Positions 1 through 64,000 of a stretch of DNA of 64,000 nt are shown one piece after another (position 1 is the first letter of the stretch; each line of letters starts with the position of its first letter). The DNA is taken from positions 1 to 64,000 of the forward strand of contig NZ_QREV01000016.1 of the NCBI RefSeq assembly GCF_003363715.1, given 5' to 3'. This stretch comes from Parabacteroides acidifaciens. GTDB taxonomy: Bacteria; Bacteroidota; Bacteroidia; Bacteroidales; Tannerellaceae. The notes under the pieces are model-generated. The model worked only from the letters and a program-made list of their open reading frames with translations, did no database searches and was not told the DNA's origin. The position numbers and the translations under genes were made by a program.

Positions 1-240
1 CGTAGGGGCGGTTCGCGAACCGCCCAAAGCCCTGTAAGGGCGACAGATCATAGCCCAAGGCGTGAGCCTTGGGTTTACACACGACCATCTCCCGTCTTCG
101 AGCCCTGTAAGGGCGATACCTTGTGACACAGGATGTTACCGGTGCCGCCCTTACAGGGCTAAGAGAAGGGGGAGAGATACGTTTCCTTAACCCAAGGCTC
201 ACGCCTTGGGCTGAGATCTGCCGGGCTTACAGCCCTAAGA
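1..240. repeat. Cluster of palindromic intergenic repeats
   Basis: The spacer before the first gene is built from short repeats. A perfect 20-bp palindrome (GGGCGGTTCGCGAACCGCCC) lies at 6-25. A 16-bp unit, AGCCCTGTAAGGGCGA, occurs at 28-43 and 101-116 and is inverted at 146-160. A 24-bp element at 52-75 is exactly reverse-complementary to 189-212; its core is AAGGCGTGAGCCTT. No open frame here resembles a protein. These look like REP-type elements common between Bacteroidales genes; their function is unknown. Confidence 0.75.
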
Positions 241-295
241 CAACGTCGCTAAATCATCATTTACCCCCGAAGGTAAAACCTATAATTAATAATTC

Positions 296-1087
296 ATGCA
301 GATAATCCCCAAAGCTAATACACTAAGAAAAGGCATACTTCTTTATCGAGGCATCCGTTACCGCAAGGGTTTCGGCGTCCATTCCCCTTTTGTCTTCAAC
401 CTGATTACGAAAGTGATCGAGGAACGTTGTCCCTATTACAGCTTCTACGATATCGAACTGATCCGTAAGCAGCTTCTTTTCCGCGACAATCGGATCACTT
501 ATCCCGATCGCCGGCAGAAAGGCCGGTTGCGCAGCCGTACGATCGGGCAGATCGTCGAGCGGGAAGCGATCCAGGCGAAACACGGCGCTTTGCTCTTTCG
601 CCTGGCCAACTATTTCAAGTCCCGGCATATCCTTCAGTTCGGCCCTTCTATGGGCCTGTCTACCTTGTATCTGACTTCCTACTCGCCGGATGTGCGGTGT
701 ATCGCTTTGGAGACTGTCCCCGAGTTTGCCTCTATCGCCCGTATCGCTTTCGACAAAGCGGCGCGCAGCCCGATCGACTTGCGTGTCGGCAGCTATAAGG
801 ATTTACTGCCCGAAGCGCTGAAGGAGATGCCGCAGCTCGATTTCGTGTTTTTCAATACCCTGTATGAGCAGCAAAATAACCGTTGGCTGTTCGAAGAATG
901 CCTGAAGCATGTGCACGGCGATACGGTCTTCGTCTTCGAAGGCATCAAGGCAAGCCGCAAGATGCGCGACTTCTGGCAGGAAATCTGCCGGCATCCGGAA
1001 GTGACCGTGACGATCGACCTCTATTCGATGGGGATCGTTTTCTTTAACAAGAGGCTGCATAAGAGGGATTATATTGTTTACTTCTGA
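296..1087 (+). CDS. SAM-dependent methyltransferase-like protein
   Basis: 263-residue soluble protein with no signal peptide. The middle part has the pattern of a class I methyltransferase fold: an FGPSMGLSTLYL glycine loop after a beta strand (about residues 114-126), a second strand ending in an acidic residue (CIALE, about 140), and an LDFVFFNTLYE strand (about 181-191) where O-methyltransferases carry the motif that holds metal or substrate. The usual DxxK metal site is not obvious, so activity is uncertain. The N-terminal 60 residues (GFGVHSPFVFNLI) resemble a conserved Bacteroidetes family usually annotated only as methyltransferase or hypothetical. The substrate cannot be read from the sequence. 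The start at 296 lies 55 bp past the repeat cluster; no better upstream start is visible. Confidence 0.8.
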   Translation: MQIIPKANTLRKGILLYRGIRYRKGFGVHSPFVFNLITKVIEERCPYYSFYDIELIRKQLLFRDNRITYPDRRQKGRLRSRTIGQIVEREAIQAKHGALLFRLANYFKSRHILQFGPSMGLSTLYLTSYSPDVRCIALETVPEFASIARIAFDKAARSPIDLRVGSYKDLLPEALKEMPQLDFVFFNTLYEQQNNRWLFEECLKHVHGDTVFVFEGIKASRKMRDFWQEICRHPEVTVTIDLYSMGIVFFNKRLHKRDYIVYF

Positions 1088-1808
1088 TATAAAATTGGGG
1101 TAATAACTCTTAACTTGCAACTATTTTAGGGGGCTTATTGTATAAAACGGATTTTTCAGTCTCGAAAGACATCCGAAATTCAATAAATGTCAACCCACTT
1201 TTCAGCCGTCAAAAAGGGACTTTTTCTTATGATCCGGAACCTTATCGCCATGAAGAGGGACTTTATCGCTCTGATCCGGAACTTTATTGCCCTGAAGTCG
1301 GACTTCATATAGCACGAAGTCAATCTTTAAAGCGATGAAGTGCCGGGTCAAGGCAATTTTCTGCGCACTTCACGGCAACAAGCTTCCAAAATTTTCTTTG
1401 GATATTTGGAACGCCGTCCGTTTTGTTTTGAAATATTCGATTCTCCGGGAGTTAAGGTTTATCACATTGTCGGTGTTTTCGCCTTTTCGACAATCAAATT
1501 GCACACTTTTTGGAATGGGCTCGGCACCTTTTTTTATAGAGTGTCGGCCGGGAAGGCTAAAACCATGAAAAGAGTCAATTCAAAATCGATCAAGATTTCG
1601 GGCGAAATAGAAAAACGGCTGAAAAGGGGGTTATTGTATATTTCTTTTTTATTAATACAAGCCTTTTTATTTCTAAATCGCCTTTCCCATCGAAATAAAT
1701 AATCCGAATCCTTGCACAGCTCATAGATTCTGGCGAATATTGTACTCCTTTTTTGCAACATCCGGCGAGGATGTACGCTTATATAATAAAGAACCAAGTT
1801 ATTGTCAT
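1088..1808. other. 720-bp spacer without a convincing gene
   Basis: Several short frames cross this spacer but none has protein-like composition or a recognisable family. It contains a tandem repeat (1211-1339) and two near-identical 16-17 nt tracts, around 1129-1144 and 1624-1640 (both AGGGGG then TTATTGTATA), that bracket about 500 bp and could be the scar of an old element. A small hairpin (ACATCC/GGATGT, 1758-1774) lies in the leader of the next gene. No cobalamin riboswitch box was recognised, although the next gene handles cobalamin. Confidence 0.5.
1211..1339. repeat. Imperfect tandem array, ~20-22 bp period
   Basis: Five to six degenerate units can be laid out at 1233-1254, 1255-1274, 1275-1296, 1297-1318 and 1319-1339, preceded by a partial unit. 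The shared core is GGAACTTTATCGC followed by a TGAA end. Units differ by substitutions and by 1-2 bp in length. A short frame reads through it, but its repetitive Tyr/Pro/Glu composition is what the DNA repeat would give by chance. Confidence 0.6.
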
Positions 1809-2372
1809 ATGAAAAAGAGCATAATATACACCGGTACCGGTGATAAGGGGACCACTTCCCTGGTGGGTGGACAGCGCGTATCGAAGGCACACCAGCGTAT
1901 TGAGAGTTACGGTACGGTCGACGAACTGAATTCGTTCATCGGTTTGTTGATCACTTCTTTGGAAGAACAGGCCGACCAGGATTTCTTGCTGTTCGTCCAG
2001 CACAAACTGTTTACAATCGGCTCCTATCTGGCAACCGACCAGGAAAACACCGAGCTGAAGGTGGAAAGCTGGGTGACACCGGAAACGATCACCCGCATCG
2101 AGAAGGAGATAGACCGCCTCGACAATGAACTGCCTAAGATGCGCAACTTCGTTTTGCCCGGAGGAAGCCGCTCGGCATCACTGGCGCATGTCTGCCGTAC
2201 GGTCTGCCGGCGTGCCGAACGCCAGATTTACCGCTTGGCGGAGACGATACCTGTTGAAGAACCTGTTCTCGTTTTTATGAACAGACTGTCTGATTATCTG
2301 TTTGTTCTGGCGCGCAAGGAATGTCTGCGGAATAATGGCAAAGAAATTATTTGGGATTATACTTGCATCTAA
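1809..2372 (+). CDS. PduO-type ATP:cob(I)alamin adenosyltransferase
   Basis: 187-residue cytoplasmic enzyme that transfers the adenosyl group of ATP to cob(I)alamin, making adenosylcobalamin. Family marks are visible: the N-terminal ATP-binding TGTGDKGTT (residues 8-16), YGTVDELNS (34-42), LPGG near 118, the helix [13 protein letters not shown], and the C-terminal [12 protein letters not shown]. The ATG at 1809 is preferred to an upstream in-frame ATG at 1740, because homologues begin with a few residues before TGTGDKG and the upstream 23 residues are not family-like. Length matches the family. It stands alone here; in gut Bacteroidales this enzyme typically supplies methylmalonyl-CoA mutase. 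Confidence 0.95.
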
Positions 2373-2410
2373 AGAATATTGTTTTATTTTTGCGGAAAAT
2401 TTGAGAACCT

Positions 2411-2426
2411 AACCACCGAGGTGGTT
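2411..2426 (+). terminator. Short hairpin after the adenosyltransferase gene
   Basis: AACCACCGAGGTGGTT forms a 6-bp stem with a four-base loop, about 40 bp after the stop. It is followed by an A/T-rich stretch but no long T run, so it could be a weak terminator or a leader hairpin of the next gene, which begins 18 bp later. Confidence 0.35.
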
Positions 2427-2443
2427 ATTAATACTTGACAGCT

Positions 2444-2665
2444 ATGTATTGGACATTAGAGTTAGCTTCAAAATTGGAAGACGCACCCTGGCCTGCAACC
2501 AAGGATGAATTGATTGACTATGCACAACGTTCAGGCGCTCCACTGGAAGTGATTGAAAATTTGCAGGAAATGGAAGATGAGGGTGAAATTTACGAATGTA
2601 TGGAAGACATTTGGCCCGACTATCCAAGTAAAGAAGACTTTTTCTTCAACGAAGAAGAATATTAG
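2444..2665 (+). CDS. Small DUF2795-family protein
   Basis: 73-residue acidic protein (MYWTLELASKLEDAPWPATKD... at the start) with the DUF2795 pattern: a short helix, the W-P-A-T-K-DEL turn (about residues 17-24), then a helix containing LEVIENLQEMED. The very acidic C-terminus (KEDFFFNEEEY) is typical of Bacteroidetes members. The family has no settled function. A TTG at 2435 is also in frame, but the ATG at 2444 gives the normal N-terminus. Very short but clearly coding; an intrinsic terminator follows directly. Confidence 0.88.
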   Translation: MYWTLELASKLEDAPWPATKDELIDYAQRSGAPLEVIENLQEMEDEGEIYECMEDIWPDYPSKEDFFFNEEEY

Positions 2666-2694
2666 ATTCTCGAAAATAAATTAGAACATTAAAT

Positions 2695-2735
2695 ATCAGC
2701 GCGATGAACAATTAGGATTGGTTTGTCGCGCTGAT
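2695..2735 (+). terminator. Terminator of the DUF2795 gene
   Basis: ATCAGCGCGA (2695-2704) pairs perfectly with TCGCGCTGAT (2726-2735) across a 21-nt loop and is followed by GTTTTAT. It lies 30 bp after the stop codon. Confidence 0.75.
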
Positions 2736-2869
2736 GTTTTATACTATGTGGCACTTTTGGAAAGGTGAATATTTGGGTGAAATTCGCTTTTCTAAAAGTG
2801 TTTCTTTATATTCGTACGATCGGATTAACTGGAATGTTCGGGTGAGCCGTGTTTGTATTGAACGCCTCG

Positions 2870-2901
2870 TTTGTTTTTCTCGGCTTAAATACTTATTTTT
2901 G
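2870..2901 (+). promoter_or_regulatory. Bacteroidetes-type promoter of the toxin-antitoxin pair
   Basis: TTTG at 2870-2873, a 20-bp spacer and TATTTTTG at 2894-2901 fit the -33/-7 consensus of the primary sigma factor of this phylum. Transcription would begin near 2908, about 20 nt before the antitoxin start. Confidence 0.65.
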
Positions 2902-2929
2902 TAGAGTTAATAATTTAAGGACGAATATT

Positions 2930-3181
2930 ATGGATGATGCTTTAAGCTTGACAAATTCATATTGGAATATGTTGAAGTCACTCAGCAATGAAGTTAAATT
3001 GCGTCTGGCTGCCCGCTTGACCGAATCTGTGATTCATTCGGAAGAATCCGTTAAAGATCTTACGGAAGAGATGCTGGATAAATATAGTGGTGCATGGAGT
3101 GATAGCCGTGATGCGGACCAGATCGTAAAAGATATATATGACGGGCGTCACTCTTCCGGTAAGGAGCCGTTACAATTCTAA
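2930..3181 (+). CDS. Probable antitoxin of a VapBC-type pair
   Basis: 83-residue soluble protein. The N-terminal half is helical (SYWNMLKSLSNEVKLRLAARLTESV) and the C-terminal half is acidic and flexible, ending in YDGRHSSGKEPLQF. This is the usual build of small Bacteroidetes antitoxins, with a folded N-terminus and a tail that wraps the toxin. The role is inferred mainly from position: its stop is 4 bp before a PIN-domain toxin. An upstream start (2849) would overlap the promoter, so the ATG at 2930 is chosen. The block is A/T-rich compared with the secretion operon that follows, which fits an acquired module. Confidence 0.75.
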   Translation: MDDALSLTNSYWNMLKSLSNEVKLRLAARLTESVIHSEESVKDLTEEMLDKYSGAWSDSRDADQIVKDIYDGRHSSGKEPLQF

Positions 3182-3185
3182 ATAT

Positions 3186-3602
3186 ATGAAACGTAAATAT
3201 TTACTTGATAGTAATATTTGTATTTATCTGCTACGTAATAAATACGGAGTGATGCAAAGGATTATGAGGGAGGGATGGGGTAATTGCTGTATCTCTGAAA
3301 TAACGGTTGCAGAACTTTTGTATGGAGCGGAGAATAGTGATAATCCGGAGCGAAATGTTCAGTTAGTCAACTCTTTCTGTTCGGATATGGAGGTTCTTCC
3401 TATTTCTAATATTATATCTCTGTATGCAAACCAAAAGTCTTTATTGAAAAAGCAAGGTACCTTGATTGATGATATGGATTTGTTTATTGGTTGTACAGCC
3501 ATTGGTTACAATCTTGTTATGGTAACAGAAAATGTCAAGCATTTGTCTCGTCTGAAAGGTATAAATGTAGAAAATTGGGTAATTAGAGAAAAGAATGGAT
3601 AA
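3186..3602 (+). CDS. vapC: VapC-like PIN-domain ribonuclease toxin
   Basis: 138-residue PIN-domain protein, expected to be a Mg-dependent RNase toxin neutralised by the product of the gene just before it. The acidic site is visible: D8 in LLDSN, E43 in VAELLYG, D98 in DDMDLFIG, and the ENVKHLSRL segment near 115-122. The length is normal for VapC. The ATG at 3186 is used because the next start upstream would run back into the antitoxin gene. It ends 42 bp before the type IX secretion operon; nothing suggests co-function. Confidence 0.88.
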   Translation: MKRKYLLDSNICIYLLRNKYGVMQRIMREGWGNCCISEITVAELLYGAENSDNPERNVQLVNSFCSDMEVLPISNIISLYANQKSLLKKQGTLIDDMDLFIGCTAIGYNLVMVTENVKHLSRLKGINVENWVIREKNG

Positions 3603-3644
3603 ATGAATATACAATTTATTCTTTTTTGTTCCGTTTCATGATAT

Positions 3645-4589
3645 ATGAAGAAATATCTCCTGCTTATTATTCTTTTAGTTACCAGTGTCACGGGGGTGCG
3701 GGCGCAATACGACTCGCAGCTAAGCCAGTATTTCATGGCGATGGGATACTATAACCCGGCGTATGCAGGTGTTTCGGGAGATTTGAACATGCTGGCTCTC
3801 TCACGCCTTCAGTGGATCGGGATAGAGGGAGCTCCAAAATCGTTTTTTATCAATGCGGATATGCCTTTGAAGTTAGGTAAGACCAATAACGGGGTGGGAG
3901 TGGTTATCTTTACCGAAGGGATCGGTCTGTTCCAGAATACGCATCTGAACTTGCAGTATGCCTACAAACAGAAGTTGTTCGGGGGGACGTTGAGCGCCGG
4001 TATCCAGTTCGGGTTCGTGAACCAGTCGTTCGACGGCGAAAAGGTCTTTTATCCGACCAGCCAGTTCCACCAGCAACAGGACGAAGCGATCCCACAGAAA
4101 CAGGTGAACGGTATGGGGTTCGATATGAATGTCGGCCTTTATTACACGCATAAGAAGTTTTATGCCGGCTTGGGCGTCACGCACCTGAACAAAACGGAGA
4201 TCGCCTTGGACGATTATTCCTCTATGTATCTCACCAGCACATATAATTTCACGGGCGGATACAATATTCAGTTTCGAAACCCGTTGTATGAATTACAGCC
4301 GTCTGTATTCCTGAAAACGGACATGCAGAGCTTTCAGGCGGATATTACCGCCCGGCTGGTATATAATAAGATGTTTAACGGAGGTTTTTCCTGGCGTGTG
4401 AATGAGTCGGTGATCCTGTTGTTAGGGGCGAAGATCGGAAGTTTTCAAGTGGGATACGCTTATGATTTTCCAACCACACCTATCTTTAAAGGGACGAGTG
4501 GAAGCCACGAGGTTGTGGTGAGCTACAAATTAAAGTTGAAGAAATCGAAGTCAGGAAAGAATAGACACAAAAGTGTACGTATATTATAG
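3645..4589 (+). CDS. porP: PorP/SprF-family type IX secretion outer-membrane protein
   Basis: 314 residues. A signal peptide (MKKYLLLIILLVTSVTGVRA) is followed by the hallmark start of the mature PorP/SprF family, QYDSQLSQYFMAMGYYNPAYAG. The rest is a run of alternating aromatic beta strands expected to form an outer-membrane barrel. In characterised systems this family links cargo or the periplasmic PorK/N ring to the outer membrane. It is the first gene of a five-gene operon and sits 3 bp before gldK, the same order as porPKLMN in Porphyromonas gingivalis. The basic C-terminus (KLKKSKSGKNRHKSV) is unremarkable. Confidence 0.93.
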   Translation: MKKYLLLIILLVTSVTGVRAQYDSQLSQYFMAMGYYNPAYAGVSGDLNMLALSRLQWIGIEGAPKSFFINADMPLKLGKTNNGVGVVIFTEGIGLFQNTHLNLQYAYKQKLFGGTLSAGIQFGFVNQSFDGEKVFYPTSQFHQQQDEAIPQKQVNGMGFDMNVGLYYTHKKFYAGLGVTHLNKTEIALDDYSSMYLTSTYNFTGGYNIQFRNPLYELQPSVFLKTDMQSFQADITARLVYNKMFNGGFSWRVNESVILLLGAKIGSFQVGYAYDFPTTPIFKGTSGSHEVVVSYKLKLKKSKSGKNRHKSVRIL

Positions 4590-4592
4590 TAT

Positions 4593-6020
4593 ATGAAAAA
4601 AGTATTGTTAGTACTTGCGGCAGTAGCCTTGTTTACCTCATGTGGCAGAACCCTCTCCGGCGGCGGGGGTGAAGTGACAGGGGTACGATCGGTTGCGTTT
4701 AACGAACCGGCCCCTTACGGGATGGTTCTGATCAAAAGAGGCTCGTTCGAAATGGGACCCGCCGATAAGGATTCCCTGTGGGGGATCAACCCGGAAACGA
4801 AAGGCGTCTCTTTCGATGCTTTCTGGATGGACGAGACGGAGGTGACGAATGCCAAATACCGCCAGTTTGTGTATTGGGTGCGCGACTCCATCATCCGCGA
4901 ACGCCTGGCCGATCCTGCCTATGGCGGCAACGACCTGTTTAAGATTACCGAAGACAAATACGGAGAACCGGTTACTCCGCATCTGGACTGGAGCCGTCCG
5001 ATCCCTTGGAAACGTGCCAATGAAGACGAGATCCGGGCGATCGAGAGCGTCTACACCGTAAATCCGGTGACGGGCGAGAAGACGTTGGACCCGAAGCAGA
5101 TGGTCTATAAATATGAGTGGTACGACTACACATCGGCCGCCCTGCGCAAGCATAATCTGGACCCCGCCGCCCGTGTGCGCAATACCGATATACAGGTCGA
5201 CCCGAACGAGGTGATCATGATCTCCAAAGATACGGCATACATTACGGAAGAAGGTGAGATCGTGAACGAAACCATTACCCGCCAGCTGAGCGGTCCCTGG
5301 GATTTCCTGCATACCCGCATCGTGAATGTCTATCCGGATGAAAGCTGCTGGGTGAACGACTTCAACAATGCTTACAACGAGCCTTATATGCGTATGTATT
5401 TCTCGCATCCCGGCTACGACGATTATCCTGTAGTGGGTGTTTCCTGGGAACAGGCTACCGCTTTCTGCGTATGGCGTACCGACTTGTTCAAGCAATCTCT
5501 CAATTTCCCCAGCGGACAGGCGATCGAACCGTTCCGCCTGCCGACCGAAGGCGAGTGGGAATATGCAGCCCGTACAGGCAAGAACGAAAACAAATATCCC
5601 TGGGCCGGTGACGACTTGATGAACAGTAAAGGCTGCTTCCTCGGTAACTTCAAGCCCGGAAAAGGCAATTATACGGAAGACGGACATCTGATCACTTCGC
5701 GCGTCGGTTCCTTCGCCCCGAACGAATTCGGCCTGTTTGACATGGCGGGTAACGTGGCGGAATGGACCTCGACCTCTTATTCCGAGTCCGGCCCGAGCCA
5801 GATGAGCGATATGAACCCCGACCTGCGCTATAACGCGGCTAAGGAAGACCCGTACGCAATGAAGAAGAAAGTCGTTCGCGGCGGTTCCTGGAAAGACGTG
5901 GCACAGTTCATCCGTTCGGATATGCGCACCTTCGAGTACCAGAACGAAACACGTTCTTACATCGGTTTCCGTTGCGCCCGTACACAGATCGGTTTCTCGA
6001 GAGGTAAAAGCAAGAAATAA
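4593..6020 (+). CDS. gldK: GldK/PorK type IX secretion lipoprotein
   Basis: 475 residues. The lipobox LFTSC gives a lipid-anchored Cys17. The body is a formylglycine-generating-enzyme (sulfatase-modifying) fold used as a structural domain: GMVLIKRGSFEMGP near residue 43, FWMDETEVTNAKYRQFVYW near 77-95, FRLPTEGEWEYAARTG near 313, and the closing VVRGGSWKD...YIGFRCAR. With PorN this lipoprotein forms the large periplasmic ring of the type IX secretion system under the outer membrane. Length and domain order match GldK/PorK. A long frame on the opposite strand (4638-6035) is a shadow of GC-rich codon use. Confidence 0.95.
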   Translation: MKKVLLVLAAVALFTSCGRTLSGGGGEVTGVRSVAFNEPAPYGMVLIKRGSFEMGPADKDSLWGINPETKGVSFDAFWMDETEVTNAKYRQFVYWVRDSIIRERLADPAYGGNDLFKITEDKYGEPVTPHLDWSRPIPWKRANEDEIRAIESVYTVNPVTGEKTLDPKQMVYKYEWYDYTSAALRKHNLDPAARVRNTDIQVDPNEVIMISKDTAYITEEGEIVNETITRQLSGPWDFLHTRIVNVYPDESCWVNDFNNAYNEPYMRMYFSHPGYDDYPVVGVSWEQATAFCVWRTDLFKQSLNFPSGQAIEPFRLPTEGEWEYAARTGKNENKYPWAGDDLMNSKGCFLGNFKPGKGNYTEDGHLITSRVGSFAPNEFGLFDMAGNVAEWTSTSYSESGPSQMSDMNPDLRYNAAKEDPYAMKKKVVRGGSWKDVAQFIRSDMRTFEYQNETRSYIGFRCARTQIGFSRGKSKK

Positions 6021-6037
6021 CAAAGAAATATACAATC

Positions 6038-7102
6038 ATGGGAAAATATAGAAGATATAAGAACAGAGTCGAAATGTACCTCGCCAGCGAAAAGGGTAAG
6101 CGGGTGCTGAACTTCTGTTATAGCTGGGGTGCTTCCATCGTAATTATCGGCGCCCTGTTCAAATTATTACACTTGCCGTATGGTAACCAGATCCTTTTTA
6201 TCGCCATGACGGTCGAAGCGTTGGTATTCTTTATCTCTGCATTCGAACGTCCGAACAAGGAATACCACTGGGAAGAAGTGTTCCCCGTCTTGAAGTCTAA
6301 AAACCCGCTGGACCGTCCGGACTTTGCCAATAGTACGATCTCGGGCATGATGAATGCGGCGGAAGAGGATGAGACCGGTAGCGGTCTGAACATCAGCCTG
6401 GGTGGCAAGCCTGCCTCTGGTTTGGGTAACCTCGGCCTGGATGTGAGCGAAGAAGACACCAAGAATCTCTCCGACAGCATCAAGAAGCTGAGTGGTGCAG
6501 CCGAACAGATCTCCAAAATGGCAGAACTGACGGAAGCCACCCAGAAATATCTGGAACAACTCTCCGGCATGTCCGAACACATGGAGCGTTTCAGCCAGGT
6601 GACCAGTTCGCTGACCAACGTGTCCGACACGCTGCTTAATTCCTATAAGAGCATCACGGACAATTCCGACGGCATCAACCAGAATTCACGCGGTTATGTG
6701 CAGCAGATGGAGATGCTGAACCGCAATATCTCCGGTCTGAACACAATCTACGAAATACAGCTGAAGAGCATCAGTTCTCAGATCGAATCGATCGAACATA
6801 TCAACGGCGGCCTGAACCGCATCCGCGAAATGTACGACGGCTCTGTAGTCGACAGCTCTGTCTTCCGCAACGAAACGGAAAAGATGACGCGTCAGCTGGC
6901 TGAACTGAACCAGGTCTACAGCCGCCTGTTGCAGGCCATGACAGTCAACATGGGCTATCAACAACCTGCACAGCCGCAGCAACCTGTTTACCAACAGCAG
7001 CCGCAGCAACAACAGCCGCAACAGCAGAATTACCAGCAGCCGTATCAGCAGCCGTACGGATACCAACAGCAGGCTCCGTATTCAAACAACCCAATGAAGT
7101 AA
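6038..7102 (+). CDS. gldL: GldL/PorL inner-membrane motor protein
   Basis: 354 residues. Two closely spaced membrane helices (about 26-45 and 51-69) follow a short basic N-terminus; the second contains E60 within MTVEALVFF, matching the proton-pathway glutamate known in GldL/PorL. The cytoplasmic part is a long helical region rich in Ser/Thr/Gln (about 110-300). With GldM this protein forms the proton-driven rotary motor that powers type IX secretion. The last ~45 residues are almost entirely Gln, Pro and Tyr, a low-complexity tail beyond the conserved domain. The gene begins 17 bp after gldK and ends 6 bp before gldM. Confidence 0.95.
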   Translation: MGKYRRYKNRVEMYLASEKGKRVLNFCYSWGASIVIIGALFKLLHLPYGNQILFIAMTVEALVFFISAFERPNKEYHWEEVFPVLKSKNPLDRPDFANSTISGMMNAAEEDETGSGLNISLGGKPASGLGNLGLDVSEEDTKNLSDSIKKLSGAAEQISKMAELTEATQKYLEQLSGMSEHMERFSQVTSSLTNVSDTLLNSYKSITDNSDGINQNSRGYVQQMEMLNRNISGLNTIYEIQLKSISSQIESIEHINGGLNRIREMYDGSVVDSSVFRNETEKMTRQLAELNQVYSRLLQAMTVNMGYQQPAQPQQPVYQQQPQQQQPQQQNYQQPYQQPYGYQQQAPYSNNPMK

Positions 7103-7108
7103 TCGAAT

Positions 7109-8677
7109 ATGTCAGGAATAGCAAATAATCCCAATTCGCCCCGTCAGAAGATGATCAACCTGATGTATCTGGTGTTCATCGCTATGATGGCACTCAACGT
7201 GTCGTCGGAGGTGCTCGACGGTTTCGAACTGGTGGAAGACAGCTTGCGAACCTCTATCGATAATACTTCCAGCCGCAACGATATTGTCACTAATGAGCTG
7301 AAAGACTATTATCAGAGCAACCCCGAAAAGGTGCGCGAATGGTACGAAAAGGGTATGAAGGTGAAAGAAGCTTCCGACAGCCTGTACAACTATGTGCAGG
7401 ACCTGAAGGTGCGTATCGCACAGATTGCCGACGGTAAGAATGCCAATGTCAATAACATCGACCATAAGGACGACCTCGAAGCCGCTTCCCGCGTGATGCT
7501 CTCGCCTGTCTCGGGTGAAGGGAAGAACCTGCGTAAAAGCATCGAGGCCTATCGCATGATGTTGGGCGAGATGGTGGAAGACTCCGCCAAGACCCGCATT
7601 ATCGAAGCGAGCCTGTCGACGACGGCGCCTCATAAGCCGGGAATCAATACCCGTACGTGGGAGGAAGCCTTGTTCGAGAATATGCCGGTAGCGGCAGCCG
7701 TCACCTTGTTGACGAAGATGCAGAGCGACATCCGCTATGCCGAAGGTGAAGTCTTGTCGAACCTGTTGAGCAGTGTCGACGTGCGCGACTATCGTGTGAA
7801 CCAGATTACCGCCCAGGTGATTCCGGAAAGCCAGATCGTGATGCGCGGCAGCCAGTATAGAGCCAATATCGTTCTCTCTGCCGTCGACTCGACCAAGCGT
7901 CCTTCCGTCTTTGTGAACGGTAAGGAACTGCCTTACGACGCGAACGGCATGTTTACGGCCGTAGCCGGTACGCCGGGCACTTATCCGGTGAAAGGATATA
8001 TCGAAATGCCGGGCAGTGACGGAAGCGTCATGCGCCGTGAGTTCGAAAGCGAATATTTCGTGACCGAGCCGAGTGCGACGGTTGCACCGGTCTTGATGAA
8101 TGTATTGTATGCAGGATATGTCAACCCGATCCGTATCGCTGTGCCGGGTGTACCGAGCAGCAATGTGACGGCCACGATGACAAACGGAACATTGACGCGT
8201 AAAGGCGACCTCTGGGAAGCGCGTCCTGCAACAGTCGGAACAGACGCTATCGTCTCTGTCCATGCCAAGATGGCGGACGGGCGCAGCGTAGAGATGGCGA
8301 AGACGACTTTCCGTGTCCGTCCCCTGCCGGACCCGATGCCTTTTATCGAGTATAAGGACCAGAACGGCAACGTCCGCAAATTCCGCGGCGGCCAGTTCTC
8401 CAAACGGAGCCTGCTGGAAGCCGACGGCATCCAGGCCGCTATCGACGACGACCTGCTGAACGTGCCGTTCAAGGTGTTGAGCTTCGAGCTTACCTTCTAC
8501 GACTCGATGGGTAACATCATCCCGGAAGTCACGCAAGGCAGCCAGTTCTCACAACGCCAGAAAGACTATATCCGCCGTCTGGCAAGAGGCAAACGCTTCT
8601 ACATCACCCATGTGAAAGTGTTAGGTCCGGACAATAAGGAACGAACCATTCCGACCGTCGAAGTAATCGTAAATTAA
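7109..8677 (+). CDS. gldM: GldM/PorM motor shaft protein
   Basis: 522 residues. One N-terminal membrane helix (about 15-32, [21 protein letters not shown]) carries the conserved family start. The rest is periplasmic: a helical D1 domain (to about 215), then beta-rich domains, ending in the typical [20 protein letters not shown]...PTVEVIV. GldM dimers span the periplasm and couple the GldL motor to the PorK/PorN ring. Length and domain layout match the family. The intact C-terminus is followed by a palindromic repeat that separates it from gldN by 46 bp. Confidence 0.95.
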
Positions 8678-8682
8678 CGAAC

Positions 8683-8709
8683 GTAGGGGCAGGTTCCAAA
8701 CCCGCCCCC
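8683..8709. repeat. Palindromic GTAGGGGC repeat between gldM and gldN
   Basis: GTAGGGGCAGGTTCC is followed by AAACCCGCCCCC, forming a stem GGGGC/GCCCC with GGTT/AACC and a small loop. The same GTAGGGGCG start occurs at 2-11 and 12282-12291, and a longer cousin lies at 18288-18314. It sits inside an otherwise tight operon and could act as an RNA hairpin that changes gldN expression. Confidence 0.65.
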
Positions 8710-8723
8710 AAATAGATAAAGAT

Positions 8724-9815
8724 ATGAAACGTTTTTATTACATAGCAACCCTCGTTGCCGCCCTGTTCGCCTCCCTCTCCATGCAGGCGCAGGAGGAAGC
8801 CGGCAACGCGCAGCAGCAACAGCAGAGACGGCGCGGTCCCGAAGCGAGTCGTGGCGCCCGTGCCGACGAGAATAAAGAAGGCGGCATGCCCGAGTTGACC
8901 GTGCGTGCACAGGATATGAACGAACGGATGACGCAGCACGTCGGCAACGCCCGTTGGATGCGTGTCATCTACCGCCAGATAGACCTGACGAAGGAGCAGA
9001 ATGCGCCCCTTTACTATCCCACCCAGCCGATGAACGGACAGATGAACCTGTTCTCCATCATCTTCCAGCTGGTCTGCGAGGGTAAGCTCTCCGCCTACGA
9101 ATACCTGGACGGCTACGAGGACTTCAGCGACAACCGCAAGCTCGACCTGAAAGTCATGCTCGACCGCTGCCGCATCTACTACGAAGAGACGGCGGGTGCT
9201 AATAACGAACCGGCCAGCTTCGTCGTGAACGAAAGCGACATCCCTTCCGGCGATGTGCGTTCCTACTATGTGAAGGAAGCCTGGTACTTCGACCAGAACA
9301 ACTCCGTGTTCGATGTCAAGACACTGGCGATCTGCCCGATCCTGACGATCGTGGACGATATGGGACAGAACACGATGCCGATGTTCTGGATTCCGTACGA
9401 AGACCTCCGTCCCTACATCAACACCGCCTATATCATGACGTCTAACATCAACAACGCCATGACCTTCACGCTCGACGACTACTTCCGCCGCCGCATGTTC
9501 CAGGGCGATATCTTCAAGACGCAGAACCTGATGAACCAGCCTCTGCAAGCCTATTGCCCGACACCCGACTCGTTGAAACGCGAACAGGAACGCATCGAGA
9601 ACCAGCTCGTCACCTTCGAGAAGTCTCTCTACCTGCAACCCGACACCGCCCAGCTTGCCGCCGACACAAAAGGCAAAAAGACCAAGAGCGCAACCGTCTC
9701 CGCCCGCGGCCAGAAAACAGAAGCCGTCAAAGAAAGCAAGCAGAAGGAAGTCAAAGTAAAAGCCCCCAAAGCCCAGAAGAGCGCCCCGGTCCGGAGTGTA
9801 CGCCGGCGTCGGTAG
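8724..9815 (+). CDS. gldN: GldN/PorN type IX secretion ring protein
   Basis: 363 residues. A cleavable signal peptide (MKRFYYIATLVAALFASLSMQA) precedes a Gln/Arg-rich linker and the GldN domain, with its typical WMRVIYRQIDLTKEQNAPLYYP (about 77-98), MNLFSIIFQLVCEGKLSAYEYLDG, VKEAWYFDQNNSVFD and FRRRMFQGDIFKTQNL. It is periplasmic and binds GldK/PorK to build the ring. The C-terminal 80 residues are a Lys/Ala-rich basic tail (KGKKTKS..., KSAPVRSVRRRR), longer than the core domain needs. It ends 3 bp before the stop of the convergent regulator gene, with no terminator between them. Confidence 0.94.
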   Translation: MKRFYYIATLVAALFASLSMQAQEEAGNAQQQQQRRRGPEASRGARADENKEGGMPELTVRAQDMNERMTQHVGNARWMRVIYRQIDLTKEQNAPLYYPTQPMNGQMNLFSIIFQLVCEGKLSAYEYLDGYEDFSDNRKLDLKVMLDRCRIYYEETAGANNEPASFVVNESDIPSGDVRSYYVKEAWYFDQNNSVFDVKTLAICPILTIVDDMGQNTMPMFWIPYEDLRPYINTAYIMTSNINNAMTFTLDDYFRRRMFQGDIFKTQNLMNQPLQAYCPTPDSLKREQERIENQLVTFEKSLYLQPDTAQLAADTKGKKTKSATVSARGQKTEAVKESKQKEVKVKAPKAQKSAPVRSVRRRR

Positions 9816-9818
9816 TTG

Positions 9819-11789
9819 TTATACTAACCCCTGCAAAAACTCCTCCAACACCACCCCCGTCTCGACCAGTCCCAACCGTTTGCGCATGCGGCTACGGGCT
9901 TTGTTGACGCCGGAGCGGGAGATGCCTAAAGTAAGGGCGATTTCATCGTTGTTCAGTTTCAGGAACAGGAGCATGGCGATCAGTTCGTCCATGCGGGTCA
10001 GGTCGGCACACCGGCTGTGCAGGGCCGGAAGATAGTCCGGGCAAACCGACTGGAAGCTCTGCCGGAAGTTCGCCACCTCGCTGGGACCCGAGAGCGGTTT
10101 CGACAGTTTCGCATGCAGCTCGCTGATATCCCGCCGGCGCGAAGCCTCCTTGAGTTCCTGTTCCCGTTCGCCCAAGACCTGCGAGAGCTTGGCATATTGC
10201 TCATCCCGCGTATGCACCCCGTCCAAGAGAGAAGTAATCTGTGCCAGGCGCGCTTCGCTGACCCGGCGTAACAGCCGTTGCCGTTGCCGGAAATAAAGTC
10301 CGCCCGCCAGGAGAAGGAACGCTAATGCCCCCGTCGACACCCATGCTAACGTCAGCGTACGCCCTTTCAACGCCACCTCCGCCGTCAACGCCCGGTTCTC
10401 CTGCTCCTTGCGCCCCGTCTCGTAGCGCACGTTCGCACCGATAGCGGCGTTCAGTTTCTCTTCCCGGTTCAGCGAATCCGCCGCCGCCATGGCAGCAGGA
10501 TATAACGCCGCCATTTCGCGCAACCGTCCTTCCCGTACATACCAGTCGAGCAAGACGTGCGACGAGGCGGCATACTGCTCTTGCCAATCCATCTGCGCCA
10601 ACTCGCCCACCGCCTGCTCCATCAGCCGGATACCTTCGCCCGTTGATCCCGAGGCAGCCAACACCTGTCCGTAGAGGAATCGCGCCGGCACCTTGTCCAC
10701 CAAGCGTGCCGCCGTACTGTCAGCATAAAGCGCGGCCGCCTCCCGGAGCAGTTCCGGGGCGAGGCCCGTGTACGGTCCGCCATCGGCTTCGCCGGCAGCC
10801 GAGAGTTGCAGCTCAATAGCCGTACGCCGGCAGATGTAAACCCGCGTCCGGTCGCCCGTCCGTCGGGCTACCTCCTCCGCCTTGCTGTTGTAGAAGAAGG
10901 CCGAGTCCCATCGGTGCAGTTCCGAGAAAGCCAACGAGCGGAAGCGGCAAAGGTCGCTCAACAGGAAACTGTCCGCCGCTAAGGAACACTCCAACGCGTC
11001 GGCCGTCGTCTCAAGCGCCTTGTCGTTGAGGCTGAACGAGCTGTAGAGCGCCGCCAGGTTGGCGTAGGCATAGACCGTCCCCTGTGTCGGGCGGGCGGCA
11101 GGCTCATGATGTCCCGCCTTGCCGCTCGTCCACCGTCCGCGCTCGATTGCTTCGATAAAGAGCTGTGCCGCCTTTTCATACTCCCCGTTGCGGCGGTAGT
11201 AGTAGCCGAGGAAACTTAGCACGTACGGCGCATCCTTCGTCCGTCCGCCCCGGCGCAGCGCCTCGACGGCGCGTTCCTGCATCGCAATGGCGGCCTGCGG
11301 CGTCCGGCTCCAATAGTTGTAGACACGCGCCATGGCGTCGGCGGCGAAAAGCTCCTGCGCTAAGTCGGCGGCCGGCGGGGTGCCGGCAAAGGCATCTGCC
11401 AGGCGGAGGGCTTCCTCGCCGTCGTTTGCCGTGCTGTGGTTGAGCGCCGAGACGGCAGGCAGGAGCGGATGCATATAGCGCGCGAGGAACGGATGATCCG
11501 AGGTGCGCAGGCTGTCGAAGAAAGCCGTCAGCGTCTCCGGCCGGCGACTGTCGTTACCCGAACGCAGCAGGGCGAGGCAGAGGTTGGAGACGGCCTCCTT
11601 CAACGTGTCCGGATTGCCCGCCGGATGTTCGGGTAGCTCGCGGAGCACGCGGCGCGAGAGGACGATCGCCGAGTCATATTGGCGTGTCTCATACAGCCGC
11701 GTGGCGGTACGGGCCGCCTCAGTGAGTTCGTCTTGTGCGAAGGCGTAGCAGGGGAGGATAAGGAGCAAAAAGAGGAGCAGGTGTTTCAT
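9819..11789 (-). CDS. Membrane TPR regulator with C-terminal HTH
   Basis: 656 residues from the ATG at 11789. A signal peptide (MKHLLLFLLLILPCYAFA) leads into helical TPR-like repeats (about 25-450), such as LGYYYRRNGEYEKAAQLFIEAI. One membrane helix (LAWVSTGALAFLLLAGGLYF, about 483-502) is followed by a coiled coil and a LuxR-like helix-turn-helix near the C-terminus (FLKLNNDEIALTLGISRSGVNKARSRMRKRLG). This layout, with sensor outside and DNA-binding domain inside, is a recurring Bacteroidetes one-component regulator. The target is unknown; its gene faces the type IX secretion operon tail to tail. Codons are GC-rich, which produces many shadow frames. Confidence 0.85.
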   Translation of the reverse strand: MKHLLLFLLLILPCYAFAQDELTEAARTATRLYETRQYDSAIVLSRRVLRELPEHPAGNPDTLKEAVSNLCLALLRSGNDSRRPETLTAFFDSLRTSDHPFLARYMHPLLPAVSALNHSTANDGEEALRLADAFAGTPPAADLAQELFAADAMARVYNYWSRTPQAAIAMQERAVEALRRGGRTKDAPYVLSFLGYYYRRNGEYEKAAQLFIEAIERGRWTSGKAGHHEPAARPTQGTVYAYANLAALYSSFSLNDKALETTADALECSLAADSFLLSDLCRFRSLAFSELHRWDSAFFYNSKAEEVARRTGDRTRVYICRRTAIELQLSAAGEADGGPYTGLAPELLREAAALYADSTAARLVDKVPARFLYGQVLAASGSTGEGIRLMEQAVGELAQMDWQEQYAASSHVLLDWYVREGRLREMAALYPAAMAAADSLNREEKLNAAIGANVRYETGRKEQENRALTAEVALKGRTLTLAWVSTGALAFLLLAGGLYFRQRQRLLRRVSEARLAQITSLLDGVHTRDEQYAKLSQVLGEREQELKEASRRRDISELHAKLSKPLSGPSEVANFRQSFQSVCPDYLPALHSRCADLTRMDELIAMLLFLKLNNDEIALTLGISRSGVNKARSRMRKRLGLVETGVVLEEFLQGLV

Positions 11790-11933
11790 GATACCGCGTT
11801 TTATGTCGTTTTCGGGGGTAAAGATAGGTATTTCATGCATTTGTCCCACGGTTTGTCCCACGGCTTTTTATGGCGGTAAGCAAAGTAAACCATACTTTTG
11901 CAGCGGTCGGGTGAAACAATTACCTGCCTGAAT

Positions 11934-11965
11934 GTTGGTAAACCTGAAACCTTTCCCTATATTTG
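11934..11965 (+). promoter_or_regulatory. Promoter facing the hairpin RNA region
   Basis: TTG at 11934-11936, 21 bp, then TATATTTG at 11958-11965 match the Bacteroidetes consensus and point rightwards, where no protein gene follows for 750 bp. Transcription would start near 11972 and could end at the terminator at 12241-12269. A second -7-like box, TACTTTTG, lies at 11893-11900. Confidence 0.55.
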
Positions 11966-12060
11966 CCGTGCGAGTGCAGCAGAAGACCCGCAAGCCCGGA
12001 GCGCCGGTGCTTCCCTCTGTCCGCCCTCGGCATATATTGATTTCGGAAAGCGTTTTAAGA

Positions 12061-12269
12061 TATCATCTCTTGCCAATCGAACTTCGCAACTTTGATTCAT
12101 TACTGGAGAGATGGTAGCAACAAACGCTCACGTGCATTGTTTGTATATAGGTGGCCCCCTCGGCCGTATATATAGGATAATGGCGTGAGTGCTGTTGCTT
12201 ATCTTCAGTAAAGGTAATGCGAAGACCTGATTGGCAAGATAAGCGTAAACAGTAACTCACGCTTTTTTT
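12061..12269 (+). ncRNA. Candidate structured RNA, rod-like hairpin (6S-like?)
   Basis: The two halves of 12069-12238 pair as a long, interrupted rod: CTTGCCAATC 12069-12078 with GATTGGCAAG 12229-12238; CTTCGCA 12082-12088 with TGCGAAG 12218-12224; TTACTG 12100-12105 with CAGTAA 12206-12211; AGCAAC 12116-12121 with GTTGCT 12194-12199; CTCACG 12127-12132 with CGTGAG 12184-12189; then an apical GGCC/GGCC hairpin flanked by TATATA. An intrinsic terminator follows at once and a good promoter lies upstream. The size and the rod with interior bubbles recall 6S RNA, including the Bacteroidetes 6S-Flavo family, but no primary motif was matched. A miniature inverted-repeat element is the main alternative. 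Confidence 0.5.
12241..12269 (+). terminator. Intrinsic terminator of the hairpin RNA
   Basis: AAGCGT (12241-12246) pairs with ACGCTT (12259-12264), followed by a run of seven T (12263-12269). It directly abuts the rod-like hairpin and has no protein gene in front of it. Confidence 0.6.
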
Positions 12270-12293
12270 GTGCCCGTATGTGTAGGGGCGGTT

Positions 12294-12500
12294 TCTCACC
12301 GGTGGTGAGGTTATAAGGTCACCGATGGTGAGGTGGTAAGGTTGGAGATGGTGAGGTGGTAACATCACGGACGACGATGTGGTAACATAGCAGAGCCAGA
12401 TGTGGTAAGTTCATAGAGCGTGAAGCGGTAAGTTCATGGACTGTGAAGTGGTAAGTTCATAGAGCATGAAGTGGTAAGGTCACGGGCTGTGAATAAATAG
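12294..12500. repeat. 23-bp tandem array, nine units
   Basis: Nine consecutive units of exactly 23 bp begin at 12294, 12317, 12340, 12363, 12386, 12409, 12432, 12455 and 12478. Eight end in TAA and most in GGTGGTAA or a close variant; the last is degenerate. Units 1, 2 and 6-9 carry a small dyad whose arms change together: TCACC/GGTGA in units 1-2, TCAT/ATGA in unit 8, TCAC/GTGA in unit 9, and TCAT/GTGA in 6-7. The array starts directly after a GTAGGGGCGG half-repeat (12282-12291) and ends 5 bp before the large repeat DR1. It is not a CRISPR: there are no unrelated spacers. Confidence 0.85.
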
Positions 12501-12505
12501 CTAAA

Positions 12506-12699
12506 ACTCCCTCCCCCGCTTTCGCGGGTACTCCCTCTATAAACAGAGGGAGAGCTTGAGATAGTTTTAGATGCTATGGCAGACACTATATAAACTGATT
12601 ATAAACTGTTACTAATACATAAACTAATTATAAACTAATACATCCTACAGCTCTCCCTCTATTTATAGAGGGAGTACCCGCGAAAGCGGGGGAGGGAGT
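12506..12699. repeat. Large composite repeat, left copy (DR1)
   Basis: A 51-bp arm (12506-12556) beginning ACTCCCTCCCCCGC is inverted, with a single mismatch, at 12649-12699. The 92 bp between them are A/T-rich and include AGATAGTTTTAGATGCTATG (12559-12578). The whole is a 194-bp palindrome-like element. Each arm itself has two small stems, CCCGC/GCGGG and CTCCCTCT/AGAGGGAG. A second copy in the same orientation lies beyond the nuclease gene. Confidence 0.88.
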
Positions 12700-12733
12700 A
12701 TACATATTATATAATATAAACAACACATACACC

Positions 12734-13126
12734 ATGCAACACTCCAACCGCCCCACTCTTCTCACCTTCCGCCGCGAACTCCGTACCGCCGGAACGCCGG
12801 CCGAAGCCTTCCTCTGGACCCGACTCAAAGGGCGGCAGATGAACGGAATGCGTTTCCGCCGGCAGTTCAGCGTAGACTGCTTCATACTCGATTTCTATTG
12901 TCCCGAATGCCGCCTGGCCGTCGAGCTGGACGGGGCGGGGCATTTCACGGAAGAGGGGCGCATCTATGACGAGGCACGGACTGAGTATCTCGGGCAGCTG
13001 CACGGGATACGGGTGATCAGGTTTGAGAATAGGGAGGTGTTCGAGCATATAGAAGGGGTGCTGGGGGAGATACGGGGGGAGATGTTACAACTCCCTCCCC
13101 CGCTCGCGCGGGTACTCCCTCTATGA
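12734..13126 (+). CDS. DUF559 family endonuclease-fold protein
   Basis: 130 residues, no signal peptide. This is the DUF559 family, related to the Vsr/PD-(D/E)XK nuclease fold. Visible family blocks are AEAFLWTRLKGRQMNGMRFRRQ (about 24-44), D53 in ILDFYC, E64 and D66 in VELDG, H70 in GAGHF, and the closing IRVIRFENREVFEHIEGVL. The conserved domain ends near residue 117; the final dozen residues (QLPPPLARVLPL) and the stop codon are encoded by the first 37 bases of the direct repeat at 13090. The gene is alone between two copies of that repeat, so gene and repeats look like one unit. Nuclease activity and target are inferred, not known. Confidence 0.88.
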   Translation: MQHSNRPTLLTFRRELRTAGTPAEAFLWTRLKGRQMNGMRFRRQFSVDCFILDFYCPECRLAVELDGAGHFTEEGRIYDEARTEYLGQLHGIRVIRFENREVFEHIEGVLGEIRGEMLQLPPPLARVLPL

Positions 13127-13316
13127 ATAGAGGGAGAGCTTTAGATAGTTTTAGATGCTATGCTTGACACACAAACTTGAGATAGTTTTAGATGCTATGT
13201 CAGACACTATAATAAACTAAGTATAAACTGTTACATCAACTGATTATTAACTGTTACATCCTTTAGCTCTCCCTCTGTTTATAGAGGGAGTACCCGCCGC
13301 AGGCGGGGGAGGGAGT
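13090..13316. repeat. Large composite repeat, right copy (DR2)
   Basis: Same orientation as DR1. The left arm at 13090-13140 and the inverted right arm at 13265-13316 each match DR1 with only a few changes. The interior is related to that of DR1 but 33 bp longer, because the block AGATAGTTTTAGATGCTATG is present twice (13143-13162 and 13180-13199). The left arm supplies the end of the nuclease gene; the right arm ends 19 bp before the next start codon. Confidence 0.88.
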
Positions 13317-13335
13317 AACTAAACACAACATCATC

Positions 13336-16300
13336 ATGAAAACAACCCTCTTCCTCCTCTCCCTCCTCCTCCTTTCCCTCCCGGCAAAGGCGCAAGGCGG
13401 TGGAACAGACCCCGAGAAAACCTTCTGGCACGACCAGCTCACAGACGTAAGCGTCGGCAGTAGTTCCGACAGCCCGACCGACGTCGCCTTGTCCGTCACC
13501 GACAACGACACCACCTACACCGTCAAAACCGCGAAAGGCCTCGCCTGGATTGCCAAAGTCACAAACGACGGCCTCTTCTATAAGGCAGATGACGAAACTA
13601 ACACCGCCAACTACCCCCACCGCCCCGGCTTCGAGGGCTGCACGGTCGAGCTGTACGGTTCTTTAACCGACGACAGCCTCTCCCTCCGCGACCACTACTG
13701 GACGCCGATAGGGGACAACCTCAGTAAACCTTTCAAAGGCGCCTTCGACGGCAACCATAAGCTTGTGGCGGGGCTGAAGGCGGATACGACGGTAACAACG
13801 CAAGGTGCTTTTGTCAACGTCGGCCTGTTCGGGTCTATAAAAAATGCTTTGGTCAGCAACGTCGGTGTTTGGGTTGCGGCGGAAGGGATAAAAGGCAACG
13901 CACCTAATTGCTATGCCGGTGGCATAGCCGGTTATAGCGGAAACAGCACTATCCGCAACTGCTTCGTCTCTGGTGATGCCGGTGCTACTATAACGGGGGA
14001 AGGTTCATGTTCGGTTGGCGGTATCGTCGGGGATAATTATGGGACAGTGGAGAACTGTTATGCAACCGTCGATGTATCTGCGTCGGGTAGTAAAAGTATT
14101 TATGCCGGTGGAATAGCCGGTACTAATGAACTAGGTCACTCTATCACTTCCGTGTATGCCACAGGAAAGGTTGAGGGGACAAACACCTCCTCTAACTACT
14201 ATGTCGGCGGTATCACCGGCACTAACTACGGCACTCTCTCCAAAGCCCTCGCCTTGAACAAGAAGGGACTGTCGGGGAGTACTTCCGGTTCTGGTAATCA
14301 GCCTTACCTCGGACGTATATCCGGTTATAAAGGCTCTTCTTCCTCCTTCTCGCAGTGCTACGCCTCTACCAAGATTAATATAACGTCTACACCTGATGGC
14401 AGTTACTTCGACGGCATCGACGCCGGCCTCACCACCGACCTTTTCCTCTTCCCGACCGGCGGTGAAGGTGCCGTCTGGACAACCAGCGGCACCGGCACGC
14501 CCCCCGACAACCTGCCGAAACTCAGCACCTTCAGTGCTGTTGCCTCAGCTGGCAACCCCGGTCAACCCGCGCTTGCCAAGGCTGAGTATCTGGAAGAGCT
14601 TCCTCTTGGTAAAGAGGGGAATCCGTATGTGATAGACATCTCGTCGGTTTCTTCGGGGGATAGTAAGAACCAGTACAACTATTCCAACGGCCTCATCACC
14701 CTCCTGAAGCCCGACTCCTGCTATCTCATTAAGGGTAAAAACAGCAGCAACGTCCGCACCCTGACCCTTACGCCGGAGACCGGTACGCCAAATGACCTGT
14801 CGAAACCCTACCACCTCTACGCCCAAGCCGGTTGCGCCCTCGACACCCTCCTCGTCCCGGCAGGCACCGCCTGCATCATCCAGGGCGACAGCCTCCGCTC
14901 CAAATCCTGCCAGGTCAGAGGCGGCACGCTGACGATGGAGGTGCCGGTGGTGCTCGAGATGCCGAAGGCAAAAGGGTCGAGTGGGAACTACTGGCAGTAT
15001 AGCAGTCTCTATATCGACGGCGGCAGCGTGACGGTGAATGATACGTTGAGGGCGTATGTGTCCGGCGGCTATGGCATCTATACCCAATCCTCTTCCAAGC
15101 TCACGATCGGAAGCAAAGGGGTTGTCTATGCTTATGGATCAGACCGGGGATGTAACCTGTTTAGTAACTCACAAGTAGTGATTGAAGACGGCGGCATCCT
15201 GCGGGCAGCAGGAGGTTTGGACGCTTTATATATCGGAAGCAGCAGTTCTCTCTCTTTCCCGGCAATAAAATGGGAGTTCTACTACTCTTTTCTTGACGAC
15301 GCCAGACTGACACTAAAGAAGAACGGCGGCAACGAGGTTGCCGCCACCTTCTCCGAGAAGGTGTTCGGTTCCTATTTCACCGAGGCAGAATCGTTCGCCG
15401 CCAATGTAGAGGGCAATACCACCGTCTATAACTTATATCAGGAGGGGAGCGCTACACCGTTTAACGGTCGTGTGTCGATAAACGGACAATATGCAACTAC
15501 CTATACAAACGAGTTTACTGCACCGGAAAGTAGCGGGTTGCAGTATTATGGCTATGTGGGGCTGCCAATGGAGGAGTTTACTACTCCCCCGGATAGCATA
15601 ACCCTGACCAACCAATACACATATCGAGTAGGGAAGGTGGATAAAGATACGCACTTCGACAACGTGCTTTCCTGTAAGGTGAAGAAGTTGTGTATAACGA
15701 CGAGAGGGACTAACCATGTCCTACTGAAAGGTGTTACCATCACCGACAGCCTGTTGGTGAAGGAGGACGCTTTCTTCTATTTGTTAGACAATACCGTTAA
15801 TATGCTCGGGAATGTCCGGGTGGAGCATGGCGGCTCTTTAACTTTGAATATAGGCGGCAACGGTACACTCGCGTCGACTACTTTTGCGAACAGCGGTACT
15901 TTTATCGATCGGATCGGCCTGGTCGACCGGGTCAAAGCCTCCGTTACCTCTGGCGACACCCTTCTCATCTCCCGCCCGTCCGTTAGCGGGACGGCGGAGG
16001 TCGCTCCCGGCGGCAAGACTACGCTGACGGTTGCCGGCGTCTCGGAGCAACAGGGGGCGAACAACACTCCTGACCTCACGTATGTTTACGATTGGCAGGA
16101 ATGGAAAGAAGACACAGGCTGGACTTTTGTGAGCTTTGGAGGTTCTGCTTCTTTAGAAGTGGGGAAAGGCAAGTACCGTTGCAAGGTCGCTTATCAGCTG
16201 AAGGATGCCGGCGAAACCTCTTCTGCCTATACCGCCCTTTGCTCCCTCCCCGTCGAAGTGACCGAGAAGAGCGCGCCTCCCTACATCCCGCCTGTCGTCA

Positions 16301-16788
16301 GCTACTACACGGTCACCCTGCCGGAGGTCGAAGGCGCACGGCTGGACAAGACGGGCAGCCATACGGTCGAGGAGGGCTACAGCTTCCCTTTCCGCCTGAC
16401 GCTCGACGCCGACTACGACCGGTCCCAGCCTGTCGTTACCATCGACCGCCGCGGCACTGAGACGCTCACGCCGGAGGTGCTGGCGGACGGCTCGCTCAAA
16501 TACCGCATCCGCGATGTGGAGCAGGACCTCACGGTCTCGATCACCGGCATCGTCCGCAATGACGACCCGACGGCCACGGGCTCCGTGCCCGCTGCCGACG
16601 TCTGTGTCCGTTCCTTCGGCAACCTCCTCCACATCACCGTCCCTGCCCCGACGTCCGCCCGCCTCTACGACTTCCACGGCCGCCTCCTCCGCACTGCCCT
16701 CCTGCCGGCAGGCAGTAGCACGCTGCCGAAACCGGCCGGGCCGTGCATCGTAGTCCTCGGCGGCGAGTCGTTCAAGGTGGGGGATTGA
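13336..16788 (+). CDS. Large GLUG-repeat surface protein with type IX sorting tail
   Basis: 1150 residues with a signal peptide (MKTTLFLLSLLLLSLPAKA). The first third has GLUG-type repeats (YAGGIAGYSGNSTIRNCF, VGGIVGDNYGTVENCYA, YAGGIAGTN, VGGITGTNYG; about residues 190-300), seen in adhesin-like surface proteins. The middle is low-identity beta-rich sequence. The last ~65 residues (VCVRSFGNLLHIT..., RLYDFHGRLLRTALLPAGS, IVVLGG) fit a type A C-terminal sorting domain, which directs secretion through the type IX system and is usually cleaved. It is therefore a likely client of the gldKLMN operon 3.5 kb upstream. Its ligand cannot be read from the sequence. No promoter of its own was seen outside DR2. 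Confidence 0.85.
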   Translation: MKTTLFLLSLLLLSLPAKAQGGGTDPEKTFWHDQLTDVSVGSSSDSPTDVALSVTDNDTTYTVKTAKGLAWIAKVTNDGLFYKADDETNTANYPHRPGFEGCTVELYGSLTDDSLSLRDHYWTPIGDNLSKPFKGAFDGNHKLVAGLKADTTVTTQGAFVNVGLFGSIKNALVSNVGVWVAAEGIKGNAPNCYAGGIAGYSGNSTIRNCFVSGDAGATITGEGSCSVGGIVGDNYGTVENCYATVDVSASGSKSIYAGGIAGTNELGHSITSVYATGKVEGTNTSSNYYVGGITGTNYGTLSKALALNKKGLSGSTSGSGNQPYLGRISGYKGSSSSFSQCYASTKINITSTPDGSYFDGIDAGLTTDLFLFPTGGEGAVWTTSGTGTPPDNLPKLSTFSAVASAGNPGQPALAKAEYLEELPLGKEGNPYVIDISSVSSGDSKNQYNYSNGLITLLKPDSCYLIKGKNSSNVRTLTLTPETGTPNDLSKPYHLYAQAGCALDTLLVPAGTACIIQGDSLRSKSCQVRGGTLTMEVPVVLEMPKAKGSSGNYWQYSSLYIDGGSVTVNDTLRAYVSGGYGIYTQSSSKLTIGSKGVVYAYGSDRGCNLFSNSQVVIEDGGILRAAGGLDALYIGSSSSLSFPAIKWEFYYSFLDDARLTLKKNGGNEVAATFSEKVFGSYFTEAESFAANVEGNTTVYNLYQEGSATPFNGRVSINGQYATTYTNEFTAPESSGLQYYGYVGLPMEEFTTPPDSITLTNQYTYRVGKVDKDTHFDNVLSCKVKKLCITTRGTNHVLLKGVTITDSLLVKEDAFFYLLDNTVNMLGNVRVEHGGSLTLNIGGNGTLASTTFANSGTFIDRIGLVDRVKASVTSGDTLLISRPSVSGTAEVAPGGKTTLTVAGVSEQQGANNTPDLTYVYDWQEWKEDTGWTFVSFGGSASLEVGKGKYRCKVAYQLKDAGETSSAYTALCSLPVEVTEKSAPPYIPPVVSYYTVTLPEVEGARLDKTGSHTVEEGYSFPFRLTLDADYDRSQPVVTIDRRGTETLTPEVLADGSLKYRIRDVEQDLTVSITGIVRNDDPTATGSVPAADVCVRSFGNLLHITVPAPTSARLYDFHGRLLRTALLPAGSSTLPKPAGPCIVVLGGESFKVGD

Positions 16789-16969
16789 TGGGTGGATAAA
16801 CACCCGGCCTTGCCGGATTCCTCTGTGGGTTTCAACCTCCTTTCAAATACCTGCAACCTCGCTTTGCATGAAAGGGGCTAAAGCCCGCAGAGGAAGAGGC
16901 TTTGCCTCATGTCCTTTTCCCCCGTCCGTTGAAACGGCCGGCAAAAGAGAAACTGCGGCGGTGGGCGGC

Positions 16970-16994
16970 CCGCAATCTTTCATAGAGATTGCGG
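16970..16994. terminator. Hairpin between surface protein and toxin-antitoxin island
   Basis: CCGCAATCT (16970-16978) pairs perfectly with AGATTGCGG (16986-16994) across seven bases. It lies in a 276-bp spacer (16789-17064) that otherwise holds only small palindromes. No T run follows, so terminator function is tentative; it also overlaps the first bases of the left direct repeat. Confidence 0.45.
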
Positions 16995-17021
16995 ATATCT
17001 CGGATTATTACTATATCTTTG
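16989..17021 (+). promoter_or_regulatory. Likely promoter of the nucleotidyltransferase gene
   Basis: TATCTTTG at 17014-17021 is a perfect -7 element, with TTG at 16989-16991 about 22 bp upstream, slightly long. The start codon is 43 bp further on. Most of the promoter lies inside the 27-bp repeat at 16991-17017. Confidence 0.5.
16991..17017. repeat. 27-bp direct repeat, left side of island
   Basis: The 27 bp starting GCGGATATCTCGGATTATT recur at 18247-18273 in the same orientation with one mismatch. The pair encloses exactly four small genes. Confidence 0.8.
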
Positions 17022-17064
17022 TGTGCAGTACGTATTTACTAACTAAAGAAGAAAGGAGTTCTGT

Positions 17065-17373
17065 ATGACCCGTCCCGAAATAGTCAACCGCATTCGCGAA
17101 GCTCTTCGCCGTGTAGCTCCTGGCTCCCAAGCCATTCTCTACGGCAGTGAAGCCCGTGGCGATGCCCGTCCGGACAGTGACATCGATTTATTGATACTAA
17201 TGGATAAAGAACGGATAACGTTGGAAGACAAGATGAAGCTTGCAGAGCCTCTTTATGACATCGAGCTGGAAACCGGTATCCAGATTAATCCGTTTGTCGA
17301 GGCCTTGAAGGAATGGGGCAAGCGTTTCTCCCCTTTCTATGAGAACGTGATGAAGGAAGGGGTGCGGATATGA
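17065..17373 (+). CDS. MNT-type minimal nucleotidyltransferase
   Basis: 102 residues. The nucleotidyltransferase signature is complete: G27-S28 followed by EARGDARPDSDIDLL, with D39 and D41 as likely metal ligands. This minimal domain (MntA/KNTase-like) is known as an antitoxin that AMPylates a HEPN RNase partner. No HEPN gene (RX4-6H motif) is next to it. Instead it overlaps by 4 bp (ATGA) an 80-residue acidic protein that resembles an antitoxin. The start at 17065 follows a good A/G-rich leader and a promoter. Role as a toxin-antitoxin component is inferred. Confidence 0.88.
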   Translation: MTRPEIVNRIREALRRVAPGSQAILYGSEARGDARPDSDIDLLILMDKERITLEDKMKLAEPLYDIELETGIQINPFVEALKEWGKRFSPFYENVMKEGVRI

Positions 17374-17612
17374 CAACAAAGCCTTATAAATATGATGAAG
17401 ACGACGCCCGTGAACCACAGCGCGTCTCTGAACCGGAGGAGGAAGAGGAAGACCTGATGCCCGGTGGTGTCCCAGCCCTGCAATTCACCAGGGAAGAGCT
17501 GATAGCTGCACTCCAGAGATCGGAAGAAGACAGGCAAGCCGGACGTGTTTATACTTCAGCCGAAGTGCATCGGCGGATGGAAGAAAAGTTTCCTTTCCTG
17601 TGCAAAGAATAA
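17370..17612 (+). CDS. Acidic antitoxin-like partner of the nucleotidyltransferase
   Basis: 80 residues. The N-terminal third is highly acidic (SEPEEEEEDLMPGG). The C-terminal half, TREELIAALQRSEEDRQAG followed by RVYTSAEVHRRMEE, closely parallels the C-terminus of the antitoxin encoded at 17938-18201 (TDEAFRETVIRSTQEFRNGG then KTYTQEEMRKIAE). That segment is the usual toxin-contacting tail of RelB/ParD-type antitoxins. It is translationally coupled to the nucleotidyltransferase gene, so the two products probably act together. It is not a HEPN protein. I know no named family for it. Confidence 0.72.
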   Translation: MTTKPYKYDEDDAREPQRVSEPEEEEEDLMPGGVPALQFTREELIAALQRSEEDRQAGRVYTSAEVHRRMEEKFPFLCKE

Positions 17613-17626
17613 AGGGGTCGCCCTCC

Positions 17627-17941
17627 TTAAATGATTTCTCTTAACTTGCCAGGTGATTGTCTGCAATCCCGTATTGCGACGATGTAGATAGTTGTCTCTT
17701 CTATGAAATATACAAGCTTGAAGTGTTTACCGCAGACTAACGAACGGTAATGTTCGGGCAGGTCTTCCAATATAGGCTCGATTTGACCGAGGTGAGGGGA
17801 TTTCGCCAAGCGGTCCGCGTCTTTCAATATGGCATCTGTAAACTTTTTTGCGGCATGTCTGCCCATAGTGTTAAGGTACCAGTTCTTTTGTTGCTCGAAA
17901 GCGGCCTTTGCCTTTTCGAGCCAGATAACGGTGTAGGTCAT
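17627..17941 (-). CDS. RelE/ParE-family toxin
   Basis: 104 residues with the RelE/ParE superfamily pattern: VIWLEKAKAAFEQQKNWYLN at the start, a middle helix (AKKFTDAILKDADRLAKSPHLGQ), then YRSLVCGKHFKLVYFIEETTIYIVAIRDCRQSP. The R-S-L-V...K-L-V-Y-F strand pair and the C-terminal IRDCRQSP are typical of the ParE branch, which acts on gyrase; some relatives are mRNA interferases instead. It overlaps its antitoxin gene by 4 bp and converges on the nucleotidyltransferase pair, with 14 bp between stops. Confidence 0.88.
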   Translation of the reverse strand: MTYTVIWLEKAKAAFEQQKNWYLNTMGRHAAKKFTDAILKDADRLAKSPHLGQIEPILEDLPEHYRSLVCGKHFKLVYFIEETTIYIVAIRDCRQSPGKLREII

Positions 17942-18201
17942 TGTTCTGCTATTTTACGCATCTCTTCTTGTGTATAGGTTTTGCCTCCGTTGCGGAACTC
18001 TTGGGTCGAGCGGATAACGGTTTCCCTGAATGCTTCATCGGTCATGACTAAAGGGCCTGGACGGTCTTCTGTTTTTGCCGCCCCCGACTTGCATATACGG
18101 TGAACGTATTTCTTAACCTTCTCGATCGTCTCGGCATCCTCTATGGAAAGAATGGATTCAATAAGGCTTTGTTTGCTGGTTTGTAACTCTAATGCTGTCA
18201 T
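17938..18201 (-). CDS. Antitoxin of the RelE/ParE pair
   Basis: 87 residues. The N-terminal helix (LQTSKQSLIESILSIEDAETIEKVKKYV) is of the kind that dimerises and binds the operator in this antitoxin group. The C-terminal segment (TDEAFRETVIRSTQEFRNGG, KTYTQEEMRKIAEQ) would cover the toxin. It is the first gene of the leftward pair and has its own -7 box 28 bp before the start. Confidence 0.85.
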   Translation of the reverse strand: MTALELQTSKQSLIESILSIEDAETIEKVKKYVHRICKSGAAKTEDRPGPLVMTDEAFRETVIRSTQEFRNGGKTYTQEEMRKIAEQ

Positions 18202-18229
18202 ATTACTTCCGGTTAATGGATGATGATTG

Positions 18230-18237
18230 CAAAGATA
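18230..18237 (-). promoter_or_regulatory. -7 promoter element of the leftward toxin-antitoxin pair
   Basis: CAAAGATA on the plus strand reads TATCTTTG leftwards, a perfect -7 element. No clear -33 match was found. The antitoxin start codon is at 18201. Confidence 0.5.
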
Positions 18238-18246
18238 GTGATTTAA

Positions 18247-18273
18247 GCGGATATCTCGGATTATTGCTATATC
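18247..18273. repeat. 27-bp direct repeat, right side of island
   Basis: Second copy of the repeat at 16991-17017, one mismatch (position 20). Here the -7 box that follows the left copy is destroyed (TATCATTT), and no rightward gene follows, so this copy looks like a relic. Confidence 0.8.
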
Positions 18274-18287
18274 ATTTCCAGTTATAA

Positions 18288-18314
18288 GTAAGGGCGAGGT
18301 TTGCTCGCCCTTAC
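18288..18314 (-). terminator. Perfect 11-bp stem after the transglutaminase gene
   Basis: GTAAGGGCGAG (18288-18298) pairs with CTCGCCCTTAC (18304-18314) across GTTTG, 15 bp past the stop of the leftward gene. It resembles the GTAGGGGCG palindromes elsewhere in the window, so it may be both a repeat element and a terminator. Confidence 0.55.
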
Positions 18315-18329
18315 GTTTGTTATCTTCTC

Positions 18330-20987
18330 TTACAACTTATGTATCACCTTCATCAACTGGTCGCCCAGGCCGATGGTGTAGCCTTGGGAGACGAAGACGA
18401 CACGGTTGAAGGTGTCGGCGATGATGAAGATCGGGAGGGTGTTGGCGTTCGGCAGTTTCATGGCGGCGGCGATCTCTTTCTGGATCGTCTTGTCGGTGTC
18501 GATGCCGTATGTGATCGTGCCGGGCAGGTCGCCGAACTCTTTCGGGTCGAAGTTCTGGAAGCCTTTCTCGTCAGGGAAGAGTAGGACCATGCCGCGTCCC
18601 CATTCTTCGAGGTCCTTCTTGACGGCGGCGATGTCGCGCATGGCGTGGTTGGTCGGTTCCTGGCGGGAGCCGAGGATGGCGACGATGTAGTAGCCGCGGC
18701 CGGTGGTGGCCAATAGGCTCGTCTCTTCGCCCGTGTCGGCGCGCTTGAAGGTGTTTTCGGAGTTGAAGTTACCGATCACCTGGATGTCGTCTTCGCTTTC
18801 ACGCATCTCTAATTTGATGTTGCTTGTCTGGCCCGGTTCTACGTTGAAGAAAGTTATTTCCGCCAGCACGCTGCCGTTTGCCATACGCGTACCGGTTACG
18901 AGCATATAGTTGCCTTCGTCTAATGAGAGCGGCTTCTTCAGCAAGGCGCTCCAGGTGTCGCCACCGCCCATGTCCACGTCGCCCGACTCGAAGTTCAGGG
19001 TTTGCAGCTTGCCGGTCGGCAATACTTTCGCGATGGTGAAGTGGCTGTAGTATTTCGGGTCCTGGAGGGCCTTGATCGGCTGGTAGGAGGCGATCACTTT
19101 ACCCTGCCGGGCTGTCGTCTGTTCGGCTGCTTCAAAGTCCACATCCACCCAGTTCACGCCTTTGGCATACTGCACTTTCCCCGCTACCGGCTCGATGCGT
19201 GCCGGGATACCTAAGCTGCGGCAGACGGCGACGAAGAATATATTGCGGGAGCCTTTGTCAGCCACACGTGCTTTCCATACGCCCATCGGCATGATAGGGA
19301 TGCGTTGCGGGTTCAGGCTGTCGTTGATCGTGATATTCTGCTTCACCCAGTCGACCAATACCTGTGGGTCGGCTTTTGCCTTTCGCACCTGCTCGGGTTC
19401 GATGTTGGAGGCGAAGAACCGCTTGTACGGAGTCAGGAACTCGTTTGCCACACGCGGGTTGAGGATATACTCGGTGAAGAGGGAGCTTTGCACCGCCGGC
19501 GTGTTGTTCAGGTGGTCGGCCAGTACGGATGCCGGCGTGTCGCGCAGGTCCTTGGACGAGATTGCTTTCAGCAGGTCCATTGCCATAGGACGCTTGTCTG
19601 CCGGGGCTTCGCGCAGGAACTTCTCGATTTCGCGCCAGTTACCGCGGCTACCGATCAGGAAATCCGCCGTCTTCAGCGGGTCGATGCCTAACTCTTTGGC
19701 GAGGGCTTCCGCCTTCTCTTCGGTGTAGAAGGTCGCTACATATTTATTGCGGATCACATCCTCTTCGTGCAGGCGTTTGGCGTTGGCCTCTTTCTGCTCG
19801 TCCGTGACTTCCGCTGCGATGGAGCCGTCTACCGGAGGAATGATGTCCAGGGTGACGGATTCGATGTCGCCCGGCTTCTTGTCGAGGGTGATGGTCACGT
19901 CGTTGTCTTTTCCGAATGATACTTTGCTGTAGCCGAACTTGCCGTCTTTGGTCGCCCATACCAGCATATCGCCTTTACCGGCGGAGAGGAAGGTCTTGCC
20001 TTGCGCGTCCGCCTTCTTGTTGGCTACGGAGTAGAACTCGGCATAGTTGTATATCTTGAATTCAACGTCGGCTCCGGCGGCTGGTTTGCCATCCGCGTCG
20101 ACAACCGTAATGGTCGCTTTGGCGGTCGGGGCGTAGTTGTCGATCACGTTGATTTCGGTGTAGCCGTCGGTCACGTCCATGACCTCTTCCGGACCGTTAT
20201 ATTTGCCGAATACCTTCGTGTGCATCAGCATACCCCGGTAGGCCGGTCCGTTGAACCAGCCTAAGTTGAGCACCGGTTCCGGTTCGCAAGCCCCCATGAA
20301 GTACCATTTGCCGTTTACCCAGGCTTCCACCCAGGCATGGTTATCGTCGGTATGCGCCCAACGCGGCGTATAGACCTGGCGTGCCGGAATACCGACGGAG
20401 CGGAGGGCGGCCACCGTGAAGGTCGACTCTTCGCCGCAACGTCCGTAGGCCGTCTTGACGGAGGCTAACGGCGAGCTTGTGCGGGCGTCGGAAGGCGTAT
20501 AGATCACTTTCTCGTGACACCAGTGGTTCACCTCAAGCACGGCGTCATAGAGCGACAGGCCTTTCACCCGGTCTTTCAGCTCTTCGTAGAAGACCATGCG
20601 GCTCTCATCGAGGTTCTCGTTGTTGACACGTACGGGAAGCACGAAATGGCGGAAGATATCTTCCGGGATACTGTCGCCCCACGGCATTTCCACCCGCGCC
20701 CGGAACGAGCTGCGGATATTGTCGAGATAGAGTTGTCCGTTGTAATCCGTAATATCCCCGATGGGCATATAGGCATAAAGGAAGGTCAGCGCCTCCTTCT
20801 CGTCGGGTGTCATCGATTGGTTGAAGACGGAAAACAGGTCCCCGTTCGGCAGGGCGGCCTTCTTGGCCTGGAAGTCCTGTTCTACTTCGGCACGAAACGT
20901 ATCGTCCGAAATGAAATGTCGTTGTCTGTTGCATGAAGTTCCCACGAGGAGAACGAACAATAGCAGGAATAGATTTGTTTTAATCAT
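18330..20987 (-). CDS. Transglutaminase-fold lipoprotein
   Basis: 885 residues from the ATG at 20987. The lipobox VGTSC gives Cys19. A transglutaminase-like core follows, with the catalytic Cys184 in YGRCGEESTFTVAALRSVGIPAR and His217 in DDNHAWVEAWVNGKWYF; the place of the usual third residue (Asp) is taken by MGACEPEP. After a carboxypeptidase-regulatory-like beta domain (about 290-360) comes a second, reduced transglutaminase-like region (SLGIPARIEPVAGKVQYAKG, about 600-625), and the C-terminus looks thioredoxin-like (LPIFIIADTFNRVVFVSQGY). Likely periplasmic or surface-anchored, either a peptidase-like enzyme or a structural protein. The upstream in-frame start (21074) is rejected because it would bury the signal peptide. 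Confidence 0.85.
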   Translation of the reverse strand: MIKTNLFLLLFVLLVGTSCNRQRHFISDDTFRAEVEQDFQAKKAALPNGDLFSVFNQSMTPDEKEALTFLYAYMPIGDITDYNGQLYLDNIRSSFRARVEMPWGDSIPEDIFRHFVLPVRVNNENLDESRMVFYEELKDRVKGLSLYDAVLEVNHWCHEKVIYTPSDARTSSPLASVKTAYGRCGEESTFTVAALRSVGIPARQVYTPRWAHTDDNHAWVEAWVNGKWYFMGACEPEPVLNLGWFNGPAYRGMLMHTKVFGKYNGPEEVMDVTDGYTEINVIDNYAPTAKATITVVDADGKPAAGADVEFKIYNYAEFYSVANKKADAQGKTFLSAGKGDMLVWATKDGKFGYSKVSFGKDNDVTITLDKKPGDIESVTLDIIPPVDGSIAAEVTDEQKEANAKRLHEEDVIRNKYVATFYTEEKAEALAKELGIDPLKTADFLIGSRGNWREIEKFLREAPADKRPMAMDLLKAISSKDLRDTPASVLADHLNNTPAVQSSLFTEYILNPRVANEFLTPYKRFFASNIEPEQVRKAKADPQVLVDWVKQNITINDSLNPQRIPIMPMGVWKARVADKGSRNIFFVAVCRSLGIPARIEPVAGKVQYAKGVNWVDVDFEAAEQTTARQGKVIASYQPIKALQDPKYYSHFTIAKVLPTGKLQTLNFESGDVDMGGGDTWSALLKKPLSLDEGNYMLVTGTRMANGSVLAEITFFNVEPGQTSNIKLEMRESEDDIQVIGNFNSENTFKRADTGEETSLLATTGRGYYIVAILGSRQEPTNHAMRDIAAVKKDLEEWGRGMVLLFPDEKGFQNFDPKEFGDLPGTITYGIDTDKTIQKEIAAAMKLPNANTLPIFIIADTFNRVVFVSQGYTIGLGDQLMKVIHKL

Positions 20988-21133
20988 AGCGTTAATTTTA
21001 TCAGCACAAATATACGGAATATATTTATTAGTCAGCCGGTAAGACTGGCTTTTAAGTGTTAACCTGTTGTGCATATCGTTATTTTTTCTTTACTTTGAAG
21101 TGATAAATTACAAGAGTAAACCGTTATAAGCCT

Positions 21134-22651
21134 ATGTTCCACGAATTCGAATTGTTTCACAGTGCGGAAGGAATCTTGCTGATTGCTTCTGTCATTCTTT
21201 TCTTCAGTATTTTTGCCGGTAAGGCCGGTTTCCGTTTCGGGCTTCCCGCTTTGTTATTGTTTTTAGGTGTCGGTATGCTGTTCGGCAGCGACGGGTTAGG
21301 GATACAATTCAGTAATCCGAATATCGCCCAGTTCATCGGTATGCTGGCGTTGAGTATCATCCTGTTTTCGGGTGGTATGGACACGAAGGTGTCCGAAGTG
21401 AAACCGATTGCGACGCAGGGTATCATCCTGGCGACGGTGGGGGTGTTGGCTACGACGTTTATTACGGGCGGCTTTATCTACTATATTTCCATCCTTGCGA
21501 CCGGATATGAGGCGCTACCGTTTGCAGAGTCTTTGCTGTTGGCGGCGGTCATGTCGTCAACCGATTCGGCTTCCGTCTTCTCGATCCTGCGTAGCAAAGG
21601 CGTCTACCTGAAAGAACGGTTGCGGCCGACGCTCGAGTTGGAGAGTGGTAGTAACGACCCGATGGCCTATATGCTGACGCTTCTTCTGATCGCTTATATC
21701 CAGGTGGGAGGCATGAACTTACAAGACGCCGTGTTGCAACTGATTATCCAGCTTTCCGTCGGGGCTGTCGCCGGTTTCCTGTTAGGGAAGTTAGCTGTGT
21801 ATATTATCAATCATATCGATATCGACAATGAGTCGTTGTATCCGATCCTGTTGTTGACAACGGCGTTTTTCACCTTCTCGGTGACGACCCTGTGCAAGGG
21901 CAACGGCTACCTGGCCGTTTATATTGCCGGACTGGTGGTCGGGAATGCTAAGATTGTGCATAAGAAGAGTATGAGGACGTTTTTCGATGGCTTCACCTGG
22001 CTGTGGCAGATAGTGATGTTCCTTACGCTGGGCTTGCTGGTTAATCCGCACGAGTTGCTTCCGGTAGCGCCGATCGGGTTGACGGTGGGTTTCTTTATGA
22101 TTGTGGTGGCCCGTCCGCTGAGTGTTTTCCTTTGCCTGCTGCCGTTCAAGAATTTTTCGGTGAAAGGCAAGCTGTATATCTCGTGGGTGGGGCTTCGCGG
22201 AGCCGTGCCGATCATCTTTGCTACTTATCCGATGATTGCTGGGATCGAGCATGCCGGCACGATCTTCAATGTGGTTTTCTTTATCACAATCCTTTCCCTC
22301 CTGATACAGGGCACAACCGTTACGCAGGCGGCCAAATGGCTTGGGCTGGTGGACGAGCCGGAGCGAAAAAACGAGTTTGGAATCGAATTGCCGGAAGAGA
22401 TCAAGAGTGCCATGAGCGAAATAGATATTACCCCGGCCGTCCTTGCACATGGCAACAGGCTGATGGAGCTTACCTTGCCCGACCATACGCTGGCCGTTAT
22501 GGTGAAACGCGACGGCCTCTATTTCATCCCGAAAGGCAACACGGAACTGAAAGAGAACGATAAACTCCTGATGATATCCGACAACGACGAGGCGTTGCTC
22601 CAGGCATACGAGTCGTTGGGTGTGACGGATTATACGTTGAAGAAGAACTGA
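21134..22651 (+). CDS. Potassium/proton antiporter, CPA1/NhaP2-like
   Basis: 505 residues, about 12 membrane helices over the first ~400 residues with the cation/proton exchanger pattern: LLLFLGVGMLFGSDGLG, LSIILFSGGMDTK, MSSTDSASVFSILR with an acidic residue in the helix, and LELESGSNDPMAYMLT. The C-terminal ~90 residues (GNRLMELTLPDHTLAVMVKRDG... KENDKLLMIS) form a TrkA-C/RCK-C regulatory domain, typical of the K+/H+ antiporter branch (NhaP2/CvrA). It would move K+ or Na+ out against protons and so control pH and osmotic balance. Stand-alone gene, divergent from the transglutaminase gene. Confidence 0.92.
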   Translation: MFHEFELFHSAEGILLIASVILFFSIFAGKAGFRFGLPALLLFLGVGMLFGSDGLGIQFSNPNIAQFIGMLALSIILFSGGMDTKVSEVKPIATQGIILATVGVLATTFITGGFIYYISILATGYEALPFAESLLLAAVMSSTDSASVFSILRSKGVYLKERLRPTLELESGSNDPMAYMLTLLLIAYIQVGGMNLQDAVLQLIIQLSVGAVAGFLLGKLAVYIINHIDIDNESLYPILLLTTAFFTFSVTTLCKGNGYLAVYIAGLVVGNAKIVHKKSMRTFFDGFTWLWQIVMFLTLGLLVNPHELLPVAPIGLTVGFFMIVVARPLSVFLCLLPFKNFSVKGKLYISWVGLRGAVPIIFATYPMIAGIEHAGTIFNVVFFITILSLLIQGTTVTQAAKWLGLVDEPERKNEFGIELPEEIKSAMSEIDITPAVLAHGNRLMELTLPDHTLAVMVKRDGLYFIPKGNTELKENDKLLMISDNDEALLQAYESLGVTDYTLKKN

Positions 22652-22670
22652 TTCCCCCTCTTCTATTGCA

Positions 22671-22754
22671 TGTTACAGCCGTATTCTTTTCATGTTACAA
22701 CTGTCTTCCTTCTGTGTTACGGTTGTCATTCTTTTGTTTTACAGCTGTGACATG
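22671..22754. repeat. Imperfect 22-bp tandem array after the antiporter gene
   Basis: Units at 22671-22692, 22693-22714, 22715-22737 and a partial at 22738-22754 share TGTTACARCTGT followed by a T/C-rich half. The array starts 20 bp after the antiporter stop and lies between two convergent genes. Confidence 0.6.
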
Positions 22755-22778
22755 AATAACGGGTGTTTATAAAAACAC

Positions 22779-22856
22779 AAGGCATTCCGCATAAACCGTT
22801 CTGTTTGCCGGGTTGTTCACTCCTGTACGGCACAAACGGTATTTGTGGAATGCCTT
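22779..22856 (-). terminator. Long inverted repeat between convergent genes
   Basis: A 22-bp arm at 22779-22800 starting AAGGCATTCC is inverted at 22834-22856 with a few mismatches and a ~33-nt loop. It sits 8 bp past the stop of the leftward GH3 gene and would form the 3' end hairpin of the glucan locus transcript. Confidence 0.55.
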
Positions 22857-22863
22857 GGTCGAT

Positions 22864-25104
22864 TTATTTCAACTCGAACTTAATCCGGTCGCGTATATCA
22901 GTGGAGGAGGCTCCTATCAGCGCTTCGAACTCTCCCGGTTCGGCTACCCATTCGTGCTTGCTGTCGTCAAAGAAGCTCAAAGCATCGGTGTTGACAGTGA
23001 TGGAGACCTGTTTCGCTTCGCCGGGTTGCAGGCGTACTTTGCTGAAACCCTTCAACTCTTTTACCGGACGGGGCAAGGATGATTTCTTATCGCTGATGTA
23101 GAGTTGCACGATTTCCGAGCCTTCCCGTTTTCCCGTATTCCGGACGTTGACGGTGAAGGTGACCGGTTCGCCGGCTTTGATCACTTTCTTGTCTGTCGTC
23201 GCTTTTCCATATTCGAATGTCGTATAGCTCAATCCGTGTCCGAAGGGGAAGAGGGGACGGATCTTTTCCTTGTCCGTCCAGCGGTAACCGACAAAGAGTC
23301 CTTCGTTATATTCCACGTCGACGATATGGCTGCCGTCTTCACGAGGCTTGCCCGGATAGGTGTTTAATTTATGAGCAGGTACTTCCTCTAATGCGTTGGG
23401 GAAGGTGAAAGGCAATTTGCCGGAAGGATTGACATCACCCAGCAGGATAGAGGCGAGAGCATTTCCGGCTTCGCTTCCGAGATACCAGGCTTGTACGACT
23501 GCCGACACTTCCTTGAGCCAGGGCATGGCAACGGCATTCCCGGAGATGTTTACGACAATGAGTTTCTTATTGGCTGCGGCAAGGGCGCGGATTACCCGGT
23601 CCTGGTCGTAAGGCAGGGCGAGGCCGGCGCGGTCGGAATCTTCGCAATCCTGTCCCGTGCTTTTGTTTAGTCCGCCGATAAAGATGACATAGTCGGCTGT
23701 GCGGGCCATTTCGACAGCTTCGTCGATCAGGGCTTCGGGCGACCGGTCATCCCGAAGATTCTGGCCGGTGACAACTCCGTTGTATTCGCCGGTCGGATCC
23801 CCTACATAGCCGCGAGCGTAAAGTACTTCCGTACGGCCGTTGATACGTTTCTTTAGTCCGTCGAGGGGCGAGAGTTCATATTTGGCTTTGAGCGATGAAC
23901 TACCGCCTCCGACGGTCATCATCTTGATGGCGTTTTCACCTACGACCAGGATACGTTTGGCTTGATCGGTGTCGATAGGCAATACGTTGTCGCGGTTCTG
24001 CAAGAGGACGATCCCTGCTTCGCCGATCCGGCGGGCCGCATCGAAGTGTTCGTCCGAGCAAAGGGCGCCATAGGGACGTTGGGGGTTCATGTTGGTGCGG
24101 AAAGCCAGACGGAGAATGCGACGGACTTTGTTGTCCAGCTCTTCGGTTCCAACTTTCCCTTCACGGATAAGTTGCAGATAGGGCAATGCAAGGTAATAGT
24201 TGTCATAGGCATTGCTGGAACCGTTCGAAAGCCCGTTTGTCCAGCTTCCGAATTCCATGTCCAGTCCGTTCCGGATGGCTTCCCCGGTATCATGCGTGCC
24301 GCCCCAGTCTGAGACAACCACGCCGTCGAATTTCCATTCCCCTTTCAGGATGTTGTTTAGCAAGAACTGATTATGGCAGTTGTGCTCGTCCTTATACAGG
24401 TTGTACGCCCCCATGATGGCCCATGCTTTGCCTTCGGTGACGGCCGCTTTGAACGCAGGCAGATAGATTTCATATAAAGTCCGGTCATCGACGATGACGT
24501 TTGTAGTATGACGGTTCACTTCGTGGTTGTTCAGTGCATAGTGCTTGACACAGGCAGCAACGCCGTTCGCCTGTACGCCCTGGATGTAAGGGACGACCAT
24601 CCGGCCGGCCAGATAAGGGTCTTCACCCATGTATTCGAAGTTACGGCCGTTCAACGGAGTCCGATAGATGTTGACACCCGGTCCGAGCAGCATATTTTTA
24701 TTGCGGTAACGGGCCTCTTCACCGATACTTTTTCCGTAAAGGCGGGCAATTTCCGTATCCCAGGAGGCTGCCAGGCAGGTGAGGGCCGGGAAGGCCACAC
24801 ACGAGTCGTTGGTCCATCCTGCCTGATCCCATTCGTCCCAAAGCACTTCCGGACGAATACCGTGCGGGCCGTCGGTGGTCCAGCATTCGGGGATTCCCAG
24901 ACGGGGAACGCCGGCCGAACTGAATTTGGACTGGGCGTGCGTCAGCGCAACCTTTTCTTCGAGTGTCAGCCGCGAAAGAGCGTCTTCCACCCGTTCTTCC
25001 ACCGGTTTACTGTTGTCCAGATAAACCGGGACTTCCTGTCGCTGTGCGTTAGCCAGAGTCGGCAGGAATAAGAACGCACAAGCTATACTTTTGATGATAT
25101 CCAT
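22864..25104 (-). CDS. GH3 beta-glucosidase, exported (last gene of glucan locus)
   Basis: 746 residues with a signal peptide (MDIIKSIACAFLFLPTLANA). The GH3 N-terminal barrel shows LTLEEKVAL, TDGPHGIR (77-83), LLGPGVNIYRTPLNGRNFEYMGEDPYL, the KH pair at 187-188 and the nucleophile D266 in GVVVSDWGGTHD. The second GH3 domain and a C-terminal fibronectin-III-like domain (from about 630) follow. It should release glucose from the non-reducing ends of beta-gluco-oligosaccharides in the periplasm. Distal gene of the locus, 4 bp after the GH5 gene. It differs clearly from the other GH3 here, so the two probably cut different linkages or chain lengths. Confidence 0.92.
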   Translation of the reverse strand: MDIIKSIACAFLFLPTLANAQRQEVPVYLDNSKPVEERVEDALSRLTLEEKVALTHAQSKFSSAGVPRLGIPECWTTDGPHGIRPEVLWDEWDQAGWTNDSCVAFPALTCLAASWDTEIARLYGKSIGEEARYRNKNMLLGPGVNIYRTPLNGRNFEYMGEDPYLAGRMVVPYIQGVQANGVAACVKHYALNNHEVNRHTTNVIVDDRTLYEIYLPAFKAAVTEGKAWAIMGAYNLYKDEHNCHNQFLLNNILKGEWKFDGVVVSDWGGTHDTGEAIRNGLDMEFGSWTNGLSNGSSNAYDNYYLALPYLQLIREGKVGTEELDNKVRRILRLAFRTNMNPQRPYGALCSDEHFDAARRIGEAGIVLLQNRDNVLPIDTDQAKRILVVGENAIKMMTVGGGSSSLKAKYELSPLDGLKKRINGRTEVLYARGYVGDPTGEYNGVVTGQNLRDDRSPEALIDEAVEMARTADYVIFIGGLNKSTGQDCEDSDRAGLALPYDQDRVIRALAAANKKLIVVNISGNAVAMPWLKEVSAVVQAWYLGSEAGNALASILLGDVNPSGKLPFTFPNALEEVPAHKLNTYPGKPREDGSHIVDVEYNEGLFVGYRWTDKEKIRPLFPFGHGLSYTTFEYGKATTDKKVIKAGEPVTFTVNVRNTGKREGSEIVQLYISDKKSSLPRPVKELKGFSKVRLQPGEAKQVSITVNTDALSFFDDSKHEWVAEPGEFEALIGASSTDIRDRIKFELK

Positions 25105-25108
25105 ATTG

Positions 25109-26368
25109 TTATCGTACTTTTAGATTGAGTGATTGAATATATTCTTTTTGGATGATGCACTGCTCGATCCGGCTGTTCCGGATAAACTCAAGCAAGGCCG
25201 CTTTGGCCTTTTCCTGTTCCGGTCGTGCATCCCGGATTTCTTTGTAAGTGCTTCGGGGAGCTTCGGAGAAAGCGACTATACTTTCCCAGCCCTCCGGTGC
25301 CTTGATGCCGGCAAATGCGGAATTGTCTATTTTCTTGTAAGGCCAGAAGGTCCATCCGATATTGTTCTCTTCCATGACATGGCAGAAAGCGTTCATCCAG
25401 GCTTCCCGGTTGTGACCTATTTCGCCCATATACATCGGCAGGTTCACCCGGTCGCGGAAGTCGATGATTTCCTGGATGGCGGCTTGAGTCGCTTCTCCTC
25501 CGTAACGGTGGCAGGTGTACATGATCTTGTCGTCGTAAGTCGAATCGGTGAAGGGACGGAAATTGCCGTTCCACTGGGCGCCTCCCAACAGGATGATGTG
25601 GTTGCGGTCTACCTCACGGATGGCTGCGACCGCCCGTTTGTGGAGTGGTTCCAGCTTGGCATTCAGCTCTTCCATGTTTTCAAAATAAGGGGCGATCGGT
25701 TCGTTGATCAGTTCGTATCCTAAGATTACCGGTTCATTCTTATAGTAGTCGGCTATTTTGCGCCAAATGTCGCAAAACAGTTGTTGACTTGGTTCGCTGT
25801 CGAACAGCCAGGGGTAACCGTAGCTGTCGTCGATGTTATCGCCGGTCTGTCCGCCCGGTGCATCGTGCATATCCAGTATCAGGTAAAGATGGTTGTCCCG
25901 GCACCAGCCGACGACACTGTCTATGCGGGCAAAGCCGTCTTGCGCTGCGGTCAGTCCCATATAGTCTTCATCCGTGAACAGTTTATAGTGGAACGGCAGG
26001 CGTATGGTGTTTGCGCCTGTGGAAGCAATGAACTCGATGTCTTCCCGGGTGATGTAGTTGTCCTTGAACTGTTTCCAGAATTCGGCGACAAAGTCCGGTC
26101 CGACCATTTCGCAAAGCATCTGGTTGATCCGGCCCGGAGAATTGGTTTTGTTGAATCCGAACATATATCCTTCCGGATTCAGCCAGTTGCCTAAGTTCGT
26201 CCCTTTTATCAGGAACTTGCTTCCATTCGGAAGGATGAGGTTCTGTCCGTCTATGCGGATGAAGGATTCGGGCGCAGGCGTAATTGCCGACTCTTGCTGT
26301 GTTTGCTGTTGGCACGCAACTAAACATCCTATGATCAGTAATGCGTAAATTATATTTCTCATGTTCAT
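25109..26368 (-). CDS. GH5 beta-glucanase lipoprotein
   Basis: 419 residues. The lipobox CLVAC gives Cys19, so it is lipid-anchored and may sit at the cell surface. The GH5 barrel shows KGTNLGNWLNPEG (55-67), NTIRLPFHY (120-128), the acid/base E223 in ELINEP, H287 in YTCHRYGG and the nucleophile E316 in MYMGEIGHN. The GTNLGNWL start is shared with exo-beta-1,3-glucanases and related GH5 members, which fits the beta-glucan locus, but the subfamily and linkage cannot be fixed by eye. Tight spacing: 4 bp to the downstream GH3, 10 bp from the upstream GH3. Confidence 0.9.
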   Translation of the reverse strand: MNMRNIIYALLIIGCLVACQQQTQQESAITPAPESFIRIDGQNLILPNGSKFLIKGTNLGNWLNPEGYMFGFNKTNSPGRINQMLCEMVGPDFVAEFWKQFKDNYITREDIEFIASTGANTIRLPFHYKLFTDEDYMGLTAAQDGFARIDSVVGWCRDNHLYLILDMHDAPGGQTGDNIDDSYGYPWLFDSEPSQQLFCDIWRKIADYYKNEPVILGYELINEPIAPYFENMEELNAKLEPLHKRAVAAIREVDRNHIILLGGAQWNGNFRPFTDSTYDDKIMYTCHRYGGEATQAAIQEIIDFRDRVNLPMYMGEIGHNREAWMNAFCHVMEENNIGWTFWPYKKIDNSAFAGIKAPEGWESIVAFSEAPRSTYKEIRDARPEQEKAKAALLEFIRNSRIEQCIIQKEYIQSLNLKVR

Positions 26369-26378
26369 CTCTGATTAC

Positions 26379-28622
26379 TTAATTAATAACTTCGAAATCG
26401 GCAGAAAGCCCTTCCTGGCTGTTCGTGCCTAACCAAATGGTGAAATCGCCCGGTTCGACGACTTTTTGCATATCGATATTCCAGAATGCCAGTTCGCTGA
26501 CAGGAAGAGAAAACGTGACAGTCTGTTTTTCCCCGGGTTGCAGGTCGACACGCTTGAACCCTTTCAGCTCTTTAACCGGACGGGTGACGGAACCGACTTT
26601 ATCCTGTATGTAAAGCTGTACGACTTCCGTTCCGGCATATTTCCCGGTGTTTGTAATGTCGACGCTGGCAATCAGCGTATCGGTTGTCTTCAGCTTATCT
26701 GCGGAGATGTTTATCCGGTTGTATTGGAAAGTCGTATAACTCAGTCCGTATCCGAACGGGAATAAAGGGCCGAAACCGGCATCTATATAGAAAGAGGTAC
26801 AGCCTAACGATGTTTGTCCGGCCTCCAAAGGTATTTCGTCTATCAGGATTTCCTGCCCGCTCGGAGCGCGTCCTGTGTGATGATGTGCGTAATATATAGG
26901 TGACTGTCCTGTCATTTTAGGGAAGGTAACCGGAGTTTTTCCGCTTGGGACGGCAGTTCCGAACAGCAGGTCGACCAAGGCCGGACCACCCATTGTGCCG
27001 GGGTGGAACGAGTAGAGGACGGCAGTTGATTCTTCCACCTGCTTTCCAATCGTCAGTGGCCGACCGGCCATGACGATTGTCACGACGGGTTTGCCGGTTT
27101 GTGACAGGGCGGAGATTAGGTCAGCCTGTGCTCCCTGCAAATTCAAATCGGCTAAAGAATGCGCTTCTCCTGAAAGGATGGCTTCTTCGCCAACGAAGGC
27201 CAATACGATATCGGCGTTCCGGACGGCGGCAACTGCTTTCGTGATGCCTTCGCGCTGTTTGTCGCGGCTGTAGGCGAGTCCCGGTTCGTAGACAATCCGT
27301 ATTTTGTCGCCATACATTTCCTGCAATGCTTTCAACGGTGTCTGGGTATGTTCCTTTTCCCCGTCGAAAACCCATGTTCCCAGCTGGTCATGCGGGGCAT
27401 CCGCCAGCGGGCCTGTTACGACGATCGTGCGGATCTTATCTGTCAGAGGCAAAGTCTGTTTGTCGTTTTTCAACAGGATAGCCGATTGGATGGCGGCTTC
27501 CTTGGCCTTAGCCAAATGGTCTTCTGCATATTTTACCGATTGGTCGGCGTCCACATATGGGTTCTCAAATAACCCTAACCTGAATTTCAACCGCAGGATG
27601 TTGCGGACAGCATCGTCTATTGTGGCTTCCGAAACCTTCTTCTCTTTCACCAATGCCTCCATGTTATGAATGAAGACGCTGCTTACCATATCCATATCTA
27701 CGCCGGCATTGATCGCTTTTTCAGCTGCTTCTTTCTCATCTTTGCAGAAGCCGTGTGCGATCATTTCTGCTGCTGAGGCCCAGTCTGTCACCACCATGCC
27801 GTCGTAGTTCCATTCTTTCCGGAGTACATCTTTTAAAATGAATTTGTTTGCCGTGGAAGGAACTCCGTCGTTATCGTTGAACGAGGTCATAAAGGTTGCA
27901 CAGCCTGCACGCGCCGCCGCCTCGAACGGTGGAAAGTAAACATTGCGCAACACACGTTCCGGGATGAATGTCGAGTTATAGTCTTTTCCACTTTCTACAG
28001 CTCCATAGCCGACAAAATGCTTGGCACAGGCAGCCATGGATGTGGGGTCATTCAAGGAATTGCCCTGGAACCCCATTACCATTGCAGTTCCCATCACGGC
28101 AGACAGGTAGGGATCTTCCCCGCAACTTTCCGCCATACGTCCCCAGCGTGCATCCCTCGATACGTCGATCATTGGGGCAAATGTCCAACGGATTCCGTCG
28201 GCCGATGCTTCGATAGCCGCTACCCTGGCTCCGTCTTCTGCTATTTGGGGATTGAAAGTGGCCGCTTGTCCCAAAGGAATCGGGAAGATTGTTTTATAGC
28301 CATGGATGACATCCCGCGACATCAAAAGAGGTATTCCTAAGCGGGATTCTTTTACGGCTATTTCCTGTGCCTTATTCACCAATTCAGGATCGGTCAGGTT
28401 CAGCAACGAACCGACTTTTCCTTCCTTGATCAGCCCTGCCATTTCTTCGATGCCGCCAAAAGGACTTAACTGGTTCATCTGGCCGATCTTTTCCTGCAGG
28501 GTCATTTGCTTTAGCAAAGCGTTTACCCGACTTTCAACATCTCCTTCTTTAGCCTCTTGAGGTTCTGCGCACGATAAAAGAGGCAAAAGCAACAAGCAGG
28601 CAGATAATCGTTTTATATTCAT
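26379..28622 (-). CDS. GH3 beta-glucosidase lipoprotein
   Basis: 747 residues from the ATG at 28622 (an ATG 24 bp earlier adds only a polar leader). The lipobox PLLSC gives Cys18. This is a full GH3 of the BglX type: LTLQEKIGQM-like start, SRDVIHGYKTIFPIPLGQAATFNP (102-125), FAPMIDVSRDARWGRMAESCGEDPYL, KH at 201-202 and the nucleophile D280 in MVVTDWASAAEM. The C-terminal fibronectin-III-like domain is present. It is expected to take glucose off oligosaccharides from GH16 digestion. It is 4 bp before the GH16 stop in the same operon. Confidence 0.93.
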   Translation of the reverse strand: MNIKRLSACLLLLPLLSCAEPQEAKEGDVESRVNALLKQMTLQEKIGQMNQLSPFGGIEEMAGLIKEGKVGSLLNLTDPELVNKAQEIAVKESRLGIPLLMSRDVIHGYKTIFPIPLGQAATFNPQIAEDGARVAAIEASADGIRWTFAPMIDVSRDARWGRMAESCGEDPYLSAVMGTAMVMGFQGNSLNDPTSMAACAKHFVGYGAVESGKDYNSTFIPERVLRNVYFPPFEAAARAGCATFMTSFNDNDGVPSTANKFILKDVLRKEWNYDGMVVTDWASAAEMIAHGFCKDEKEAAEKAINAGVDMDMVSSVFIHNMEALVKEKKVSEATIDDAVRNILRLKFRLGLFENPYVDADQSVKYAEDHLAKAKEAAIQSAILLKNDKQTLPLTDKIRTIVVTGPLADAPHDQLGTWVFDGEKEHTQTPLKALQEMYGDKIRIVYEPGLAYSRDKQREGITKAVAAVRNADIVLAFVGEEAILSGEAHSLADLNLQGAQADLISALSQTGKPVVTIVMAGRPLTIGKQVEESTAVLYSFHPGTMGGPALVDLLFGTAVPSGKTPVTFPKMTGQSPIYYAHHHTGRAPSGQEILIDEIPLEAGQTSLGCTSFYIDAGFGPLFPFGYGLSYTTFQYNRINISADKLKTTDTLIASVDITNTGKYAGTEVVQLYIQDKVGSVTRPVKELKGFKRVDLQPGEKQTVTFSLPVSELAFWNIDMQKVVEPGDFTIWLGTNSQEGLSADFEVIN

Positions 28623-28626
28623 GGCA

Positions 28627-29430
28627 TTATTTTTTTTGATATACACGTACGTAATCTATTTCAAAGACGGTGGGAAGCGCTGTTTCGTCTATACCCTTCG
28701 CACCTCCCCAGTCGCCACCCCAGGCCAGATTCAGTTTCAGGTAGAAAGGCGTGTTGAAAGGCCAGGTGTCTTTGTTGCCGGTTTTGTCGTTTTCAAAAGT
28801 AAAGTAACATTCTCCGTCGACATAGCCTTTGATGATGTCTTCCGTCCATTCGACAGCATAGACATGGAAATCCGACTGGGCTGCAGGTACAAGTATGTTC
28901 TTGCCTTTTTGCGTATTTTTCCGGTGGTTGTAGGCTTCGCAGTGGATGGTGGAATGTACGACGTTGGGGTCGTATCCTACTTCCTCCATGATGTCTATTT
29001 CACCGTCACCGGGCCACGTCTTGCCGTTCTTTGGCATCATCCAGAAAGCGGGCCAGGTGCCTTTCCCTGCCGGAAGCTTCATACGGGCTTCGAAATAGCC
29101 GTATGTCCAGCTTTCGTACGTATTCATACGGATAGAATAAACGTCATCACCTGCTTTTTTGAGGATTATCTTTAGCGTGCCGTCGCTTACCACCGCGCAG
29201 GTATCAGTACCCCGGAAACCTTCCACATAGGTTTGCAGTTCGTGGTTGCCCCAACCGTGACCGCCGCTTTCATACCACCATTTCGCAGGATCCGGCAATG
29301 AAGAAGCGTCGTTGAACTCGTCTTGCCAAATTAAGGTGTAGCCCTGCGGAACTTTCTCTGTTTCTTCCGGTGCGGCAAATAGTCCGCAAGTGCAGAAGAT
29401 GCATAAAAATGAAATCCAAACTTTATTCAT
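28627..29430 (-). CDS. GH16 endo-beta-glucanase (laminarinase-like)
   Basis: 267 residues with a signal peptide (MNKVWISFLCIFCTCGLFA); a cysteine at its end could make it a lipoprotein, but the lipobox is weak. GH16 features are clear: LIWQDEFN (33-40), WGNHELQTY (60-68), the catalytic block GEIDIMEEVG with nucleophile E144, D146 and acid/base E149, and WPFNTPFYLKLNLAWGG. The E-I-D-I-M-E pattern belongs to the bulged beta-1,3/1,3-1,4-glucanase branch. It should make the first endo cuts in laminarin-like or mixed-linkage beta-glucan. It is separated from susD by a hairpin that may lower its expression. Confidence 0.94.
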   Translation of the reverse strand: MNKVWISFLCIFCTCGLFAAPEETEKVPQGYTLIWQDEFNDASSLPDPAKWWYESGGHGWGNHELQTYVEGFRGTDTCAVVSDGTLKIILKKAGDDVYSIRMNTYESWTYGYFEARMKLPAGKGTWPAFWMMPKNGKTWPGDGEIDIMEEVGYDPNVVHSTIHCEAYNHRKNTQKGKNILVPAAQSDFHVYAVEWTEDIIKGYVDGECYFTFENDKTGNKDTWPFNTPFYLKLNLAWGGDWGGAKGIDETALPTVFEIDYVRVYQKK

Positions 29431-29447
29431 GGTATCATATAATAAAA

Positions 29448-29483
29448 GGGGATATCCTAAGAATTTATTCTGTGGATATCCCC
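29448..29483 (-). terminator. Intra-operon hairpin between susD and the GH16 gene
   Basis: GGGGATATCC (29448-29457) pairs perfectly with GGATATCCCC (29474-29483). Read leftwards the stem is followed by TTTTATTAT, so it looks like an intrinsic, probably partial, terminator after susD. It would let susCD be made in excess over the enzymes. Confidence 0.65.
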
Positions 29484-29498
29484 ATGTTGTTTAATCAA

Positions 29499-31214
29499 TT
29501 AATATGGATTCTGTACGGTTGCTCCATGCGAAGATTCTATTTCAATCTGGGGAATCGGCAGGTATTTCTTGTTTTCCGTCCATTGCGGGCGCTGTGGAAT
29601 AGCCTTGCCTCTTTCCGTCCATTTCAGTGTTCCGCCAATCGCGAGATTTATCGGTTTGCCGTTTTCATCCGTTTTGACTTCACCTTTCTTCTTTTCATCC
29701 GTGATGGTCCCGTCTGTATAAACATAACGGTGTTCGTCTTTTGTCTCATAGATGGCGCCGCCACCCGGTGTTAAGACTGTCGATGCCTTGCCGAAACGGA
29801 TCAAGTCGAAGTATCGCTTACCTTCACCGAGCAATTCTACACGGCGTTCCTGCATGATAGCTTCTTCGGAAATAGCCTTGGAACCTAAACCTGCACGGTC
29901 GCGTACCTGATCGAAATAGCTTTGCGCTTCTCCCGAATTTGTACGCCATGCCAGTTCTGCTGCATTCAACAGTGTTTCTGCATATCGGTACAGGTGGAAA
30001 TTGTTTTCCCAGTTCAAGTCTGCATCGCCTGCCTGGTCGGCTTTACCACCCGGACGGCCTAAATATTTGCGCAGGAAATAACCGGTATTCTGGTAACGGC
30101 CCGTATAGTTCACTGCAATTCCTTTGTTCATCATTTCTTCCTGGTAAGTGTCAATATTCAATACTGCAACATCACGGCGGATATCTCCCGGCTCGAAAGC
30201 ATCATAGGCATCCTTTGTGATGACACAGAAGCCCCAGCCGCCTTCAAACTCGGTGTGCGGACCATGTCCCGTATCCAAACCGCCGACATAATTCAATCCA
30301 TCCACACCGATCATGGCAGGAATGACAGTACCGCCGCAAGCACCGGCATTGCCCCAGCCGCGTTTACCGCCGGCAGAGATGTAGTTGATATCAAGGATGA
30401 TTTCATCGGACCATTCCGTTGCATAGGCGAACAGGTCATCGTAGTCCGTAACCAGTTTATACTGGCCGGAAGCAATGATATCTTTCATATAGCCCAATGC
30501 CTTTGAATAACGGCTTTCATCTTTCTGATACATAACATAATCGGCATAAATCATGGCAGCGGCAGCCTGAGTCATCCGGCCTGCCCACGCGAGATCGCGT
30601 TTCATCGGGAGGATGTTGGATGCCAATACGTCTTCCAGGTCGGTTACCATATTATTATATACCTCATCGGCTTTCAACTGTTCTGCGATATACGGGAATG
30701 TCAGGTTCTCTGTATAGAAAGGAACATTTCCCCACGTTTTCCACAATACCAGATAGTACCAATCGCGCAATACCCGTCCTTCCGCATTGTAAGCTTTTTT
30801 GTCTGCTTCGGAAATATTCGCGGCTTCCGCATTATCCATTAAACGGATGGAGCGGTTTATGCCGGAGTAGGCTACGGTCCATGCTCCCTTTATATCATTG
30901 GTAGGGCTACAGCCATACCAGGAAATTTCATGAAGATAACCTTGGTCGGAAGTGTCGCCTCCACCCGGATAAATATCATCGCTTCCTGCGTCCCAGGCCA
31001 GATTCAAAGGAAACCAACCATTGTAGTAGTCGAACCACTGCATCGGATCATAAGCGGCCGCCATTGCTTCGACCATTTTTGCATCATCGGTATAATAGCC
31101 AGTGATGGGTACGCTGCTTGCCGGTTCTTCGGTTAAGAAACTGTCTCCACACGAAACAAGTCCCGTTGCAAGTATTGTGGTAGCAACAAAAGTATATAAT
31201 TTATTCTTTTTCAT
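29499..31214 (-). CDS. SusD/RagB-family glycan-binding lipoprotein
   Basis: 571 residues. The lipobox LVSC gives Cys22 and is followed by the usual DSFLTEEPAS. The helical SusD fold is indicated by YNAEGRVLRDWYYLVLWKTWGNVPFYTE (about 140-167), DLEDVLASNILP and the late ELLGEGKRYFDLIRFGKAS. It would sit on the cell surface as the lid of the SusC channel and bind the target glucan. It directly follows susC (22 bp). No separate surface glycan-binding protein (SusE/F-like) is encoded after it, which is unusual for a glucan locus. Confidence 0.93.
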   Translation of the reverse strand: MKKNKLYTFVATTILATGLVSCGDSFLTEEPASSVPITGYYTDDAKMVEAMAAAYDPMQWFDYYNGWFPLNLAWDAGSDDIYPGGGDTSDQGYLHEISWYGCSPTNDIKGAWTVAYSGINRSIRLMDNAEAANISEADKKAYNAEGRVLRDWYYLVLWKTWGNVPFYTENLTFPYIAEQLKADEVYNNMVTDLEDVLASNILPMKRDLAWAGRMTQAAAAMIYADYVMYQKDESRYSKALGYMKDIIASGQYKLVTDYDDLFAYATEWSDEIILDINYISAGGKRGWGNAGACGGTVIPAMIGVDGLNYVGGLDTGHGPHTEFEGGWGFCVITKDAYDAFEPGDIRRDVAVLNIDTYQEEMMNKGIAVNYTGRYQNTGYFLRKYLGRPGGKADQAGDADLNWENNFHLYRYAETLLNAAELAWRTNSGEAQSYFDQVRDRAGLGSKAISEEAIMQERRVELLGEGKRYFDLIRFGKASTVLTPGGGAIYETKDEHRYVYTDGTITDEKKKGEVKTDENGKPINLAIGGTLKWTERGKAIPQRPQWTENKKYLPIPQIEIESSHGATVQNPY

Positions 31215-31236
31215 ATCGATTCTATTTTTTAAATTA

Positions 31237-34200
31237 TTAGAAATTAAGATTCAAGCCAACTGTAAATGTACGGGCTTGCGGATAGTAGCCGCGGTCGATA
31301 CCGTTTGATTTGTCTCCGGCAGCGTCTTTGGCATTTATTTCCGGATCCAAGCCCTTATAGGAAGTCAATGTCAACAGGTTCTCGGCAGCGACATACAAAC
31401 GAAGTCTGTCGACAAAGAATTTGCGTGTCAGGTTCTTCGGCAGCGTGTAGCCGATCTGCATATTCTTGATACGGGCGAAACTGCCGTTGTGCACATATAA
31501 ATCAGATACTTTTTTCCAGTTACCGTTCATGTCGTCGCCCGGATAACAGAAGCGAGGCATCATATTGGAAGTACCTTCTCCGTGCCAACGATCCATAAAT
31601 TCCTGAGGTACATTTACGGCAGATACATCCAGACGACGGGTTACGTCCATAATATCCTGTCCCAATGAGCCGGAAAATAACATTGAAAAGTCAATATCCT
31701 TATAAGCAGCAGTCAGATTCAAACCGAAGGTCCAGTCCGGAGTACCTTTACCGATCATGGTTTTATCTTCATCGTCGATCGTACCGTTTCCGTCCAAGTC
31801 TACAAATTTCACATCACCGGGGACGGCAAGCGGCTGCAATTTTTCTCCCTTACTGTTCGTGTAAGCATCGATTTCTGCCTGGTTCTGGAAAATGCCGGCT
31901 GTCTTATAACCGTAGAAGTAAGGATAAGGCATACCGTTTTCAGCACGGCCGACATTCCCCAGGATGTGTACCTGGTCCATCATTTCGAAACCGTCAGCCG
32001 TTCCTAAGTCTACCAGTTTGTTCTTCAGATAAGAAACATTGGCGCTGACTCCGAAGCGGAAGTCCTTGTGGCTGTATTTGTAACCGACTTCAAATTCTAC
32101 ACCTTCGTTTTTCATTGAACCGACATTACCCCAAGGCTTCGATTCACCCAGATAGTTAGGGATTGCCATTTCTTTCAGCATACCGTTGGTCTTCTTTTGG
32201 TAGTAGTCGACCGTAAAGGTCAGCGCATTACCGAGGAAGCCGAAATCGATACCGGCATCATATTGTTCCGATTCTTCCCACATCAGATCCGCATTGGGGG
32301 TGCCTGAAGGCTTGGAACCCATTATGATCTGTTCACCTCTGCCGTAAGCACCGAAAGGATAGTTGTTGTTCATCGACACGTTGGCTGTGTAGCGGAAGTT
32401 ACCGATGGCTTCATTACCATTCTTACCCCAGGAGAGACGTACCTTCGTACTCGTCAGCCAATCAGGACGCTTTTCCATAAACGGCTCGTTTGTTAAATTC
32501 CATCCTAAAGAAACAGAAGGGAAAGTACCCCACTTGTTGTTTTCACCGAAGCGTGATGAACCATCCCGGCGTACAGTCAGCTGCAACATATAACGTTCTG
32601 CGAAGTTGTAGCTTAAACGTCCGAAATAGGAAGCCAAAGAGTGAGGGTCGGTCAATCCGCCTTCCGTATTCCGGTTCCCGTTATTCGGCAGGGAGGTGGT
32701 AAAGTCGATATTGGCCTTGTCGTCCATGTAGGCAATCAAATCTTTTGCCATCCCGTACAGCCGGCGGCCTGCGTTGCGTTCGGCCGATTGTCCCAATACC
32801 ACATTAAAAGTATGCTGGCTGATTGTTTTGTCGTAAGTCAACACATTTTCAATCTGCCAGGTATAACCGCGATTCATCTCGGATGTAACGCTGGAACGTC
32901 CGTCGGCAATGGATTGATTACAGTTCCTGCCTAAATAATAAGGATGATTCCAACTGTCGGCTCCCCAGAATGCGAGGTCCGAACCCCAAGAGAACTTATA
33001 CTTCAGATTATCCCAGATTCCCAGTTCGGCGGTCAGGTTGGCGATGATCTTATCCGAATTGTTTTTTGTTCCGGGTTGTGCGGACATACGGCCCAGCGGG
33101 TTTGTGATTTCGTTGAAGTTTTCCGGAATCTGCAATACCTGTCCGGTGAGTTGGTCACGTACGGGATCGCCATACTTGCTACGGATATCTGCCGTATAGC
33201 CGTTTACATGGTCTTCATCCTGTGCGTAGACTTCCATTGTCGGATCCATGAAAAGAGCGTCTCCCAACGGAGAGCCTGTCAGGTTACCGGCGCTGACCCC
33301 GATGCTGTTTATGCGGGAATAAGACATATTGACTCCGATAGTCATTTTGTTCAACCAGTTACGGTTTTTCGTCTCGTCGAACAGGTTATAAAGGGTATTG
33401 CTGCGGAATGAAAGACGTTCGTAGTTGGAGCGGTCGTAGTTTCCACCGATAATACCTTCCTGGTTATAATAGCCGGCTGAAAAATAGTAGCTTACTTTTT
33501 CGTTTGCACCGCTGACGCTTAACTGATGGTTCTGCACGGGAGCTCCGTCGTTAAACAATACATCCTGCCAGTTTGTGCCTACGCCCAGATTTGTGTCTGC
33601 AAAACGGTCGGTACCGTTGGAATACTGCTGTGCTTCGTTCATCAGCGTCGCATATTCGGAGGCATTCAGCATACTGCGTTTTTTCCAGGCGGACTGCCAG
33701 CCATAAGAGAAATCGTAAGAAACTCTCACTTTACCGATCGAGCCTTGCTTGGTTGTAACCAAAACTACGCCGTTGGCGGCACGGGAACCATACACGGCAG
33801 CCGAAGCGGCATCTTTCAATACTTCTATAGAAGCTATGTCGGCAGGATTAATGTTATCGATGCCACCACTGATCGGCATGCCGTCTACGATATAAAGAGG
33901 ATCGGCCGTGTTGATGGTTCCTGTTCCGCGAACACGGATGACTGAACCTGTACCCGGCTGGCCGTTTTGTGTGGTTACCTGTACACCGGCAGCCAAACCT
34001 TTCAATGCGTTATCCACGCGGACGGGAGCCGTCTGAGCCAGTTCTTCAGAACCAACTTTGGCGATGGAAGCCGTTACCACGCTCTTTTTCTGGACACCGT
34101 AACCGATAACGACAACCTCTTCAAGAGCTTGTGTATCTTCTTTTAAGGTGACAGACAGCGGTTTCATGTCTTTCACAACGAATGATTGCGGCAGGTAACC

Positions 34201-34452
34201 GATATAGGAAATATCGATTGTTGCACCGGTTTCCACATCGGGAATACTGAACATGCCGTCCAGGTCTGTGATTACGCCAATGGTTGTCCCTTTAATAACT
34301 ACATTGGCACCGATGATCGGTTCCCCTTGCACGTCTTTTACCTGGCCACTGACCGTTACTTTCTGCGCATATATGAATGCGGGGAATAACAAGAGGAACA
34401 ATAGAGGCACTATTCCTCTATGAAATCCTTTACTTAAAAAAATGTTTTTCAT
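31237..34452 (-). CDS. SusC/RagA-family TonB-dependent transporter
   Basis: 1071 residues. Signal peptide (ending FPAFIYAQ), then the carboxypeptidase-regulatory-like domain (VSGQVKDVQGEPIIGANVVIKGT...), the SusC marker EEVVVIGYGVQKKS, a plug domain with VRVRGTGTINTADPLYIVDGMP and IEVLKDAASAAVYGSRAANGVVLVTTK, and a 22-strand barrel ending in FTVGLNLNF. It imports oligosaccharides, driven by TonB-ExbBD. It has no STN domain, so it does not signal to an anti-sigma factor; control must come from the regulator upstream. First gene of the operon; a good promoter lies 52-81 bp upstream. Confidence 0.95.
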   Translation of the reverse strand: MKNIFLSKGFHRGIVPLLFLLLFPAFIYAQKVTVSGQVKDVQGEPIIGANVVIKGTTIGVITDLDGMFSIPDVETGATIDISYIGYLPQSFVVKDMKPLSVTLKEDTQALEEVVVIGYGVQKKSVVTASIAKVGSEELAQTAPVRVDNALKGLAAGVQVTTQNGQPGTGSVIRVRGTGTINTADPLYIVDGMPISGGIDNINPADIASIEVLKDAASAAVYGSRAANGVVLVTTKQGSIGKVRVSYDFSYGWQSAWKKRSMLNASEYATLMNEAQQYSNGTDRFADTNLGVGTNWQDVLFNDGAPVQNHQLSVSGANEKVSYYFSAGYYNQEGIIGGNYDRSNYERLSFRSNTLYNLFDETKNRNWLNKMTIGVNMSYSRINSIGVSAGNLTGSPLGDALFMDPTMEVYAQDEDHVNGYTADIRSKYGDPVRDQLTGQVLQIPENFNEITNPLGRMSAQPGTKNNSDKIIANLTAELGIWDNLKYKFSWGSDLAFWGADSWNHPYYLGRNCNQSIADGRSSVTSEMNRGYTWQIENVLTYDKTISQHTFNVVLGQSAERNAGRRLYGMAKDLIAYMDDKANIDFTTSLPNNGNRNTEGGLTDPHSLASYFGRLSYNFAERYMLQLTVRRDGSSRFGENNKWGTFPSVSLGWNLTNEPFMEKRPDWLTSTKVRLSWGKNGNEAIGNFRYTANVSMNNNYPFGAYGRGEQIIMGSKPSGTPNADLMWEESEQYDAGIDFGFLGNALTFTVDYYQKKTNGMLKEMAIPNYLGESKPWGNVGSMKNEGVEFEVGYKYSHKDFRFGVSANVSYLKNKLVDLGTADGFEMMDQVHILGNVGRAENGMPYPYFYGYKTAGIFQNQAEIDAYTNSKGEKLQPLAVPGDVKFVDLDGNGTIDDEDKTMIGKGTPDWTFGLNLTAAYKDIDFSMLFSGSLGQDIMDVTRRLDVSAVNVPQEFMDRWHGEGTSNMMPRFCYPGDDMNGNWKKVSDLYVHNGSFARIKNMQIGYTLPKNLTRKFFVDRLRLYVAAENLLTLTSYKGLDPEINAKDAAGDKSNGIDRGYYPQARTFTVGLNLNF

Positions 34453-34503
34453 GCTGAATACATTTTAAAGTTAACGAACTAAATTAATATTGTTTTGTGT
34501 TGG

Positions 34504-34533
34504 CAAAAGTAAAATGACTCTTGCCGGCTTCAA
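34504..34533 (-). promoter_or_regulatory. Promoter of the glucan utilisation operon
   Basis: Read leftwards: TTG (34533-34531), 19 bp, then TACTTTTG (34511-34504), matching the Bacteroidetes consensus. Transcription would begin near 34497, giving a ~45-nt leader before susC. Confidence 0.65.
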
Positions 34534-34658
34534 TATGTCGGTAAGTAAAAAAAGTAAGTTGGCGCGTGTGGTATATTATTGATAATTAATTATATGCGGT
34601 TTTTATGCGAATGAAAAAAGTAAGTATTCAACAGGCTAAAAGGAATGTTTGATGATGC

Positions 34659-36374
34659 TCAATTCTTTATTTTTCCTAATGCTTTTACGGTTTCTGCAAA
34701 TTGTTCTTTAGGAATAATCGATTTACTGCGTGTTTTTAACCGGCTGTTGTACACCGTTTGCGGAGAACAGTGGAGAAACTCGGCAATCTTCACGCTGTCG
34801 CTGATTCCAAGACGGACCAAGGCATAAATCCGCAGTTCGGTGTTCAGCAATTCCCCTTCTTTCAAAACGATTTGTTTGTCCGGTTGCAGCAAAGAGTTGA
34901 AATCGGATACAAAGTCGGGATAAATATGAAGGAAGATAGCGTCGAAATTGCGATAAAACTCTTTCAGTTCATTGGAGATGAAAGAAGGTACGTCCGTCAT
35001 CTTCTTCACTTCGTCTACCATTCCGGTTTTAACTTTCCGGTTTATGTTCTTTCTATATTCATCCAGTTTGCTGATATAGTTGGAACAGATATTAAATATA
35101 TAACCGATATATTCTTCTTTGACATAGTTCGATTCCGTCAGCTCGGTATTGGTTTCTTGAAGCTGGTAGTTTAACAGCTGGAGCTGCCGGTTCGCATCGG
35201 CCAATTGCTTTTGGGCTTCTTCCAGTTCTATCACATGCTTGTTTAGAACTTGATTCATTTCGTTCAGATTTCTCCTTGATTCTTTGATTTTTCTGATCTG
35301 AATGCGGATGAACAGGATGGCGGCCAGTAAGATTAGGGAAAGCAGACTTACCAAAAACAGATATTGGTGCAGTTTGGCCTCTTGTATCTTGTTGCGTTGT
35401 TCATATGTTTTATGGATCGTATCCAGTACGGAAGAAAGGCTGATCATGCGTATCCTGTTTTTGTACAGTTGTACGCATCCTAAGCAATAGTTAAGGTAAG
35501 AATAGGCGCGGTCTATGTCTCCTTTTTCATATAGAATCTTGCCCAATTCCTCTAATGAAGCGATGTCATGATTGGCCGACCGGATATCAGCGACTGCTGA
35601 TAAAATGAGGTAACGAAGATACTCTTCTTCGTTACTGTTCTCCCGGTATAACAGAGACAGGATATAAGCGTTCATTGCATCCCTTCTTGTGTCGAACGGA
35701 GACGTGGCCAGTGTCTGTTTTAAAAGTTCGATCACTTTACCGGCCTCGGGTGTCCCGTAATATTGCCATCCTTTGTACCATAAGTAGAGCGGGTGATTAT
35801 CGGTCGTATGGATGAAGACAGAGTCGCGGTACGATCTCTCCTTGGCGTAATATGATTCGCTTTGTTGTGAGTTATCTCCTGAATATTGTCCATAGTGGGA
35901 ATAAAGATACATCATTTGTCCGTAATAATCGGTTCTCAAAAGGGGCGGTAGTTCATCCGCTTTTATCTCCTGCAGGACGTCCAGCGCTTCTTTCAGGAAA
36001 CCGGTGGCCGTATAGATAAATGCCTGTTCTATTTTCCATTGCGCAGCCCATTTCGGGTTGTTTAAATGAGAGGCTATTTCTAAGTTTTTATAAATGTAAG
36101 CCAGGGCGGAATCGCTGTCATAAACCATGTATTCGTCATAAAAAAGTTTGTTGAGCCAGAATTCTTCTTCTTCGGTTATCGCCTTCCTCTTCATCTTTCT
36201 CAACTCTTCTATCTTATTGGCTTTCATAGCGACGAACTTATCTTTTTGAGCCAGAAGGGAATCCAGCTGGTTCAACATTGTCTCGATGTTGGCAGATACC
36301 GGTTGTGCGATGCCACTCCTTGAGATGGTAATAAGACAAATTATTGTTATTGATAAGATTGCTTTGAAATGCAT
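34659..36374 (-). CDS. DUF6377-type membrane TPR regulator of the glucan locus
   Basis: 571 residues. A signal peptide (ending ISRSGIA) precedes TPR-like helices (about 25-310) expected in the periplasm. One membrane helix ([17 protein letters not shown], about 331-347) leads to a coiled coil ([20 protein letters not shown] and on) and a C-terminal helix-turn-helix: [20 protein letters not shown] followed by [15 protein letters not shown]. This is the architecture of DUF6377 proteins. It lies directly upstream of susC in the same direction, in the place where such loci normally carry an HTCS or SusR regulator, so it probably senses the sugar and switches the locus on. No sensor kinase or receiver domain is present. 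Confidence 0.85.
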
Positions 36375-36565
36375 AATATTAATTCTAAGGTCTTCGATAC
36401 AAAGATAAAGATTAATCCTGGAAGAGCAAATCGATCAAGTACAAATAGTTCATATCAAGGTAATAAATAAGGTTTGTTGTACAAAAGTAAGCATTACCTT
36501 TCCTTGCGATCTTTTTTCCGTACAAGTCAATGATAAAAAGTTTTGAACCTCCTGTTCCCTGGCCC

Positions 36566-36630
36566 TGCACTTCGTAAGTGCAAATATAATACTAAAATGC
36601 ACTTGGTAAGTGCATTTTTTGTTATCTTTG
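36566..36630 (+). promoter_or_regulatory. Twin palindromic operators and promoter of the AAA ATPase gene
   Basis: Two 17-bp near-identical palindromes, TGCACTTCGTAAGTGCA (36566-36582) and TGCACTTGGTAAGTGCA (36598-36614), have centres 32 bp apart, about three helical turns. The second overlaps the -33 region (TTG at 36603) of a promoter whose -7 is TATCTTTG (36623-36630). The start codon follows at 36648. A dimeric repressor binding both sites would block the promoter. Confidence 0.7.
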
Positions 36631-36647
36631 TCACAAAGCATAATTAT

Positions 36648-37817
36648 ATGGACAATCTAATCAGAATTTACAAGAAATTACTCCGCGAAACGGATACAAG
36701 TTTTTACCGCTATCTTTATCATGAGATAGACTGGAATAACCGTATTGTCGGTATCAGAGGACCGCGAGGTGTCGGTAAAACGACTTTGATGCTGCAGTAT
36801 ATTAAAAAAGAGTTGGAGGCAGACGATGTGCTTTATGTGAATGCTGATGATATTTATTTCAGTGAACACAAACTGTTGGATCTTGCTGAAAAATTGGTGC
36901 AGAGGGGAATGCATTACTTGTTCATTGACGAGATACATAAATATAAAGATTGGTCAAAAGAACTGAAGCTCATATATGATTATTATAGCGAATTGAAGGT
37001 AGTCTTTTCCGGTTCTTCTGTATTGGATTTGAACAAGGGAGCTTCCGACTTGAGCCGGAGAGCTGTTGTCTATCACTTGTATGGACTTTCTTTCCGTGAA
37101 TACCTTGCACTTTTTCAACATATTCTGGTTCCGGCTTTTTCATTGGATGAAATAGTCAACAGGTTGCCGGAGGAAACAAACTTGAAAACACCGCTACTCT
37201 ACTTCGAAGACTATCTGAAACGCGGCTATTATCCTTTTGCAAAAGAAAACAGTTTTGAAGAAAAGCTGCGGCAGATTATCAACTTGACGCTGGAAAACGA
37301 TATCCCGATATTTGCAGATATGCCGGCTTCTATGGGGCGTAAGTTTAAAAAACTGCTCGCTATAATAGCTAAAAGCGTTCCTTTCAAGCCTAATATGAGT
37401 AAATTGGCTGAAATGATTGGAGCTGGTCGTAATCAAATGTCCGACTATTTCCTCTATATCGAAGATGCCGGGATGATAGCCCAATTGCGGGATGATACAG
37501 GAGGAGTCAGAGGTCTCGGCAAAATAGAAAAGGTATATCTTGACAACACGAATTTGATTTATGCTCTTGCAGAGAATGAGGTGAATGTTGGAAATCTGCG
37601 TGAGACATTTTTTTTGAATCAGGTTAGAGTGAAGAATCCTGTCATATCGTCTTCTATTTCGGATTTCCAGATCGGTCGGAGGACATTCGAGGTCGGAGGA
37701 AAATCCAAAGGCAAGAAACAGATTGAAAATGCAGAGGAAGGATATGTCGTAAAAGACCAAATAGAATTTTCGGCCGGTAACATTCTTCCGCTTTGGTGGT
37801 TCGGTTTGAATTATTGA
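36648..37817 (+). CDS. AAA ATPase with DUF4143-type C-terminus
   Basis: 389 residues, cytoplasmic. Walker A is GPRGVGKTT (38-46), Walker B is YLFIDEIHKY (90-99, D94/E95), and sensor 1 is VVFSGSSVLDL. These blocks plus LYGLSFREYLALF define the AAA_14/DUF4143 ATPase family, whose C-terminus often holds a winged helix (here about 225-300) and a nuclease-like region. Biological role is unknown. The start at 36648 follows the promoter and leaves the operators upstream; an earlier in-frame ATG at 36543 would put both operators inside the gene. Its stop codon directly abuts that of the convergent wbqC-like gene. More A/T-rich than its neighbours, suggesting transfer. Confidence 0.9.
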   Translation: MDNLIRIYKKLLRETDTSFYRYLYHEIDWNNRIVGIRGPRGVGKTTLMLQYIKKELEADDVLYVNADDIYFSEHKLLDLAEKLVQRGMHYLFIDEIHKYKDWSKELKLIYDYYSELKVVFSGSSVLDLNKGASDLSRRAVVYHLYGLSFREYLALFQHILVPAFSLDEIVNRLPEETNLKTPLLYFEDYLKRGYYPFAKENSFEEKLRQIINLTLENDIPIFADMPASMGRKFKKLLAIIAKSVPFKPNMSKLAEMIGAGRNQMSDYFLYIEDAGMIAQLRDDTGGVRGLGKIEKVYLDNTNLIYALAENEVNVGNLRETFFLNQVRVKNPVISSSISDFQIGRRTFEVGGKSKGKKQIENAEEGYVVKDQIEFSAGNILPLWWFGLNY

Positions 37818-38450
37818 CTACAATATATTTGTCTCGATCGAATCCCGCAACACTAATAATCCTTCCGGTCCCATGTTGAACAGCAAGTCTACGATGCTCA
37901 TGTTCGGCAGAAAGCCGTGTTTGTCCTGGAATACCTGATAGTAAGGTTGCGGGCGGAACTCGGGGTCTTCTCCTTCGTGTTTGGGGCGGATTGTTTCGCG
38001 GAAGTCGTGCTCGACGTCCGGCAGGTATTCTTCCGTGTAGATGATGTTCGGCTGTATGTCTAACAGGCGGCAAATCAATCCGCGCAGCTCTTCGTTGTAA
38101 TCGAACAGGAAGTCGTATTTCTTTTGGTAAAAAGGGGCGAAGTCTTCTTCGTAATATTCGAAGAAGGGGCTCATGTTGTAGGCCGATACCAGCGCGTTCC
38201 AGTGCAGGTGGCGCCAGTTGCCGTGGTCCGAGATGCGGATATCTTTGGTCGGACATTTCAGGCTGTCCGGCTTTACGATGGGGACGGACAGGGCGAGAGG
38301 CCCGTTGGCGGCAGCGATGGTGCAGCGGTTACGATAGGTCTGCTTCAGATAGTTCTCAGCAGTCTCCAGCCGTATCTCCGGGTATTGGAGCAGCTTGCAA
38401 TATTGTTGGACAGGACCCAGATAGGTCGTTGAAATATACGCGGATTGCAT
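37818..38450 (-). CDS. WbqC-like protein
   Basis: 210 residues, soluble. The WbqC family pattern is visible: YISTTYLGPVQQYCKLLQYPEI at the start, LKQTYRNRCTIAAANGPLALSVPIV, and HGNWRHLHWNALVSAYNMSPFFEYYEEDF. In other bacteria WbqC genes lie in O-antigen clusters, and the biochemical role is unclear. Here it is the last gene of the dapB-lepB operon. The ATG at 38450 overlaps the previous stop by one base (TGATG), so the two are translationally coupled; a TTG one codon earlier is less likely. Confidence 0.85.
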   Translation of the reverse strand: MQSAYISTTYLGPVQQYCKLLQYPEIRLETAENYLKQTYRNRCTIAAANGPLALSVPIVKPDSLKCPTKDIRISDHGNWRHLHWNALVSAYNMSPFFEYYEEDFAPFYQKKYDFLFDYNEELRGLICRLLDIQPNIIYTEEYLPDVEHDFRETIRPKHEGEDPEFRPQPYYQVFQDKHGFLPNMSIVDLLFNMGPEGLLVLRDSIETNIL

Positions 38451-39304
38451 CAATGTACGGGTTTAAAGATTCGTTGTTTATCGGCACTGAACCAGCAGAA
38501 CCAGGCGTTTCCGATGATATGGTCGCGGGGGATAAAGCCCAGATGCCGGGAGTCTACCGATTCGTTCACGTTGTCGGAAAGCATCCAGTAATAATCCTGG
38601 TCGAAGAAGAAGAACGTCGTCTCCCGTCCGTCCAGATAGAGCTTGCCGTCGCGAAAGACAGCTTTGTCGCCGACCTGTGCCCGGATCGCTTCCTTGCAGG
38701 CGGTGAGGGCTGCTTCGTCCAGGCGATAAGCCCGGTCTTTTCGTGGGACAACCAGTTTATAGGGCGCTACTTGGTTCCGGATGAAATGGATATTCATCTC
38801 TTCCGTCAGCTCTTCACGCAGCTGGTATTCTTCGAAGGAGGTGAGCGAAAGGGAATAGCCGAACGTCTCGCTTTTCCAGTCTCTTACGGGAATATTCAGC
38901 TTTTGCAATGCTTTCAGGAAATCGGCCGCGCTCTTTTGGGTAATGAAATAGGTGCTGAGGGAACGGGGCGAGTGAGGCAGCCGTTTTCCGTTCACCTCGT
39001 AGCCGTCGCTGCTGATAAGGATCGTGTCGCCCGGCATGCCGATACAACGGCTCAGGAAGAGGGGACTGCTTACGGTGTCTTTCAACAGCGGGCTGGTAAA
39101 CAGGACCACCCTGTTCCGCCCGGGATTTCCTTCGACCGGCAACTTGTTTACCAGGATGTAATCGCCCTGGTGTAAAGCCTCTTCCATCGCATTTGTCGAT
39201 ATCCGGTAAGACTCGACGCAGAAGTGGCGGACGGACATGACAATTCCTGCAATGACGAGGATCATTGCCAACCATTTGATTGCGGATATCAGGAATTGTT
39301 TCAT
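38450..39304 (-). CDS. Signal peptidase I paralogue lacking the Ser/Lys dyad
   Basis: 284 residues from the ATG at 39304. One N-terminal membrane helix (WLAMILVIAGIVMSV) and the S26 fold with box D, SRCIGMPGDTILI (85-97), and box E, LSDNVNESVDSRHLGFIPRDHIIG. Compared with the intact enzyme encoded just upstream (PSSSLEKSL and VKRCIGMPGD), this protein reads STNAMEEAL and LSRCIGMPGD. The catalytic Ser position is A39 and the Lys position is S85. Both dyad residues are therefore missing, while the substrate-fold motifs remain. It is probably a pseudoenzyme that binds or regulates rather than cuts. It is 4 bp after lepB in the operon. Confidence 0.88.
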   Translation of the reverse strand: MKQFLISAIKWLAMILVIAGIVMSVRHFCVESYRISTNAMEEALHQGDYILVNKLPVEGNPGRNRVVLFTSPLLKDTVSSPLFLSRCIGMPGDTILISSDGYEVNGKRLPHSPRSLSTYFITQKSAADFLKALQKLNIPVRDWKSETFGYSLSLTSFEEYQLREELTEEMNIHFIRNQVAPYKLVVPRKDRAYRLDEAALTACKEAIRAQVGDKAVFRDGKLYLDGRETTFFFFDQDYYWMLSDNVNESVDSRHLGFIPRDHIIGNAWFCWFSADKQRIFKPVH

Positions 39305-39308
39305 ATTT

Positions 39309-40706
39309 TTAGTCAGGATGTACCCAGCGGAACATACGGTTCCAGCGGATGCCACCGTCGAACAGACTGCGGTCTTTATCCAAAGACAGCCAGATCATAA
39401 TCGGTTTTCCAACGATATGGTCTTCCGGAACAAAGCCCCACGAGCGGCTGTCGGCGCTGTTGTGGCGGTTGTCGCCCATCATCCAGTAATAGTCGTATTT
39501 GAATGTATAGGATGTCTCCGGCTTGCCGTTGATATAGACTTTTCCGTCTTTTACTTCGAGGTTGTTATGCTCGTAGTTGACAATACAACGTTTATAGAGA
39601 GCCAGATTTCGCTCTGTCAGCGGGATTGTTGCGCCCTTCTTCGGTATCCATATCGGTCCGTAGTTGTCGCGGCTCCAGCCGGTTTCGTAGCCTACCGGAT
39701 AATAGGTATCGCCGCCGAATGTGTCCGGTTCTACAAATACGCTTTTGACAATCGGAAGTTTTTTTGCGGTCTCTAACGCTTTCTTGGTCAACGGGATGTG
39801 ATAAACCGGATTGTATTGTCCGTTCTCATTCGGCTTGATTCCCAAGAATGCCATCAGGGACGTATTGTTGTTGCCGTCGATCATCGCGCGGTCGGCCTTG
39901 CTGATGTCCAACAAGCGGAATTGTTCTTCGCTCAACATCGAACCGTTTGTCTCCAACAGATATTTGAGCTGCATCTTTTCCGGGTTCTTGGCGGCAACGC
40001 CGTCGATGTAGACTTGGTTGTTGCGGACTTCGAGCGTATCGCCCGGCATACCGATACAGCGCTTAACATAGTTCTCACGCTTGTCGACAGGGCGGTAGAT
40101 AACGTCGCCGAATGTAGCTTTGTCCAGCAGGATCGCTTCCCGCCCGTAATCTTTCACTAATGAATAATAGTCCGGGTTCTGTACCTTCATGGCAATCGTA
40201 TCGCCTGCCGGAAAGTTGAACACGACGATATCGTTCCGTTTCACATGTCCGAAACCTTTCACCCGCTTGTAATCCCATTCCGGCCAGTCCAGGTAAGACT
40301 TGCAGTTGAAGAACGGCAGAGTGTTCTGTACCAGCGGAAAAGCGATCGGCGTGTTCGGCACGCGCGGTCCGTAGCTCAGCTTGCTGACAAACAGGTAATC
40401 GCCTACCAGGAGCGACTTCTCCAGTGACGAACTGGGGATCTGGTAGTTCTGGAAGATGAAAATATTGATAAAGTAGACAGCAACCAGTGCAAACAGGATG
40501 TCGTCCACCCATTCCAGTACGTTGCGCACTTGCGGGTTCTTAGTCCGTTTCCAGGCTCCCCAAGGAATATATTGGGTAAGGAAGATATCGACCAGCACGA
40601 TCAGGCCGAGCAGCAACCAGGCATTTTGCATCCAGAGCGTAAAAAGCAGATAGAGGATGGCTGCTATGCTGAATTTAATCCATTGTTTTTTTGAAAACTT
40701 CTTCAT
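39309..40706 (-). CDS. lepB: Signal peptidase I
   Basis: 465 residues, two N-terminal membrane helices, then the S26 catalytic fold. The active Ser is S94 in QIPSSSLEKSLLVGDYLFVSK and the general base is K215 in YVKRCIGMPGDTLEV; box E is MGDNRHNSADSRSWGFVPEDHIVG. It removes signal peptides from exported proteins. The large insert between boxes (about 225-330) makes it longer than enterobacterial LepB but is normal for Bacteroidales. It lies between dapB (16 bp) and the inactive paralogue (4 bp). Confidence 0.94.
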   Translation of the reverse strand: MKKFSKKQWIKFSIAAILYLLFTLWMQNAWLLLGLIVLVDIFLTQYIPWGAWKRTKNPQVRNVLEWVDDILFALVAVYFINIFIFQNYQIPSSSLEKSLLVGDYLFVSKLSYGPRVPNTPIAFPLVQNTLPFFNCKSYLDWPEWDYKRVKGFGHVKRNDIVVFNFPAGDTIAMKVQNPDYYSLVKDYGREAILLDKATFGDVIYRPVDKRENYVKRCIGMPGDTLEVRNNQVYIDGVAAKNPEKMQLKYLLETNGSMLSEEQFRLLDISKADRAMIDGNNNTSLMAFLGIKPNENGQYNPVYHIPLTKKALETAKKLPIVKSVFVEPDTFGGDTYYPVGYETGWSRDNYGPIWIPKKGATIPLTERNLALYKRCIVNYEHNNLEVKDGKVYINGKPETSYTFKYDYYWMMGDNRHNSADSRSWGFVPEDHIVGKPIMIWLSLDKDRSLFDGGIRWNRMFRWVHPD

Positions 40707-40722
40707 GTGTCCTTTTTGTTAA

Positions 40723-41439
40723 TTAGAATTTAAGCATATCGTCCATACCGAGGAACCCTTTCTTGCCGGCGGTAAATTCGGCGGCAACGACGGCTCCCAA
40801 GGCAAAACCGGCACGGCTCTTGGCATCGTGCTTGATGCTGATCGTGTCGACATCCGATTCGTATGTGATTTCGTGAATGCCCGGCACTTCTCCTTCGCGG
40901 ATGGCATGGATGGGGATGTCGGTCGCCTTTTCGGCTGTTTCCAGCGTCCAGCGTTCTTTCCGGTCGACGTTTTCAAGGATTCCTTCGGCCAGTGTGATAG
41001 CTGTTCCGCTCGGTGCATCCAGTTTGTGGATATGATGTGTTTCCATCATCTTGACGTCGTAGGCGGGGAAATTGTTCATGATCTTTGCCAGATATTTGTT
41101 GAGGGCGAAGAAGATGTTGACGCCGATGCTGAAGTTGGAGGCATAGAAGAAGGTCTTTCCCTCTTTCTCGCACATTTCCTTAATCTCGCCGACCCGGTCA
41201 AGCCAGCCTGTCGTGCCCGATACGACCGGGACGCCGGCAGCAAAACACTGCATATAGTTGTTGAATGCCGTAGCCGGGGTGGTGAATTCGATGGCGACGT
41301 CGGCGCTCTTGAAATTGTCGGAATGTATCTCTTCCGGGTTGTTTATATCTACGATAGACACGATCTGGTGTCCTCTGCCAAGTGCAATCTGTTCGATGGT
41401 CTTTCCCATCTTTCCGTAACCGATAAGTGCAATCTTCAT
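40723..41439 (-). CDS. dapB: 4-hydroxy-tetrahydrodipicolinate reductase
   Basis: 238 residues from the ATG at 41439. The Rossmann start is MKIALIGYGKMGKTIEQIA; the catalytic region contains THHIHKLDAPSGTA, with the His and Lys of the active site, and the protein ends with AGKKGFLGMDDMLKF. It uses NAD(P)H to reduce the product of DapA in the lysine and meso-diaminopimelate pathway needed for peptidoglycan. It heads an operon with two signal peptidase genes and wbqC. The in-frame ATG 21 bp upstream adds residues not found in the family. Confidence 0.95.
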   Translation of the reverse strand: MKIALIGYGKMGKTIEQIALGRGHQIVSIVDINNPEEIHSDNFKSADVAIEFTTPATAFNNYMQCFAAGVPVVSGTTGWLDRVGEIKEMCEKEGKTFFYASNFSIGVNIFFALNKYLAKIMNNFPAYDVKMMETHHIHKLDAPSGTAITLAEGILENVDRKERWTLETAEKATDIPIHAIREGEVPGIHEITYESDVDTISIKHDAKSRAGFALGAVVAAEFTAGKKGFLGMDDMLKF

Positions 41440-41550
41440 CTCTATATATTTAACTTTCAAATTTTAACTTTCAACTTTCCATTGATAACGTGCTGCAAAT
41501 ATAAAGAATAATGCTTAGATTTGGGACATAAATCTTAACTCTGAAAAAAG
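41440..41550. promoter_or_regulatory. Divergent promoter region
   Basis: A leftward -7 element (TATATTTG read leftwards, 41496-41503) would serve dapB and a rightward one (TAGATTTG, 41516-41523) the DUF2851 gene. The two overlap back to back; clear -33 boxes were not found. Confidence 0.45.
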
Positions 41551-42834
41551 ATGGAACGTTTATTACATTATGTTTGGAAATACAAACTTTACGCAGCCGC
41601 TTCTTTGGCTACTACAGACGGACGCCCTGTCCAGGTGATTGACCCCGGAATGCAGAATACGGATGCGGGACCGGACTTCTTCAATGCAAAAATAAAAATC
41701 GACGAAACGTTATGGGCCGGAAGTGTGGAAATACATGATAAAGCTTCCGACTGGCTACTGCATCATCATGATACGGACAAGGCTTACGACAGCGTGGTCC
41801 TGCACGTCACCGGTGTGAATGACTTCCTGCCTGTCCGGACGAATGGCGAACCGATTCCGCAGTTGGTCTTGGCTGTCCCCGACACTGTCGCCCGGAGCAT
41901 AGACTGGCTGCTTTACCGCGAGGCTTCCCTTCCGTGCCTCGATTATATCCGGCAGATCGAGCCATTGCACATAGACTGCTGGCTGGAAGCGTTGCTGAGC
42001 GAGCGGCTGGAACGGAAGACACATGACATCTTTACCCTTCTGGATGCCTATAACAACGATTGGAATGAAGTCTTTTATATTACTTTAACCCGTAATTTCG
42101 GTTTTGGCGTGAATAACGATGCGTTCGAAAGATTAGCAAAGAGCCTTCCGCTCCGTTGTATCCGGAAACAGAGGAGCAGCTCTTCGCAGGTGGAGGCGAT
42201 GCTTTTCGGGCAGGCGGGTATGTTAGCGGAAGAGAATGAAGATCATTATTACCGGTTGTTGCAACGCGAATATGAGTTCCTGCGCCATAAGTTCGGCCTT
42301 TCGCCAATGGATGATTTTGTGTTTAAGAGCTTGCGTACCCGGCCCGTGAACTTTCCCTATCTCAAAGTGGCCCAGTTAGCGACTCTCTGGGTACAGCACG
42401 ACACCCTTTTTTCCGCAATCTTGGAAGCGGGCAGTACCGGGGAAATCAAGAAGTATTTCCGTGTTTCCCCTTCGGACTATTGGAAAACGCACTACCATTT
42501 CCGCTATGCCTCTCCCCGGAAAGAGAAGCCGATGGGTGAGAATGCCTTGAATATCCTGCTGATCAATACGGTTGTCCCGATGCTTTTTGCTTATGGACTC
42601 CGCAACAAACAGCCCGAATATTGCGAACGGGCCACCCGTCTTCTGGAAAGCATTCCGCCGGAAAAGAACAGCATTGTTTCCTCCTTCTGCCATGCCGGCA
42701 TCACTGTCCGCCATGCGGGCGACAGCCAGGCGCTGATTCAGTTGAAGCGCGAATATTGTGAGAAGAAGAAATGCCTGTATTGCCGGATCGGGTTCAGGAT
42801 GTTGAAACAACAAGCCCCCACCTTTGTCGGGTGA
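41551..42834 (+). CDS. DUF2851 family protein
   Basis: 427 residues, soluble, no signal peptide. Family blocks include LLHYVWKYKLY at the start, VQVIDPGMQNTDAGPDFFNAKIKID (about 28-52), LWAGSVEIHDKASDWLLHHHDTDKAYDSVVLHV (about 54-87) and KEKPMGENALNILLINTVVPMLFAYG. The DAGPDFFNAKI and SVEIHxKASDW blocks, with conserved Asp, Glu and His residues, look like a metal or nuclease site, but no function is established for the family. Length is normal. It stands alone, divergent from dapB. Confidence 0.85.
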   Translation: MERLLHYVWKYKLYAAASLATTDGRPVQVIDPGMQNTDAGPDFFNAKIKIDETLWAGSVEIHDKASDWLLHHHDTDKAYDSVVLHVTGVNDFLPVRTNGEPIPQLVLAVPDTVARSIDWLLYREASLPCLDYIRQIEPLHIDCWLEALLSERLERKTHDIFTLLDAYNNDWNEVFYITLTRNFGFGVNNDAFERLAKSLPLRCIRKQRSSSSQVEAMLFGQAGMLAEENEDHYYRLLQREYEFLRHKFGLSPMDDFVFKSLRTRPVNFPYLKVAQLATLWVQHDTLFSAILEAGSTGEIKKYFRVSPSDYWKTHYHFRYASPRKEKPMGENALNILLINTVVPMLFAYGLRNKQPEYCERATRLLESIPPEKNSIVSSFCHAGITVRHAGDSQALIQLKREYCEKKKCLYCRIGFRMLKQQAPTFVG

Positions 42835-42862
42835 GGGCTGCCGGCTTGTACCGTTGGTTAGA

Positions 42863-44254
42863 CTAATCCGTGATCAGTTTGTTTACCGCCCGTTCGATTG
42901 TCGGTATCGGCCAGATGTAACCGTTAGTGGTCGGGGTTACGGTGAAGGCTTTGGGAGTGCCTTGTCCTTTGACGAAGTTCTCGGCCCGCCGGTGGATGTC
43001 AAGTGCGCGGATGGCTTCGCCGATAAGCTCGGCCCGCCGTTCGTTGTAGATTGCCTCTTTCAGGCGTTCGCCACTGAGGGAAGCGATATCCAGAGGGTCG
43101 GAAGCGGCGGGAACGGAGCGATGGCGTACCTGGGCAAGTGCGCTTTTGGCTTTCTCCTCATTGCCTGTCATCGCGTAGCATTCCGCCAGGTTGAGCAGCG
43201 TCTCCGCATAGCGGAAGATAGGCACCCAGTCCAGATAGCTCGCCCCGTCGGTGAACTTCTTTAGTATCGGTTGCGAGTTGGCCGTGCCCGTCAACTTAGA
43301 GATACGGGCATCGCTTTCCAATCCGTAACCCGCTTTGCCCTGTATGCCGCTTTTGACATCGAGCACCAGTGACGAACCACTGTAGTGGAAATAAGGGACG
43401 GCAGCCTGCATACCGGCTTGGTTGGTGCTGGCCATAGGGAAGGTGAAGATCGTCTCTTCACAATAGTAAGGGGCCGAGAAAACGGTTGCGATGTCCGGGC
43501 TCAAAGCATATCCGCTGATGGCTTCTCCGGCCGCGATCGCTTTGTCCCAGTCTTCCATAGCCATGTAGCAGCGCATCCGGAGCATACAGGCTGCCGCTTG
43601 CGAGGCGCGGGTAACAGTGGCGTAGGTGTTTCCCGTTGCCGGCAGGGCGGAAATGTCGCTTAGGTCGCGTAGTACCTGTTCGAATATCTCTTTGACGGAC
43701 GACTGCGGGCAATCATTGCCCGACAGGTCGTTTTCCGCTTTCAGACGGAGTGGGACCGATTTGGCATTGTTGTCCAGTTTATAAGGTTTCGCATATAGCA
43801 TATTCAGGTAGTAATAGCAGAAAGCCCGTACGAATTTGGCTTCCTGCACATACTGGTCGTACTTGTTTCCGGCCGTTTCTTTGGCATTTTCGAGGCTGCT
43901 AAGGAAGGTGTTCGCGCTGTTGATGGCCTGGTAGGCGGCGTTCCAGGTGTCTACGTTGTCCTGTGTAGACATGCCGACGTTCATCTCGTAGGAGGCCAGC
44001 GCCTCGTATCCGTTGCCGGAGACGTTGACCATGTCGTCGCCGATATTCTCGATGCAGACGTATGTCTTGGCTCCCATGAACGGGTTTTTAATCTTGCCGT
44101 ACAAGCCGAGTACGGCTCCGTCCAAACGTTCGGGGGAGGAGAAGACGTCTTGTTCCGTAATGTTCAGTGGAGGTTCTTTTTCCAAAAAGTCACTGCATCC
44201 GGTTGTGGCCACCAGCAGGCCGAGCGATAGGGTATATATCAATGTTGTTTTCAT
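42863..44254 (-). CDS. SusD/RagB-family lipoprotein
   Basis: 463 residues. The lipobox TTGC gives Cys20, followed by SDFLEKEPPLNITEQDVF, the usual SusD start. The helical fold is shown by YVQEAKFVRAFCYYYLNMLYAKPYKLD, PIFRYAETLLNLAECYAMTGNEEKA and NERRAELIGEAIRALDIHRR. It would form the lid of the SusC channel encoded just upstream (37 bp). The substrate is not clear; the M28 peptidase in the same operon suggests a peptide or glycopeptide. Confidence 0.93.
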   Translation of the reverse strand: MKTTLIYTLSLGLLVATTGCSDFLEKEPPLNITEQDVFSSPERLDGAVLGLYGKIKNPFMGAKTYVCIENIGDDMVNVSGNGYEALASYEMNVGMSTQDNVDTWNAAYQAINSANTFLSSLENAKETAGNKYDQYVQEAKFVRAFCYYYLNMLYAKPYKLDNNAKSVPLRLKAENDLSGNDCPQSSVKEIFEQVLRDLSDISALPATGNTYATVTRASQAAACMLRMRCYMAMEDWDKAIAAGEAISGYALSPDIATVFSAPYYCEETIFTFPMASTNQAGMQAAVPYFHYSGSSLVLDVKSGIQGKAGYGLESDARISKLTGTANSQPILKKFTDGASYLDWVPIFRYAETLLNLAECYAMTGNEEKAKSALAQVRHRSVPAASDPLDIASLSGERLKEAIYNERRAELIGEAIRALDIHRRAENFVKGQGTPKAFTVTPTTNGYIWPIPTIERAVNKLITD

Positions 44255-44291
44255 ATTTCCTGTGTTTTATCGTTAAACATATTAGGGATTG

Positions 44292-47200
44292 TCAGAAAGT
44301 GACGTTCATACCGAATGTATAGACCTTGGCCTGGGGCAGGGTGTTTTTGTCCGTACCGCCGCGCAGGTTGGCATTCGTGTTGTTGGTCAGGGCTTCCGGG
44401 TCCAGGCCGCTGTAGCCGGTGATGACGAGCAGGTTCTGCGCCTGTGCGTAGACGCGGAGCGAGCTTATGCCTAACTTCTTCGGCCATTTCTTCGTGCTGA
44501 ACGTATAGCCCAGCGAGATGTTCTTCAGACGCAGGTAGTCGCCTTTCTCCACCCAGTCGGAGATGGGCTTGGCGGAACCGTTGGAATAGTTGTCGCCATA
44601 GATAGGATAGGCATATTTGGCATCCTTGCGTTCCGGTGTCCAGTAGTTCTCCAGTACGTCGGTGGTGTTGTTCCAATAACGCATGTCGCTGTTGGTGGCC
44701 GTTGTCCCGTTGTAGATGTAGTTCCCGCCGGAATACTGGAAGAGGATGGAGAGGTCGAAGTCCTTGTAGCGGAAGTTGTTGGTCCACCCGCCGTAGAAGG
44801 TAGGTAGCGTATTGCCGCAGATGACCGGCTCGATGTCGCTCTCGGCATACGGCTGTCCGTCCTCGGTGAAGAAGCGTCCGTCTTTTTCGTACATGAGCAG
44901 TACCTTCGTCCCGTCTTTTCCGTAGAAGATACGGCGTCCCGTTTCGCGGTCGATACCGCCGGTCGGATAGACGTAGAGTTGGCCGATAGATTTGCCCGGC
45001 ACGGTGATGTTGGTCGTTTCAGTGGAACTTCCGGATACCAGCTGGTCGATGCCGTCTGCAAGCTTCGTCACTTTATTGTTCGTCGTGGTGATGTTGAAGC
45101 TGCTGTTCCAGGTGAAATCATTAGTCTTGATGATGTCCGCCCCGATGTTCAGCTCGATACCTGTGTTGTTCATCTTGCCGGCATTGGTGGTGATGTAGTT
45201 GTTGGGGATACCTTTCGAGGGAGATACCGGGACGTTCAGGATCAGGTCGGACGAGACGGTTTTGTAGTAATCGAAGTCCACCGTGATATTGTTCAGTAGC
45301 TGGGCGGAGAAACCGACGTCGTATTTCGTGCTCGACTCCCATTTCAGGTTCTTCGAGTCGGCGATCTGTCCCAACAGGTAGCTCCCGTTGTCACCGTAGT
45401 AACCGTTCGAATAGTAGGATTTGGAGGCATAGTCGGCCACGTTGGTGTTACCGACGATACCCCAGCTGCCCTTGATCTTCAGGTCGGTTATCACCTTAGA
45501 TAGCGGTTCGAAGAATTTTTCGGACGAGATACGCCAGGCTGCCGAAGCTCCACCGAAGTTACCCCAGCGGTGATCTTTGCTCAGGGCTGAATAACCGTCG
45601 CGGCGGAAGTTGACGGAAAGCATGTAGCGGGCCTGGTAGTCGTAGTTGACACGTCCGAGATAGGAGAGCAGGCTGCTTTCGGAAATGGCGTTCCCGTCTG
45701 CCGAGATCGTGGCGAAGGGACCCTGGAAGACTTCGTATTTATCGTCTAAAAGGATGTCGCGCGCGGCTCCCCAGCGATCCAGCTTCTTTTCGAATGATTC
45801 GATACCGGCCAGGATGTCGAAGTGGTGTTCGTCCAGGCTGAAAGTGTAGGTCGCAGTGTTGGTCCAGGTTGCCTGTGTACTCTTGGCTGCATAGTTGGCT
45901 GCATGGCCGTTCTCGGTATCGCCGAACATCATGGCTGTATTGAAGATATTATCTTCCACGCGCGAGTGGTCGATGCCGTATTGTGTACGGAGCGTCAACC
46001 CCTCGATCGGACTTATGTCGGCGAATACGCTGGTTAGGATACGGGTGATCTCGGACTGTACGCCGCTGCCGTAGGTCAGCAGGGCGGCGGGATTGGTGTA
46101 GCCGTTCTTGACCGTGTTCGGGCTCATGCCTAAGTAACCGCCTTCACCTAAATAAGGTGTCCCGTCTTCGTTATAGATAGGGACGTTGGGCGGGTTGATG
46201 ATCGCCATACGGGTGAAACCTTCGGTGGCAAACGTACCGCCTTTGCGCGACCGGTCGGTATATTTGGTCTGGGAGGTGGAGGCATTGACGTTGGCTCCCA
46301 CTTTCAGCCATTCGGTTGCCTGGCTGGATACGCTGGCATTGGTTCCGAGGCGGTTGTACTTGTCGCCTTTTACCATTCCTTTCTGGTCGGTATAGTTGCC
46401 GGAGAGGTAGAACTGTGTCTTCTCGGAGCCGCCCTGTACGGAGACGGTGTGGTTGTGCTGCAGACCGGTCTGGAAGGCGGCCGATTTCCAGTCGCTGTCC
46501 ACATAGCTGCCGTCGGAGAGCTGCCACATGTTGAAGGCTTTGTTGCCGTAGGGCGACGTGTAACCTTCGGTCAGCGACATCTCGTCCGTCCCGTAGCGGT
46601 TACGGACGGCCTGGTTCTTGAAGTCCACGTATTCCTGCGCGTTCATCACATCGAAGAATTTGGAACGGGTCGTGACGCCGAACCAGCCGTCGTACGATAC
46701 TTTGGTCTTCTCGCTGGATCCTTTCTTGGTGGTGATCAGGATGACTCCGTTGGCGGCACGCGAACCGTACATCGCGGCTGCGGCTGCGTCTTTCAGCACT
46801 TCCATGGACAGGATGTCGGAGGGGTTGATGTCTGCCAGCGCGTTCACGTTACCCCCGTAAGAGAGGTTGCCGGTCTGGATCGGCATCCCGTCTACGATAT
46901 ACAAGGGTTGCGTGCCCGACGTGATGGAGCCGACACCCCGGATACGGACGATCGGCGCCTGTCCGACTTCGCCCGAAGGGTTGATGATGCTGATACCGGT
47001 GGCACGTCCCTGCAGGGCCTGGTCTACGCTGGCCGCGGGGATGTCCTTGATCGCATCGGCCCGTACGGTGGAGATGGAGGCGGTGACGGTCCTGCGCGAT
47101 TGCGTGCCGTAGCCTACCACCACCACTTCATCCATTGCGACGGTGTTGCTTTCCATATCCACGTCGATTACTGTCTTGCCTCCGACCGGTACGACTTTTG

Positions 47201-47444
47201 TCTCCATACCGATGAAGCGAAATTCGAGGACGCCGTCAGCCGGGCTCTCCAACGAGTATTTTCCTTCGAAGTCTGTTACGCATCCTATCGACGTCCCCTG
47301 TATGATAACTGTGGCGCCGGGGATAGGGCCCATACCGGGTTCGTTTACTGTACCGGTCACTGTGATTTTCTTCTGTGCAAACGCGACAGCGGTTGTCATC
47401 AGGAAGAAAACGAGAATTGAGAATATGCTTCTTTTTGTAGCCAT
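44292..47444 (-). CDS. SusC/RagA-family TonB-dependent transporter
   Basis: 1050 residues. Signal peptide (ending MTTAVAFAQ), regulatory-like domain (VTGTVNEPGMGPIPGATVIIQGT), MDEVVVVGYGTQSRR, plug with PLYIVDGMPIQTG and MEVLKDAAAAAMYGSRAANGVILITTKK, and a barrel ending in VYTFGMNVTF. It has no STN domain. Middle gene of the M28 peptidase-susC-susD operon. It begins 89 bp after the peptidase gene; that gap holds an inverted repeat (TAGATTAAA/TTTAATCTA, 47461-47496) surrounding a GTGTAGGTATT motif. Confidence 0.95.
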   Translation of the reverse strand: MATKRSIFSILVFFLMTTAVAFAQKKITVTGTVNEPGMGPIPGATVIIQGTSIGCVTDFEGKYSLESPADGVLEFRFIGMETKVVPVGGKTVIDVDMESNTVAMDEVVVVGYGTQSRRTVTASISTVRADAIKDIPAASVDQALQGRATGISIINPSGEVGQAPIVRIRGVGSITSGTQPLYIVDGMPIQTGNLSYGGNVNALADINPSDILSMEVLKDAAAAAMYGSRAANGVILITTKKGSSEKTKVSYDGWFGVTTRSKFFDVMNAQEYVDFKNQAVRNRYGTDEMSLTEGYTSPYGNKAFNMWQLSDGSYVDSDWKSAAFQTGLQHNHTVSVQGGSEKTQFYLSGNYTDQKGMVKGDKYNRLGTNASVSSQATEWLKVGANVNASTSQTKYTDRSRKGGTFATEGFTRMAIINPPNVPIYNEDGTPYLGEGGYLGMSPNTVKNGYTNPAALLTYGSGVQSEITRILTSVFADISPIEGLTLRTQYGIDHSRVEDNIFNTAMMFGDTENGHAANYAAKSTQATWTNTATYTFSLDEHHFDILAGIESFEKKLDRWGAARDILLDDKYEVFQGPFATISADGNAISESSLLSYLGRVNYDYQARYMLSVNFRRDGYSALSKDHRWGNFGGASAAWRISSEKFFEPLSKVITDLKIKGSWGIVGNTNVADYASKSYYSNGYYGDNGSYLLGQIADSKNLKWESSTKYDVGFSAQLLNNITVDFDYYKTVSSDLILNVPVSPSKGIPNNYITTNAGKMNNTGIELNIGADIIKTNDFTWNSSFNITTTNNKVTKLADGIDQLVSGSSTETTNITVPGKSIGQLYVYPTGGIDRETGRRIFYGKDGTKVLLMYEKDGRFFTEDGQPYAESDIEPVICGNTLPTFYGGWTNNFRYKDFDLSILFQYSGGNYIYNGTTATNSDMRYWNNTTDVLENYWTPERKDAKYAYPIYGDNYSNGSAKPISDWVEKGDYLRLKNISLGYTFSTKKWPKKLGISSLRVYAQAQNLLVITGYSGLDPEALTNNTNANLRGGTDKNTLPQAKVYTFGMNVTF

Positions 47445-47460
47445 GTCGTTCTTTTCTTTT

Positions 47461-47496
47461 TAGATTAAACATGAAGTGTGTAGGTATTTAATCTAA
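47461..47496. promoter_or_regulatory. Inverted repeat between peptidase gene and susC
   Basis: TAGATTAAA (47461-47469) and TTTAATCTA are complementary and enclose GTGTAGGTATT (47478-47488). That 11-bp motif recurs, inverted, in the promoter region of the operon at 49104-49114, so it may be a regulator site or an internal control point. Confidence 0.4.
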
Positions 47497-47533
47497 AGAA
47501 GGCATAGGCTCGCTTCTGAAGCGATATATGTAC

Positions 47534-49039
47534 TTAGCGGGCGGTCGCCTCGATCTCTGGTGCGTCGCCCATTTCTATCATTGTTTCCGAAAGCAGTTTG
47601 ACGGCATCTTTTACGATGTCGAAGTGAATGAGTTCTATCACATCGCCGGGAGGATGATAGGGAGTCCGTTCGGTAGCTCCGAAAGAGAACAGGCTGATGG
47701 TGGGGACTCCTTTTACAAAGAAGTTGGCATCGTCGGTTCGCGGACGGGTGATGATTTCGTCGCGTCCGGGGACTGCCTTGAACGGACGTCTCACGTAGGT
47801 ATCGTTAGCCTTTTCGAGATAGTTGAACAAGGTACTGTGTTTCGGTGCGATCCTGGCTCCCAGTCCGTAACCCGTCCCTAAGCAGTCGATGTTGATGAGT
47901 GCCTTGATGTTCTCGTTCGGCACGACCGGGTGCGAGGCGAGGTATTCGCTGCCGATCAGTCCGGTTTCTTCACCGCCGAAGAGCACAAACATAAGAGTGC
48001 GTTTGGGCTTGTAGCCGGATTGGGCCAGCGCCTTGGCGGCTCCCATTACGATCACCGTACCGGATGCATTGTCGAGCGCACCCGGCATCAGGACAGGCAT
48101 CATACCGATGTGGTCGATGTGTCCGCCGGCTACGATCACCTGCGGGGCGAGCGTGGGATCGCTGCCTCTCAGTATGCCGATTACGTTACAGCCTTTTCCG
48201 TCGGGGTGGTATTCCGTGACAGCCTTGATATCGGCTTTCTTATTGATCGGGAACGAATTCGGCTTGAGTGTTTTGTCGATATTCGCTTTTACTGTCAGGT
48301 GATCTTTCCCCGTACCGGCAAAGATGTCGGCGGCAACACTGTCGCTGATGCAAGCATAGATGAAGTCTTTGTTCCAGCCGGGATTGGGGTTACCGGTCAC
48401 GGTTACATACAACATGCCTGCGGCGCCGTGTTCGACGGCGTTTGTCATTTTCCGGTTATGATATTGGTAGGGAGTCCAGCTTTTCTGCAATTTCGGGTCT
48501 TTTCCCTGATAAGGGACGTCGCGCTCGCAGACTACGATCTTACCTTTTACGTCAATGCCTTTATAATCGTCGTAATTCAATTCGGGAGCGGTGATTCCAT
48601 AACCGATATAAACGAGGTCGAGCTTTTTCAGCTCACCGGAGTCGGATGTACCTCCAACCATGTAGTGGTCGGGGTAAGGATAGTCTTTGGCTATCCAGTC
48701 TTTGTTTACCGGTATATACAGGTTGAAATATCCCCCTTCTTTTACTTCTGTATAGGGATGGGGAAAGTTCTGGAAATAGGTTCCGTTGTCTCCTCCCGGT
48801 TCCAATCCCCATTCTTTGAACAGATTTGCAGTGTAGTTTACTGCCCGGAAGAAACCGGGATCACCGGTCAGCCTTCCCCGGCATTCGGGAGAGACTAAGT
48901 AGGACATCCAGTCGCGGAGGTCTGTTTCTGTAGTAGTATACAGAGCCTTTATTTCAGGATTGATTGTTTCCGTATTCTGAGCCTTTACGGTCATATTCAG
49001 AAGAAGTAGAGCTGTAATAGAAAGTATAACTTTATTCAT
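47534..49039 (-). CDS. M28 family zinc aminopeptidase, exported
   Basis: 501 residues with a signal peptide (MNKVILSITALLLLNMTVKA). A protease-associated domain (about 115-270, with GYGITAPELNYDDYKGIDVKGKIVVC) interrupts the M28 catalytic fold. Zinc ligands and catalytic residues are visible: H in AGGHIDHIG, D in PGALDNASG, the EE pair in FGGEETGLIGSEYL, D in INIDCLG and H in YHPPGD. It should remove N-terminal residues from peptides in the periplasm or at the surface. As first gene of an operon with susC and susD, it suggests that the imported material is peptide-bearing. No type IX sorting tail is seen. Confidence 0.92.
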   Translation of the reverse strand: MNKVILSITALLLLNMTVKAQNTETINPEIKALYTTTETDLRDWMSYLVSPECRGRLTGDPGFFRAVNYTANLFKEWGLEPGGDNGTYFQNFPHPYTEVKEGGYFNLYIPVNKDWIAKDYPYPDHYMVGGTSDSGELKKLDLVYIGYGITAPELNYDDYKGIDVKGKIVVCERDVPYQGKDPKLQKSWTPYQYHNRKMTNAVEHGAAGMLYVTVTGNPNPGWNKDFIYACISDSVAADIFAGTGKDHLTVKANIDKTLKPNSFPINKKADIKAVTEYHPDGKGCNVIGILRGSDPTLAPQVIVAGGHIDHIGMMPVLMPGALDNASGTVIVMGAAKALAQSGYKPKRTLMFVLFGGEETGLIGSEYLASHPVVPNENIKALINIDCLGTGYGLGARIAPKHSTLFNYLEKANDTYVRRPFKAVPGRDEIITRPRTDDANFFVKGVPTISLFSFGATERTPYHPPGDVIELIHFDIVKDAVKLLSETMIEMGDAPEIEATAR

Positions 49040-49103
49040 AACTGAAACGTTTTTGATAACTATAAATCTAATTGCCTGATAAAATGCAACCTAAAACCTT
49101 CTC

Positions 49104-49138
49104 AATACCTACACGATGCAAATATATGAATAGGTATT
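49104..49138 (-). promoter_or_regulatory. Promoter region of the M28-SusCD operon
   Basis: Read leftwards, TATATTTG (49126-49119) is a perfect -7 element; no clear -33 was found. It lies between AATACCT (49104-49110) and AGGTATT (49132-49138), which are complementary, and the left arm extends to AATACCTACAC, the inverse of the motif at 47478-47488. Confidence 0.5.
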
Positions 49139-49283
49139 TATATAGAGTAAGGAAAGATGAATTTGTGTGGTGTAAAATGAATAGTTGTTGCTATTTGTTT
49201 TAGATTTCATTTAATTCGTATTAAAATGTAATAAAATATAGGCTAATTCATGTCTAATTGTAAGATGTTTTCGGTTAAACAAG

Positions 49284-49331
49284 CAAAGACTTTTGATGTA
49301 AATATTATCGTATTTGCATCAAAAGTCTTTG
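49284..49331 (-). terminator. Long perfect hairpin after the helicase gene
   Basis: A 21-bp arm starting CAAAGACTTTTGATG (49284-49304) pairs with 49311-49331 with one wobble and a 6-base loop (TTATCG). It lies 83 bp past the helicase stop and before the M28 operon promoter, and can stop transcription from either side. The rest of the 374-bp spacer 49040-49413 holds the operon promoter and nothing else recognisable. Confidence 0.75.
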
Positions 49332-49413
49332 TTGTGCGAGATATATTCTTTCTTTTTGCTTGTCAAAAAGAGTGTTTTGCTTTCTATTTGCAATAAAAGA
49401 ACGGCGGCTCTTC

Positions 49414-51243
49414 TTAGAAACGTTTCTTCTTGCGGGCATCGCGTGCTGCCGGTGTCCGTTTCCAGGGGCGGTCGCTGTCGCGTTCGTCCTTGCGGAAGGT
49501 GCGGTCTGAGCGTTCGTAGCGGCGTCCGCCTTCTTTGGCTCCGTCACGTCTGCCTTTGTAACCGCCTTCGCTACGGCCATAGCTGCGTTTACCGCCACGA
49601 CCTTCGCCTTCTCCCTTTTTGCCCTGTGCGGGTTCGACGGAGATACGGCGTCCGTCGATTTCGAATCCGTTCATGCTGTCCATGACGCGTTGTGCTTCGT
49701 GTTCGTCCACTTCGAAGAACGAGAAGTTTTCGCGCAGATCGATCTTGCCGATGCGCACTTTTCCGGTGACGCATTTGTTGACCAGTTCGATCAGCTGGTT
49801 CGGATAGAGGCCGTCTGCCTTACCGAAGTTGAGGAAGAAGCGCGAATAGCCTTCTTCGGCGGCAAAGGAACGGCGTTCGCCACGTTCGCCTCTTTCGCCG
49901 CGGGCGGCGCGTTCGTCTACCTGCTGGATTTCATCGGCATCCTTGTAATAGTCGATCATGCGGTTGAACTCGAGAGAGACGACACGCTTGATGATGTCTT
50001 CCTTGTCCAGCCATTCCAGCTTACGGAAGATCTGGGGCATCAGGGATGCGATTTCTTCTTCGTTCACCTTCACCTTTTCGATCTGGTCTACGAGGTTGAA
50101 CAGCTGCTTTTCGCAGATCGCGTGTCCGGTAGGCATTTCGCCTTTTTCAAATTTCTTGTTGATGATACGTTCTATCTCGCGGATCTTGCCTTTCTCCTTG
50201 ACGTGGCAGATGGAGATGGAGATACCTGTCTTTCCGGCACGACCGGTACGGCCGCGGCGGTGCGTATAGGATTCTACTTCATCGGGCAGACCGTAGTTGA
50301 TGACGTGTGTCAGGTCGTCTACGTCCAAGCCTCGGGCTGCTACATCGGTGGCGACCAGCAACTGGATATTCTTGACGCGGAACTTCTGCATCACATAGTC
50401 GCGCTGCGCCTGGCTCAATTCGCCGTGCAGCGAGTCGGCGTTGTAGCCGTCCTGTATCAGTTTGTCGGCAATCTCCTGTGTTTCCTTGCGGGTGCGGCAG
50501 AAGACGATACCGTAGATATTCGGGTAAAAGTCGGCGATACGTTTCAGGGCGAGGTATTTGTCGCGTGCCTGTACCATATAATAGATATCGCGGATATTCT
50601 TGTTCCCTTCGTTCTTGTTCCCGATTACGATTTCCTTCGGGTTCTTCATGTATTTCTTCGTGATGTTGGCGATCTCCTTCGGCATGGTGGCTGAGAAGAG
50701 CAACATATTACGGTTTTCCGGAACCTCGGCGAGGATCGCGTTGATGCTGTCGGTAAAGCCCATGTTGAGCATCTCGTCGGCTTCGTCCATGATGACGTTC
50801 TTCACCAGGCGAAGGTCGACCGTCTTGCGGTTCATCAGGTCGAGGAGGCGTCCCGGAGTGGCGACTACTACGTGCACGCCGCGTTTCAACGTCTTGATCT
50901 GGCTCTCGATACTCGAACCTCCGTAGACGGGAAGTACTTTCAGGTTGTCGATATACTTGGAATAGTCGTTCAAGTCGTCGGCAATCTGCAGACAGAGCTC
51001 ACGGGTGGGACAAAGTACAAGTGCTTGGGGCTGATATGTCGCTACATCGATTTTTTGCAGGATAGGAAGGCCGAATGCGGCTGTTTTACCTGTACCTGTC
51101 TGCGCTAATGCAATTACGTCGTTGTCGTCTCCCAGTAAGAATGGAATCACTTCCTCCTGTACCGGCATGGGCGATTCATAGCCCATTTCTTGAATTGCCT
51201 TCAGTATTGGTGCGGCAACTCCTAATTCTTCAAATGTTTTCAA
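49414..51243 (-). CDS. deaD: DEAD-box RNA helicase, DeaD/CsdA type
   Basis: 609 residues, cytoplasmic. The two RecA-like domains carry AQTGTGKT (47-54), PTRELCLQ, VATPGR, DEAD at 153-156, SATMP, ATDVAARGLDVDDL and HRRGRTGRAGKTG. A DbpA-type RNA-binding domain follows (about 460-535: FFLNFGKADGLYPNQLIELVN...). The last ~70 residues are rich in Gly, Arg, Lys and Asp, a disordered RNA-contacting tail. It unwinds RNA duplexes in ribosome assembly, mRNA decay and cold adaptation. A leftward -7 box (TACCTTTG) lies at 51283-51290, and a strong hairpin follows the gene. Confidence 0.95.
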   Translation of the reverse strand: MKTFEELGVAAPILKAIQEMGYESPMPVQEEVIPFLLGDDNDVIALAQTGTGKTAAFGLPILQKIDVATYQPQALVLCPTRELCLQIADDLNDYSKYIDNLKVLPVYGGSSIESQIKTLKRGVHVVVATPGRLLDLMNRKTVDLRLVKNVIMDEADEMLNMGFTDSINAILAEVPENRNMLLFSATMPKEIANITKKYMKNPKEIVIGNKNEGNKNIRDIYYMVQARDKYLALKRIADFYPNIYGIVFCRTRKETQEIADKLIQDGYNADSLHGELSQAQRDYVMQKFRVKNIQLLVATDVAARGLDVDDLTHVINYGLPDEVESYTHRRGRTGRAGKTGISISICHVKEKGKIREIERIINKKFEKGEMPTGHAICEKQLFNLVDQIEKVKVNEEEIASLMPQIFRKLEWLDKEDIIKRVVSLEFNRMIDYYKDADEIQQVDERAARGERGERGERRSFAAEEGYSRFFLNFGKADGLYPNQLIELVNKCVTGKVRIGKIDLRENFSFFEVDEHEAQRVMDSMNGFEIDGRRISVEPAQGKKGEGEGRGGKRSYGRSEGGYKGRRDGAKEGGRRYERSDRTFRKDERDSDRPWKRTPAARDARKKKRF

Positions 51244-51282
51244 AATGTGATATATGTATATATAATAAATTCAGAGTGGGCA

Positions 51283-51290
51283 CAAAGGTA
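51283..51290 (-). promoter_or_regulatory. -7 element of the helicase gene
   Basis: CAAAGGTA on the plus strand reads TACCTTTG leftwards, 40 bp before the start codon. No clear -33 element. Confidence 0.45.
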
Positions 51291-51311
51291 CGCAAATAAT
51301 TCGGATACTTT

Positions 51312-52376
51312 TCAGTATAGGATAATATCTTTTAGTGTATTACGCTCTTTTTCCGAAAGATGCAGCCCTTGCGACAGATATTTATCGGTCGAGCCATACT
51401 CTTTTTTAATCTTATTGAAAGCCAGGTCGAGCCATGTCTCGTTTGCGTTGAGCAGGACTGTAATCGTTTCCTGGGCATCCGTATTGAGATCGCGTGCCAT
51501 GCAGGCAAGCTGTCCGATGTTTATATTGCTGTTGGAAACCATATAATCCTTCATAATCGTTTCTTCCGGCACGTCGAGGGCGGACAGGAGCATCGCGGTC
51601 AGGAAACCGACACGGTCTTTCCCCAATGAACAGTTCACCAGGATCGGATAGTTGTCCTTATCGAGAAAAACTTTCAAGGCTTTGCCGAACTGTTCGCTGT
51701 CTTCCGTCACGTAGCGCAGGTAAGTGTCCTGCATGAAGACAAGGCCGTCTCCCTTGCGCATCCGTCCTTCTTCCAGGCGGTGGCGGACAAGCTCCTTGTC
51801 CCTTACGGGAATAGGAATGGAGATGATGTTTGCTCCGGCATATTTCTCAGGGGCGAGAGCTATCTCGTCTTCTCCCCGGAGGTCGATGACAGTCCTGATC
51901 CCCAGGTTTTGCAGCCGGGTCGTGTCGTTGCGGCTCAGCGATTTGAGTTCGCCGGAACGGAATACCTTGCCCCACTGTGTCTTCCGCTTGCCGTGTTCAT
52001 CGAAGTAGCCGCCGATATCGCGCAGGTTCTGCACGCTGTCCATCTGGACGGAACGGGCACCGACAGTCCGGTAATATTTGTCGTTGAACGACAGGAGGAA
52101 GTATTTGCGGGTGATGTTGTCGTTGGTGATATATGTCAGCCTTCCGTCGTTGATGTTGGCATAGCCGCACGGATTGGACATATCGAAAGAGTCGGGAGTG
52201 TCGGAAACATACAGTTTCATCGCCCCGTCGGTGTGAGGATCGGTTTCCCATTTAATAATGTAGTTACCGATGTCGTCACGCAGACAGAGCGCGTGTATCT
52301 CAGGTGCCCTGCCGGAGCTGCATCCTGCCAATAAGGTCACACTGGTAAACAGGAAAAGAAATCGTTCTAATATCAT
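51312..52376 (-). CDS. Tyrosine-protein-phosphatase-like lipoprotein
   Basis: 354 residues from the ATG at 52376. The lipobox LLAGC gives Cys19. A beta-sandwich-like N-terminal region is followed by a Y_phosphatase3-type domain: NLRDIGGY (118-125), IRTVIDLRGEDE, and the P-loop C249-x5-R255 in VNCSLGKDRVGFLTAMLL. It should remove phosphate from phosphotyrosine or another phosphoester outside the cytoplasm; the true substrate is unknown. Another ATG lies 15 bp upstream (52391), but the -7 box at 52398-52405 puts the transcript start at about that point, so the inner ATG is favoured. Stand-alone gene. Confidence 0.85.
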   Translation of the reverse strand: MILERFLFLFTSVTLLAGCSSGRAPEIHALCLRDDIGNYIIKWETDPHTDGAMKLYVSDTPDSFDMSNPCGYANINDGRLTYITNDNITRKYFLLSFNDKYYRTVGARSVQMDSVQNLRDIGGYFDEHGKRKTQWGKVFRSGELKSLSRNDTTRLQNLGIRTVIDLRGEDEIALAPEKYAGANIISIPIPVRDKELVRHRLEEGRMRKGDGLVFMQDTYLRYVTEDSEQFGKALKVFLDKDNYPILVNCSLGKDRVGFLTAMLLSALDVPEETIMKDYMVSNSNINIGQLACMARDLNTDAQETITVLLNANETWLDLAFNKIKKEYGSTDKYLSQGLHLSEKERNTLKDIILY

Positions 52377-52397
52377 ATTACTACTACTCATACCTTA

Positions 52398-52405
52398 CAA
52401 AGATA
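52398..52405 (-). promoter_or_regulatory. -7 element of the phosphatase gene
   Basis: CAAAGATA reads TATCTTTG leftwards, a perfect -7 element. Its position decides the start-codon choice of the phosphatase gene. Confidence 0.5.
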
Positions 52406-52444
52406 ATGAAAAACAAGTTTCTTTCTACCCCGGGTTAATGATAT

Positions 52445-53374
52445 TTAAGACTGCCGGAGGTAGGAGGTAGCAAATTCTTTAGAAATGTAATTGTCATAAC
52501 TTTGGCAGACTTCCGTCGCCAGGTCTATCCCGCATCGGATGATATTGGCCCACGTCTCTTTCGGGAGGTTGGCGAGGTCGCGGTAGCGGACATTATATTT
52601 TAACAGACCATAGATGATGCCTGCATTAAAGTTGTCTCCGGCTCCGATCGTGCTGACAGGGCGGATGGAGGGCGAATCGTAGTGCTGGCGGCAGTCTCCG
52701 CAGTAGAGGTTGACGCCGTCGGCTCCGTGCGTAGTGATGAAGCGGTCGCAGTAGAAGCGGATATGGTCGGTGTAGACCTTTTCTGTGTCTGCCTGTCCGA
52801 AGATGTTGAGAAAGTCCTCGTCGGACCCGCGCACGATATCGGCATATTCGAAGTTCTCGAGCAGCGTCGGTCTGAGGCGTATCGCTTCGTCGGCATGCGC
52901 CTTGCGGAAATTCGGATCGTAGTAGAGGATCGCTTTGCGCTCGCGTGCATAGTCGAGAAACTCCACCATCCGTTTGCGCAGGACGGGGTTCAGCGAATAG
53001 TAGGAGCCGTAGACGAAGATGTCGTCTTCGTTAATCTCCGGCAGAGGCACGTCGAGGCGTTGCTTCGGGTAGTCTTTGTAGAAAGTGTAGCTGGCATTGT
53101 TGTCGTCATCCAGGAAAGCGAGCGAGACAGGGCTTTTCCCGTCGGGGAAACGGTCTACGAACTCGGTGGAGAGGTTGTTCTCCACCATGAAATCGCGGAT
53201 AAAGTCGCCGACGCGGTCGTTCCCCAATTCGCTGATGAAGGAGACGGGAACTTCGAGGCGTCCTAAAGATATCAGGCCGTTGAAGGTCGAGCCGCCGGGC
53301 ACAGCCGCATGGGGCCGGTTGTTCTTGAAGATGATATCCAGGATGGTTTCTCCGATGCCGATTACCTTTCTCAT
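52445..53374 (-). CDS. PfkB-family carbohydrate kinase (fructokinase-like)
   Basis: 309 residues, cytoplasmic ribokinase fold. N-terminal GIGETILDIIF (6-16) and AVPGGSTFNGLISLGRL (24-40) are the sugar-binding signature; C-terminal STIGAGDNFNAGIIYGLL (241-258) is the second PfkB signature with the catalytic base D247. It phosphorylates a sugar, most like fructokinase, but the exact substrate cannot be told. It follows the SIS-domain gene by 4 bp, so the two products probably act in sequence on a sugar phosphate. Confidence 0.92.
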   Translation of the reverse strand: MRKVIGIGETILDIIFKNNRPHAAVPGGSTFNGLISLGRLEVPVSFISELGNDRVGDFIRDFMVENNLSTEFVDRFPDGKSPVSLAFLDDDNNASYTFYKDYPKQRLDVPLPEINEDDIFVYGSYYSLNPVLRKRMVEFLDYARERKAILYYDPNFRKAHADEAIRLRPTLLENFEYADIVRGSDEDFLNIFGQADTEKVYTDHIRFYCDRFITTHGADGVNLYCGDCRQHYDSPSIRPVSTIGAGDNFNAGIIYGLLKYNVRYRDLANLPKETWANIIRCGIDLATEVCQSYDNYISKEFATSYLRQS

Positions 53375-53378
53375 GTTG

Positions 53379-53996
53379 TTATTTGTTTACGGTTTTGCAC
53401 TGTTCGCGGCTTTTGGAACCTAAGTAGCCTCCGTGATGCCGTTTGGCATAGTCGGCGTAGCTGAAGTTAATCCGTTTCATGGTTCCCACTACCAGCAGGT
53501 CGCCGATCACGGTCATGACGGTTGTCGAGGTGGTGGGAGTCAGTCCCAGCGGACAAACTTCTTTCGGGGCGCCGGTCGGCAAACAGATGGTCGCTTCGGC
53601 TGCTAACGGGCTGTCGGGGTTGCCGGTGATAACGATGAACTGCATTTCGGGGACAAGGCCGCGTGTCAGTTCCACCAGCTCGAGCAGCTCGCGCGTCTTG
53701 CCGGAGTTGGAGATAAGCAACATGACATCGTTCTTACGGACGATGCCGAGGTCGCCATGCTGCGCTTCGCTGGGATGCAGGAAGTAGGCGGGCGTACCGG
53801 TTGAACAGAAAGTGGTGGCGATATTCATGGCGATTTGCCCTGCTTTACCCATTCCACTGGTGATCAGGTTGCCACCGAGTTCGTGCACGTGTTTCACGAT
53901 GAGCGTCACAGCCTCTTCATAGCCGTCTGTTATCGGAATGTTGCGTACTGCTTCAGCTTCTTGCTGCAGGATGGACGAGATTGCTTCGTTTATCAT
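53379..53996 (-). CDS. SIS-domain sugar isomerase, KpsF/GutQ-like
   Basis: 205 residues from the ATG at 53996. A single SIS domain: LITSGMGKAGQIAMNIATTFCSTGTPAYFLHPSEAQHGDLG (about 42-82), LISNSGKTRELLEL (about 93-106), VITGNPDSPLA and CPLGLTPTTSTTVMTVIGD. This matches the isomerase half of arabinose-5-phosphate isomerases; the CBS domains of KdsD/KpsF are absent. It should interconvert a ketose and an aldose phosphate. The upstream in-frame start adds 15 residues of non-family sequence. Paired with the PfkB gene in an operon. Confidence 0.9.
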   Translation of the reverse strand: MINEAISSILQQEAEAVRNIPITDGYEEAVTLIVKHVHELGGNLITSGMGKAGQIAMNIATTFCSTGTPAYFLHPSEAQHGDLGIVRKNDVMLLISNSGKTRELLELVELTRGLVPEMQFIVITGNPDSPLAAEATICLPTGAPKEVCPLGLTPTTSTTVMTVIGDLLVVGTMKRINFSYADYAKRHHGGYLGSKSREQCKTVNK

Positions 53997-54094
53997 AGCT
54001 TTTAAAATCGTTACTATTATATATGTAATATGAAAGTACAAAAGTATCTATTTTAATCATATGTACACAGTCCCCCTCTTATTTTTTATACTAA

Positions 54095-54294
54095 GTTTCA
54101 ACCGCTCGAAAGTTTGAAACTAAAGTTTCAGAAGTTTCGTGCTATTGAAACTTTAGTTTCATGCCTGTGGAACTTTAGTTTCATCGGCTGAAATTTTAGT
54201 TTCCTCGGCTGAAACTTTAGTTTCGACCGTTGAGACTTTTGTTTCAGCCGTTGAGGCTAAAATTTTGACTTGACTCGGCTTTCAATCAGAGTCA
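54095..54294. repeat. 21-bp tandem palindrome array
   Basis: In the 346-bp spacer 53997-54342, units run 54147-54168 (22 bp), then 21-bp units at 54169, 54190, 54211, 54232 and 54253. The core is the dyad GAAACTTTAGTTTC, with a variable 7-8 bp joint such as ATCGGCT or GACCGTT. A looser version (GTTTCAA...TTGAAAC, GAAACTAAAGTTTC) lies at 54095-54146. It sits between the stop of the MFS gene and the start of the SIS gene, so it may belong to the SIS promoter region or to the efflux mRNA 3' end. No coding frame. Confidence 0.85.
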
Positions 54295-54342
54295 GTTTCA
54301 TTTTTGATGTAGCACACACTACAATGAGCAGGGATTACATCT

Positions 54343-55968
54343 CTATTTCCTTCTTGCAAGATACTCGATAGCATAAACCGGCCAGCGGGGAACTTTTCGG
54401 ATATTTGTACGGACTGCCGGAATGTCGCACAGCAGGAAGAGGGCTGCAAGAGCTAAGGCGAACCAGATAACATAGCCGTATACCTGTTTCATTGCCACCA
54501 TCATCATGGAGTGCAGGAAGTCGTGCCCAACGTACTCGCCGAAGTTAAAGTGAGCCATATCCAAGTGAGTGAGAGTAAGTTGCTGTCCGTAACTTATCAT
54601 ATCATCGTTCATAAAGTGCGAGAAGATGGTGGTATAAATGCCATAACCTGCCGCTCCTGCCAGATACATATGGAGGATATTGAACACGAACAGGCCCATG
54701 AAAAACTGTTCAAGGCTGGGCACTGATTCGTCTAAAGCCCACATCAATGTGGGGGCAAGTATGGCATAAGCAAATCCCCGCAAGAATATGGCAAGGCGAT
54801 ACTGCTCGATATTGACATTCATGTCCAGCGTAAAGTACATCAACATACCATATAACGCAATGCAGATGAAAGCTATGCCGAAGAGTTTCCATACCTTCCA
54901 CTTTTTTACTTTTAGCCAAAAGAGGTCAAGCAAGATGCCAACGTACATACCGGGAAGTGCCCACATATACTGCGCCTCTTTGGTCAGCTCCTCCAGTCGG
55001 ATGACTTCGCTGTAAAGTATCTCTTCCATTGTGTGTTCAGCACCGAAAGCAAGTTCGGCAAAGAGGGTAACGATGAGAATGGGAACAACGTTGCGACGTG
55101 TGAAAAGACTGAGTTCGACGTAAGGGTAACGGTAATAGCGAAGGCGGTAGAGCACAATGCCGGAAAGTACAATGGCTGCACCGAGCAGAAGGCGCATGCG
55201 GAGCGTGTCGAACCACATGAAATAGTCACCATACACCACGATGTAAGATACCACGAGCATCAGTCCACAGATGAACAACGCTCCCTGAAAGTCAATCCCT
55301 TTGAGTGACAGGCGCTGGGGCATGGGACAGAACGGGCGGCAGAAGATGACTTGCGTGAGTAGTACGAACAGCATGGTGCCGATAGTAAAGACGTGCATCA
55401 TCTGCCAGGTGAAATGATGACCGAACCAAGCAGCAAGCCATCCGCTGCCCTCTATAGCGGTGAGCAGGATGATGTGTAGCACGGGAAAGAAGACGGCAAA
55501 ATCGCGTCGGGGGGTAATCCAAAGCTGGATGTTGCTCATACACTCGAACGTGCCTTGTATCTTGGCCATTCCGGCAATGAAGCACACCACCGTGAGTACA
55601 GGCATCGACTGGCAATACATTGTCAGCATGTTGCATACGCCAAGGACAATGGCGGAACCGCAAAGCAACTGCCGGTTGGTGAAACGGAACTTCATGCGGA
55701 AGAGCATAGGGAAATACACAGCCATGCCCGCAAGGGTGGCATAAAGCAGGAAGAGTACGTCCTCAATCATGAAGTTGGTGGTGCCACGGATGCCATCCAG
55801 TGCACCGAGGTAGATGCCTCCGCTGAACTGAAAGCAAAGGGCGGTCAGCACGTACAGCCAGGGCTGGATACGGCGAGGCACCCACTCCTTCATCATCGGC
55901 ATGGAAAAGCCCATGCTGGGGGGAGGACCGCCGGCACTTTTCATAAAGAATTCTGTTAATTGTCCCAT
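54343..55968 (-). CDS. MFS transporter of a tripartite efflux pump
   Basis: 541 residues, about 14 membrane helices, starting after a ~35-residue cytoplasmic N-terminus (WLYVLTALCFQFSGGIYLGA). It resembles the Bacteroidetes branch of EmrB/DHA2 drug/proton antiporters, although classic motif A is degenerate. Position is decisive: it follows HlyD-like (6 bp) and TolC-like genes in one operon, so the three probably form an inner membrane to outer membrane pump. The exported compound is unknown. No TetR or MarR regulator is encoded nearby. Confidence 0.9.
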   Translation of the reverse strand: MGQLTEFFMKSAGGPPPSMGFSMPMMKEWVPRRIQPWLYVLTALCFQFSGGIYLGALDGIRGTTNFMIEDVLFLLYATLAGMAVYFPMLFRMKFRFTNRQLLCGSAIVLGVCNMLTMYCQSMPVLTVVCFIAGMAKIQGTFECMSNIQLWITPRRDFAVFFPVLHIILLTAIEGSGWLAAWFGHHFTWQMMHVFTIGTMLFVLLTQVIFCRPFCPMPQRLSLKGIDFQGALFICGLMLVVSYIVVYGDYFMWFDTLRMRLLLGAAIVLSGIVLYRLRYYRYPYVELSLFTRRNVVPILIVTLFAELAFGAEHTMEEILYSEVIRLEELTKEAQYMWALPGMYVGILLDLFWLKVKKWKVWKLFGIAFICIALYGMLMYFTLDMNVNIEQYRLAIFLRGFAYAILAPTLMWALDESVPSLEQFFMGLFVFNILHMYLAGAAGYGIYTTIFSHFMNDDMISYGQQLTLTHLDMAHFNFGEYVGHDFLHSMMMVAMKQVYGYVIWFALALAALFLLCDIPAVRTNIRKVPRWPVYAIEYLARRK

Positions 55969-55974
55969 TACGCA

Positions 55975-57003
55975 TTACTCCTTAACGATACATTCCACAT
56001 TATAACCGCCCTTTAGCTTGGCAACATCACTGTTCGTGTCGAGCTTGATGCGCACGGTAACACGCTGTTCAACCTTCACAAAATTGCCGGTGGCATTGTC
56101 GATGGGAATGAGTGAGAAGGCACTGCCAGTAGCATCGGAGATGCGTTCCACCGTACCCGTATATTCCACATCCGGAACGGCGTCAGCTGTAATCTCCACC
56201 TTATTGCCCACCTTGATGTGAGGCAACTGGCTTTCCTTATAGTTCGCCTCAATCCAACGTTCATCCTTGTCAACGATACTCACCAGTGTCTGCCCCGGAT
56301 TGACAAGCTGTCCTACATGAATGTCCTTCGTGCCGACAGTACCGTCGCAGGTGGCAATGATGTAGCAATAAGAAAGATTAAGGCGGGCGAGGTCGACAGC
56401 ACGACGAGCCAGTTCTATGCCCTGCTCCGAAGCAGAAAGATGATGTCCCTGCTCGGCTACAACAGCCGACTGCATCTGGCGTGAACGAACTGCCTGTTCA
56501 TAGGCTGCCTTGGCACTCAGATAACCCGTATGTACTTTATCATACTGTTGTTGGGTGACGGCATCTTGGCTGAGGAGGTTCTTGAAACGGTTATCCTCAC
56601 GCATGGCATTCTCCATCTGCGCACGTGCCGATTCGATGCCTGCCTCGGTAACGGTCATGCTTGTCTTGGTGGTAACGATGCTGCTTGCCGTTCCCTTCGA
56701 GCCCTGTTCGGCACGGATAAGGTCTGTTTCGGCTTGAGCCAGCCGCAAGCGAAATTCAGCATCCTCAATGATGACGAGTGTGTCCCCCTTTTTTACCTGC
56801 TGAAAATCGGTAAAGCGTACTTCACGGATGAAGCCTTGTACACGGCTGCTTTGAGGCACGACATTCTGACGAACACGGGCATTGTCGGTAAATTCTCCAC
56901 TGCCGAAGTGTATGAACTGACTTGCCACATAAACAGCTCCGCCCAAAAGGCAAAGCACGATGAGCGCATTATATATATAAGTGCATATTTTGTTCTTTTC
57001 CAT
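55975..57003 (-). CDS. HlyD/EmrA-family periplasmic adaptor
   Basis: 342 residues. One N-terminal membrane helix (IYNALIVLCLLGGAVYVASQF, about 10-30), a lipoyl-like half (VQGFIREVRFTDFQQVKKGDTLVIIED), a long coiled coil (about 85-200), the second lipoyl half with CDGTVGTKDIHVGQLVNPGQTLVSIVD, and a beta-barrel domain. It bridges the MFS transporter and the TolC-like channel. Two bp separate it from the TolC gene and six from the transporter gene. Confidence 0.93.
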   Translation of the reverse strand: MEKNKICTYIYNALIVLCLLGGAVYVASQFIHFGSGEFTDNARVRQNVVPQSSRVQGFIREVRFTDFQQVKKGDTLVIIEDAEFRLRLAQAETDLIRAEQGSKGTASSIVTTKTSMTVTEAGIESARAQMENAMREDNRFKNLLSQDAVTQQQYDKVHTGYLSAKAAYEQAVRSRQMQSAVVAEQGHHLSASEQGIELARRAVDLARLNLSYCYIIATCDGTVGTKDIHVGQLVNPGQTLVSIVDKDERWIEANYKESQLPHIKVGNKVEITADAVPDVEYTGTVERISDATGSAFSLIPIDNATGNFVKVEQRVTVRIKLDTNSDVAKLKGGYNVECIVKE

Positions 57004-57005
57004 TA

Positions 57006-58400
57006 TTATAAAGTATTTGTTACGTATTTGAGTTTATAGAAATTATAAAGCATACCGATGCGGGCATTGACCAGTGCCATTTCGGCAGAGAGTTTCATGT
57101 TAGAGGCATCAACCATATCAGTAAGGAGCGCAAGGTCATTCTGATAACGATTTTGCACCACGGAGTAGTTCTGATTGGCAAGTTCCACCTGCTTCTGCTG
57201 CGTCTTCACCTCGGTGTAGGATGTCAGAAGGTTGGTGTAGCTTGCCTGTACACCATTATCCACTCCCTCATGCGCCAAGGCGAGTGCTTCCTGCGACTGC
57301 TGATGCTCTATACGCGCCTTGCGGATGTGGTGTTTGTTCTTCCAAAGATTGCCAAGTTTGAATTTTACGCCTATCCCGACGAACCACACGTTTACATTAC
57401 AATCTTTCGGGATGAGGTCTTGCGTATATGGACCAAAGAACTGATTCTCTGCCACAACAGCTACCGAAGGCAATGATTCCGCTTTTGCCTGCTTCACTTT
57501 CTGCTCCGCAAGATTTGTGGCAACTGTTGCCTGACGGATGCCAAAGTTGTTGTCCGCTGCTGTCTGCTGCCATATATCTTGAGCAGCGATTGCCGAGATT
57601 GCATTTATTTCTGTGTCAAGTTCATTCTTATCGGGTACTATAACCGTCTGCTCCGGTAAATGAAGTGTTGTCATCAACTGATAGTTGATGACAGTAGAAG
57701 CATCGGTAAGCTTTGTCAAAGTGAGTTCAAGCCCCTGCAGCTGAAATTCATAGCGAGTGATGTCGTTCTGCAAGACGGTGCCTTGCTCACGACGGGCTTT
57801 CATTTGCTCAATCTCCTTCTGCGTCAGTGCGATATTCTGGCGAACCACTTCTATCTGATTGTTCAGCTTGCAGAGGTCAAGGTAGTAACCCGTCAACAAG
57901 AAGCGTACCTCCTGGCGGTTCTTCTCGACATCGAGTTCTGCCATTTCCTTGCCCAGTTCCGCCATGCGGATACCCGAACGGATAGCACCACCCGCATATA
58001 CGACCTGCGACACTTGAGCTGTAAAACTGTTTCCCCAGTGGGGAGTGTCCTGTTTGCCGTTTGCCACGGGAACAACTCCCACACCCGGCACGATGTAATC
58101 AGTCGTCCCATTGGTCGAAAAGCCTCGCGACAGCATGAATGCATTGCCCGTATAACTGCCCTGAAGGCTCAAATCCACACTCGGCAGCAAAGCCGATTTG
58201 GCTGCTGCCACCCCTTCATCGGCTGCCCGCAGAGCTACCTCACTCACTCTCACCTTTTGACTCTGCTGGTCAGCAAGGTTGTAAAGTGTTGTGAGTGTCA
58301 TTGACTGCACAGCCCTATCTTGCGCACATATAGGCACAAAAAAAGTCCCTTTGGCCATCAGAGCGACAGCCAAAGCAGAATAAACCATAAGTTTGTTCAT
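57006..58400 (-). CDS. TolC-family outer-membrane channel
   Basis: 464 residues with a signal peptide (MNKLMVYSALAVALMAKGTFFVPICA). Two related helical halves show the outer-membrane efflux fold: LADQQSQKVRVSEVALRAADEGVAAAKSALLPSVDLSLQGSYTG, then NFGIRQATVATNLAEQKVKQAKAESLPSVAVVAENQFFG. It forms the exit duct of the pump. First gene of the efflux operon; its promoter should lie in the 432-bp spacer to its right. Confidence 0.93.
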   Translation of the reverse strand: MNKLMVYSALAVALMAKGTFFVPICAQDRAVQSMTLTTLYNLADQQSQKVRVSEVALRAADEGVAAAKSALLPSVDLSLQGSYTGNAFMLSRGFSTNGTTDYIVPGVGVVPVANGKQDTPHWGNSFTAQVSQVVYAGGAIRSGIRMAELGKEMAELDVEKNRQEVRFLLTGYYLDLCKLNNQIEVVRQNIALTQKEIEQMKARREQGTVLQNDITRYEFQLQGLELTLTKLTDASTVINYQLMTTLHLPEQTVIVPDKNELDTEINAISAIAAQDIWQQTAADNNFGIRQATVATNLAEQKVKQAKAESLPSVAVVAENQFFGPYTQDLIPKDCNVNVWFVGIGVKFKLGNLWKNKHHIRKARIEHQQSQEALALAHEGVDNGVQASYTNLLTSYTEVKTQQKQVELANQNYSVVQNRYQNDLALLTDMVDASNMKLSAEMALVNARIGMLYNFYKLKYVTNTL

Positions 58401-58832
58401 GAAATAAAAATAGATGTATTGTTGTTCATTATTTTCCCTTTAACTGTTAACCTTTATCATTCCCTTGGAAATGCTAATAATGAACTTAAGAGTTCGGACA
58501 GCATTACATCTGCCACAATGCTCTACAAACAGTCTCATCAGGGAATACAAAAAGATGAGAAACCGAATATCAAGCACTATTGATTAAGAAGTCCGGCGCG
58601 AATTTACAAATAAAAATTCAAAATAGGATTGAGGAAGTCGGAATAATTGTATATACAAACTTAAAATAGGAATAGGATGTATCAATATAATTTTCATGTA
58701 ATGTTTTGTTCTTATTATTTTAAAAAAGTGGTTTTTCTTGTGAGTACTTTTCTTTTCCCGTTCGTTGTATAAATGTAAGAACCAAGTTAACCATGTGTCG
58801 ACTTTGTATCTGCGTCTAATAAATAAGTAAAA
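58401..58832. other. Divergent A/T-rich spacer, no gene seen
   Basis: This 432-bp stretch separates the leftward efflux operon from the rightward FecR gene and must hold both promoters, yet no exact TAnnTTTG box with a partner was found. No remnant of an ECF sigma-factor gene, normally next to fecR, could be recognised in any frame. Confidence 0.5.
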
Positions 58833-59813
58833 ATGGAAAACGAACATTCAGAATTAATCATCGGATATCTGCAAGGACGGCTGCACGGTCGGGACTTAGA
58901 CAATTTCTATGTCTGGGTGAACGAAAGCGCAGACAACAAAAAGCTGTTTTTCGAAACGAAAGCGCTTTATGAAGCCTGTACGCCATCCCGTGAAAAATCT
59001 GAAATACAAGATAGCTGGCTTCGACTTCTTGAAAAGAGAACGTCACGCCAGCATAAAAAACAATCCTTCTGGCTGCGCATAAGTACTTATGCGGCTGTTG
59101 CAATCATTGCAACAGCGATCACTTCATCTTTATTTTTGTGGTCTTCTTCGCAGGAGAAGACTATGGCGACCCGATATATAGGCGGTGACGGTTTGAATGC
59201 GGATGTCGTGGAATTACCGGACGGGTCGCGTGTTTCTTTGGGGTCGCATACCACTTTTTCTTATGATGCTCAGTACGGGAAGTCCCGTCGTGTTGTCTAT
59301 CTGGAGGGCGAAGCCTATTTTGAAGTCGCTAAACAGAAGGATAAACCGTTTGTTGTCAAGACAAAGGAACAAGATATAGAAGCGCTCGGAACGAAATTTA
59401 ATGTGACAGCTTATCCTGCTGATTCGCTTTTGACAACGACACTGCTTGAAGGTTCCGTGCGATTGACAACTTCGGCCCTTGCTCAGCAGGCGGTATTGAA
59501 ACCGAACGAACAATTTATTTATAATCGGAAAACACAAGCCTTCTCCCTGCAACCTGTAGACGCCAGCCAGTATGTTTCGTGGACAACAGGGTATTATTAT
59601 TTTCCTGAACAGAGCTTGCAAGCAATCCTTTACAGGCTAAGCCATGTTTATGGCGTCCAGTTCACGGTCAAGTCTGAAGAACTGAACCATCGTACGTTTA
59701 CAGGTACTTTCTATCGTGGGCAGAGCATCAAGGATATAATGGAAATCATCCACCTGTCCATCCCGATCCGCTATAAGATAGACGATCATCATGTCACAAT
59801 ATCTGAAATCTAA
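58833..59813 (+). CDS. FecR-family anti-sigma factor
   Basis: 326 residues. A cytoplasmic N-terminal sigma-binding region (to about 80) is followed by one membrane helix (84-103) and the periplasmic FecR domain: VVELPDGSRVSLGSHTTFSY (about 126-145), RRVVYLEGEAYFEVAKQKDKPFVV, IEALGTKFNVTAY and TTTLLEGSVRL. The C-terminal DUF4974 part (QSLQAILYRLSHVYGVQF... TFTGTFYRG) contacts the STN domain of the transporter. It would hold an ECF sigma factor until the STN-bearing SusC signals that substrate is bound. No sigma gene precedes it, so its partner must be elsewhere. 156 bp to susC. Confidence 0.94.
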   Translation: MENEHSELIIGYLQGRLHGRDLDNFYVWVNESADNKKLFFETKALYEACTPSREKSEIQDSWLRLLEKRTSRQHKKQSFWLRISTYAAVAIIATAITSSLFLWSSSQEKTMATRYIGGDGLNADVVELPDGSRVSLGSHTTFSYDAQYGKSRRVVYLEGEAYFEVAKQKDKPFVVKTKEQDIEALGTKFNVTAYPADSLLTTTLLEGSVRLTTSALAQQAVLKPNEQFIYNRKTQAFSLQPVDASQYVSWTTGYYYFPEQSLQAILYRLSHVYGVQFTVKSEELNHRTFTGTFYRGQSIKDIMEIIHLSIPIRYKIDDHHVTISEI

Positions 59814-59870
59814 ATAAAAACAATTGCTAATCTTAGAAAAAATGAACACCAGTTAGTCTTAAACAAAAAA

Positions 59871-59949
59871 GAAGAGAAAATCTTGCCGGATCTTCTCTTC
59901 TAAAAGTGTGAATCAATTAAACTCCCATTGCCGTGGGAATATGTTTAAT
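59871..59949 (+). promoter_or_regulatory. Two tandem hairpins in the susC leader
   Basis: Hairpin 1 pairs GAAGAGAAAATC (59871-59882) with GATCTTCTCTTC (59889-59900) across TTGCCG. Hairpin 2 pairs ATTAAAC (59916-59922) with GTTTAAT (59943-59949), with an inner CCCA/TGGG again closing on TTGCCG. Both loops carry the same TTGCCG. They lie between fecR and susC; they could attenuate, be an RNA-binding site, or pair with a small RNA. Confidence 0.5.
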
Positions 59950-59969
59950 CTTAACAAACATTCAAAAAT

Positions 59970-62900
59970 ATGAATAATCAACGTATAGTTGTTTCTCTTA
60001 ATCTGAAAAGAACTATAAAAATCATGAAATTAACCGTGTTAATGCTGGCACTTTGTCTGTCGAGCGTGGTTGCTTCCACCTATGCACAAACTGCCACCCT
60101 AAATGTTTCAGCTAAGAATGAGACATTGGAAAAAGTGTTGAAACAGATTGAAAAGCAGTCCGAGTTCCTGTTTTTCTATAATCTGGAAGAGATCAATAAG
60201 AATGAAAAGATTTCTATTAATGAAAAGAACGCTAACATTCAGACTGTATTGGATGCTATTGCCGCCAAAACGGGTTTGAAATACACAATTAAGGACCGTC
60301 ACATTGTCCTGACTTCCGAAACGGCTCCGGCTTCTGCCGCTTCTGCACAGCAGGATCGCAAAGTGACCGGTACTGTAAGCGATGCGTTCGGTCCTGTTGC
60401 CGGTGCAAACGTTGTCCAGAAAGGTACGACTAACGGTACGACTACCGATATAGACGGTAACTTCTCCATTGAAGTTTCAGCCAACGCTACTTTGCAGATT
60501 TCTTTTATCGGATATATTCCGCAGGAAGTAGCTGTAAAGAATCAAAGCGTGATCAACGTTCTGTTGAAGGAAGATACGCAGGCATTGGAAGAGGTTGTTG
60601 TTGTCGGTTATGGTACGATGAAGAAGAAAGACTTGACCGGTGCTGTTGCTTCCGTTAAGATGGATGATACGCCAGTTGGTACTGTTTCTACTGTCAGCCA
60701 TGCATTGGCTGGTAAGGCAGCCGGCTTGCAGGTAAGCACGATCAGTGCACAGCCGGGCGGTCAGTCTACTTTCCGCGTTCGTGGTGCCGCTTCTTCCGAT
60801 AAGGCAGGTAACGATCCGTTGATCATTATCGACGGTTTCCCGGTAAGCGCACCGGATGGTTTGAGTAGCGGTAACCAGTATAAAGATGGAAACAAAGATA
60901 ACATCCTGGGTTCTATCAACCCGAACGATATCGAATCAATCGAAGTCTTGAAGGATGCAAGTTCTACGGCTATCTACGGTGCGCGTGCCGGTAATGGTGT
61001 GATCATTGTAACGACAAAGCGCGGTAAGAGCGGTGCTGCCAAAGTACAGTACTCAGGTTCTGTTTCCGTACAGGACATCGCTAAGTCTTATGAAATGCTG
61101 GATGCTTCCGAATTTATGAAGGCTACCAATGACTATAACCGTGAATTGTGGTTGCGTACGAATAAGGTGGGCATTTATGGTGGAAAGTCTGAATCGGAGA
61201 TTGGAACTTCTTTTGTTCCGACTTATACAGACGCGCAGATTGCTAATCCGGCAAACAATACAAACTGGTTTGATGAAATTTCCCGTTTAGGTTTCCAGAC
61301 TTCTCACAACTTGTCTGTTACCGGTGGTAACGACAATACGAAATATTTGGTTTCCGGCAATTATTTCAAACAAGACGGTGTAATCAAAAATAATGCGATG
61401 GAACGCTATTCTGCTCGTGTTAATTTGGACCAGAAATTGAGTAAATATGTGAAGATGGGTGTAAACTTGAATGTTTCACGTAATGAGTATGATAACATTC
61501 CTTTAGGAGACGGACAGAATGAAAACTCGGGTATCCTGGTTTCTGCTGCCCAGTTCAATCCGGCTCTGCCAATCCGTGATGAGAATGGTGATTTCTCCAT
61601 GAACTCGGATGCCTCTTTCCTTCCGAACCCAGTATCTCTGCTGGATATTACAGACAAGACAACGAAAGAACGTCTGTTAGGAAACGTCTTCTTTGAAGTT
61701 CGTCCGATCCAGGATTTGCTGCTGAAAGCAAATTTCGGTATCGACCGTAACTATCAGAAACGTAAACAGTATATGCCGACTACCACTTTATATGGAGCTC
61801 GTGAAAATGGTTCTGCTTATGTGGCTCAGGCTGATAACTCCGACTACTTGATGGAATTGACGGCAAGCTATACAAAGCAGATCGGCGATCATAACTTTGG
61901 CGTATTGGCAGGCCATTCCTATCAATTGTTTACATATGAAATGCTGTCAGGTAAAAGTAATGACTTTATTACAGATGGTTTCTTATATAACAACTTAGGA
62001 GCAGGTAATGCAAAACGTCCGACTGTCGGTTCAAGCGCAACGAAATCTCGTATGGCTTCTTTCTTCGGTCGTGTGAATTATTCATTTAAGGATCGTTATC
62101 TGTTAACAGCTACTATCCGTACGGACGGTTCTTCAAACTTTGCAGAGGGAAACCGTTGGGGTGTTTTTCCGTCAGTTGCTGCCGGCTGGAGATTCCTGGA
62201 AGAAGATTTTATGGCTCCGTTGAAAAGTGTTTTGTCTAACGGTAAGTTGCGCTTAAGCTATGGTGAAACCGGTAACTCTAATGTGGGTGATGTTGCATAT
62301 AGTTATTACAAATTGGGAGAACGCAACAATATCTTCGGTGGCTCCATGATTAACGGTGTTTATCTGGATCAGCTGGGTAACAATGCTTTGACTTGGGAAA
62401 CATCACGTGAATGGAATGTCGGTTTAGATTTGGGCTTCCTGGACGGACGCATCAATGTAACGGCTGAGTATTATCATAAAAATATTTCTGACTTGCTGAA
62501 TGAGCGTAAACTTCTTTCTTATAATGAAGTAAACAAGATTATTGCTAACGTAGGTAAGACACAGAGCCAGGGTTTTGAGTTGACAATCAACACGACTAAC
62601 ATTCGCAACAAAGATTTTGAATGGACTTCTGACTTGACATTCTCTTTGTATCGTGATAAGTGGAAAGAACGTGATCCGAACTGGAAGCCGAGTGCTTATG
62701 ATGAATATAATGGCTGGATGCGTTATTATTCCGGTTATTTGTCTGATGGTCTGGTTCAGCCGGGTGAAACAATCGATCATATGCCAGGTGCACTGCCAGG
62801 ACAGGTAAAGATCAAAGATATCGATGGGTATGTATATGAAGCTGATGGTTCTATCAAGGTTGACAAACATGGTATTCCGATGAAGACCGGCAAACCTGAC

Positions 62901-63449
62901 GGCAAACTGGACGATGCGGATAAAGTAATTTATGGCTCTGCAGACCCGGGTTATCTGTTCGGTTTTAACAATACTTTCCGTTATAAACACTTTGATTTTA
63001 ATATCTATTTCTACGGACAGTTTGATAAATTATCTGCCGGTAGCTACAAAAAAACTTGGGTTAGCAATAACGTAAATGACTTGCGCCGTGGTTATAACCA
63101 GCCGACTTCTGTCAGTGATGTTTGGTCATCGGTAAATACAAGCGGAACGCTGCCCGGTTATTTCCAGACAGAGAGCGCTTATGGAACAGGTGACTATTAT
63201 TACGAAAAGACTTGGTTCATCCGTTGCCGTAATATTACGTTAGGATATAACATTCCGATAAAGACCAGCAAACATATTTTGTCAAACGTACGTGTGTACT
63301 TCGATGTAAACAACCCGTTTATTATCACTCCGTATACAGGTCTTGACCCTGAAACAGATATCTCAAGTGCCAACAGCACTCCGTCACAGTTGCAGTGGGC
63401 TTATCCGAATGTTCGTACATATAGTTTCGGTTTGGATATCACATTCTAA
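59970..63449 (+). CDS. SusC/RagA-family transporter with STN signalling domain
   Basis: 1159 residues. Signal peptide (core LTVLMLALCLSSVVASTYAQ), then a secretin/TonB short N-terminal (STN) domain (about 42-112: LNVSAKNETLEKVLKQIEKQ..., IQTVLDAIAAKTGLKYTIKD), the regulatory-like domain, EEVVVVGYGTMKKKDLTG, plug (PLIIIDGFPVSAPDG, IEVLKDASSTAIYGARAGNGVIIVTTK) and barrel ending in TYSFGLDITF. The STN domain is what talks to FecR, encoded just upstream, so import and gene control are linked. An inner ATG 54 bp on would also leave a full signal peptide; the outer start is kept because many relatives have this basic leader. Confidence 0.95.
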   Translation: MNNQRIVVSLNLKRTIKIMKLTVLMLALCLSSVVASTYAQTATLNVSAKNETLEKVLKQIEKQSEFLFFYNLEEINKNEKISINEKNANIQTVLDAIAAKTGLKYTIKDRHIVLTSETAPASAASAQQDRKVTGTVSDAFGPVAGANVVQKGTTNGTTTDIDGNFSIEVSANATLQISFIGYIPQEVAVKNQSVINVLLKEDTQALEEVVVVGYGTMKKKDLTGAVASVKMDDTPVGTVSTVSHALAGKAAGLQVSTISAQPGGQSTFRVRGAASSDKAGNDPLIIIDGFPVSAPDGLSSGNQYKDGNKDNILGSINPNDIESIEVLKDASSTAIYGARAGNGVIIVTTKRGKSGAAKVQYSGSVSVQDIAKSYEMLDASEFMKATNDYNRELWLRTNKVGIYGGKSESEIGTSFVPTYTDAQIANPANNTNWFDEISRLGFQTSHNLSVTGGNDNTKYLVSGNYFKQDGVIKNNAMERYSARVNLDQKLSKYVKMGVNLNVSRNEYDNIPLGDGQNENSGILVSAAQFNPALPIRDENGDFSMNSDASFLPNPVSLLDITDKTTKERLLGNVFFEVRPIQDLLLKANFGIDRNYQKRKQYMPTTTLYGARENGSAYVAQADNSDYLMELTASYTKQIGDHNFGVLAGHSYQLFTYEMLSGKSNDFITDGFLYNNLGAGNAKRPTVGSSATKSRMASFFGRVNYSFKDRYLLTATIRTDGSSNFAEGNRWGVFPSVAAGWRFLEEDFMAPLKSVLSNGKLRLSYGETGNSNVGDVAYSYYKLGERNNIFGGSMINGVYLDQLGNNALTWETSREWNVGLDLGFLDGRINVTAEYYHKNISDLLNERKLLSYNEVNKIIANVGKTQSQGFELTINTTNIRNKDFEWTSDLTFSLYRDKWKERDPNWKPSAYDEYNGWMRYYSGYLSDGLVQPGETIDHMPGALPGQVKIKDIDGYVYEADGSIKVDKHGIPMKTGKPDGKLDDADKVIYGSADPGYLFGFNNTFRYKHFDFNIYFYGQFDKLSAGSYKKTWVSNNVNDLRRGYNQPTSVSDVWSSVNTSGTLPGYFQTESAYGTGDYYYEKTWFIRCRNITLGYNIPIKTSKHILSNVRVYFDVNNPFIITPYTGLDPETDISSANSTPSQLQWAYPNVRTYSFGLDITF

Positions 63450-63483
63450 TAGTATAAACAGATAAAAATATAAAGATAAAGTC

Positions 63484-64000
63484 ATGAAAAAATTATTATA
63501 TACAGTAATGTGCTGTTGCGCATTAGCCTCATGTACTAATTTGGATTCGGAGAGATACGATGCTATCAATCCGGACTTTTTCCCAACAAATGAGAAAGAT
63601 GCGGAAGCACTTGTTGTTGGAGGCGTCTATGCTCCTTTCCGTAGTGCGGAATATAGCGGTGTGTTCAGTACGGCTCACAGTTTCCAGGTTATTGGAGATA
63701 TGTCAACCGATATTGCTGTCTGCTGTTGGGTAAATGATAGCTGGATTCCGCTGACAACTCACAATTGGACTCCCAACCATTCTTATACGACTATCAACTA
63801 TACGGATTATGCGAAATATTTGGGAACAATGACGCTGACATTGGATCGTATTTCGAATGTGGAAATGGACGATGCAAAGAAGGCCTTGTTAGTTGCTGAA
63901 ACTCATATGGGACGTGGTTGGTTAGCTTTCATGTTGTATGATTTCTATGGTCCGATTCCAATTCCTACATTGGAAGATTTACAGAACCCATTGGATGAGA
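63484..64000 (+). CDS. SusD/RagB-family lipoprotein, cut by the window end
   Basis: The first 172 codons are present, from the ATG at 63484; the frame is still open at 64000. MKKLLYTVMCCCALASCTNLDSERYDAINPDFFP shows a lipobox (LASC) and a SusD-type start. LLVAETHMGRGWLAFMLYDFYGPIPIP corresponds to the conserved helix that contacts SusC. It begins 34 bp after susC. It would be the surface lid of the transporter. Partial here only because of the window edge. Confidence 0.88.
   Translation, partial: MKKLLYTVMCCCALASCTNLDSERYDAINPDFFPTNEKDAEALVVGGVYAPFRSAEYSGVFSTAHSFQVIGDMSTDIAVCCWVNDSWIPLTTHNWTPNHSYTTINYTDYAKYLGTMTLTLDRISNVEMDDAKKALLVAETHMGRGWLAFMLYDFYGPIPIPTLEDLQNPLDE

Follow-up and report, generated by a model that had tools for sequence, protein, structure and literature searches.

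The stretch of DNA analyzed here, hereafter the window, comprises 64,000 nucleotides from Parabacteroides acidifaciens and contains two same-orientation repeats, DR1 and DR2, whose copies are 82-89% alike. Each repeat consists of ~51-bp arms, inverted, with an A/T-rich core in the middle, and the sole gene between them encodes a DUF559 nuclease. This layout had been proposed, with the coordinates listed below, in a preliminary description made from the sequence alone, and it held. The same is true of the claim that the last ~12 codons and the stop of the gene lie within a DR2 arm: residues 119-130, i.e. the last 12 codons, are encoded by arm 3 of DR2, and the stop codon TGA (13124-13126) falls inside the loop of the hairpin of the DR2 left arm. 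What this description had missed is a third strand, since the arms are more than palindromes and display the organization of intrastrand-triplex motifs (M1 to M4). The features of the locus are the following:

12506-12699, no strand: DR1, two triplex motifs arranged as a dimer, with third strands outward from the A/T-rich core
12506-12556, minus strand: arm 1, triplex motif M1, composed of third strand ACTCCCTC, linker hairpin CCCGCTTTCGCGGG, main hairpin CTCCCTCTATAAACAGAGGGAG and AGCT; 8/8 triads, DNA fold z -4.8
12557-12648, no strand: A/T-rich core of DR1, containing AGATAGTTTTAGATGCTATG and TATAAACT repeats
12649-12699, plus strand: arm 2, triplex motif M2, third strand toward the gene; 8/8 triads, z -4.5
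12734-13126, plus strand: DUF559 nuclease gene, 130 aa, intact
13090-13316, no strand: DR2, second dimer, oriented like DR1
13090-13140, minus strand: arm 3, triplex motif M3, third strand toward the gene; 8/8 triads, z -4.1
13141-13264, no strand: A/T-rich core of DR2, in which a 36-bp CTTGAGATAGTTTTAGATGCTATG unit is duplicated internally
13265-13316, plus strand: arm 4, triplex motif M4; 8/8 triads

When the 5.1-Mb genome was searched for the arm palindrome with at most 2 mismatches, four occurrences were found, all at this locus, and the reversed-control palindrome gave none at the same limit; the repeats are therefore not a product of chance. A DNA search of the genome with the whole DR1 returned no further significant copy. 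Plant miRNA matches from Rfam at 12502-12706 and 13083-13320 were discarded as spurious, being far below the gathering scores and reflecting the long palindromes.

The window protein belongs to DUF559 (PF04480), with E=9e-28 and 96.7 bits against a curated cut-off of 20.6. The conserved positions of the family (R, E, W, Q, D, E, H, D, R) are intact, all invariant columns being present. The AlphaFold2 model has a pLDDT of 89.7, and its confidence is lowest over the final 10 residues, at the repeat-encoded end. The fold is Vsr-like/PD-(D/E)XK: the nearest solved structures are 3hrl, which is NGO0050 of Neisseria (E=1e-7), and 3r3p, the catalytic domain of the homing endonuclease I-Bth0305I (E=5e-4, and E=2.6e-6 by profile comparison), with a weaker match to Vsr. 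The previous assignment of the gene as a Vsr/PD-(D/E)XK-like DUF559 thus held as well. DUF559 is a very common nuclease family whose role is not known. Earlier work on its members, such as YcjD, NGO0050 and VsrA, describes an orphan or a Vsr-like repair nuclease, and an association with repeats is not mentioned in the literature that we found. VsrA, a DUF559 protein of Caulobacter, triggers a DNA-damage response in cells without a cytosine methylase and has been proposed to be a mismatch-repair nuclease (PMC12907096). In evolved Legionella, DUF559-bearing segments are among the recombination hotspots (PMC12308824). By analogy, both reports are consistent with an active DNA-cutting enzyme, cleavage by the window protein itself being inferred.

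Every arm is made of two hairpins and a tail. A small linker hairpin, CCCGC...GCGGG, lies next to a main hairpin, CTCCCTCT...AGAGGGAG, and DNA folding of the arms gives z-scores of -3.8 to -4.8. The tail past the linker, GGAGGGAG, mirrors the purine strand of the main hairpin and could therefore fold back onto it as a third strand. Counting G on G and A or T on A as allowed triads, all four window arms reach 8/8 on the tail side and just 3-4 on the opposite side. A scan of the 64 kb for triplex motifs returned only these four arms. The arms meet the criterion of a Y-loop-R hairpin with a mirror-matched purine third strand, and they have the intrastrand-triplex architecture described as Box C, PIT element or TM; this is shown as a sequence motif, and the formation of a physical triplex is inferred. 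Like Box C/PIT/TM, they combine a hairpin with a G-rich mirror third strand in intergenic, paired inverted copies. However, they fail the literal TM-ECO consensus with its 3-nt second loop: their hairpin, of the 8-bp class, has another sequence, and the N3 second loop is replaced by one of ~17 nt that forms a small hairpin of its own.

Box C/PIT/TM repeats have been familiar in E. coli since the 1990s; to our knowledge, neither an enzyme nor a function nor a way of spreading has been assigned to them. They are abundant in E. coli and occur in more than 260 bacterial genomes (Holder et al. 2015, PMC4666352). The same study tied the triplex motif to genome instability, reported no association with a mobile element and makes no mention of a nuclease; promoter or terminator activity of PIT elements is reported to be absent (PMC4666352).

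In relatives of the window genome, paired palindromic repeats surround most DUF559 genes, and their sequence differs from genome to genome. We analyzed 80 DUF559 loci from GTDB species with flanks of up to 10 kb, which are best hits and no random sample. A repeated segment common to both flanks accompanied 44/75 DUF559 genes, whereas for other ORFs of these contigs the figure was 30/659 (p=1e-30). A full triplex motif lay within 450 bp at 69 of the 80 loci and in 29/805 control bins (p=5e-67). Because Bacteroidales loci had initially served to define the hairpin, the figure outside Bacteroidota is given apart: 26/28 loci versus 19/250 control bins (p=3e-22). The enrichment near DUF559 amounts to 16- to 29-fold against the same contigs. 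The third strand forms at least 7 triads on its own hairpin in 78% of cases, a value that falls to 30% after exchanging hairpins among loci and to 6% after shuffling the flanks; hairpin and third strand therefore vary together. Where motifs lie on both sides, the nearest ones face the gene from both sides at 20 of 31 loci (p=4e-6), as they do in the window. Among stand-alone DUF559 genes, 16/71 have the 3' end of their ORF inside a motif, so that the repeat-encoded C-terminus is recurrent, yet not the rule. Altogether, the sequence evidence establishes that hairpin and third strand covary and that the repeats bracket DUF559 at most of the tested loci, in many phyla. The preliminary description had stated that arms occurring throughout genomes without enrichment near DUF559 genes would refute it. 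The opposite was found, the arms being confined to the locus in this genome and the motifs being enriched at DUF559 across phyla. At a locus of Neisseria gonorrhoeae (L042), tandem units of 281 bp, each carrying the GTCCTCTCTCCCTGTGGGAGAGAG repeat, come after the DUF559 gene.

The second refutation that had been set, namely the same fixed arrangement in all related strains, was not observed either. In the sister species G012, both sides of the locus are syntenic and DR1, the gene and DR2 are missing, save ~20 bp that match the outer end of the last arm (arm 4, about 13298-13321), which survive at the same place. For G012, this shows loss or decay at an old site and no clean empty site, and no close-strain insertion has been seen at the window locus itself. 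At this place in G012 (L081, 8055-8190), the start of a short ORF (MSTANTIALLNELAKDVKND...) enters the arm remnant and may possibly be part of another inserted gene.

Empty orthologues were found for DUF559 copies that lie in frame within housekeeping genes. In the class, many of the top-scoring DUF559 matches fall inside long open frames, where triplex motifs border the domain on either side. Such frames, of 1,000-1,400 aa, were considered as fusion proteins that could serve as a repeat-free control; this was rejected, given the triplex motifs at the edges, and they are in-frame insertions. The hosts identified with Pfam are leucyl-tRNA synthetase (LeuS, at two sites), methionine synthase (MetH), HsdR and a CapF-like gene; partial matches point to IleS, RecJ, an acetyl-CoA-synthetase-like AMP-binding enzyme (Acs), HsdM and a methionine synthase B12 domain. 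The in-frame repeats translate as SPSPQERG, PSPRGEGPGER or LPLGEDLGG. LeuS site 1 is empty in the window genome, G012, G056, G109, G064 and G143. For LeuS site 2, filled (G195, G097, G135) and empty (G165, G265) orthologues coexist within one genus. Where this was checked, the filled LeuS is the sole LeuS match of its genome. The LeuS and MetH cassettes keep the reading frame open, and none gave an intein-family hit. The sequence evidence thus demonstrates that gene and repeats insert together as one discrete unit, which orthologous sites, in-frame positions in essential genes among them, either carry or lack.

In the DUF559 tree, the in-frame copies (LeuS, MetH, IleS, RecJ, Acs, CapF-like) form one supported clade (98/95), inside which the host genes interleave, LeuS site 1 requiring 7 changes; phyla are mixed among the stand-alone copies. 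Interleaved hosts and mixed phyla are what one would expect if the unit moved between sites and between hosts, an inference that rests on the tree. The same LeuS position has been occupied repeatedly in several families, by unrelated DUF559 subclades.

The dispersal of the repeats was then compared with the presence of DUF559, without correction for phylogeny at either the genus or the class level. Within the genus, 39 genomes were searched for the palindrome GCTCCCC...GGGGAGC, which has 0-1 copies in 32 of them and 13-40 copies in the other 7, often as pairs ~91 bp apart. In the 36 genomes scanned for both, DUF559 is present in 6/7 repeat-rich genomes versus 3/29 others (p=3e-4). Among 247 genomes of the class, those carrying CCCCTCCT...AGGAGGGG are DUF559-positive in 29 of 32 cases, versus 92 of 215 for the remainder (p=2e-7); all 14 genomes with at least 3 copies are positive, and copy numbers are correlated (rho 0.41). 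With one exception, the sequences thus show that genomes with many dispersed repeats carry DUF559. The exception, G003, is a genus genome (89% complete) that is repeat-rich without DUF559. Also against the link, G025 and G060 carry the arm type of the window in dispersed form, and no DUF559 was seen beside the sampled copies. Many DUF559-positive genomes lack the palindromes that were searched; one would expect this if the motifs are lineage-specific, a lineage difference that has not been shown.

Some of these genomes deserve a description of their own. The dispersed window-type arms of G025 (L083, L086, L089) and G060 (L084, L087, L090) lie in ~100-bp elements, in which the arm is paired with a second hairpin, CTCCTCCTCTG...AGAGGAGG. 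At L086, the repeat family that surrounds the DUF559 gene of G025 sits in a long palindrome nearby. In the class, G116, G152 and G069 contain 10-11 DUF559 copies each, and G116, with 72 palindromes and a DUF559 pair ~0.6 kb apart, appears to be a good spot in which to look for recent movement.

The E. coli DUF559 gene, ycjD, has TM-type motifs on its downstream side. The E. coli copies match the TM consensus CCCTCNCCCN3-6GGGNGAGGGN3GGGNGAGGG. The TM core GAGAGGGTTAGGGTGAGGG, with at most 2 mismatches, has 27 copies in strain H240 and 14 in KE47, and its reversed control is absent from both at the same mismatch limit. Of sixteen H240 sites that were checked, about six match KE47 copies, and at trpS-yhfZ and lldD-trmL the element is missing, or another one is there, in other E. 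coli strains. Triplex copies are thus present or absent at the same sites between E. coli strains. Incidental counts revealed no clear difference in E. coli TM copy number according to ycjD presence, and they are not used as evidence. The ycjD gene and its motifs are kept in about 3,363 of 5,426 E. coli genomes. In the sapF-fabI interval, the three other genomes examined (L047-L049, versus L046) have the beginning of an MFS efflux/outer-membrane operon after sapF instead.

We propose that the window locus is probably one copy of a widespread and apparently undescribed selfish element, in which a gene for a Vsr-fold DUF559 protein lies within repeats of the Box C/PIT/TM type. According to this model, the DUF559 nuclease would recognize the repeat, probably folded in transiently single-stranded DNA, the triplex fold marking its substrate; this is inferred in the absence of binding data. 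The nuclease would then nick or cut at or beside the repeat, which is again an inference, as there are no cleavage data for any DUF559 on the motif. The break would be repaired by copying another repeat or a gene-bearing unit, an equally inferred step by which the repeats would spread, and the gene itself less often, much as homing endonucleases and REP-RAYT pairs spread with a different chemistry. Repeats that read open in frame would allow landing in coding sequence with survival of the host. Since a PD-(D/E)XK nuclease has no known strand-rejoining chemistry, host repair must complete the insertion. The ends of the element coincide with the triplex motifs and, by eye, there is no clear target-site duplication. 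The preliminary suggestion that the repeats are the substrate of the nuclease or its means of spread, as for REP-RAYT pairs or homing units, is supported, with cleavage and active mobility remaining inferences.

A parallel can be drawn with several known systems. Like REP/REPIN-RAYT (TnpA-REP), the element has palindromic repeats, often paired and inverted, which flank the gene of a DNA-cutting enzyme and are dispersed in the genome; flanking and dispersed repeats are both seen in relatives and in E. coli, and the window genome has flanking repeats only, none being dispersed. Unlike REP-RAYT, it encodes a PD-(D/E)XK/Vsr-fold nuclease and no HUH Y1 enzyme (PF01797), has no GTAG tag, carries a triplex motif instead of a simple hairpin and is also found in frame in coding genes. 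With the Vsr-like homing endonucleases (EDxHD; I-Bth0305I) it shares the fold and the insertion of the gene in conserved genes. On the other hand, it has no intron or intein, is flanked by triplex motifs and its in-frame insertion is apparently retained in the host protein; no intron RNA family was detected at the window locus. Like MITEs and IS, it shows inverted repeats around a gene and non-autonomous derivatives, but it lacks a DDE, Y1 or serine transposase and a clear target-site duplication. By analogy, the element would thus resemble REP-RAYT and homing units while being built from unrelated parts, and it fails the defining test of each (no Y1; no intron or intein).

One could wonder whether the nuclease is a plain homing endonuclease that favors conserved or repeat-rich sites, the repeats being a landing pad or a tolerated linker moved by something else. 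The closeness of its fold to I-Bth0305I, the repeated landing at one LeuS position by unrelated subclades and the dispersed arms of G025 and G060 with no DUF559 beside them would fit this view. Nevertheless, we consider it unlikely, as most DUF559-negative genomes of the genus are devoid of the repeats, copy numbers track DUF559 and the orientation of the motifs relative to the gene is non-random. Another possibility is that a RAYT/IS200-type Y1 transposase moves the repeats, with DUF559 as a passenger. The paired inverted palindromes ~91 bp apart do look REPIN-like, and the window genome has one Y1_Tnp gene. However, Y1_Tnp is not associated with repeat-rich genomes of the genus (2/7 versus 7/32, p=0.65), and it is DUF559, and no Y1 enzyme, that lies between the repeats, which makes this explanation very improbable.

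It could also be argued that DUF559 is a host repair or defense nuclease whose gene happens to bear terminator or regulatory hairpins. The mismatch-repair role proposed for VsrA of Caulobacter (PMC12907096) and the terminator-like G/C hairpins of the arms would speak in favor of it. Against it, the motif is found on both sides and includes a third strand that fits its hairpin, it also occurs dispersed at other places and accompanies the gene when this enters coding sequence, discrete gene-plus-repeat insertions are seen, and PIT elements are reportedly without promoter or terminator activity (PMC4666352); we thus regard it as very unlikely. On the same grounds (both sides, matched third strand, movement with the gene, negative PIT tests), a terminator or promoter role was rejected as the main explanation of the arms. 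Finally, common G/C hairpins could lie near DUF559 by coincidence or hitchhiking: short palindromes exist in all genomes, and 29/805 control bins do hold a motif. The extent of the enrichment all but excludes it, together with the near absence of the palindrome (0 to 1 copies) from every DUF559-negative genus genome but one. Carriage as phage or plasmid cargo was likewise rejected, since phages and plasmids seldom yield a DUF559 hit (4 records for phages and 36 for plasmids, several of the plasmid ones being misfiled whole chromosomes).

The selfish-element reading, which we prefer, provides a first candidate enzyme for a repeat family that was recognized long ago and had remained an orphan. 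Linking DUF559 with the triplex repeats makes the questions about both directly testable, with E. coli K-12 ycjD. The combination of DUF559 and triplex is absent from the open-access literature that we searched, and a prior description elsewhere cannot be excluded. A bolder hypothesis, which in our opinion could just as well prove wrong as right, is that DUF559 proteins are triplex-recognizing nucleases driving a new class of mobile elements. They would carry Box C/PIT/TM repeats, along with the gene that encodes them, from one intergenic site to another. By way of repeats that leave the reading frame open, they would also enter essential enzymes (leucyl-tRNA synthetase, for instance) at surface loops, nuclease and host enzyme persisting as one unspliced protein. 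The link between DUF559 and the triplex repeats, if confirmed, would add a type of mobile element built on triple-stranded DNA and a PD-(D/E)XK nuclease, and a possible explanation for the genome instability reported near triplex motifs. It also reveals an unusual route for a nuclease domain into essential proteins, apparently without splicing.

Two further features were observed to the left of the locus in the window. A 23-bp tandem array of the GAAGTGGTAAGTTCATAGAGCAT type (12307-12490) lies directly left of DR1 and is absent at the syntenic place in G012. Next to it, positions 12048-12275 contain a strongly structured, rod-like RNA candidate without a match in Rfam, in which a ~180-nt hairpin (z = -7.6) is followed by a terminator-like T run. 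This candidate is kept in the sister species G012 with a few compensatory changes, and its shape is 6S RNA-like.
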